Source of the DNA: an uncultured Clostridia bacterium
GTDB taxonomy: Bacteria > Bacillota > Clostridia > Peptostreptococcales > Anaerovoracaceae
DNA length: 32,224 nucleotides
Direction of reading: 5' to 3'
Assembly (NCBI GenBank): GCA_947426455.1
Contig: CANEEC010000009.1
Coordinates: forward strand, 1 to 32,224
Shown here: positions 1 to 32,224 of the stretch, piece by piece
How positions within the stretch are numbered: position 1 is the first letter of the stretch
How the letters are laid out: every line of letters starts with the position of its first letter
Notes under the pieces: generated by a model
What the model was told of the DNA's origin: nothing
Databases searched by the model: none
Seen by the model: the letters and a program-made list of their open reading frames with translations, nothing else
Translations under genes and position numbers: made by a program

Positions 1-1
1 T

Positions 2-190
2 CGAAGACCGCGAATCGATATGGGTGAATATTGGGAAGAATTAACATTGCTGATACTATACCTTCTTGTGCGATTTTCACCTGTCAATCGGGAAGTGTTT
101 AAAAACAAGTATACAAAGATCATATGGTTCGCAATCTTGATTGGACCCTTTATCGGCATTTACTTTTGGCGCTTTCTATTAAGCAACTAA
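2..190 (+). CDS. 3' end of a membrane protein gene, cut by the window edge
   Basis: An open frame runs from the first bases of the window to a TAA stop. It encodes about 62 residues with two hydrophobic stretches separated by a basic segment, the second near the C-terminus (FAILIGPFIGIYFW), so it reads as the tail of an integral membrane protein. An in-frame ATG lies at residue 7 without a convincing ribosome binding site, so the gene more likely starts outside the window. I do not recognise the family. It is followed after 50 bases by another small membrane protein gene on the same strand. Confidence 0.4.
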   Translation, partial: RRPRIDMGEYWEELTLLILYLLVRFSPVNREVFKNKYTKIIWFAILIGPFIGIYFWRFLLSN

Positions 191-240
191 AATATCATTA
201 AACTTTATGCACATGCAGATGTATCAGTGAGGAAAAAACG

Positions 241-570
241 ATGTCCGAGAGTAGGAATTCGCGAAAATGGCAGGAAGGGTGGACGAACGTAAAAAACATC
301 AGATGGGGAGGAACGGCGCATAGCGTGGCTTTTTCGCTGTCCGCCATCGCTTTCTTTTACATCAGAGCGGTAGGTCTGTCGCAGCAGCGCTGGGAAGCGT
401 ATGATCTGATACGTACGGCAAGCGGCGCGGCGATGGCGTTGTGCTGGTATCTTTCTTTCTATTTTGAGCCGGCCGATAAAAAGAAGATGGAAAATCGGGA
501 GACCAGAATCATTTTAGCGGTCATGGCGGCCATCCTGCTGATCATTGTGGAGATCGGCATGGCGGTATAA
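241..570 (+). CDS. small three-helix membrane protein of unknown function
   Basis: A 109-residue protein with a basic N-terminus followed by three predicted membrane helices, roughly residues 27-44, 58-75 and 89-108. Between helices two and three lies a charged loop (PADKKKMENRETR). A GAGG ribosome binding site sits nine bases before the ATG. I recognise no family and there are no catalytic motifs. It shares strand with the truncated membrane protein gene upstream and is followed by a terminator-like hairpin, so the two could form a short transcription unit. Its composition resembles the surrounding chromosomal genes. Function is unknown. Confidence 0.6.
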   Translation: MSESRNSRKWQEGWTNVKNIRWGGTAHSVAFSLSAIAFFYIRAVGLSQQRWEAYDLIRTASGAAMALCWYLSFYFEPADKKKMENRETRIILAVMAAILLIIVEIGMAV

Positions 571-616
571 GAAGGTATGAGAAAAGAGGAAAGCGAGGAT
601 CGATGAACGGCAAAAG

Positions 617-680
617 CTACGGAAAACCGCAGCGGTCATTCACCGGTCTTTTTGTTTTTTGGACTTTTCCGCAGTTTTTA
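617..680 (+). terminator. probable compound rho-independent terminator
   Basis: CTACGGAAAA and TTTTCCGCAG form a ten-base stem with one mismatch, enclosing a smaller CGGT/ACCG hairpin, and are followed by TTTTTA. Its position between the small membrane protein gene and a sigma-70-like promoter fits a terminator. The large loop keeps confidence moderate. Confidence 0.45.
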
Positions 681-700
681 TCACTTTCCCCCAGAAGTTC

Positions 701-730
701 TTGCCAAGGAACCACAGGAAATAGTATAAT
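701..730 (+). promoter_or_regulatory. sigma-70-type promoter for the amidohydrolase gene
   Basis: TTGCCA, an 18-base spacer, and a perfect TATAAT. It sits about 40 bases upstream of the GTG start of the deaminase gene and just after the preceding terminator-like hairpin. Confidence 0.6.
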
Positions 731-769
731 TATTTGATATATATCGCCTGCTTGAAAGGAGGACATTCC

Positions 770-2062
770 GTGTTATTTCAGGATATCACCATATTGGATG
801 AACGCTTTTGCCGACGCGATCATATGTACGTGGGCGTCTTGGGAGAAACCATTGATTATATCGGGGACAAAGCGCCGGAAAAGGATTATGGACAGGTGTA
901 CGAGGGCGCGGGAAAGCTCCTGATGCCTGGCTTTTTTAATATCCACGCCCATTCTCCCATGACGCTTCTGCGGGGATATGGAGAGAATATGGCGCTGCAG
1001 GACTGGTTGAATCAGCGGATCTTTCCCTTTGAGGCCAAGCTGGATGCAGAGGCGGTGTACTGGGGGATGAAGCTGGCGCTGGCCGAATCGTTGCAGTACG
1101 GCATCGTCTCCACCAGCGACATGTATTACTTCAACGAGCAGATGGCCAAGGCGGTGCTGGAAAGCGGCGCGAAAGCCAATATCAGCTGTTCCGTAACCTG
1201 CTTTGACGGATCGGATCTGTGGGATCTGCCCGCCTATGGGGAGGGAAAGGACGTTTACCGGCGCTATCACAATGCGGGGGACGACCGCCTGAAAATAGAC
1301 ATGAGCCTTCATGCGGAATATACGTCCAACGAAAAGATCGTTCGCCAGCTGGCGGAGCATACGAAAGAACTGAACGTGAGGATGCACGTCCACGTATCGG
1401 AGACGAAAGACGAAGTGGAGGCCTGCAAGCAGCGTCACGGCGGCAAAACGCCGGTGGAATATCTGGAGGGGTTGGGACTGTTCGATCAGCCCGCCATTGC
1501 GGCTCACTGCGTCTGGCTTGCGGGCGACGATTTCGATATTTTGAAGGAACGGGACGTGAGCGTCGCCAGCTGTCCCATAAGCAACGCCAAACTGGCAAGC
1601 GGCGTGGCCGACATTCCGCAGATGCTGCAAAAGGGCATTCGCGTGGGCATCGGAACGGATTCCGTATCCAGCAACAACAGTCTGAATTTTATCGAGGAAA
1701 TCAAGGCCTTCGCCCTGGCCTCCAAGGCGGCCTCCTTCGGTGATCCCACGGCCATTTCACCGGCGCAGGCGTTAACGTGCGCCACCTATAACGGCGCTTT
1801 GGCCCAGGGGCGAAACGACTGCGGTAAATTGATGGAGGGATTTCGCGCCGACCTGATCGTTTTGGACATCAACCGGCCTCACATGCGACCCGTCCACGAG
1901 CTGGTCAACAACGTGGTCTATTCCGCCTGCGGAAGCGACGTGGTGCTGACCATGGTAGACGGGCAGGTGCTGTACCGGGACGGCGAATTTCTCACCATCG
2001 ATATCGAAGAGACCATCGCCAAAACGGAGGAATCGGTTCGCCGTATCTTGGCGCGGCTGTAG
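770..2062 (+). CDS. mtaD: 5-methylthioadenosine/S-adenosylhomocysteine deaminase-type amidohydrolase
   Basis: A 430-residue metal-dependent amidohydrolase of the MtaD/TrzA/SsnA group, which deaminates adenosine-type compounds such as S-adenosylhomocysteine and methylthioadenosine. The metal-binding H-x-H pair is at residues 59 and 61 (NIHAHSPMTLLRGY), a second HVHVSE histidine cluster is at 206-211, a further His at 246 (AAHC), and the catalytic Asp at 297 (GIGTDSVSSNNS). The LLRGYGENMALQDWL segment is typical of the MtaD subgroup. I chose the GTG start because a perfect AAAGGAGG lies seven bases upstream; an ATG 36 bases earlier has no such site. The gene has its own promoter and stands apart from the pyrimidine operon. 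Substrate choice within COG0402 cannot be settled from sequence, so the symbol is tentative. Confidence 0.8.
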   Translation: MLFQDITILDERFCRRDHMYVGVLGETIDYIGDKAPEKDYGQVYEGAGKLLMPGFFNIHAHSPMTLLRGYGENMALQDWLNQRIFPFEAKLDAEAVYWGMKLALAESLQYGIVSTSDMYYFNEQMAKAVLESGAKANISCSVTCFDGSDLWDLPAYGEGKDVYRRYHNAGDDRLKIDMSLHAEYTSNEKIVRQLAEHTKELNVRMHVHVSETKDEVEACKQRHGGKTPVEYLEGLGLFDQPAIAAHCVWLAGDDFDILKERDVSVASCPISNAKLASGVADIPQMLQKGIRVGIGTDSVSSNNSLNFIEEIKAFALASKAASFGDPTAISPAQALTCATYNGALAQGRNDCGKLMEGFRADLIVLDINRPHMRPVHELVNNVVYSACGSDVVLTMVDGQVLYRDGEFLTIDIEETIAKTEESVRRILARL

Positions 2063-2070
2063 TGATTTTC

Positions 2071-2111
2071 CATGTGCTTATGTTCGATACGCCGATTCTT
2101 CATGTGATTAT
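2071..2111 (+). repeat. 30-base-spaced direct repeat upstream of the MscS gene
   Basis: CATGTGCTTAT and CATGTGATTAT (one difference) begin exactly 30 bases apart, close to three helical turns, between the deaminase stop and the MscS start. The second copy abuts an AT-rich TATATAAG stretch. It could be an operator near a promoter; nothing more can be said. Confidence 0.35.
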
Positions 2112-2131
2112 ATAAGGGGAGGAACCGAAAA

Positions 2132-2959
2132 ATGTCAGTGGATTTGGGAACGCTGGGAGCGGGAACCGTGACGGCTGCCATGGCAGTGGCTCTTTTAAAG
2201 CCGGTCATCGTGGCGGCGCTCATCGTACTTGCCGGCTATATCATCATCCGTCTGGTCTGCAAGATGCTGCTGCGGACGCTGGAAAAGAGCAAGGTCGATC
2301 CGGTGCTGTTCACCTTTGCGGTCAACTGCACGAAAGTGGTCTTGTGGATCTTGGTGGGATTGACCGCCATGAGTACGCTGGGAATCCCGCCCACCTCGAT
2401 TTTAACGGCGCTGGGCGCCTGCGGGGTAGCCATCGCTTTGGCTCTGCAAAACAGCCTGAGCAACTTCGCCGGCGGCGTTTTAATCATCGTGACGAAACCC
2501 TTTGCCAAAGGCGACTACATCAACAATCTCAGCGTAGAGGGTACGGTGCAGCAGATTGATCTTCTGTGTACCACGATCTATACGGTGGATAACAAGGTGA
2601 TCACCGTTCCCAACGGAACGCTGGCCAACAATACCATCATCAACTACAGCCGTTCCCAGCTTCGCCGGTTGGATCTGGTGTATTCCATCGGCTACGGCGA
2701 CGACATCGATAAGGCCAAAGACGTGGTGCTTGCCGTGGCGGAGAGCAGCGGCATGTTTCTGCGGGAACCGGAGCCGGTGATCGGCGTGGGAAGCCATGGC
2801 GAAAGCGCCGTGATGCTGGATGTGAAGCTGTGGTGTAAAAACGCGGATTATTGGAATCTGTACTATTACATGAACGAGCAGGTGAAGGCGGCCTTTGACG
2901 AGCAGGGAATTTCCATTCCCTATCCCCAGGTGGACGTCCATATGAATCGGGGAAAGTAG
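2132..2959 (+). CDS. small-conductance mechanosensitive channel, MscS family
   Basis: A 275-residue protein of ordinary MscS core length. Two to three membrane helices occupy residues ~20-115; the last is the pore-lining helix, rich in Gly and Ala (GACGVAIALALQNSLSNFAGG). It leads into the family's beta domain with the KPFAKGDYI segment, the VPNGTLANNTIINYSR motif, and a C-terminal alpha/beta domain. MscS channels open under membrane tension and release small osmolytes in hypo-osmotic shock. The ribosome binding site GGGGAGG lies nine bases before the ATG. It lies between the deaminase and the pyrimidine operon with intergenic gaps of 70-150 bases, so no operon partner is evident. Confidence 0.9.
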   Translation: MSVDLGTLGAGTVTAAMAVALLKPVIVAALIVLAGYIIIRLVCKMLLRTLEKSKVDPVLFTFAVNCTKVVLWILVGLTAMSTLGIPPTSILTALGACGVAIALALQNSLSNFAGGVLIIVTKPFAKGDYINNLSVEGTVQQIDLLCTTIYTVDNKVITVPNGTLANNTIINYSRSQLRRLDLVYSIGYGDDIDKAKDVVLAVAESSGMFLREPEPVIGVGSHGESAVMLDVKLWCKNADYWNLYYYMNEQVKAAFDEQGISIPYPQVDVHMNRGK

Positions 2960-3107
2960 AACAGGAATGTTGACGCTTATGTGCAGTGTTGTGCGGGCGG
3001 ACATTTACGCGAACTGAGCGAAGCGGGATGAGGAAAGCATAAATGCAAAAGACGAAAAATATGAAATTCAGGAAGATAAAGTACGGCGACGACGGAAAGG
3101 AGAACAC

Positions 3108-4235
3108 ATGGAGAAAAAAATAGAAGAGAAAATCAGCGCGCTGAAAGGCCGCTGCCTCATGGAACCCTTCGACTTTACCAGAGAGGAACTGGAGGCACTG
3201 TTCTGTCTGGGCGACGACATCATCGACCATCCCCAGACCTACGCCCATATCTGTGACAATAAAATTTTGGCTACGCTGTTTTATGAGCCCAGCACCCGGA
3301 CCCGCCTCAGCTTTGAGACGGCCATGCTCCGCTTGGGAGGACGGGTGATCGGTTTTGCCGATCCCAAGGCCAGCTCCGTCTCCAAGGGCGAGACCATCGG
3401 CGATACGGCGCGGATCATCTCCGGTTACGCGGATATCATCGCCATGAGACATTGGGTGGAGGGCGCGCCCCAGGCGGCTGCCATGAAAAGCTCCGTTCCG
3501 GTGATCAATGCCGGCGACGGCGGTCATCAGCATCCCACCCAGACCCTGGCCGATCTGATGACCATTCACCGGGTAAAAGGGAAATTCAGCGGCCTGACCA
3601 TCGGCATGTGCGGCGATTTGAAGTATGGCCGCACGGTACATTCTCTGCTGAAGGCCATGTCCCGCTACGAGGACGTAAAGTTCGTTTTCATTGCTCCCGA
3701 CGAGCTTGCCATGCCGCGGGAACTGCTTTCCGAACTGGGGGATTCCGTCAGCTGGACCGAGACCAAAAGCATGGAGGAAGCCATGCCGCTTCTGGACGTC
3801 TTATACATGACCCGGGTACAGCAGGAGAGGTTTGCCGATCAGGCGCAGTACGAGCGGTTAAAGGACAGTTACATTCTCGACCGGGAGAAGATGGCGCTGG
3901 GCAAGGCGGATATGATGGTTCTCCATCCGCTGCCCCGGGTGAATGAGATCGCCTTCGATGTGGACGAGGACAGCCGGGCGCTGTACTTCGATCAGGCCGT
4001 CAACGGCATGTACATTCGCATGGCGTTGATCGTGGCGCTTCTGGGATTGAAACCGGGGGAACTTTGCTGGGAAAAGACGAAGAAGAAACCCTTAACTGCA
4101 CCGCAGGAGGGGAAGGAAATGCCCTGTAACAACCCCAAGTGCGTCACCAATCACGACAGGGAAGTCAGGCCTTTGGCGCGTCTGGCTGACGACGGCGTTT
4201 GGGTCTGCCAATACTGCGATACCGTCATAGAATAA
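3108..4235 (+). CDS. pyrB: aspartate carbamoyltransferase fused to a PyrI-type zinc domain
   Basis: Condenses carbamoyl phosphate with aspartate in pyrimidine synthesis. Residues 1-~315 are a complete catalytic chain: carbamoyl-phosphate loop STRTR (62-66), SVSKGET with Lys93, HPTQ (142-145) and LHPLPR (272-277). After a Lys-rich linker, residues 338-375 carry four cysteines (340, 345, 367, 370) in the C-x4-C-x21-C-x2-C pattern of the PyrI zinc domain (E. coli PyrI has C-x4-C-x23-C-x2-C). The ~100-residue allosteric nucleotide-binding domain of PyrI is absent and no separate pyrI follows. GGAG lies six bases before the ATG. It is the first gene of the pyrB-F-K-D operon. The fusion suggests the zinc module still contacts catalytic subunits while CTP/ATP control is lost; that is inference. 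Confidence 0.95.
4105..4121 (+). promoter_or_regulatory. internal Shine-Dalgarno and in-frame ATG before the zinc domain
   Basis: AGGAGG lies eight bases before an in-frame ATG at codon 338 of the ATCase gene, exactly where the zinc-ribbon module begins. Spacing and sequence are as good as at any real start in this window. It could give a separate 38-residue zinc peptide, or be a relic of a former separate pyrI start. Confidence 0.4.
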
Positions 4236-4312
4236 AAGCGCGGCAGGGTGAAAATGCGGCGGGGTGAAAAAGCGCAGCAAAGCGGGAAACAGCACTGAGA
4301 AAGGAAGAGAAA

Positions 4313-5239
4313 ATGATTGACCATCTGATCGATAAAATCAAAGAAACGAAAAATCCCACCGTGGTAGGACTGGATCCCACCGTGGTGATGATTCCGGACT
4401 ATTTGAAAAAGCAAATGTTTGGGAAGTACGGAAAGACGCCGAAAGCGGTGGCGGAGATGTTTTTGGAGTTCAACCGCTGCATCATCGACGAAGTGTACGA
4501 TCTGGTTCCGGCGGTCAAGCCGCAGATCGCCATGTATGAGATGTACGGGTTGGAGGGATTGCGGGCCTACATGGAAACCTGCGAGTATGCCAGGAGCAAA
4601 GGACTGGTGGTCATCGGCGATATCAAGCGGGGCGACATCGGCTCTACGGCGGAGGCCTACAGCGGCCACATCGCCGGTACGGATATCGAGGGGGAACATT
4701 TTGACCTCTGGAAAGAGGATTACATCACCGTCAATCCCTATCTGGGCGTGGACGGCATCGAGCCGTTTTTGAAGGTGCTGCGCAGAGATGAAAAGGGTAT
4801 TTTCGTATTGGTTCGCACCTCGAATCCCAGTAGCGGCGAGCTGCAGGACAAGAGGATGGAGGGCACGTACCTGTACAATCAGGTAGCGGATCTGGTGAGC
4901 AAGTGGGGCGAGGATACCATAGGCAAGCACGGCTACAGCAAGGTGGGAGCCGTGGTAGGCGCCACTCATCCCGCCCAGGGCGTGGAGCTGCGAAAGCGGA
5001 TGCCTCACACCTTTTTCCTGGTTCCCGGTTACGGAGCGCAGGGTGGTAAGGGCGCTGATTTAAAGGGATTTTTTGACGAGGACGGCGTGGGCTGCATCGT
5101 CAATTCCTCCCGGGGAATCATCGCCGCCTACAAAAAAGACCCGGAATTCGGGGATGAAAAAACCGTAGGGGCGGAATTTGCCAAGGCGTCCCGCAAGGCC
5201 GTCATCGCCATGAAGCAGGATCTGCAAAACGCATTGTAA
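4313..5239 (+). CDS. pyrF: orotidine 5'-phosphate decarboxylase, type 2
   Basis: Decarboxylates OMP to UMP, the last step of de novo UMP synthesis. The 308-residue length and the GDIKRGDIGSTAEAY motif with Asp103, Lys105 and Asp108 identify the longer 'type 2' PyrF form; Lys105 is the expected proton donor. An N-terminal VVGLDPT segment supplies another substrate-binding Asp. A GGAAGAG ribosome binding site precedes the ATG. It lies 77 bases after the ATCase gene and 13 bases before pyrK on the same strand, so it belongs to the same operon. Nothing looks truncated or unusual. Confidence 0.96.
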   Translation: MIDHLIDKIKETKNPTVVGLDPTVVMIPDYLKKQMFGKYGKTPKAVAEMFLEFNRCIIDEVYDLVPAVKPQIAMYEMYGLEGLRAYMETCEYARSKGLVVIGDIKRGDIGSTAEAYSGHIAGTDIEGEHFDLWKEDYITVNPYLGVDGIEPFLKVLRRDEKGIFVLVRTSNPSSGELQDKRMEGTYLYNQVADLVSKWGEDTIGKHGYSKVGAVVGATHPAQGVELRKRMPHTFFLVPGYGAQGGKGADLKGFFDEDGVGCIVNSSRGIIAAYKKDPEFGDEKTVGAEFAKASRKAVIAMKQDLQNAL

Positions 5240-5252
5240 GGAGCGCACGGAT

Positions 5253-6041
5253 ATGAAAGCAAAGAAAATCGTCACGGCGGAAATTCTGTCCAATCGTGAG
5301 ATTGCAAAAGGAATTATGGAGCTGAAACTGGAAGCGCCGGAGGTGGCTTCTTCCGCCAAGCCGGGGCAGTTTGTCAACGTGTATACCGGCGACAACGCCT
5401 TGCTCTTGCCAAGACCCATCAGCATCTGCGATGCGGAAGGCTCGGTGCTGACCCTGGTCTATGCTGTAGTGGGCAGAGGAACGCAGTGGTTTTCGGAGTG
5501 CTGCACAGGACAGCTGCTTCGGGTTTCTACGCCCCTGGGCAACGGCTACGATCTGTCCGTAGTGAAGGCAGGAGATACGGCGCTTCTCATCGGCGGCGGC
5601 ATTGGCGTCTGCCCGCTGATCAAGCTGGCTAAAGTTTTGACGGCTAAGGGCGTTGCGGTCAGGGCGGCCATGGGATTTCGGGACGAACCGTTTTTAGTGG
5701 AGGAGATGAAAGCCATCGGAGCGGAGGTGGCGGTGGCCACGGATTCCGGCCGGGTAGGATATCGCGGAACGGCGCTGGCGGCGGCTATGGATGCAGGTAT
5801 GGACTGCGAACACTGGTTTTCCTGCGGGCCGAAGGTGATGTTGAAGTTCGTGGCGGAGGAAGCAAAACGACGGGGCCGCGACGCGCAGATATCCATGGAG
5901 GAACGCATGGGATGCGGTTACGGCGCCTGTGTAGGCTGCGTGGTGGACATCCGGATAGAGGGGCAGGAGGAACCTGTTCGCAAGAAGGTCTGCAAGGACG
6001 GACCGGTATTCCGCGGAAGCGAGGTGATTTTCCATGAGTAG
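5253..6041 (+). CDS. pyrK: dihydroorotate dehydrogenase B, electron-transfer subunit PyrK
   Basis: The FAD and [2Fe-2S] subunit that passes electrons from PyrD to NAD+. The ferredoxin-reductase-like FAD domain has the RPISI motif (residues 54-58), the nucleotide-binding domain has GGGIGVCPL (114-122), and the iron-sulfur cysteines are 221, 226, 229 and 247 in C-x4-C-x2-C-x17-C order. Length 262 is normal. TAAGGAG precedes the ATG, so the Shine-Dalgarno begins in the stop codon of pyrF. The 3' end overlaps pyrD by eight bases, which fits coupled production of the two subunits of the heterotetramer. Confidence 0.96.
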   Translation: MKAKKIVTAEILSNREIAKGIMELKLEAPEVASSAKPGQFVNVYTGDNALLLPRPISICDAEGSVLTLVYAVVGRGTQWFSECCTGQLLRVSTPLGNGYDLSVVKAGDTALLIGGGIGVCPLIKLAKVLTAKGVAVRAAMGFRDEPFLVEEMKAIGAEVAVATDSGRVGYRGTALAAAMDAGMDCEHWFSCGPKVMLKFVAEEAKRRGRDAQISMEERMGCGYGACVGCVVDIRIEGQEEPVRKKVCKDGPVFRGSEVIFHE

Positions 6042-6948
6042 CAAGTTGGATCTGCGGGTGAATATCGCGGGAGTGGAGTGGAAAAATCCCATCACCACGG
6101 CTTCCGGCACGTTTTCCCCGCGGGAGAGCAGCGCCTTTTACGATCTGTCCAAACTGGGCGCGGTGACCACCAAAGGGGTTGCCAATGTTCCTTGGAGCGG
6201 CAATCCCACCCCCCGCATCGCAGAGACCTACGGCGGCATGTTAAACGCTGTGGGACTTCAAAATCCCGGGGTTGAGGCGTATATTCAGGAGGAACTCCCC
6301 TATCTTGCCAATTACGATACCAGAGTTATCGCCAATGTGGCGGGTCACTCGGTGGAGGAATACTGCGCCGTGGTGGAACGGCTCAACGATACCGCTGTAG
6401 ATATGTTTGAGGTCAATATTTCCTGTCCCAATGTGAAGCAGGGCGGTATCGGTTTCGGCACCGATTCCAAACAGGCGGGACTTGTGACGAAAGCGGTGAA
6501 GGCCATTGCGAAAAAACCGGTGATCATCAAGCTGACGCCCAACGTGACCGACATCGCGGAAATCGCGAAAGCTGTGGAAGCAAACGGCGCCGATGCCATT
6601 TCCATGATCAATACGCTGTTGGGCATGCGCATCGATGTGCGCCGCGGAAAGCCGGTGCTGGCCAATACCACCGGCGGATTTTCGGGGCCGGCGGTGAAGC
6701 CGGTGGCTCTGCGCATGGTCTATCAGGTGCGCCGTGCCGTCCAAATTCCCATCATCGGTCTGGGAGGCATCTCCACCGGCGAGGATGCGGCGGAGTTCCT
6801 CATGGCGGGTGCGGATGCGGTAGCCGTGGGTACGGCGGCGCTGGTGAACCCCACGGCGCCGGTGGATATTCTGGAACAGCTGAAAGGGTACATGGAGGAG
6901 ATGGACTTTGCCACCGTTTCGGATATTAAGAATGCCTTTCAGGGGTAA
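6034..6948 (+). CDS. pyrD: dihydroorotate dehydrogenase B, catalytic subunit (class 1B)
   Basis: Oxidises dihydroorotate to orotate with FMN and works with PyrK, using NAD+ as acceptor. The class 1B signature is the catalytic Cys131 within FEVNISCPN (class 2 enzymes have Ser). The TASGTF and TTKGV segments near the N-terminus and GLGGIS plus GADAVAVGTA near the C-terminus form the FMN-binding barrel ends. Length 304 is typical. The start overlaps the end of pyrK by eight bases, with GAGGTG ahead of it. It is the last gene of this operon and is followed by a hairpin terminator. pyrC and pyrE must lie elsewhere. Confidence 0.96.
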   Translation: MSSKLDLRVNIAGVEWKNPITTASGTFSPRESSAFYDLSKLGAVTTKGVANVPWSGNPTPRIAETYGGMLNAVGLQNPGVEAYIQEELPYLANYDTRVIANVAGHSVEEYCAVVERLNDTAVDMFEVNISCPNVKQGGIGFGTDSKQAGLVTKAVKAIAKKPVIIKLTPNVTDIAEIAKAVEANGADAISMINTLLGMRIDVRRGKPVLANTTGGFSGPAVKPVALRMVYQVRRAVQIPIIGLGGISTGEDAAEFLMAGADAVAVGTAALVNPTAPVDILEQLKGYMEEMDFATVSDIKNAFQG

Positions 6949-7041
6949 AGTTTTTGAGACAGAACCCCGCGTCCGGCAAGGCTGCTCGCGTTCAAGCGAC
7001 GGCCGTACGGAAACAGTTTTGTAAGCAGGCGCAAAATAAAG

Positions 7042-7075
7042 CAAGCCGCGGAAATTCCACGGCTTGTTTTCGTTT
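7042..7075. terminator. terminator between convergent pyr operon and SCIFF gene
   Basis: CAAGCCGCGG and CCACGGCTTG pair over ten bases with one mismatch around an AAATT loop, followed by TTTTCGTTT on the plus strand and CTTTATTTT on the minus strand. It can serve both pyrD and the SCIFF gene. Confidence 0.75.
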
Positions 7076-7103
7076 GATGAGATTTGTTATATGTTCTTAG
7101 CGA

Positions 7104-7256
7104 TTATCTTTCTTCACTGCTTTTTTCGCACTGCTGATTGGCAACGCCGCAGGAAGTCTTGCAAGCGGACTGGCAGGAAGTCTGGCATTCGCCGCAGCCG
7201 CCAACCTTTGCGGATTTCGCTAAGTCTCTGGTTTCCAGTGTCTGAATTCTCTTCAT
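7104..7256 (-). CDS. scfA: SCIFF ranthipeptide precursor (six cysteines in forty-five residues)
   Basis: A 50-residue peptide opening with MKRIQTLETRDLAKSAKV as leader, followed by a core with exactly six cysteines spaced C-x2-C-x3-C-x3-C-x3-C-x6-C, including the family-typical CQTSCQSACKTSC. SCIFF peptides are near-universal in Clostridia and are modified by a dedicated radical-SAM/SPASM enzyme that makes Cys-to-Thr thioether links; their biological role is still debated. The ATG was chosen over one 45 bases upstream because AAAGGGAG precedes it at good spacing and family members start at this point. Its maturase is usually adjacent; here it is about 6.3 kb away on the opposite strand. The gene faces pyrD across a shared terminator and appears monocistronic. 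Confidence 0.95.
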   Translation of the reverse strand: MKRIQTLETRDLAKSAKVGGCGECQTSCQSACKTSCGVANQQCEKSSEER

Positions 7257-7348
7257 GGTTATCGTCTCCCTTTTCGTGATTTCATCAAATTGCAATTCCA
7301 AACGTAAGAGAACTGCTCTTTACATTTAATCACAAATTTTTCCGCCTG

Positions 7349-8284
7349 TCAACCGGAAGGAAGGCTGTCTGGGGACATACGGTTGGCGTCTGGGGACGCG
7401 CGGTGGAACAGCAGTGTTTTCAGTTCCTTTGCGGCAAGGCTCAAGGGTTGTTCTTCGTTTTCCACAAAGAGAATCTGCCGCGGCGGAATGGGCTCGGCCA
7501 GATGAATCTGGTAGACTTCTCCCGCCCGCAGCGCTTTTTCGGCGAAGTAGGTGGTGGTAAAACCGATGCCCAGATTGCTCTTGACCATGGGAAGAATCAA
7601 ATCCGTGGCCGCCGCCTCCAGATCGGGTTTCAATTCCAGACCGTGAGAACGGTAAAAGGATTTGTAAAACTGGTAGGCGGCCGACTGCTCGCTGGGGCCG
7701 ATCAGCGGGTAACGCCGCAGTTCGCTCAGGGAAAGAACCTGATCTTTCAGGTGGGAAAAAGCAGATCCGCCGATCAAAATACCGTGAAGTTCTGTAATAG
7801 GGGTAGCCTTTAACGGTCTTGCAATTTCCACCGGTGTGGCGATGACGGAAAAGTCGGCGGTGTGGCTTCGCAGTGTCTGCAGCGCCGCCGCGGTGTAGTG
7901 GTTCAGGATGCGGACGTGAATCTTCGGATATTTTTCCTTGAACTGTTTCAGGGCGGGAAGGACGATCATTCGCAGCGCCGTATCGGTGGCGTCGATGGTC
8001 AGTCTGCCTTCTTCCAGCCGGCGCATTCGCATCACTTCGTCCTCGCCTTCTGTAAAGGCTTCTACGGCAACCTTTACGTGGGCGTAAAGGCGCTGCCCTT
8101 CCGGTGTCAGGGTGACGCCCCGACGGGAACGAATCAGCAGAGGACAACCCAGTTCGTGTTCCAGAAGCTTGATGACTCGGGACACGTTGGGCTGGTTGCT
8201 GTGGAGCATCTCTGCCGCTTGAGTGATGTTCTGATATTTGGCCACATAGTAAAAAATGCGGTAATATTCGTAGTTTGTATTCAA
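7349..8284 (-). CDS. LysR-family transcriptional regulator
   Basis: A 311-residue LysR protein. The N-terminal helix-turn-helix covers residues ~1-60 (ITQAAEMLHSNQPNVSRVIKLLE, then LLIRSRRGVTLTPEGQ), followed by a periplasmic-binding-protein-like effector domain at ~90-295. The start is TTG, with AAGGAG six bases upstream. It is transcribed away from the YoaK-like gene; the shared 158-base gap holds a perfect 11-base inverted repeat suited to a LysR operator. LysR proteins normally repress themselves and activate the divergent gene with a small effector; the effector here is unknown. The C-terminal ~20 residues, rich in Ser and Pro, are beyond the usual domain end. Confidence 0.9.
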   Translation of the reverse strand: MNTNYEYYRIFYYVAKYQNITQAAEMLHSNQPNVSRVIKLLEHELGCPLLIRSRRGVTLTPEGQRLYAHVKVAVEAFTEGEDEVMRMRRLEEGRLTIDATDTALRMIVLPALKQFKEKYPKIHVRILNHYTAAALQTLRSHTADFSVIATPVEIARPLKATPITELHGILIGGSAFSHLKDQVLSLSELRRYPLIGPSEQSAAYQFYKSFYRSHGLELKPDLEAAATDLILPMVKSNLGIGFTTTYFAEKALRAGEVYQIHLAEPIPPRQILFVENEEQPLSLAAKELKTLLFHRASPDANRMSPDSLPSG

Positions 8285-8344
8285 GAGAACTCCTTTGACT
8301 GTAGTCTTGCTTTTGACCTTAGCATGGTTTTAGCGCAGTTTATC

Positions 8345-8379
8345 ATATAAAAAATGTATTGTTTCGGTATTTTTTATAT
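8345..8379. promoter_or_regulatory. perfect 11-base inverted repeat, candidate LysR operator
   Basis: ATATAAAAAAT and its exact reverse complement ATTTTTTATAT are separated by 13 bases and lie between the divergent LysR and YoaK-like genes, ending three bases before the YoaK -35 element. This geometry fits a LysR activator site. Confidence 0.5.
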
Positions 8380-8382
8380 ATT

Positions 8383-8410
8383 TTACGAATTTCTTTTTTA
8401 TGAGTATACT
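8383..8410 (+). promoter_or_regulatory. promoter of the YoaK-like gene
   Basis: TTACGA, a 16-base spacer, TATACT. The weak -35 box and adjacent inverted repeat suit an activator-dependent promoter; the gene starts 33 bases further on. Confidence 0.5.
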
Positions 8411-8442
8411 GGGTTTATTAAGAGAAGTCAAGGAGCAAAGTC

Positions 8443-9108
8443 ATGGAAGAAACGAGGATTTATCGGACGATGTCCATCGTAGGAGGGATGATGGGAGTCT
8501 ATACGCTGCAGCTGCGGGGCGGCGTGGCTTGCAACGGCGGAACAGGAAACTTTTATCATGCCGCGGCGTTTGCAGGAAGCGGCGATCTTTTGGGAGCGCT
8601 GTACTACGCCGTTCCCATCGGCGTTTACTTTTTAGGCGTCATGCTGTCGGAATATCTGCCGGAAAAGCTGGAACGCCTGGGCGGCCTGCACTGGAATACC
8701 CTGTTGACCGGGTTTGAGACGGCAGCGCTTTTGCTGATGGGATTTCTTCCGCTGTCGGTTCCCAACCATCTGATCCAGATAGTGATGAGCTTTCTCTGCT
8801 CCATGCAGTACAACAGCTTCCGCAAAGCGGACGGAATTCCCATGGCCACCACATTCTGCACCAATCACCTGCGCCAGACGGCTGTTTCCCTGGTGAAATA
8901 CTGGGAGACCGGTGACGGCGAGGCCTTGCGCCGGATCAAGGCGCACGGCTCCATGATGGGATGCTTCCTTCTGGGAGGCGTCGCGGAGGTAGCGGCCTGC
9001 ATCCGCTTATCCCAGCGGGCGATCTGGCTGGCGGCCATTCCCCTTTCCATCGTCTTTTTCTACCTTTTGTACAGCGATAAGAAGGCGTATGGATTTGTTG
9101 CGAATTAA
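8443..9108 (+). CDS. YoaK/DUF1275-family membrane protein
   Basis: A 221-residue membrane protein with about six hydrophobic helices. Features expected of DUF1275 are visible: an early glycine-rich helix, a GGTGNFYHAAAF segment in place of the usual ANxQTGN motif, and the second-half segment MQYNSFRK with CTNHLRQT resembling the family's A-x-QN-x-F...T-x-x-TGNL repeat. The family's transport substrate is not established. AAGGAG lies nine bases upstream of the ATG. It is divergent from the LysR gene, which is its probable regulator. It is followed by the tRNA-Glu promoter, so it is probably monocistronic. Confidence 0.75.
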   Translation: MEETRIYRTMSIVGGMMGVYTLQLRGGVACNGGTGNFYHAAAFAGSGDLLGALYYAVPIGVYFLGVMLSEYLPEKLERLGGLHWNTLLTGFETAALLLMGFLPLSVPNHLIQIVMSFLCSMQYNSFRKADGIPMATTFCTNHLRQTAVSLVKYWETGDGEALRRIKAHGSMMGCFLLGGVAEVAACIRLSQRAIWLAAIPLSIVFFYLLYSDKKAYGFVAN

Positions 9109-9138
9109 TTTTATGTTAAGATAAATTTTAAAATTTAC

Positions 9139-9167
9139 TGGACAAATGGGCAGTTGCCCCATATAAT
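9139..9167 (+). promoter_or_regulatory. tRNA-Glu promoter with palindromic spacer
   Basis: TGGACA, a 17-base spacer and TATAAT, 17 bases before the tRNA. The spacer contains the palindrome GGGCA-GT-TGCCC, which could be a protein site or chance. Confidence 0.7.
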
Positions 9168-9184
9168 AGAGAGGTAGCTGATAT

Positions 9185-9259
9185 GTCTCCTTGGTCAAGT
9201 GGTCAAGACGCAACCCTCTCACGGTTGAATCAGGGGTTCGACTCCCCTAGGGGATACCA
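9185..9259 (+). tRNA. tRNA-Glu (anticodon CTC)
   Basis: A complete cloverleaf reads through by eye: acceptor GTCTCCT paired with AGGGGAT (with G-U pairs), anticodon stem CAACC/GGTTG around loop CTCTCAC with anticodon CTC at 9218-9220, T-arm AGGGG-TTCGACT-CCCCT, discriminator A and an encoded CCA end. It is followed at once by a terminator and by an accessory patch, so its 3' flank is a likely integration site. Confidence 0.95.
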
Positions 9260-9270
9260 ACAGAAAAAGA

Positions 9271-9315
9271 CCGCAAGTGTATTGATATTTCAACATTTGC
9301 GGCTTTTTTCTTTTT
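9271..9315 (+). terminator. terminator of tRNA-Glu
   Basis: CCGCAAGTG and CATTTGCGG form a nine-base stem with one G-U pair, followed by C-T6-C-T5. The 3' arm and T-tract recur about 2.1 kb downstream as part of a direct repeat. Confidence 0.85.
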
Positions 9316-9341
9316 GCGGCAAATTGTAAATGTATGTAAAA
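9280..9341 (+). repeat. direct repeat copy 1 (candidate att-like site)
   Basis: About 60 bases covering the loop, 3' arm and T-tract of the tRNA terminator and the following AAATTGTAAATGT recur near-identically at 11371-11430 in the same orientation, with a few substitutions and a two-base gap. The two copies flank the coupling-protein remnant and the winged-helix gene, as would be expected of an element that inserted behind the tRNA. Confidence 0.6.
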
Positions 9342-9419
9342 TGGCTCTATAATAAAGGTTGGGGTGCGAAACACCACACCCAACTTTTCAAAGAAAACTA
9401 TTGACATTTTATTTCGGGC

Positions 9420-10081
9420 AAGACGGCTAAGAGCATCCTTATTTTCTGCGGCGCTCGTCTGGCTCCCTTTGATATCCCCAGCTCGGGGAAATTACGAACT
9501 ATGACGAGCTGAAGCTTGACCATATGGGTGATAGACGGACGGCAACATTTTTCTGCATCAGCGACACGGACAGCACCTACAATTTTTTGGTAGTTCTCGC
9601 CTTTTCGCAGATGTTCAATCTCCTGCGTGAGTGGGCGGACAATGCTCACGAGGCCGCCCGCTCATCATGTGCGGGTGCTGTGGGATGAGACGGCCAACAC
9701 AGGACAGGTGCAAATCTTGAAAAGCTGGTGACTGTGATCCATTCCCGGGAGGTATCTTTGACGCATTTTATCAGTAACTCGCCCAATGTAAGGCCATCTA
9801 TGATAAGAATGCCGAAACCATCCAGGATAAGGCCAAGATATCCATGCAGGTCGATGGCCACACACGGGAGAATTTTGAAAGTTACAGCCAAAGCAATCAA
9901 TGTGTGAGCCGGGAACTGATGACCTCCAGCGAACTGATGACTATTCCCGGAGATTGGTGCATCTTGCAGTTTCGAGACTTGTGAGGTGCATGAAGTGGAT
10001 GCGCCCGCCAAGACGCTCACAAAAGAGGACGAGGATATCCTCAACTATGACGATCTCGACGATCCAGACGCTTATTTATAA
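9420..10081 (+). pseudogene. decayed VirD4/TraG-type type IV coupling protein
   Basis: Pieces of a conjugative coupling protein can be read in successive plus-strand frames: KTAKSIL then RLAPFDIP, YDELKLDHMGDRRTA, CISDTDSTYNFLVVLAFSQM, a frame break near an in-frame TGA, VIHSREVS, further on SRELMTSSELMTIPGDWC, and a final acidic tail ending NYDDLDDPDAYL before TAA. These match, in order, the C-terminal ATPase half of VirD4/TraG proteins from Firmicute conjugative transposons. Several frameshifts and stops, and loss of the N-terminal half with Walker A, make it non-functional. It is the main evidence that an integrative conjugative element once sat behind the tRNA-Glu gene. Confidence 0.75.
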
Positions 10082-10111
10082 ACCAACAGCTGATTTAAAT
10101 AAAAGCAGCCA

Positions 10112-10143
10112 AGCCGAGACTGTCTGTCAAAACAATCTCGGCT
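10112..10143 (-). terminator. inverted repeat, probable terminator for the minus-strand genes
   Basis: AGCCGAGA and TCTCGGCT are perfect arms around a 16-base loop, just downstream of the 22-residue peptide gene. On the minus strand TGGCTGCTTTTATTT follows, so the T-tract is slightly displaced. Confidence 0.5.
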
Positions 10144-10156
10144 CAGCTTAGAGTGA

Positions 10157-10225
10157 TTACTTTTTCAGCATCGACAGAATAGCGAGCATCAGAAAAAGAA
10201 TTAATACTAGAGTAGAATCAGACAT
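10157..10225 (-). CDS. 22-residue hydrophobic peptide
   Basis: Encodes MSDSTLVLILFLMLAILSM plus LKK: a short polar N-terminus, one ideal membrane helix and a basic tail. AAGGAGG sits five bases before the ATG, among the strongest ribosome binding sites in the window, which argues that it is translated. It follows the winged-helix gene on the same strand by 16 bases and precedes an inverted repeat, so the two may be co-transcribed. Size and shape resemble type I toxin or small regulatory membrane peptides, but I recognise no named family and see no antisense RNA promoter. It belongs to the mobile-element remnant. Confidence 0.55.
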   Translation of the reverse strand: MSDSTLVLILFLMLAILSMLKK

Positions 10226-10241
10226 TTTTACCTCCTTGAAA

Positions 10242-11078
10242 TTAAATGGTTATGTGGGCGAGATCAGAGATGTCTACATCATCTGTAAGTTGGCTCATAA
10301 TCTCGTAAACGGCGGTGTCATCAATTTTGAGCGAGTCATTGATGAAAAAGCATTGAAGCGGACTTGGCGTTTTTTTGCCGAGCATAATTTCCTTTTCGCC
10401 GTTGACAATGGCGACCTTGTCTTCGCTCTCAAAAGTTAAGAGCTTTTTTACAATATCTTCATTGGTTGTAGTGGAGATGTTGTAGATAAAGGTGTCAACA
10501 CGGTTGAGCACAATGGCGCTTGCAGTGCTTAGCTTTTGTAAATGGACACATAAAATCTCGCTGACCGTGTCCGCTACTTCACCTTTTACATAAAGTTTTG
10601 TGACAGACTGAACCTTTCCAAAAACTCTCGTGTACTCATTCGCTCCATATAAGTTTAGTTCGCCAAGGATTTGCTCGATTTGCTGGAAGCTCATTTTTAC
10701 CGCAAATCCCGTTAAAGGTAGAACGAAGGTTGCCTTGCTTTTCTTTCCGGTGCTTTTCCTGAAGATCAGGCCAAGATCTTCTAACTGGTTGTTCCAGTTA
10801 CCGATACTTCTTTCGGTGGCTCCTAGCTTTTTGCTGATCGTGTCGATACTATACCAGGATTCGCCGGTGTCGTTGTTGGCCACAACTGCATAGTACAGAT
10901 ACAATTTTACGGCACCATCTTTAAGGTAAGGAAGAAAGGCAGCAAAATTACTGTCTACCTTTGCAAACCTAAATACCTTGTTCGATTTGCCTGTTGCACT
11001 CGCATGGAACAGAGCCAACAGCTCACTTTCGGTGTTATTGAAGCGAGTTTCATTTCTTTTTAGGTTTAGCTTAATCAT
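10242..11078 (-). CDS. winged-helix protein of plasmid/ICE replication-initiator type
   Basis: An intact 278-residue protein. Residues ~48-110 form a winged helix-turn-helix (LKDGAVKLYLYYAVVANN, WYSIDTISKKLGATERSIGNW, then NQLEDLGLIFRK), like the DnaD/RepA-style DNA-binding modules common on Firmicute plasmids and conjugative elements. The C-terminal half is not recognised. AAGGAC lies eight bases before the ATG, and a good promoter lies upstream. Base composition is clearly more AT-rich than the flanking pyr and SCIFF genes, consistent with transfer. It is the only intact large gene of the remnant behind tRNA-Glu. Whether it initiates replication or regulates transcription is open. Confidence 0.65.
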   Translation of the reverse strand: MIKLNLKRNETRFNNTESELLALFHASATGKSNKVFRFAKVDSNFAAFLPYLKDGAVKLYLYYAVVANNDTGESWYSIDTISKKLGATERSIGNWNNQLEDLGLIFRKSTGKKSKATFVLPLTGFAVKMSFQQIEQILGELNLYGANEYTRVFGKVQSVTKLYVKGEVADTVSEILCVHLQKLSTASAIVLNRVDTFIYNISTTTNEDIVKKLLTFESEDKVAIVNGEKEIMLGKKTPSPLQCFFINDSLKIDDTAVYEIMSQLTDDVDISDLAHITI

Positions 11079-11115
11079 TGCGTTCCGTCCTTTCGTGTTC
11101 TCTTGGTATGACTAA

Positions 11116-11144
11116 ATCATATCAGAAAAAATTGGATATGTAAA
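11116..11144 (-). promoter_or_regulatory. promoter of the winged-helix gene
   Basis: On the minus strand TTTACA, a 17-base spacer and TATGAT lie about 40 bases upstream of the start codon. Confidence 0.65.
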
Positions 11145-11370
11145 TTCTTATAGAACAGAATTAAAATAGAAATATAATTCCGATTAAACGCATCAAATTG
11201 CCTATAATCTATACGTAATGTAGACTTAACACAGAAAAGGCAACAAGAGGCAATGCATACGAACAGCAGTCAGGAAGGAGCGGGGAAACCTCACTACATT
11301 TTTAAAAGAACTTATGTCTAACGCACGAGTTCTCCCTTTTCAATTTAGGGCGCACATTCTATAGAAAATA

Positions 11371-11430
11371 TATCAATATTTCAACATTTGCGGTTTTTCT
11401 TTTTGCAGTAAATTGTAAATGTCTATAGAA
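11371..11430 (+). repeat. direct repeat copy 2 (candidate att-like site)
   Basis: Same orientation as the copy beside tRNA-Glu, sharing the blocks TATTTCAACATTTGCGG, CTTTTTGC and AAATTGTAAATGT. It is bracketed by two identical TCTATAGAAAA elements at 11358-11368 and 11422-11432, absent from copy 1. Its 5' hairpin arm is missing, so it is not a working terminator here. Confidence 0.6.
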
Positions 11431-11572
11431 AACTTGGCCTACATCGTGTTATTCTAACTAAAAAATGTGGGAACGGGTGTGACAAATTTACCGCGCGCAT
11501 CGCCCTGATAAGAAGCAAAAAATATGATAAAATGCGATTAATCATAAATTATCATAAAAATGAGGGCGCAAT

Positions 11573-12691
11573 ATGACATACATTACACGGGAGCTTGAAA
11601 GAAAATTTTAAAAGCTCAATGATTTTTTTAAGGTTGTTCTTGTTACGGGAGCAAGACAGGTTGGGAAGACAACTATGTTAAAACATTTGGCTGAGGGTAC
11701 TGACAGAACTTACGTCACCATGGATAACGCAATGGCGCGGGAGTTAGCATAGTCCGATCCGGTGCTGTTTTTTCAGACATATCAGCCGCCGATTTTGATT
11801 GATGAAATACAAAAAGCTTCGGAGTTATTTGAACAGATTAAAATCATTTGTGACGAAGCAAGAAAAGGGAATCATCTGGTTAACCGGATCTCAGCAGTAC
11901 ATGATGATGAAAAGGGTACGTGAGACGCTGGCCGGAAGGATTGGAATACTGAAATTGTACGGCTTGTCAGCGAAGGAAAAGGCGGGACTGGTTTGTGATA
12001 CGGATTTGGATTTTCGCTTTCCACGTTGCAGGCAAGGCAGCGCAAACTGCCTAAAGATAATGTTATTTAGGTATTTAATCATATTTGGGAAGGCGGTATG
12101 CCCCAAGTACAGGGGATGGAGAATGAACTCCGACAGGAATACTTTAACTCTTATATCGATACCTGTCTGATGAGAGACGTCGTGGAAGCAGGAAGAATTA
12201 CCGATGTTGTTCGCTTTCGCAGGTTCCTCACTGGATGTGCAGCCCTTGTCGCAGAACGGGTAAATTATACGACCCTTGCCGAAGCTACTGATATTGCTCC
12301 GAGTACGGCGAAGGAGTGGAGTAAAATGTTGGTAGGACTGCACATTGTCTATTTGCTTGAGCCTTATTCTAATAACGCGCTCAAACGGCTCAGCAAGACA
12401 CCTAAATTGTATTTTTGCGATACCGGATTATGTGCGTATCTGTCGATGTGGTTGACGGCGGATACTTTGCGAAATGGTGCGGCAAGCGGCCATTACTATG
12501 AAAACTATGTGGTGATAGAACCGGTGAAGAATTACGCTTATGCAAAATCAAAGGGAAATATTACTTATTTTCGTGACTCCAATGCGAAGGAGATCGACGT
12601 CTTTATAGAAGAAAATAATGTCACTCGCCCTTTGAAAATCAAAAAAACGCCAGGCCGGATCGTCGTGAGGTAAAAAAACCGGGTGATTGAT
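11573..12691 (+). pseudogene. decayed AAA ATPase with DUF4143 domain
   Basis: Starts like a normal family member (MTYITRELERKF) but meets TAA at codon 13 and TAG near codon 62. Between these lie Walker A (GARQVGKTT) and, after them, Walker B (ILIDEIQKA). A frameshift follows, then WLTGSQQYMMMKRVRETLAGR in another frame, and a second frameshift before the DUF4143 part (YFNSYIDTCLMRDV, YFCDTGLCAYL, NAKEIDVFIEENN). The C-terminus ends after one more frame change near IKKT. Intact relatives run to about 380-420 residues and are scattered accessory ATPases of uncertain role. The ORF segment at 12098-12673 is the largest uninterrupted piece; it lacks the ATPase domain and is unlikely to function. 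Confidence 0.8.
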
Positions 12692-12753
12692 AAAGCCTCA
12701 TGAGCGGGAAGGCGACGGCAGTGAATTTGCCCCAGTTAAGGGCAGCGTACGCC

Positions 12754-13302
12754 CTATTTTCTGATAATGGTCATGGCGCAGCCTTCGCCCTTGCCTTCGG
12801 CCACGGTGGTGGGAAAGTCGATCTCCACGTTAGGGAAGGGTGCGCAGATGGCGTAATCGCAGGCGCCCAGCATGTCGCGGCAGAAGCTGTGAATGGTCTC
12901 GTCGTCCACGCCCAGCTCCTTTAGAGCTTCCACGTGGGGGCAAGCGCGGAACAGCTTTACGGCACGATTGTCCGTCAGTTCCTGAATTTCCTGTTCGAAT
13001 ACCAGTAAACCGCCCTTGGAGGTCTGACCCAGCAACGCTTCCGCAGGTCCGATGTTTTCTCCGCCGCCGTTAGCCTTTGCGATTTTTTCGCCCTGATACA
13101 GGCCGAAGGCATAGGAACCTTCGCGGATAACCCGGTTAGCGTCCACTTCCGGATACAATTCTTTCAGCGCCTTCCAGATGAAATACACCTGGGTGGAGCG
13201 GTCTTTGTAAGCGGCCTTCACCGCCTGATGAAATTCTTCGATGGATACGTCCTGATCCAAGTGCATGGAATCCATGAATTCCTTGATTTTTTCCTGACTC
13301 AT
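12754..13302 (-). CDS. L-2-amino-thiazoline-4-carboxylate hydrolase family protein
   Basis: A 182-residue cytosolic protein that I assign to the ATC hydrolase family from its C-terminal half: CPHVEALKELG (Cys121), then CRDMLGACDYA (Cys141, Cys148) and a closing EGKGEGCAMTI (Cys175), the spaced Cys/acidic pattern of that family. The name comes from an enzyme that opens aminothiazoline carboxylate on the way to cysteine; most clostridial members are uncharacterised. The ATG was chosen over one 78 bases upstream because AAAGGAG precedes it and a promoter lies about 85 bases upstream. It is divergent from the SCIFF maturase across a 282-base gap. Substrate is unproven. Confidence 0.65.
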   Translation of the reverse strand: MSQEKIKEFMDSMHLDQDVSIEEFHQAVKAAYKDRSTQVYFIWKALKELYPEVDANRVIREGSYAFGLYQGEKIAKANGGGENIGPAEALLGQTSKGGLLVFEQEIQELTDNRAVKLFRACPHVEALKELGVDDETIHSFCRDMLGACDYAICAPFPNVEIDFPTTVAEGKGEGCAMTIIRK

Positions 13303-13391
13303 ATGATACTCCTTTGCTGTGCTGTCATCGCGCAGCCTTTGCCTCGTCAACCGGCGTGTTAGGTGCGCCTCACCAATCATGAAATACTGAT

Positions 13392-13421
13392 ATTATATCA
13401 TACATCACAAGGAAATTCCAA
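13392..13421 (-). promoter_or_regulatory. promoter of the ATC-hydrolase-family gene
   Basis: On the minus strand TTGGAA, an 18-base spacer and a perfect TATAAT, about 90 bases before the start codon. Confidence 0.6.
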
Positions 13422-13584
13422 GGAAATCCGTGATGAAAGGCATAATCTGCGGCCTCAAATGACCTGGGAAATCCCGAACCGTGCGGTTATCCTGAACGAT
13501 ATTCGCATGTTAACAACCTTTGGGCAGGACGGTTGCAAAGAAAGGGGTTTTATGGTAATGTATCGTGGGAGGTTGATTCAAGGT

Positions 13585-15012
13585 ATGATTCATCAATATC
13601 AATTAAACGGATACAATATTGTATTGGACGTATACAGCGGTTCTGTTCACGTGGTGGACCAGGTGGCCTACGACGCCATTGCCGGGTACGACAGGCTGGC
13701 GGGGGAAGGCGAACTCGCCGAAGGGGCGCGCCGCAGGCTGGTGGACGAACTTGCGAAAAAATATGAAGCGCAGAAGGAAATCACCGAAAGAGAATTGCAG
13801 GAGGTCATCGATGACATCGAGACGCTGAAAGCGCAGGGAAAGCTGTTTTCCGGTGATATCTATTCTCAGGATGCGGACAGGTTCAAGAGAAACCACAGCG
13901 TGGTGAAGGCGCTGTGCCTGCACGTGGCTCACGCCTGCAACATGGCCTGCGACTATTGCTTTGCCGGAAAGGGCGAATACCACGGCGGCGATATGGGGTT
14001 GATGAGCTTTGAAGTGGGAAAGCGGGCGTTGGACTTTCTCATGGACAACTCCGGAAGCCGCACCAATCTGGAAGTGGACTTTTTCGGCGGCGAACCCTTA
14101 TTGAACTGGGATGTAGTGAAACGGCTGGTGGCTTACGCCAGAGAACAGGAGAGCAGGCGCAATAAAAAGTTCCGCTTCACTCTGACCACAAACGGCATTC
14201 TGCTGGATGACGAGGTCATCGAGTTTGCCAATAAAGAGATGTACAACGTAGTGCTGAGTCTGGACGGCAGAAAAGAGGTCAACGACCGATTCCGCGTTCT
14301 TCGGGACGGCAGCGGGACCCACGACCTGATCCTTCCCCGGTTCAAGAAGCTGGCGACCAGCCGAAACCAGCAAGGGTATTACATGAGAGGGACGTATTCC
14401 CATTTCAATACCGACTTCACCAACGACATTTTCTACATGGCCGATCAGGGTTTTGAACAGCTGTCCATGGAGCCGGTGGTGGCTGCGGAGGGCAGTCCCT
14501 ACGCTCTCACTCAGGAGGATCTGCCGGTGCTGTTTGAGCAGTACGAAATTTTGGCGAAGGAGATGATTCGCCGCAGAAAAGAAGGCAGGGGATTTACCTT
14601 CTATCACTATATGATCGACCTTTCAGGAGGCCCTTGTATTTACAAGCGGGTGTCCGGCTGCGGCTCCGGAACGGAGTACATGGCGGTAACGCCCAGCGGC
14701 GACCTGTATCCCTGCCATCAGTTCGTTGGCGAAGAGGCTTACAAAATCGGAAACGTGTTCGACGGAATTCAAAATCCCCAGGTGCAGGAGGAATTCGCAG
14801 GCTGCAACGTCTACACCAGACCGGAATGCCGGGATTGCTGGGCGCAGTTATATTGCAGCGGCGGCTGTGCCGCCAATGCGTATCACGCTACAGGAAGCAT
14901 CAACGGCATCTACGAATACGGATGCCAGCTGTTCCGCAAGCGCATGGAGTGCGCCATCATGATCAAGGCCGCCGAAGCGGCTGAACAACAGGAGGAAACG
15001 CCATGCACGTAG
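13585..15012 (+). CDS. scfB: SCIFF ranthipeptide maturase, radical SAM/SPASM
   Basis: A 475-residue radical SAM enzyme that installs thioether cross-links in the SCIFF peptide. It opens with MIHQYQLNGYNIVLDVYSG, the family's precursor-recognition start, and contains the radical SAM CNMACDYC motif (Cys118, 122, 125), FFGGEPLLNW and LTTNGILL. The C-terminal SPASM domain is Cys-rich, from SGCGSGTEYMAVTPSGDLYPC through CRDCWAQLYCSGGC to a final conserved Cys, for two auxiliary clusters. An upstream in-frame ATG would add 74 residues unlike the family; I prefer this ATG, with GGGAGG 12 bases ahead (rather long spacing). The stop overlaps the next gene's start. Its precursor is 6.3 kb away near pyrD. 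Confidence 0.95.
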   Translation: MIHQYQLNGYNIVLDVYSGSVHVVDQVAYDAIAGYDRLAGEGELAEGARRRLVDELAKKYEAQKEITERELQEVIDDIETLKAQGKLFSGDIYSQDADRFKRNHSVVKALCLHVAHACNMACDYCFAGKGEYHGGDMGLMSFEVGKRALDFLMDNSGSRTNLEVDFFGGEPLLNWDVVKRLVAYAREQESRRNKKFRFTLTTNGILLDDEVIEFANKEMYNVVLSLDGRKEVNDRFRVLRDGSGTHDLILPRFKKLATSRNQQGYYMRGTYSHFNTDFTNDIFYMADQGFEQLSMEPVVAAEGSPYALTQEDLPVLFEQYEILAKEMIRRRKEGRGFTFYHYMIDLSGGPCIYKRVSGCGSGTEYMAVTPSGDLYPCHQFVGEEAYKIGNVFDGIQNPQVQEEFAGCNVYTRPECRDCWAQLYCSGGCAANAYHATGSINGIYEYGCQLFRKRMECAIMIKAAEAAEQQEETPCT

Positions 15013-15485
15013 AAGTGAAAAAATTTCAGACAAAAAAAGAGACCTACGAATATTTGAACCAACAGCTGACATTGCAGGTGAAGGACATTCAAAACGACAT
15101 CGCCAACATGGCAAACGCGTCGGCGCTCATTTACCTGCTTTTGGACGACTTGAACTGGGCGGGATTTTATCTGATGAAGGACGGTGCTCTGGCGCTGGGA
15201 CCCTTCCAGGGAAAACCTGCCGTCGTGGATATTGCCGTGGGCGCCGGCGTGTGCGGCACCTGCGCGGTAGAGGGAAAGACCCAGATCGTGGAGGATGTTC
15301 ACAGCTGCTGTAATCACATCGCCTGCGACATTTCCTCGGCTTCGGAGATCGTCATTCCCATGTATAAGGCCGGCCGGCTGGTGGGAGTGCTGGACATCGA
15401 CAGTCCCTATCCGGCGCGCTTCGATCAGGAGGACAAGGCAGGACTGGAAACATTTGTGGATATCCTGATGAAGTATATTTTTTAG
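15003..15485 (+). CDS. GAF-domain free methionine-(R)-sulfoxide reductase-like protein
   Basis: A 160-residue single GAF domain of the fRMsr (YebR) family, which reduces free methionine sulfoxide. Conserved blocks are NWAGFYL (51-57), LGPFQGKPA (65-73), GVCGT (82-86), HIACD (105-109), SEIVIP and GVLDIDSP. Two of the three usual cysteines, Cys84 and Cys108, are present; the first (after KPA) is Val74, while extra cysteines occur at 87, 102 and 103. Its ATG lies within the last codons of the SCIFF maturase, with GGAGG inside that gene, so translation is coupled. Activity is likely but the missing Cys leaves room for a changed redox cycle. Confidence 0.85.
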   Translation: MHVEVKKFQTKKETYEYLNQQLTLQVKDIQNDIANMANASALIYLLLDDLNWAGFYLMKDGALALGPFQGKPAVVDIAVGAGVCGTCAVEGKTQIVEDVHSCCNHIACDISSASEIVIPMYKAGRLVGVLDIDSPYPARFDQEDKAGLETFVDILMKYIF

Positions 15486-15494
15486 AAGAAGCAG

Positions 15495-15519
15495 GGGGTG
15501 CGCGGCGCGCATCCCTTTT
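15495..15519 (+). terminator. terminator after the maturase-fRMsr unit
   Basis: GGGGTGCGC and GCGCATCCC pair over nine bases with one G-U, GGC loop, then TTTT. The T-tract is short. Confidence 0.6.
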
Positions 15520-15605
15520 GACGTCAGCGGGGGTTGCGGTTCGTTGGCGGATTACACGGCCTGCCCTCGGCGGCCGATAAAAACAAAGGGAAGGGAACGG
15601 AGACG

Positions 15606-16028
15606 ATGAAACGGGACGCAACGGAAGTGGTGGCTGCCCTGATCTGGGAGGACGGGCGGTTTCTGATCTGCCAGAGGCCGGCGCATAAGGCGCGCGGCCT
15701 GCTGTGGGAATTTCCCGGCGGCAAAGTGGAGCCGGGAGAGACGAAGGAACAGGCGCTGATTCGGGAGTGTCGGGAGGAACTGGCCATAACGGTGGAGGTG
15801 CAGGAGGTGTTCATGGAGGTGCTGCATGAATATCCGGATCTATCGGTGCATCTTACGCTTTTTTGCGCCGTGATCGCCGCCGGAGGCGGCCGGATTCGGA
15901 AACTGGAACACAACGACATCCGGTGGATCGTTCCCCGGGAGATCCCTCAATATGAATTCTGTCCGGCGGATGTGGAAATTTTGGAACGATTGCAGGGACT
16001 GCCGCCGCGGGGGGCTGTCATAGAATAA
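15606..16028 (+). CDS. NUDIX hydrolase, MutT-type 8-oxo-dGTP diphosphatase
   Basis: A 140-residue protein with a complete Nudix box at residues 39-61: Gly39, Glu45, Arg53-Glu54 and Glu57-Glu58 (GGKVEPGETKEQAL, then IRECREEL). The GLLWEFPGG lead-in is typical of MutT, which cleans oxidised nucleotides from the pool. An in-frame ATG 72 bases upstream would add a low-complexity segment lacking homology, so I chose the ATG followed by KRDATEVVAALI with GGAG five bases ahead. It follows a terminator and stands between the fRMsr-like gene and a permease; an oxidative-damage theme shared with fRMsr is possible. Confidence 0.88.
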   Translation: MKRDATEVVAALIWEDGRFLICQRPAHKARGLLWEFPGGKVEPGETKEQALIRECREELAITVEVQEVFMEVLHEYPDLSVHLTLFCAVIAAGGGRIRKLEHNDIRWIVPREIPQYEFCPADVEILERLQGLPPRGAVIE

Positions 16029-16091
16029 CAAGCTTTGAATATACTATATTGACGTGGGCAAGGAGTATGGGAAAAAAAGGAGGACGAGCCA

Positions 16092-17357
16092 TTGATCCAA
16101 GCGTTGATGCTTTTCGCTGTTACTTATATTTTGATGCTGATATTTCAGGCACACCGTCCGATCATCGCTATGGCGTCGGCGCTGGTCTTCGTGATCAGCG
16201 GTATGATGCCTCTGGGGAAGGTGCTGGGATATATCGATTTTAACGTGCTTTTGATGATCGCCGGAACCATGGGAACGGTGGCGCTGGTCATCGAGTCGAA
16301 GATGCCCAATCTGCTGGCGGACATGCTGCTGGACCGAGTGCCCAATGTGAAATGGGCCATTGTTGCGCTGGCGCTGTTTGCCGGGGTGGTTTCCGCCTTT
16401 ATCGATAACGTAGCAACGGTGCTGATGATCGCGCCCATCGCGTTGGCCATCGCCAAAAAGCTGGACATCAGTCCTGTCAACATGATCATCGCCATCGCTG
16501 TGTCCTCCAATTTGCAGGGGGCGGCCACGCTGGTGGGCGATACCACCGCCATTATGCTGGGCGGCTACGCGGGTATGAACTTTGTGGATTTCTTCGTTTA
16601 TGAGGGAAAGCCGGGGATCTTCTTCGCTGTGGAGCTGGGTGCGGTGATTTCCGCTCTGATTTTGCTGGCGCTGTTTCGCAGGGAATCCTCTCCGGTGGCA
16701 TGCGACGAACACACGGAGGTGACCGATTTCGTGCCCTCCCTGCTGCTTTTGGCAACGGTGGCGGCGCTGATTGCGGCCTCGCTGATTCCCGGAACGCCCG
16801 ACATGATCAACGGCATCATCTGCATAACCATTATGGCCATAGGCGCCGTTCACAATGTGATGCGTAAAAAGGACGTGAAAGCTCTCTGGAAGCCTGTGAA
16901 GGAGATCGACTTCGAGACGCTGTTTTTGCTGTTCGGCCTGTTCATCGTGGTGGGAAGCATCACGGAAATGGGCGTGGTCGATGCCATCGCCCGGCTGTTT
17001 TCTCGAATCGGCGGCGGAAATTTATTCGTGATCTATACGCTGATCGTCTGGATGAGCGTTCTGTTTTCGGCGTTCATCGATAACATTCCCTACGTGGCAA
17101 CCATGCTTCCCGTGACTCAGAGCATTGCGGCGGCCATGGGTGTGGAACCTACGCTTTTGTATTTCGGTCTGCTTTCCGGCGCCACATTGGGCGGCAATCT
17201 GACGCCCATCGGCGCGTCGGCCAACATTACGGGAATCGGCATCCTGCGCAAAGAGGGTTGGGAAGTGAAAAACGGGGATTTCCTGCGCATCGGCGTGCCC
17301 TTTACGCTGGTGGCCGTCATTCCGGCCTACATCTACCTTTGGATTTTTTATCATTAA
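16092..17357 (+). CDS. SLC13/ArsB/NhaD-type ion permease
   Basis: A 421-residue integral membrane protein with about eleven helices, built as two inverted halves each carrying the ion-transporter signature: SAFIDNVATVLMIAP in the first (~98-112) and SAFIDNIPYVATMLP in the second (~316-330). SSNLQGAATLVGDTTAIM and GATLGGNLTPIGASAN are the matching substrate loops. This places it in the ArsB/NhaD/CitM superfamily; arsenite, Na+/H+ or carboxylate transport cannot be told apart and no ars genes are near. The start is TTG with AAGGAGG eight bases upstream. It ends at a strong bidirectional terminator. Confidence 0.85.
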   Translation: MIQALMLFAVTYILMLIFQAHRPIIAMASALVFVISGMMPLGKVLGYIDFNVLLMIAGTMGTVALVIESKMPNLLADMLLDRVPNVKWAIVALALFAGVVSAFIDNVATVLMIAPIALAIAKKLDISPVNMIIAIAVSSNLQGAATLVGDTTAIMLGGYAGMNFVDFFVYEGKPGIFFAVELGAVISALILLALFRRESSPVACDEHTEVTDFVPSLLLLATVAALIAASLIPGTPDMINGIICITIMAIGAVHNVMRKKDVKALWKPVKEIDFETLFLLFGLFIVVGSITEMGVVDAIARLFSRIGGGNLFVIYTLIVWMSVLFSAFIDNIPYVATMLPVTQSIAAAMGVEPTLLYFGLLSGATLGGNLTPIGASANITGIGILRKEGWEVKNGDFLRIGVPFTLVAVIPAYIYLWIFYH

Positions 17358-17380
17358 ATAAAAGGAGCAGACAAAACGAA

Positions 17381-17406
17381 AAAGCAGCCGTGAAGGCTGC
17401 TTTTTT
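17381..17406. terminator. bidirectional terminator between permease and LysR gene
   Basis: GCAGCC-GTGAA-GGCTGC flanked by A-run and T6, so it works in both directions between two convergent genes. Confidence 0.85.
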
Positions 17407-17444
17407 GGTTGATATGCCGGCGGCCGGCGCGCCGACCCCGTTCG

Positions 17445-18347
17445 CTACAGCTTCAAATTCCCGTTTTCGTCCAGCTTGCCCAGCGTGTAGTTGATAAAAT
17501 CGTAGGTGGCCGGACCGTTGCTGCGGCCCTCGTTGTAGATCAGATAGAGACTGCAGTTCATGTTGTCCTCCCGGATCTTCTTTCGAACCAGCATTCCCGC
17601 AGGCACGTTGGATTCCGCTACGGAGCCGGGAAGGAGCGCGATGCCCATGCCGTACATGGCCAACATGGCGGAAGTGCGGTTGTCCTCGCAGATGTACTGA
17701 AAGCGAAACTTTTGATCGGCCATGTAGCGCTTGAGAAACGTGTGCCAGCGGTGGTTGGCGATCAGGGGTACGTGTACCAGTTCCTGAAAGGAAATGGTCT
17801 GGTCGTCCGGTGTCGCAGAACCCCGATCCAGCTTTTCAAAAAACGAGGAATCGCCTATGGCGTAAAGGCAGTCGTCCACCAGCTTAAAGGTTCTGATATC
17901 CTTGCTGATTTCGAAGGGGACGCGAACCATGGCCACATCCAAAACGCCGCTTTCCAACATCTGAATGTGTTCGATGCTCTCTTTTTCCGAAATGAAGTAA
18001 TTGACGTTTCTCTCTTTCCCGAACTGGCAGATCAGGGGCAGGGCGTATTGAAGGGAGGAGGTGATGACGCCTACGTTGATGGTATCCTCTGCGGTTTGGT
18101 TCAGTTCTTCCAAAATAGAATCGTTATAGGAGATCAGGGAGGTGGCTTTTTTGTAGAGAAAAGCGCCCTTTTCCGTCAGCTGAACGCCCTTGGCGGAGCG
18201 GAGGAAGAGAGTGACGCCCAGCTCTTTTTCCAGCGCCTGCATCTGTTTTGTCAGCGGAGGCTGGGAGATGTGGAGAGCGTTGGCTGCTTTTAAAATCGAA
18301 CCGTGTTCCGCCACGGCCACGAAGTGTTTCAACGTCTTGATATCCAT
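17445..18347 (-). CDS. LysR-family transcriptional regulator
   Basis: A 300-residue LysR protein: helix-turn-helix at residues ~1-60 (ILKAANALHISQPPLTKQMQ, then LFLRSAKGVQLTEKG) and an effector-binding domain from ~90. AAAGGAGG precedes the ATG. It is transcribed away from the YfcC transporter and M20 peptidase genes across a 259-base gap that holds a TATATC-N5-GGTATA box, so it is the likely regulator of that uptake and cleavage unit. The inducer is unknown but might be a peptide or N-acyl amino acid handled by the unit. Confidence 0.92.
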   Translation of the reverse strand: MDIKTLKHFVAVAEHGSILKAANALHISQPPLTKQMQALEKELGVTLFLRSAKGVQLTEKGAFLYKKATSLISYNDSILEELNQTAEDTINVGVITSSLQYALPLICQFGKERNVNYFISEKESIEHIQMLESGVLDVAMVRVPFEISKDIRTFKLVDDCLYAIGDSSFFEKLDRGSATPDDQTISFQELVHVPLIANHRWHTFLKRYMADQKFRFQYICEDNRTSAMLAMYGMGIALLPGSVAESNVPAGMLVRKKIREDNMNCSLYLIYNEGRSNGPATYDFINYTLGKLDENGNLKL

Positions 18348-18405
18348 GAGGCGCGGCCTCCTTTCTCTGCATCCATTTTATCATGGAATAAGGAAAATAA
18401 CCAGC

Positions 18406-18430
18406 TATATCGAAATGGTATAACGGTATA
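18406..18430. promoter_or_regulatory. candidate LysR binding site
   Basis: TATATC-N5-GGTATA is an imperfect palindrome of LysR type (T-N11-A), followed three bases later by another GGTATA. It lies 12 bases upstream of the -35 box of the YfcC gene. Confidence 0.45.
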
Positions 18431-18442
18431 TTTTATTGGTAC

Positions 18443-18471
18443 TTTACGAATAACAAGGGGCATGTTACAAT
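18443..18471 (+). promoter_or_regulatory. promoter of the YfcC-M20 unit
   Basis: TTTACG, a 17-base spacer and TACAAT. The start codon is some 130 bases downstream, leaving a long untranslated leader with no recognised riboswitch. Confidence 0.55.
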
Positions 18472-18606
18472 ACCCCAAAAGGAGTAGGACAAATTGTTGG
18501 AATTTTCTCACCACTCCAGGCGTTTTGTCTTTCAGCGAATTGTGCAGCGGTGGAAGGGGAAGGCCACAGTACGTTATCGTTTTATTTTATATGCGAGGTA
18601 TCAACT

Positions 18607-20013
18607 ATGGAAAAGAAAGGTTTTAAAGTACCGCATACTTATGTCATCTTAGTTGCACTGGTTCTGATCTGTGCTATCGCTACGTGGCTGGTTCCTGCGG
18701 GAGCCTACGACAGAGTGGTAAACGAAGCCACCGGAAGAAGCGTTGTCGATCCCGATTCGTTCCATTTCGTAGAAAACGAAGGCGGTATGCATCCCTTTGA
18801 CGTGATGAAGGAGTTCGTCTTGGGTATGGAAAGCGCATCGGATATCATCTTCTTTATCTTTATTCTGGGCGGTTCCTTTACCATCATTCAGGACACCGGC
18901 GCTCTGGCCGGCGGTATCTACGCCATGGTGCGGAAGTTTGGAAAACAGCAGAATCTGATTCTCTGCCTGTTCATTTTCTTCTTCTCTGTACTGGGCGGAA
19001 CCATCGGTATGGCGGAGGAAGTCATCGTATTCGTCCCCCTTTTGGTCATGCTGTGTAATGAGCTGAAGCTGGACCGCATGGTTGCTCTGGCTGTGGCAAT
19101 GATCGGCGCCCGCGTCGGCTTTACCACCGGTCTGATCAACCCCTTCACCGTGGGCGTTGCACAGGGTCTGGCCGACCTGCCCATGTATTCCGGTTTGAAA
19201 TTCCGTCTGATCTTCTACGCCATCATTTTGGTTGTCACCTGCTGGTACATCCTGCGCTATGCGAACAAGATCAAGAAGGATCCCACCAAGAGCGTTCTGT
19301 ACGGCATCGATCTGGAAGATACAGCGGACATGGCACAGCAAAACGACGACAATCAGGTGGAACTGACCGGCAGAAGAATCCTGATCCTGTTCATGTTCGT
19401 CGCCACTTTAGCAATCATGGTTTACGGCGTATTCCAGTACGGCTGGTACATGGAAGAGATCGCTACCGTATTCCTGATTCTGGGCATCGTCTGCGGCTTT
19501 GCAGGCGGCATGGGACCCAGCAAGATCGCGAGATCCTTTGCAGCCGGCGCCAAGGATATGGCCTTTGCGGCTCTGGTTGTCGGTATTGCCAAGGCGGTGC
19601 TGCTGACTTTACAGGACGGCGGCATCATCGATACCGTGGTTTATTACGCATCCAGTGCGCTGAGCGGACTGCCGAAGATCGTAGCGGCATGGGGAATGTA
19701 TGTGTTCCAGCTGCTGCTGAACTTCCTGATTCCCTCCGGTTCCGGACAGGCGGCGGCAACCATGCCCATCATGGCGCCTCTGGCCGATACTCTGGGCATC
19801 ACCAGACAGACCGCGGTTCTCTGCTTCCACTACGGCGACGGATTTACCAATCTGGTCGTTCCTACACTGGGCAGCTTGATGGGCTGCATTGCGGTATCCA
19901 AAGTGCCCTTTGAAAAGTATCTGAAGTGGGTTATGCCGCTGTGCCTGATCTGGATCGCTATCGGTTTCGTTTCCGTTACTATTGCGGTAATGATCAATTA
20001 CGGCCCCTTCTAA
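18607..20013 (+). CDS. YfcC-family (C4-dicarboxylate carrier-like) transporter
   Basis: A 468-residue permease with about twelve helices. The N-terminal VPHTYVILVALVLICAIATW and WLVPAGAYDRV are hallmarks of the YfcC/DcuC group, as are GTIGMAEEVIVFVPL, ARVGFTTGLINPFTVGVAQG and the late IPSGSGQAAATMPIMAPLAD. Relatives move amino acids, peptides or dicarboxylates; exact substrate is unknown. I chose the ATG followed by EKKGFKVP rather than one 57 bases upstream because it matches family starts; GCGAGG is the ribosome binding site. It is followed directly by an M20 peptidase, suggesting import of a small peptide or N-acyl amino acid that the peptidase then cleaves. Confidence 0.9.
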   Translation: MEKKGFKVPHTYVILVALVLICAIATWLVPAGAYDRVVNEATGRSVVDPDSFHFVENEGGMHPFDVMKEFVLGMESASDIIFFIFILGGSFTIIQDTGALAGGIYAMVRKFGKQQNLILCLFIFFFSVLGGTIGMAEEVIVFVPLLVMLCNELKLDRMVALAVAMIGARVGFTTGLINPFTVGVAQGLADLPMYSGLKFRLIFYAIILVVTCWYILRYANKIKKDPTKSVLYGIDLEDTADMAQQNDDNQVELTGRRILILFMFVATLAIMVYGVFQYGWYMEEIATVFLILGIVCGFAGGMGPSKIARSFAAGAKDMAFAALVVGIAKAVLLTLQDGGIIDTVVYYASSALSGLPKIVAAWGMYVFQLLLNFLIPSGSGQAAATMPIMAPLADTLGITRQTAVLCFHYGDGFTNLVVPTLGSLMGCIAVSKVPFEKYLKWVMPLCLIWIAIGFVSVTIAVMINYGPF

Positions 20014-20040
20014 TTGCAGGAGGCAGCAGGAGGTAGGACA

Positions 20041-21228
20041 TTGATTTTTTCAAAAGAATTGAACGACAAAATTTTAGGCTACATCGAAAAAAATAAAGAT
20101 GAAGTTGTAGAATTTCTGAAAACCCTGGTCAATTTAGAAGGACAGCACGGGGACAAGGAAGAACTGGATAAAACCGCCGATTTTCTGCTGAAGAGCTTTG
20201 AAAGCATCGGAATGGAAGCGAAGCTTCTGGACACCGGAGCGGAAAACGGCCCGGTGGTCACCGGTCTGCTCAACGGCGACGTCGCCGGAAAGGAACTGGT
20301 ATTTTCCGGTCACTACGACACTGTATTCGCAGCCGGAAGCCGCGGCGAAAATCCCTTCTATGTAAAGGACGGCAAGGCCTACGGCCCCGGCGTCTGCGAC
20401 ATGAAGGGCGGCATCACCATCGCTTTCTTCACGGCCAAAGCGCTGAAGGAATTCGGTTTTCGGGAATGTCCCGTGCGCCTGATGTTCGTCGGCGATGAAG
20501 AAGTGAACCATCCGGGCGAAAAGGCCATCGGCTACATGAAGGAATGCACGGAGAACGCACTGGTGGTATTCAACATGGAAAACCGCTACGAAAGCGGTGA
20601 AGTCTGCGTAGGCAGAAAGGGTTGCTGCGAGTACACGGTGAGAACTCACGGTGTGGCGGCTCACCCTGGACACGCCTATGACGACGGCCGAAACGCCATC
20701 GAAGAAATGGCTTACAAGGTCATCGGTCTACAGCAGTGTACGCCGAAGAACAAGGATCGGGATTATTCCGTGAACGTGGGCACCATTGCCGGTGGCACCG
20801 TTTGCAACGGCGTGCCGGCGGAATGCGTGGCAAGACTGGACATTCGGGTAAAGTCCATGAAAGCTCTGGAGGAATGTGAACGCAAGATGAAAGAGGTCTG
20901 CGCCAAGACCCACATTCCCGATACCACTACGGAACTGGTCATGGACAACATCCTTCCGCCCTTTGAGACCACGGAAAACGTCACCGCCGCCTATGAAACG
21001 CTGAAGAAGATCAGCGATGAAATCGGCGGAAATATCACCGGTTCTGTGGTTGTAGGCGGCGCGTCGGATGCGGCCTATATCGCTCCACAGGGAACGAAGG
21101 TAGTATGCCAGTGCGGCGCCATCGGCGCGTATACCCACAACGAAAGAGAATACGCCATTGTGGATTCTCTCTACGAGGGCGTTCGTCTCTTTGTCCACAC
21201 GGCATATAACTGCAAATTATTCGCATAA
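20041..21228 (+). CDS. M20-family metallopeptidase, carboxypeptidase G2-like
   Basis: A 395-residue zinc exopeptidase, cytosolic, with no signal peptide. Dinuclear zinc motifs are SGHYDTV (His91, Asp93), GVCDMKGG (Asp120) and FVGDEEVNHPG (Glu153-Glu154), followed by the dimerisation-domain signature THGVAAHPGHA and a late GASDAAYIA with GAYTHNERE supplying the last zinc His. The family removes C-terminal glutamate or splits dipeptides and N-acyl amino acids. The TTG start is preceded by AGGAGG at seven bases; a TTG 27 bases earlier has no site. It lies 27 bases after the YfcC gene and ends at a strong terminator, so the two form an operon. Confidence 0.9.
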   Translation: MIFSKELNDKILGYIEKNKDEVVEFLKTLVNLEGQHGDKEELDKTADFLLKSFESIGMEAKLLDTGAENGPVVTGLLNGDVAGKELVFSGHYDTVFAAGSRGENPFYVKDGKAYGPGVCDMKGGITIAFFTAKALKEFGFRECPVRLMFVGDEEVNHPGEKAIGYMKECTENALVVFNMENRYESGEVCVGRKGCCEYTVRTHGVAAHPGHAYDDGRNAIEEMAYKVIGLQQCTPKNKDRDYSVNVGTIAGGTVCNGVPAECVARLDIRVKSMKALEECERKMKEVCAKTHIPDTTTELVMDNILPPFETTENVTAAYETLKKISDEIGGNITGSVVVGGASDAAYIAPQGTKVVCQCGAIGAYTHNEREYAIVDSLYEGVRLFVHTAYNCKLFA

Positions 21229-21241
21229 CAAACGTGAGCTT

Positions 21242-21335
21242 GACAGCGGCATATGCGCGGTCAAAGAAAAGCGGACTGTCTGCCCCGAGATGGGCAAACA
21301 GTCCGTTTTTTGCTGTGAAATGGACAGCCGCTGTC
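21242..21335. repeat. outer inverted repeat enclosing the M20 terminator
   Basis: GACAGCGGC and its exact reverse complement GCCGCTGTC flank the terminator hairpin at a distance, giving a nested structure in the RNA. Confidence 0.45.
21272..21311 (+). terminator. strong terminator of the YfcC-M20 operon
   Basis: CGGACTGTCTGCCC and GGGCAAACAGTCCG pair over 14 bases with one mismatch, six-base loop, then T6. Confidence 0.9.
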
Positions 21336-21394
21336 ATGGAGCCTGTCTCGACGCCGTATAAATATAAAGAATACTGCACCGAGGAGATGCGTTT

Positions 21395-22429
21395 ATGTTT
21401 TCTTTCCACTGGATGATTGTAACCCTGCTTTTGACCTATGTCGTGATCTTCGTCAACGGATGGACGGACGCTCCCAATGCCATCGCTACCGCCGTGGCAA
21501 CCGGCGCTCTGTCCATGCGGCGAGCCGCCGCCATGGCCGCGGTGTTTAACTGTCTGGGCGTGGCCGTCATGTGCCGCGTCAGTCCGGCGGTGGCCTATTC
21601 CGTCAGCGGTATGGTGAATCTGTCGGCGGTGGATCCGTCGCCTCGCACCATGTATATCCTGCTTTGCGCCACCCTTTCGGCCATCGTTTTCTGGTCGGTG
21701 GGAGCCTGGATTTTCGGACTTCCTACCAGTGAAAGCCACAGTCTGATTGCGGCGCTGACAGGCGCGGCGCTGGGACTGGGCGGCGGCAGCGGAGCCATTC
21801 GCTGGTCGGTTTGGCGGGTCGTGATGACGGGACTTTTCGCTTCCATGGCGGTGGGGTTTGCGGGGGCGTATCTGGCCTGTTTTGGACTGGAGCGGCTGAG
21901 GCGCAGGAGATTTTACGGCGGACGGCGCAGGAGAACCGGCGGCCGCGCCTTTCAGCGGGGACAGGTGGCCGCCGCTATGGCCATGGCCTTTATGCACGGC
22001 GCACAGGACGGTCAGAAGCTGTTGGCGTTGCTGCTGCTTTCGCTTCGGCTGGGACAGGCGGGAGGCGGAGGGACAGGGGGAGCAGGCGGCAGCATTCCTC
22101 TGTGGCTTTCGGTTTCCTGTGCGCTGGTGATGGGACTGGGTACGGCCACCGGCGGAGGACGAATCGTGGAGAAGATGGGCAGGGAACTGGTTCTGCTCAA
22201 GCCTCATCAGGGTTGTGCCGCTGACGGCGCGTCGGCGCTCTGCCTGTTGGGAGCGTCTCTGTTGGGGTTTCCCGTCAGCACCACCCACGTGAAAACCGCG
22301 GCGATTCTGGGCGCCGGAGCCAGCGGCGTGAACGGCGCCGTGGTGAGGGAGCTGATGGTCACTTGGCTCACTACCTTTCCGGGGTGTATGCTGCTTGGCT
22401 TTGCGCTGGCCAAAGGACTGTCGGGATGA
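21395..22429 (+). CDS. PiT-family inorganic phosphate permease
   Basis: A 344-residue membrane protein, near the typical length of small bacterial PiT carriers. Signature halves are NGWTDAPNAIATAVATGAL (21-39) with GLPTSESHSLIAALTGAAL, and in the second half FMHGAQDGQK with FPVSTTHVKTAAILGAG. PiT proteins import metal-phosphate complexes with protons. A short basic cytoplasmic loop (RLRRRRFYGGRRRR) and a Gly-rich loop (GQAGGGGTGGAGG) separate the halves. GAGGAG lies nine bases before the ATG. No PhoU-like regulator gene (DUF47), often paired with PiT, is present here. Confidence 0.92.
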   Translation: MFSFHWMIVTLLLTYVVIFVNGWTDAPNAIATAVATGALSMRRAAAMAAVFNCLGVAVMCRVSPAVAYSVSGMVNLSAVDPSPRTMYILLCATLSAIVFWSVGAWIFGLPTSESHSLIAALTGAALGLGGGSGAIRWSVWRVVMTGLFASMAVGFAGAYLACFGLERLRRRRFYGGRRRRTGGRAFQRGQVAAAMAMAFMHGAQDGQKLLALLLLSLRLGQAGGGGTGGAGGSIPLWLSVSCALVMGLGTATGGGRIVEKMGRELVLLKPHQGCAADGASALCLLGASLLGFPVSTTHVKTAAILGAGASGVNGAVVRELMVTWLTTFPGCMLLGFALAKGLSG

Positions 22430-22540
22430 AGGTAAGGGCGGAGGACTGAAAAAGAAACTGTGTTTTCCCAGGGCGGAATGTGGTAGAATAAAAGAAACCG
22501 CGCTGGCGGTAAAACCATTCAGAAGGGAATAGAGAAACAA

Positions 22541-23290
22541 ATGAAACAGTGGGAAAACGAAACATTTTCAGCAGAGGACGTGGCCAGATTGTACAAGGAA
22601 TACGCCAAGATCGTGAAGAATTACGGCGCAGCCATCAAGGAGGTGCAGACCAAGCTGGAAATTTTGGACGAGGATTTTGAACTGCTGCACGATCACAACC
22701 CCATCCACCACATGGAAACCCGGGTGAAGTCCATCGACAGCATTTTGGGAAAGATGGAGCGAAAGGGACTTCCGCTCTCTTTAGAATCCATCTCCAGCAA
22801 TCTGACGGACATCGCGGGAATTCGGGTCATCTGCCATTACGTGAAGGACATCTATGCGGTGGCGGAACTGCTGAAATCCCAGGAGGACGTGGAGATTGTA
22901 AAAGAGACGGACTACATTGAAAACCCCAAACCCAACGGGTATCGCAGCTACCATCTTGTGGTAAAGATTCCGGTATTCTTTGTGGATTATACGGCGAAAA
23001 TGCCGGTAGAGGTGCAGATTCGCACCATGGCCATGGATTTCTGGGCAAGCCTGGAACATAAGCTGCGCTACAAATCCCACGGAACGATTCCCAAATTCAT
23101 CGCCGAGGAATTGAAGGAGTGTTCCGAGACCATCGCGGCAAGCGACTTGAAAATGCAGCGAATTCATAGCTTCTTACAGGATATTGAACACAACATGACG
23201 CTGAAAACCGAAGAGGAAATCGCGCAGACCGATAAAATTGCGAAAGCTGTGGTGGGAGTGGCGGAAATTGCAGCAGAACAGAAGGAATAA
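22541..23290 (+). CDS. relQ: small alarmone synthetase, RelQ/YjbM type
   Basis: A 249-residue protein with a single (p)ppGpp synthetase domain and no hydrolase, TGS or ACT domain. Conserved parts are DIAGIRVICHY (~91-101), the ENPKPNGYRSYHLVV substrate loop, and VEVQIRTMAMDFWASLEHK. The C-terminal helical part is where RelQ proteins tetramerise. It makes (p)ppGpp from ATP and GTP/GDP under stress. The ribosome binding site (GAAGGG) is weak and 13 bases from the ATG; TAGAAT at about 22485 may be its -10 box. It is followed two bases later by the CCA-adding enzyme gene, so the two are co-transcribed. Confidence 0.92.
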   Translation: MKQWENETFSAEDVARLYKEYAKIVKNYGAAIKEVQTKLEILDEDFELLHDHNPIHHMETRVKSIDSILGKMERKGLPLSLESISSNLTDIAGIRVICHYVKDIYAVAELLKSQEDVEIVKETDYIENPKPNGYRSYHLVVKIPVFFVDYTAKMPVEVQIRTMAMDFWASLEHKLRYKSHGTIPKFIAEELKECSETIAASDLKMQRIHSFLQDIEHNMTLKTEEEIAQTDKIAKAVVGVAEIAAEQKE

Positions 23291-23292
23291 AC

Positions 23293-24624
23293 ATGGGAGA
23301 GGACAAGCTTAGGAGCGCTGAAATCACAAGCTCCCAGACGGTGAACGCGGAGATTGCAGACGCTGTGGGAATACCGGCGCTGACCGCTCTTTGGCGGTTG
23401 GAGGAGGCCGGATTCGAGGCATGGATCGTAGGCGGCTGTCTGCGGGATTACCTGCTGGGAAGGGACTGCCACGACGTGGATATTGCCACTTCCGCGCTGC
23501 CGCAGCAGATTCAGACTGCCTTTTCTCACTGCCCACAGGCGGAAACGGGCATTGCCCACGGAACGGTGCTGGCGGTCGTAGAGGGACAGCCTCTGGAAAT
23601 CACCACCTACCGCAGGGAGGGGGAGTATAAAGATCATCGCCGTCCCTGCGAAGTGGAGTTCACTTCACATCTGAAAGAGGACCTGGCGCGCCGGGATTTT
23701 ACGGTCAACGCCATGGCCTGGAATCCGAAGTGCGGCCTGGCCGATCCTTTTGGCGGCCGGCACGATCTCCATGAGAAAATCCTGCGCTGTGTGGGGGAAC
23801 CGCGACAGCGGTTTCGGGAGGACGCCCTTCGGATTTTGCGGGGACTGCGGTTTTCGGCTGCCTATGAACTGAAGATCGAAGAAGAGACGGAAAGCGCCAT
23901 GGAAGCGGAGCAGAAGTGGCTTTCCCTCCTTTCGGGCGAGCGAATTTGGAGCGAGTTGAAACGGACGTTGGCTTGCTCCGGCGCGGGAAGGAGTATGGAA
24001 CGTTACGGCGGCCTGTGGCGGGCGGCACTGAAAGAATTTCCCGAAGTGGGAGCCAGAGAACTCTCCTGGATTGCGGCTTTGCGCTTTGAGGGGGAAGAAC
24101 TGCCGCTGCTGCGGCTGGCGCTGCTTTTAAAAGGCGATTTGAAGAGGACGAAGGGTCTGGCGGCGCAGGCCAAAATGAGCCGCAGCGAAGAGCGGATACT
24201 GACCGAGGCGGCGGAGTCGTGGAACTGCCGGATTCCCGCGGGAATGGGCGACGGGGCGGAAGACTGTGGATCGGCAGAAGACGCAGAAGAAGGCAGTGCG
24301 GCGGAAAGCCGGATGGCCGGCCGGTGGAAGCGCTGGATCTACGCCGACGGTTACGATACGGTGCTTCGAACGGTGGCGCTGCGCAATGCGCGAAGCGCGG
24401 ATTGTCACAGATACGACGAGTGGCTGCGCCGGGTGGAAGATTGGCGGCGGGACGGCGAATGCGTGAGCGTTGCGCAGCTTGCCGTTGACGGCGATGCTCT
24501 GATGGAGCGAGGCGTTCCCGGAGGCGCAAGGATCGGAGCACTGTTGAAACAGGCGCTGTTCGGGGTGATGGACGGCCAAACAGCGAATGAGAGACAGAGC
24601 TTGCTGCAGTATTTGAATTTGTGA
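23293..24624 (+). CDS. cca: CCA-adding tRNA nucleotidyltransferase (class II)
   Basis: Adds or repairs the CCA end of tRNAs. The 443-residue protein has the head motif VGGCLRDYLLGRDCHDVDIA (Gly47-Gly48, catalytic Asp61 and Asp63), the RRDFTVNAMAW motif (133-143) and the neck EDALRILRGLRFSA (176-189). The C-terminal body and tail are diverged; residues ~315-345 contain an acidic low-complexity insert (DGAEDCGSAEDAEEGSAAE), and no HD phosphohydrolase motif is apparent. GAAGGAAT precedes the ATG. It starts two bases after relQ. The tRNA-Glu in this window already encodes CCA, so the enzyme would act in repair there. Confidence 0.92.
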   Translation: MGEDKLRSAEITSSQTVNAEIADAVGIPALTALWRLEEAGFEAWIVGGCLRDYLLGRDCHDVDIATSALPQQIQTAFSHCPQAETGIAHGTVLAVVEGQPLEITTYRREGEYKDHRRPCEVEFTSHLKEDLARRDFTVNAMAWNPKCGLADPFGGRHDLHEKILRCVGEPRQRFREDALRILRGLRFSAAYELKIEEETESAMEAEQKWLSLLSGERIWSELKRTLACSGAGRSMERYGGLWRAALKEFPEVGARELSWIAALRFEGEELPLLRLALLLKGDLKRTKGLAAQAKMSRSEERILTEAAESWNCRIPAGMGDGAEDCGSAEDAEEGSAAESRMAGRWKRWIYADGYDTVLRTVALRNARSADCHRYDEWLRRVEDWRRDGECVSVAQLAVDGDALMERGVPGGARIGALLKQALFGVMDGQTANERQSLLQYLNL

Positions 24625-24744
24625 TAGTTTTGACGACGATACGAAAAAAATGGAAATTCCTTTTGTTTGCGTTTATATTTTTTCGGTTATGGGGAATACT
24701 TCCTTTGAAAAGCCAGTGATGGACGCAAGAAAGGGAGTGAAAAT

Positions 24745-25152
24745 ATGAGTGCAAAAGTAGTGAAACACGTGGAGTTTTACGAATGTGAAACCTGCGGGAA
24801 CGTGATGGTAAAGCTGATAGACGGCGGAGTGACACCCGGCTGCTGCGGTCATCCCATGAAGAAAGTGGAGGCGAAAAGCGGCGATCAGGGCACGGAAAAG
24901 CATACGCCCATCGTCCTGGTCAATGGTGACAGGGCGACGGTCACGGTGGGAGAAGTGGCGCATCCCATGGAGGAAGACCATTTCATCGGCTTTGCGGTGC
25001 TGGAACACGGCCGGGGCTTCGATGTAAAGGAGTTGAAGACCAACGGTTATCCGGTGGCGCAGTTCCTCCTCAACGAGGACGAAAAGCCGGGTCGCGTGTA
25101 CGCCTGGTGCAACAAGCACGGACTGTGGGAAGCAGATCGCAAGACGCTGTAG
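24745..25152 (+). CDS. dfx: desulfoferrodoxin (two-iron superoxide reductase)
   Basis: Reduces superoxide to hydrogen peroxide in anaerobes. The N-terminal desulforedoxin centre I has its four cysteines at 14, 17, 33 and 34 (CETCGN ... GCCGHPM). The catalytic centre II has EKH (Glu51, Lys52, His53), His73 and His79 (AHPMEEDHFIGF) and the CNKH pair Cys122 and His125. At 135 residues it is a complete 2Fe-SOR. AAAGGGAG precedes the ATG. It is followed by a terminator and appears monocistronic. It strongly indicates an anaerobic host. Confidence 0.96.
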   Translation: MSAKVVKHVEFYECETCGNVMVKLIDGGVTPGCCGHPMKKVEAKSGDQGTEKHTPIVLVNGDRATVTVGEVAHPMEEDHFIGFAVLEHGRGFDVKELKTNGYPVAQFLLNEDEKPGRVYAWCNKHGLWEADRKTL

Positions 25153-25194
25153 TCGCATCGAAAAGAACAAAGAAAGCGAACAAGCAGAAAAAGG

Positions 25195-25227
25195 CCGTCC
25201 GATGGCGCTGTCCGTCGGACGGTTTTT
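25195..25227 (+). terminator. terminator of the desulfoferrodoxin gene
   Basis: CCGTCCGA and TCGGACGG perfect arms, 12-base loop, then T5; an A-run upstream may allow reverse action too. Confidence 0.85.
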
Positions 25228-25328
25228 GCGTGGAGCGGGCGGCAGAATTCCGGCTTTTCGGCTGCCGGGAACGTCGGTTTGCCAGCGGACAATCACGCCG
25301 TCCCGCCGGCGGGAGAGGGAAAAAAGAG

Positions 25329-25357
25329 ATGACAAGGGAAGGGGCGCGCGGTATAAT
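25329..25357 (+). promoter_or_regulatory. promoter of the dhaK-dhaL unit
   Basis: ATGACA, a 17-base spacer and a perfect TATAAT, 46 bases before the dhaK start. Confidence 0.65.
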
Positions 25358-25403
25358 AATTATATAAGCGGTTTCATTTCAGGAGAGAAAGGACGAGAGT
25401 ACT

Positions 25404-26387
25404 ATGAAGAAAATCATCAACGATCCTAATCGCGTTGTCAGTGATATGTTGAGGGGTTTGGCGGTTGCCAATCCCGACGTCGAATACTTTCCGGAGGCGG
25501 AAGTGGTGGCTCTTAAGGAAAAGAGCGGCAAGGTGGGTCTGATTACCGGCGGTGGTTCCGGCCACGAGCCGTCTTTCGCAGGTTATGTGGGAAAGGGCAT
25601 GCTGACCGCAGCCATAGCGGGCAACGTGTTTGCTTCGCCGTCTCCTGACCGGATCATCAAGGGTTTTGAAGCGGCCGATTCCGGAAAGGGTGTTCTGGCC
25701 GTCATCATGAATTATTCCGGAGATCTGATGAACTTCGATATGGCGAAAGAAATGGTGGAGATGGAGGGCATCGAAACCAGAATTGTCATCGTAAAAGACG
25801 ACGTGGCCGTACCGGATCGGGAGGACTCCACCGGCCGCCGTGGCATCGCCGGCACCGTCTTGGTTCATAAGGTGGCAGGCGCCAAGGCTGCCGCCGGCGC
25901 TTCTCTGGAGGAAGTGGCTGCCGTGGCGCAGAAGGCCGCCGATAACGTGCGTACCATGGGTATGTCCATGAGTTCCTGCACCATTCCGGCGGTGGGAAAA
26001 CCCGGCTTTTCCCTGGGAGAAAACGAAATCGAAATCGGTATGGGAATTCACGGTGAACCCGGTTTGGAGAGAACGGGAGTAAAGACGGCCAAGGAACTGG
26101 CTTCCGCTTTGATTGAGCGGATTTTGGCGGATTACGACTACAGCGGCAGTCAGGTGGCCGTGCTGGTAAACGGACTGGGCGCCACGCCGCTGATGGAGCT
26201 GAACATTTTGACCGGCGAGGTGGACGACCTGCTGAAGGAAAAGGGCATTACCCCCTACCGTTATTTCGTCGGAAACTATATGACTTCGCTGGAAATGGCC
26301 GGCTGCTCCATTACGCTGATGAAGCTGGACGACGAGCTGAAAGAACTGATCGACGCACCCTGCGAAGCGCCGTCTTTCCGCATCTGA
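25404..26387 (+). CDS. dhaK: dihydroxyacetone kinase subunit DhaK
   Basis: The substrate-binding subunit that holds dihydroxyacetone covalently on a histidine. GGGSGHEPSFAGYVG carries His54, NYSGDLMNFDMA carries Asp107, and IGMGIHGEPG carries His216, the expected hemiaminal-forming residue; all three are offset by two from E. coli DhaK (56, 109, 218). Length 327 is standard. AGGAGAGAAAGGA precedes the ATG, with a good promoter further up. dhaL follows after 86 bases. No dhaM or activator gene dhaR is in the window. Confidence 0.95.
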   Translation: MKKIINDPNRVVSDMLRGLAVANPDVEYFPEAEVVALKEKSGKVGLITGGGSGHEPSFAGYVGKGMLTAAIAGNVFASPSPDRIIKGFEAADSGKGVLAVIMNYSGDLMNFDMAKEMVEMEGIETRIVIVKDDVAVPDREDSTGRRGIAGTVLVHKVAGAKAAAGASLEEVAAVAQKAADNVRTMGMSMSSCTIPAVGKPGFSLGENEIEIGMGIHGEPGLERTGVKTAKELASALIERILADYDYSGSQVAVLVNGLGATPLMELNILTGEVDDLLKEKGITPYRYFVGNYMTSLEMAGCSITLMKLDDELKELIDAPCEAPSFRI

Positions 26388-26473
26388 TTCATGGAAGGTA
26401 GCGGTTTCATCCGCGAAAAACAACGGAGAGTCAATCCACGTATCGACGGCAGAGAAAGAAGAGGGATGCTGCT

Positions 26474-27106
26474 ATGAAAATGACATCGAAGGACTACGTC
26501 GCTTATTTGAAGATCGTAGCGAAGAAACTGGAAGAAAACAAAGATTATATTACGGAGCTGGACGCGGCCACAGGCGACGGCGATCATTGGGCGAACATGA
26601 ACATGGGTTTTGTGAAGCTGATGGAGCTGAGTCCGGAGTTGGAAACGCTGGCCATTCCCGATCTGTTTAAGAAGATCGCCATGACCATGATGAGCGTCAT
26701 CGGCGGTTCCGCAGGCGTCTTGTACGGAAGCGCCTATATGAAGGCGGCGGCCGTATCCCAGGGCGCGGAATCCATCGATTTGGATCTGCTTGCGAAGATC
26801 GTGCAGGCGCAGTTAGATGGCATCATGTCTCGAGGAAAGGCGCAGCCCGGTTTTAAGACCATGGTAGATTCGCTGTATCAGGCACAGCAGCGCATGGAGG
26901 AAGCCATGAAGGCCGGAAAGTCCGAAAAGGAGGTGCTGACGGCCATGAAGGAGGGCGCTGTGGCCGGAATGGAAGCCACCGCCAATATGGAAGCCATGCG
27001 GGGCAGAGCCTGCTATCAGGCAGATAAGGGCGTGGGACATCTGGATCCCGGCGCGGTTACCATGTGCTATCAGTTGGAAACCCTGGCGGATTTCCTGCTG
27101 CAATAA
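26474..27106 (+). CDS. dhaL: dihydroxyacetone kinase subunit DhaL, variant nucleotide loop
   Basis: The ADP-binding subunit that phosphorylates the DhaK-bound substrate. Its three Mg-binding Asp are conserved in ELDAATGDGDHWANMNMGF, but the usual DGDHG-x-N reads DGDHWAN. The next loop is GGSAGVLYGSAY rather than the common GGASGPLYG, and RGKAQPGFKTMVDSL and GHLDPGAVT are present. The 210-residue length is normal. GAGGGA lies upstream of the ATG. In this family the phosphate comes from the PTS protein DhaM, or from ATP in related kinases; no dhaM is nearby, so the donor is open. Confidence 0.88.
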   Translation: MKMTSKDYVAYLKIVAKKLEENKDYITELDAATGDGDHWANMNMGFVKLMELSPELETLAIPDLFKKIAMTMMSVIGGSAGVLYGSAYMKAAAVSQGAESIDLDLLAKIVQAQLDGIMSRGKAQPGFKTMVDSLYQAQQRMEEAMKAGKSEKEVLTAMKEGAVAGMEATANMEAMRGRACYQADKGVGHLDPGAVTMCYQLETLADFLLQ

Positions 27107-27124
27107 AAGGGGGTTGCCACCACT

Positions 27125-28816
27125 ATGAAGATAAAGTTTTGCGGAGCGGCCACATCGGTTACCGGCTCCTGTCATTTGATTTCCACACAGAAACATAGAA
27201 TTCTTTTGGATTGCGGTCAGTTTCAGGGCGGCAAGGCCTTGGAGGCCATGAACGAAGCGCCCTTCGATTTCAATCCGGCAGAGATCGACTGCGTGATTTT
27301 GAGTCACGCCCATATCGATCACTGCGGCCGGCTGCCGCTGCTTGTCAAGCGGGGATTTAAAGGAAAGATTTACTGCACCGACGCTACGGCGGATCTGGTG
27401 GAGGTCATGCTGAAGGACAGCGGCTACATTCACGAAAAGGACGCGGAATGGCAGAGCCGCAAGAACGCCCGCACGGGAAAACCGCCGGTGGAACCGCTGT
27501 ATACATATAACGACGCCGTGGATACCCTGCAATACATAACGCCTGTGCTGTATGACCAGCTTTTGGAAATCAACGACGAAATGAAGATCGTGTTCAACGA
27601 CGCCGGCCATATTTTGGGTTCCGCCATCACCGAAATTTGGGTAACGGAACGGCTGGAGGACGGTGAACAGCGTACTTCCAAAATCGTCTTTTCCGGTGAC
27701 TTGGGCGTCATGGATCGCCCCATTCTGCGCAACCCTACCATCATTAAAAAGGCGGATTACCTCATCATGGAGACCACCTACGGCAACCGGCTGCACGAGA
27801 AGAACGCCACCAGCATCCAGCAGCTTCTGGACATTATCGTAAAGACGACGAAGCGTGGAGGAACGGTGATCATTCCCTCCTTTGCCGTAGGTCGCACTCA
27901 GGAACTGATCTATCAGTTAAACCGTATTTACGAAGAACCCAATTCCTACCGCCAGGCGCTGCAAAACGTCATGGTTTATGTGGACAGTCCCATGGCGTCC
28001 ACGGCTACCCAGGTGTTCCAGAAGAACGCCCAGGTCTTTGACGAGGAGACGAAGGAATTTCTGTTGAAGGGGGATAATCCGCTGGATTTCAAGAACCTGA
28101 AATTCACTAAAACCAGTCAGGAATCCCAGATGCTCAACGTGGATCCGTCGCCGAAGATCATCATTTCCGCCAGCGGTATGTGCGAGGCGGGAAGGATTCG
28201 TCACCATTTGAAGCACGGCCTATGGAATCCCAAAAACAGCGTGATCTTCGTGGGATATCAGGCAAACGGAACGTTAGGCCGTTCCCTGGTGGAGGGCGCG
28301 AAAGAGGTGACTCTCTTTGGAGAGAGGGTTGCCGTAGGCGCTGAAATCTATAATTTAGAGGGATTTTCCGGTCATGCCGACAGGGACGGTCTGATGGAAT
28401 GGCTGCGGGGATTCCAGAAGGAGCCGCACAATATTTTCCTGGTTCACGGCGAGGAAGACAGCAAGAAGGATTTCGCTGCCTACGTAAAAGAGCAGCTGGG
28501 GTGGGACTGCACCGTAGTGGAGGCCGTGTCCGAGTTCCTGCTGGACAAGGAAACCGTTCTCACGGAGACCTTCGCCAGCGCGGAAGCGGAATTTGCCGAC
28601 GCGGAGCAGATGGAAAAGACCAGAGATCGCATTGCGAAAATTCACGACGGTCTGGAGCAGATTCTGTATCACACTCAGCTTGCCATGGGTGGCGAACTCT
28701 CTCCCCAGCGCATGGTGGAAATCAACAATATCGTCATGGAATTGGAAAAGGCCACCATGAACCTCAGTTCTACGGTGACCCTGGAAGATCGAAAGGACGA
28801 TGCACCGAAAGAATAA
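27125..28816 (+). CDS. beta-CASP metallo-beta-lactamase RNase
   Basis: A 563-residue protein of the MBL-fold, beta-CASP, RMMBL type (YSH1/CPSF-like), predicted to cut RNA. The zinc motif SHAHIDHCGRLP gives His61, His63, Asp65 and His66; further ligands are in NDAGHILGS and FSGDLG; IIPSFAVGRTQEL and SASGMCEAGRIRHHL lie in the beta-CASP part; GFSGHADRDGL and FLVHGEE belong to RMMBL. About 75 residues of charged helix follow the core. It lies 18 bases after dhaL, probably co-transcribed, with a weakly spaced AAAGGGGG. Substrate RNA is unknown; it is distinct from RNase J, which has a different C-terminus. Confidence 0.9.
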   Translation: MKIKFCGAATSVTGSCHLISTQKHRILLDCGQFQGGKALEAMNEAPFDFNPAEIDCVILSHAHIDHCGRLPLLVKRGFKGKIYCTDATADLVEVMLKDSGYIHEKDAEWQSRKNARTGKPPVEPLYTYNDAVDTLQYITPVLYDQLLEINDEMKIVFNDAGHILGSAITEIWVTERLEDGEQRTSKIVFSGDLGVMDRPILRNPTIIKKADYLIMETTYGNRLHEKNATSIQQLLDIIVKTTKRGGTVIIPSFAVGRTQELIYQLNRIYEEPNSYRQALQNVMVYVDSPMASTATQVFQKNAQVFDEETKEFLLKGDNPLDFKNLKFTKTSQESQMLNVDPSPKIIISASGMCEAGRIRHHLKHGLWNPKNSVIFVGYQANGTLGRSLVEGAKEVTLFGERVAVGAEIYNLEGFSGHADRDGLMEWLRGFQKEPHNIFLVHGEEDSKKDFAAYVKEQLGWDCTVVEAVSEFLLDKETVLTETFASAEAEFADAEQMEKTRDRIAKIHDGLEQILYHTQLAMGGELSPQRMVEINNIVMELEKATMNLSSTVTLEDRKDDAPKE

Positions 28817-28879
28817 GGGCGTGATGCGAAAATAGATGCAGTGCGCGGATGAAACCATACGCGCCAGAAAAATGCAGTA

Positions 28880-28909
28880 AAAAGCGACGGGAAAATTCCT
28901 GCCGCTTTT
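28880..28909. terminator. bidirectional terminator between convergent genes
   Basis: AAAAGCG and CGCTTTT arms enclose an inner CGGGA/TCCTG pairing. A-run on one side and T-run on the other serve the MBL gene and the minus-strand amidohydrolase. Confidence 0.7.
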
Positions 28910-28920
28910 GTGTATTTAAC

Positions 28921-30546
28921 TCATTTTTGATATGCGATCTCACCGCCGATGACGGTCATCAATGCAGTGATGTCCTTGATTTCCTTTACGGCGCAATTCA
29001 TGTAATCCCGGTCGATGACCACAAAATCGGCATACTTTCCGGCCTGTAAAGAACCTAAGGTATCTTCTTCAAAGCGAGCGTAGGCGGCGTCCAGCGTATA
29101 GGAGCGAAGAACCTCGTATCGGGTCAAGGACTCCCAGGGATGCCAGCCGCCCTGGGGTTCTTCGTCGATGGTACAGCGGCTGACGCCGTAATACATATTT
29201 TCAAAGGGGTTGATCACATCCATGGGGCAATCCGTTCCGGCAGCGATTTTGACGCCTGCGTTTAACACGCGTCTCCAGGCATAGGCGCCCATGGAGCGTT
29301 TCTTTCCCACACGCTTTTCGATCATGTTCATATCGGAACTCAGTTCCACGTACTGCATGGACGGGATGATGTTACTGTCCTTCAGACGCTGGAAGTCTTC
29401 ATCGCGGGCGATCATCAGGTGTTCGATCAGGAAGCGCCGATCCTCATGCTGGGGATTGACGGCTTCATGGGCATCGATGGCCTGTTTGACAGCGGCGTCG
29501 CCGATGGCGTGGAGAGAAACTTGAAATCCGGCATTGTGAGCTTTTTTCATCTCCGTCTGTAAAAATTCTTCGGTGAGACGGCCGCTTCCAGTGTGTCCGG
29601 GGCGATCGTCATATTCTTCTAACAGCCAGGCGCTTCTGGCGCCCAAGGCGCCATCGGAAAACATTTTTACACCGCGATGGGTCAGGCGGCCGTCATGCAA
29701 CCCGATTTGAGGTCCCTTTCGATACATCTCTTCCATAACCGGACCGGGTTGAAGAAATGTATTCAGCCGTACCTTCATTTTTCCGGCGCTGTATAGCTCG
29801 TCAAGAACTTCCATGGTTTCCTGTTCCGGCGGTTCGTCTGCGATCGATTGCACACCCAGGGCTTTGTCACTGTAGGCGGTTACGCCGGATCTCAGCATAT
29901 AGTCTTGAATGAGCAGGAATTTCCTTGCGATATCTTCTTTTGTGTTTTGAGGGATGCAGGAACCCACGGCTCGTCCGGCCAACTCTGTCAGATATCCGGT
30001 GGGTTCACCAGAGGCGTCCTTCATGATTTCGCTGCCCGCCGGAGCGGCACTGTTGCTGTCGATTTTGGCAAGCTTCAGCGCCAGAGAATTGACCCAGTAA
30101 GCGTGACCGCAGACCCGCAGTAAAACCACCGGATTTTCAGGGGAAACGGCGTCCAGTTCCTGACGGGTAGGCATGGAGGTATCGACCCAGCCGGACTGGT
30201 TCCAACCAAGTCCCTGAATCCATTCTCCCGGTTGACGGCGTTTGACCATCTGTCCGACGGCTTCAATGATTTCTTCCTTCGTCTTATTGAAGCAATTAAC
30301 CATAGATTCCGAATCAAACATATCTGCGGCTAACAGCGTATGGATGTGGCTGTCGATCAATCCGGGAATGACAGTATTTCCCTTCAGATCGATAATCTCC
30401 GTTTCTGGGCCTGCCAGCGCCATGACTTCTTCCCTCGAACCGACAGCTGCCAGCTTCTGTCCTATCGTAGCCAGAGCCTCAGCATAGGAAGCTTCGACAT
30501 TCATTGTGTAAATATTTCCGTTTATAAATACTTTTTCTGCAAACAT
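28921..30546 (-). CDS. YtcJ-type (Amidohydro_3) amidohydrolase
   Basis: A 541-residue hydrolase of the COG1574 group. The N-terminal FINGNIYTMN and PGLIDSHIHT carry the metal His67 and His69; PGEWIQGLGWNQSGW, FSDGALGARSAWL, SLHAIGDAAV and AAGTDCPMDVINPF are characteristic later blocks. Relatives act on N-acyl amino compounds or cyclic amides; the substrate is not predictable. I chose the ATG of MFAEKVF with AAAGGAG upstream; a longer frame would start within the promoter. It is divergent from a paralogue sharing the same motifs, and the two appear to be read from paired sigma-54 promoters. Confidence 0.9.
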   Translation of the reverse strand: MFAEKVFINGNIYTMNVEASYAEALATIGQKLAAVGSREEVMALAGPETEIIDLKGNTVIPGLIDSHIHTLLAADMFDSESMVNCFNKTKEEIIEAVGQMVKRRQPGEWIQGLGWNQSGWVDTSMPTRQELDAVSPENPVVLLRVCGHAYWVNSLALKLAKIDSNSAAPAGSEIMKDASGEPTGYLTELAGRAVGSCIPQNTKEDIARKFLLIQDYMLRSGVTAYSDKALGVQSIADEPPEQETMEVLDELYSAGKMKVRLNTFLQPGPVMEEMYRKGPQIGLHDGRLTHRGVKMFSDGALGARSAWLLEEYDDRPGHTGSGRLTEEFLQTEMKKAHNAGFQVSLHAIGDAAVKQAIDAHEAVNPQHEDRRFLIEHLMIARDEDFQRLKDSNIIPSMQYVELSSDMNMIEKRVGKKRSMGAYAWRRVLNAGVKIAAGTDCPMDVINPFENMYYGVSRCTIDEEPQGGWHPWESLTRYEVLRSYTLDAAYARFEEDTLGSLQAGKYADFVVIDRDYMNCAVKEIKDITALMTVIGGEIAYQK

Positions 30547-30577
30547 GACATCTTCTCCTTTCTGTGATAATACACAT

Positions 30578-30606
30578 TTTAAAAATAAAGCAAATATCAT
30601 GCCAAG
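30578..30606 (-). promoter_or_regulatory. sigma-54-type promoter for the minus-strand amidohydrolase
   Basis: On the minus strand TTGGCATG-N4-TTGCT has GG and GC ten bases apart, the -24/-12 geometry, with one departure from the consensus TGGCACG-N4-TTGC. Transcription would begin about 30 bases before the start codon. A competing sigma-70 reading (TTGGCA-N18-TAAAAT) exists at the same place. Confidence 0.55.
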
Positions 30607-30630
30607 ATGATTTGGAGGCAACCGCCTCGT

Positions 30631-30659
30631 CTTGGCACGGGTTTTGCTTTTTGTTTTTT
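30631..30659 (+). promoter_or_regulatory. sigma-54-type promoter for the plus-strand amidohydrolase
   Basis: CTTGGCACGGGTTTTGCTTT matches the consensus TTGGCACG-N4-TTGCT exactly, with GG at 30634-30635 and GC at 30646-30647, ten bases apart. The start codon follows about 64 bases after the expected transcription start. Confidence 0.7.
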
Positions 30660-30722
30660 TAAGAACGCGTTGATTCGTTGAGCATTTGAACGAGGAAAGG
30701 ATAAGATAGAAAGGAGTTTTTT

Positions 30723-32224
30723 ATGAACAACCATATTTTATTTATCAATGGGCGAATCTATACGATGGATCGTCAGAACAGGGTATGTTCTGCAATGGAA
30801 GTGAAAAACGGCCGGATTGTAGCCGTGGGCAGCGATGACGAGCTTCTGGCTCAAAAATCGAAGGACGCTATCGTGAATGATCTGCAGGGTCAGGTGGTAC
30901 TTCCGGGATTATGTGACTGTCATGCCCATGTAGGCGTCAACGGCAGGAAGTTATTTGAACTGGAGCTTTCCGGGAAATCCAAGGCGGAAATTTTGGAAAT
31001 GGTGAAAAATAAGGCGGAAAATACAGCGCCGGGGGAATGGATCTGCGGAGTAGGATGGAATCAGGATGACTGGGAGGAAAAGGAGTTTCCTTTAAAAGAG
31101 GAACTGGATCAAATTACTTCCGTTCATCCGATCAAGCTGATCCGCTATTGCGGAAATGCGTATTGGTGCAACAGCATGGCCCTGGAACTGGCCATGAATC
31201 AGGCATTCGGCGATGAAAAAAATACCGGCGAGGAATTCATGCTCAATGATAAAGGCGAACTGGCCGGAACGGTCGTGGGAACCCTTTGCAGAAAAATTGA
31301 CCGCATCATTCCCCAATATACTCGGGAACAATATAAAGAAATGTACCAATGCATGGAATCTTTCTGCCTTTCTCAGGGAGTTACAACGATTATGGAAAAG
31401 GGCGCTGGTGCGCAATCTCCTCTCAGCGTAGATGGAAGTCAATCTGTCGTAGAACTTCTGCATGATCTCTATAAAAAAGAAGAACTGAATTTGCGCATTC
31501 ACGAGGCTGTTATCGGCTTGGATTCCTATGTGGATGAATGCTTCCACCCCGGTTGGATTTCCCGCTTTTATGATGATCATCTGACAGTTGGAAGTATCAA
31601 GTTATGGTCTGACGGAGCGCTTTCCGCCCACAGTGCGTATTTGTCAGAGGACTATTACGATCAGCCGCATCATCGGGGAAATCGCAAATTTACCGATGAA
31701 GAACTGATTTCTTTGTTCCAGAAGTTCGATCGTCTCGGAGTTCAAATTGAGATTCACGCTATTGGTGATGCCGCTACGACGCAGATCCTGAATTGTTATG
31801 AAGCGGCTTTTGCGGATTGCCTTGACCGTGACCGACGGTTTATTATGGATCACGTCCACGTTCCGCAGGAAGAGGACATATGGCGCATGGCAAAGCTGAA
31901 CATTATCAATTCTACTCAATATATTCAATTTGCCGCTGACATGGAGCTGCTTCCGAAGGTGCTGCCCGCAGCGATGATAAAACGGGTCTATCCCTGGCGT
32001 TCCGTTCTTGATGCAGGCTGCCGCTTGGTCAATGGCACGGATATGGATTTGGTCAGTCCTTTTTTGATGATGTATATAGCGATTACCCGAAGAAACGAAA
32101 ATGGCGTCAATACGTTGGAAAAGAAACCTTATCAGACGCTGAGCCGTATGGAAGCGCTTCGTTCCTGTACCACGGATGCCGCTTACGCCATGTTCATGGA
32201 AGAGCAGCTGGGTTCATTGGAACC
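30723..32224 (+). CDS. YtcJ-type amidohydrolase, 3' end outside the window
   Basis: Five hundred codons are present and the frame is still open at the window edge; the family usually ends near 540 residues. It parallels the divergent gene: FINGRIYTMD, PGLCDCHAHV with metal His67 and His69, PGEWICGVGWNQDDW, LWSDGALSAHSAYL, IEIHAIGDAAT, NGTDMDLVSPF and, last, AYAMFMEEQLGSLE. AAAGGAG precedes the ATG. Identity to the other copy is clearly partial, so this is an old duplication or two recruited relatives. It probably acts on a related substrate under the same sigma-54 control. Confidence 0.9.
   Translation, partial: MNNHILFINGRIYTMDRQNRVCSAMEVKNGRIVAVGSDDELLAQKSKDAIVNDLQGQVVLPGLCDCHAHVGVNGRKLFELELSGKSKAEILEMVKNKAENTAPGEWICGVGWNQDDWEEKEFPLKEELDQITSVHPIKLIRYCGNAYWCNSMALELAMNQAFGDEKNTGEEFMLNDKGELAGTVVGTLCRKIDRIIPQYTREQYKEMYQCMESFCLSQGVTTIMEKGAGAQSPLSVDGSQSVVELLHDLYKKEELNLRIHEAVIGLDSYVDECFHPGWISRFYDDHLTVGSIKLWSDGALSAHSAYLSEDYYDQPHHRGNRKFTDEELISLFQKFDRLGVQIEIHAIGDAATTQILNCYEAAFADCLDRDRRFIMDHVHVPQEEDIWRMAKLNIINSTQYIQFAADMELLPKVLPAAMIKRVYPWRSVLDAGCRLVNGTDMDLVSPFLMMYIAITRRNENGVNTLEKKPYQTLSRMEALRSCTTDAAYAMFMEEQLGSLE

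Follow-up and report, generated by a model that had tools for sequence, protein, structure and literature searches.

Two predicted, near-perfect sigma-54 promoters point in opposite directions between two divergent amidohydrolase genes of a gut bacterium

Divergent arrangements of sigma-54 promoters are already known. In enteric bacteria, hycA and hypA have divergent -24/-12 promoters that are served by a single enhancer-binding protein (EBP), FhlA; the pair is listed for Salmonella in PMC3844500, in which Lutz et al. (1990) are cited on divergent NtrA-dependent promoters. In Desulfovibrio vulgaris, the divergent sigma-54 promoters of the orp1 and orp2 operons are co-activated by one EBP, DVU2106 (PMC3897727). 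For the Clostridiales, Nie et al. (2019; PMC6615313) described sigma-54 regulons with PAS/Fis-type EBPs, targets in amino acid fermentation (e.g., of ornithine), and TTGGCATNNNNNTTGCT as the promoter consensus; the main text of that paper mentions neither amidohydrolases nor divergent promoters. Nor was any description of sigma-54 control of YtcJ-type amidohydrolases found in the literature searched.

The locus described here is an intergenic region of 176 bases (30547-30722) between two divergent genes in the window, i.e., the whole stretch of 32,224 nucleotides that was analysed. Its features, and the two genes on either side, are as follows:

28921..30546, minus strand: gene for a YtcJ-type amidohydrolase of 541 aa (P0001), with its ATG at 30546 (Amidohydro_3, E=2.7e-97; ribosome binding site GAAAGGAG)
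30589..30604, minus strand: predicted sigma-54 -24/-12 promoter of the minus-strand amidohydrolase gene, TGGCATGATATTTGCT, an exact match to the Clostridiales sigma-54 consensus
30605..30632, no strand: spacer of 28 bases between both -24 elements, with a small dyad, GAGGC-AACC-GCCTC
30633..30648, plus strand: predicted sigma-54 -24/-12 promoter of the plus-strand amidohydrolase gene, TGGCACGGGTTTTGCT, an exact match to TGGCAYGNNNNTTGCW
30723..32224, plus strand: gene for a second YtcJ-type amidohydrolase of at least 500 aa, with its ATG at 30723 (Amidohydro_3, E=7.7e-63; ribosome binding site AAAGGAG)

Both proteins exceeded the PF07969 cut-off, which places them among the YtcJ-type Amidohydro_3 proteins, and they are 36% identical to each other, in agreement with their earlier description as paralogues. 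Matches to the YtcJ-type structures PDB 3icj and 3igh span nearly the full length, although these solved relatives are themselves uncharacterised. The plus gene is broken off at residue 500 by the contig end (32224), and the final 140 bases of the contig (32085-32224) occur nowhere else in the assembly. This genome of 1.9 Mb (G000) holds about 15 to 20 YtcJ-type Amidohydro_3 genes, most of them without sigma-54 sites, and the expansion is similar or larger in sister genomes. Elsewhere in the window (3108-4235), one gene joins the catalytic chain of aspartate carbamoyltransferase to the metal-binding portion of its regulatory chain (PyrB followed by a PyrI_C tail).

The intergenic region contains an inverted repeat that looks like a terminator hairpin, which the initial annotation had preferred to read as two divergent promoters. 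We reached the same reading, as each arm of the repeat matches the sigma-54 consensus, its -12 part included. The plus-strand site was found where it had been proposed and reads TTGGCACG-GGTT-TTGCT as a 16-mer (TTGGCACGGGTTTTGCT as a longer stretch on the plus strand). The minus-strand site is likewise present, reading TTGGCATG-ATAT-TTGCT (TTGGCATGATATTTGCT as a longer stretch on the minus strand), but the single deviation ascribed to it did not hold, the T in place of C being the base of the Clostridiales consensus. Both sites conform exactly to TGGCAYGNNNNTTGCW and to GG-N10-GC, so the ten-base spacing reported earlier applies on both strands; measured against TTGGCATNNNNNTTGCT, the minus site shows no deviation and the plus site shows one. 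In this head-to-head arrangement, 28 bases separate TGCCA from TGGCA, and the dyad in this spacer is short enough for chance. Measured from the end of each 16-mer, the ATG is 42 nt away in the minus gene and 74 nt away in the plus gene, and both genes have AAAGGAG ribosome binding sites, as expected from the suitable distances and good ribosome binding sites that had been noted. Transcription is predicted to start about 12 bases past each GC, at ~30578 (minus) and ~30659 (plus), which would give leaders of ~33 nt and ~64 nt, respectively. Thus, two near-perfect predicted sigma-54 promoters really do point in opposite directions between two divergent enzyme genes of this gut bacterium, in the manner of the hyc/hyp type of divergent pair.

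As in hycA/hypA, two divergent -24/-12 promoters share one intergenic region, but there the sites are ~114 bp apart, compared to 28 bases here, the genes are different, and the activator is known. The orp1/orp2 operons also share the divergent sigma-54 promoters, but differ in having an established EBP together with mapped palindromic and IHF sites, whereas the promoters at the present locus are predicted. With the Clostridiales regulons (PMC6615313), the genome studied here has in common the promoter consensus, the type of EBP, and the amino acid targets. Given that the holoenzyme sites are only 28 bases apart, it is possible that the two holoenzymes interfere with each other on binding.

An absence of rpoN from the genome had been named as evidence against sigma-54 control, and a search for RpoN and an enhancer-binding regulator had been proposed. 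The genome does encode RpoN (contig C6, E=2.9e-61), together with six EBPs that have a strong sigma-54 activator domain (C64, C16, C13, C95, C39, and C15) and a seventh, weak match (C78). The EBP on C15, which has the GSYTGA form of the GAFTGA loop, is set apart by comparison with sister genomes. Orthologues of the minus gene, 77-79% identical, were found in the genomes of two sister species, and in a tree the three orthologues form a group that excludes the C84 paralogue (moderate support, 82/97). In G049 (iMGMC-281, a public MAG labelled Peptostreptococcaceae; locus L064), the 79% identical orthologue has an exact sigma-54 site, TGGCATGAATTTTGCT, upstream, and an EBP gene diverges from it on the other side of that site. 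The EBP of L064 has a Fis-type HTH, and its orthologue in the present genome is the C15 EBP (68-72% identical over the shared part, compared to ~42% at most for the other EBPs). In G119 (RGIG4734, from roe deer rectum; L063), the 77% identical orthologue belongs to a tandem operon; no sigma-54 site was found upstream of it, and no match to the C15-type EBP was found in that genome at E<=1e-90. Examination of the intergenic region in relatives, another check that had been suggested, therefore recovered the same type of promoter in L064 but not in G119. With both site and EBP in L064 and here, and neither in G119, the two appear to come and go together in these three genomes. The C15 EBP gene lies at the end of its contig and has no physical linkage to the amidohydrolase pair; no shared end sequence was found that would join its contig to the end of the amidohydrolase contig. 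The stretches examined contained no close orthologue of the plus gene, and it was only in this genome that the two genes were seen back to back.

Activator sites of cognate EBPs mostly lie 100-250 bp upstream of sigma-54 promoters. In L064, a near-perfect dyad of 26 bases, AAAACGTCAATCAACATTGTCGTTTT, is located at 5751-5776, at the start of the EBP gene and ~130 bases upstream of the -24 element of the orthologue, a suitable spot that makes it a candidate activator site. A search of the window for a counterpart of this dyad found none, and 30250-31000 lacks the TGT-N10-12-ACA motif associated with many clostridial EBPs. No recognisable upstream activator site was thus found here, and two orthologous EBPs are too few to derive a motif. 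A second, separate pairing of an EBP with an amidohydrolase was observed at L054 (2965-5806), where a PrpR_N-type EBP diverges from another YtcJ-type gene preceded by a sigma-54 site.

Sigma-54 sites with at most one mismatch were found upstream of five YtcJ-type genes in this genome, i.e., the two described here and one each on C1, where the gene heads a tandem pair, C7, and C95. Further genes with such a site upstream encode a gamma-glutamyltransferase (C7), an oligopeptide-binding protein (C16), and the lysine fermentation enzyme 3,5-diaminohexanoate dehydrogenase (C64). The ornithine cluster ord-ortA-ortB-oraE (C39) has an exact site ahead of it and an adjoining EBP gene; since sigma-54 control of this cluster, with OrdR, has been published for Clostridiales (PMC6615313), it provided a positive control for the pattern. 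YtcJ-type genes make up 5/9 of the assigned targets (P ~7e-9 compared to chance, assuming that ~18 of 1,800 genes are YtcJ-type, an estimate from the family listing and the genome size), a value that is indicative only, because the target list was drawn up after the data had been seen. One further exact site, TGGCATGGATTTTGCA (L059:1166-1181, on C30), has no evident protein gene directly downstream and possibly belongs to a small RNA or a short gene.

We consider it likely that the divergent promoter pair is activated by an EBP, most likely that of C15, and that it places both amidohydrolases in a wider breakdown programme. In this model, sigma-54 RNA polymerase would form a closed, silent complex at each -24/-12 element, and the EBP, acting through DNA looping, would melt both promoters upon a signal; the best candidate is the C15 orthologue of the EBP beside the L064 counterpart of the minus gene. 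Both YtcJ-type amidohydrolases would then be made together, within a sigma-54 programme for the breakdown of amino acids and peptides. The arrangement suggests that the two genes are switched on together, and from the EBP neighbouring the L064 counterpart we infer that one EBP may activate the two jointly; the firing of both promoters and the proposed biological role are likewise inferences. A rather unlikely alternative is that both promoters are real but that the genes respond to separate EBPs, or that just one of the promoters works, in which case the pair would reflect neighbourhood and not co-regulation. The genome offers six EBPs for such a division, another YtcJ-type locus (C95) adjoins a different, PrpR-like EBP, and the searches for the dyad and for TGT-N10-12-ACA revealed no shared activator site. 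However, with the promoters 28 bases apart, a looping activator that reaches one would be expected to reach the other, and by analogy the known divergent pairs hyc/hyp and orp1/orp2 have one EBP for both.

It could also be hypothesized that overlapping sigma-70 boxes start transcription and that the sigma-54 matches are incidental, which we regard as very unlikely. A TTGGCA-N18-TAAAAT pair (10/12) does overlap the minus site, and a weaker pair (9/12) lies on the plus strand at 30571-30600, but such pairs occur near chance level (4 in 1,201 bases, compared to 1.6 expected from shuffles), whereas the two sigma-54 sites together are far beyond it. When the 176-base intergenic region was dinucleotide-shuffled 20,000 times, 24 shuffles gave any site at <=1 mismatch and none gave sites on both strands. 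A pattern search of the 1.9-Mb genome returned five exact matches to TGGCAYGNNNNTTGCW, two of them in this intergenic region; with one mismatch allowed, there were 20 matches, compared to 11 for the reversed pattern. Across the whole 32-kb window there was no excess of weak (3-mismatch) matches, and the claim therefore stands on the two strong sites.

Head-to-head sigma-54 pairs recur in relatives: 27 of the 297 family genomes have them, and the spacer measures 12-40 bases at 13 places and 41-71 bases at 22 places; the reversed control pattern gave no head-to-head match in the 297 genomes. Among the 31 loci examined, 21 sit between divergent ORFs. In three genomes of two genera (L032, L034, and L038), genes for an M20 peptidase and an M19 dipeptidase diverge from head-to-head sites, and these three intergenic regions, of unequal lengths, align in poor register. 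In one genome, such sites are flanked by a pair encoding OrtA (ornithine thiolase) and proline racemase. We considered and rejected the idea of a special, conserved compact spacing, as spacers run from 12 to 66 bases across the loci examined; with spacer length not conserved, nothing points to a special compact device. Finally, it is most improbable that the inverted repeat acts as an intrinsic terminator, as an attenuator, or as an RNA element instead of promoters: it folds stably on both strands (RNA fold z ~ -4) and a T-rich tail follows the plus arm, but the flanking genes diverge, so that no operon ends here despite the stem and T tract, the repeat has no Rfam match, its arms are the two complete sigma-54 sites, other head-to-head pairs in the family retain the boxes while the spacer varies, and by geometry the hairpin is upstream of both predicted starts and would thus be absent from either sigma-54 transcript.

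The divergent sigma-54 arrangement is thus known from hyc/hyp and orp1/orp2, and the possible novelty lies in the link between sigma-54 and an expanded amidohydrolase family. More tentatively, and with some doubt on our part, a gut Clostridia genus with ~15-20 or more YtcJ-type paralogues per genome may have brought some of these genes under the control of sigma-54 and dedicated EBPs; the result would be a regulon, hitherto undescribed, that responds to a signal and serves to break down amides, and the locus described here would contribute a compact promoter working in both directions. In this bacterial family, compact sigma-54 promoters placed head to head recur, and the findings tie an expanded hydrolase family to activators; the sensor domains of these activators could point to the compounds that induce the genes.
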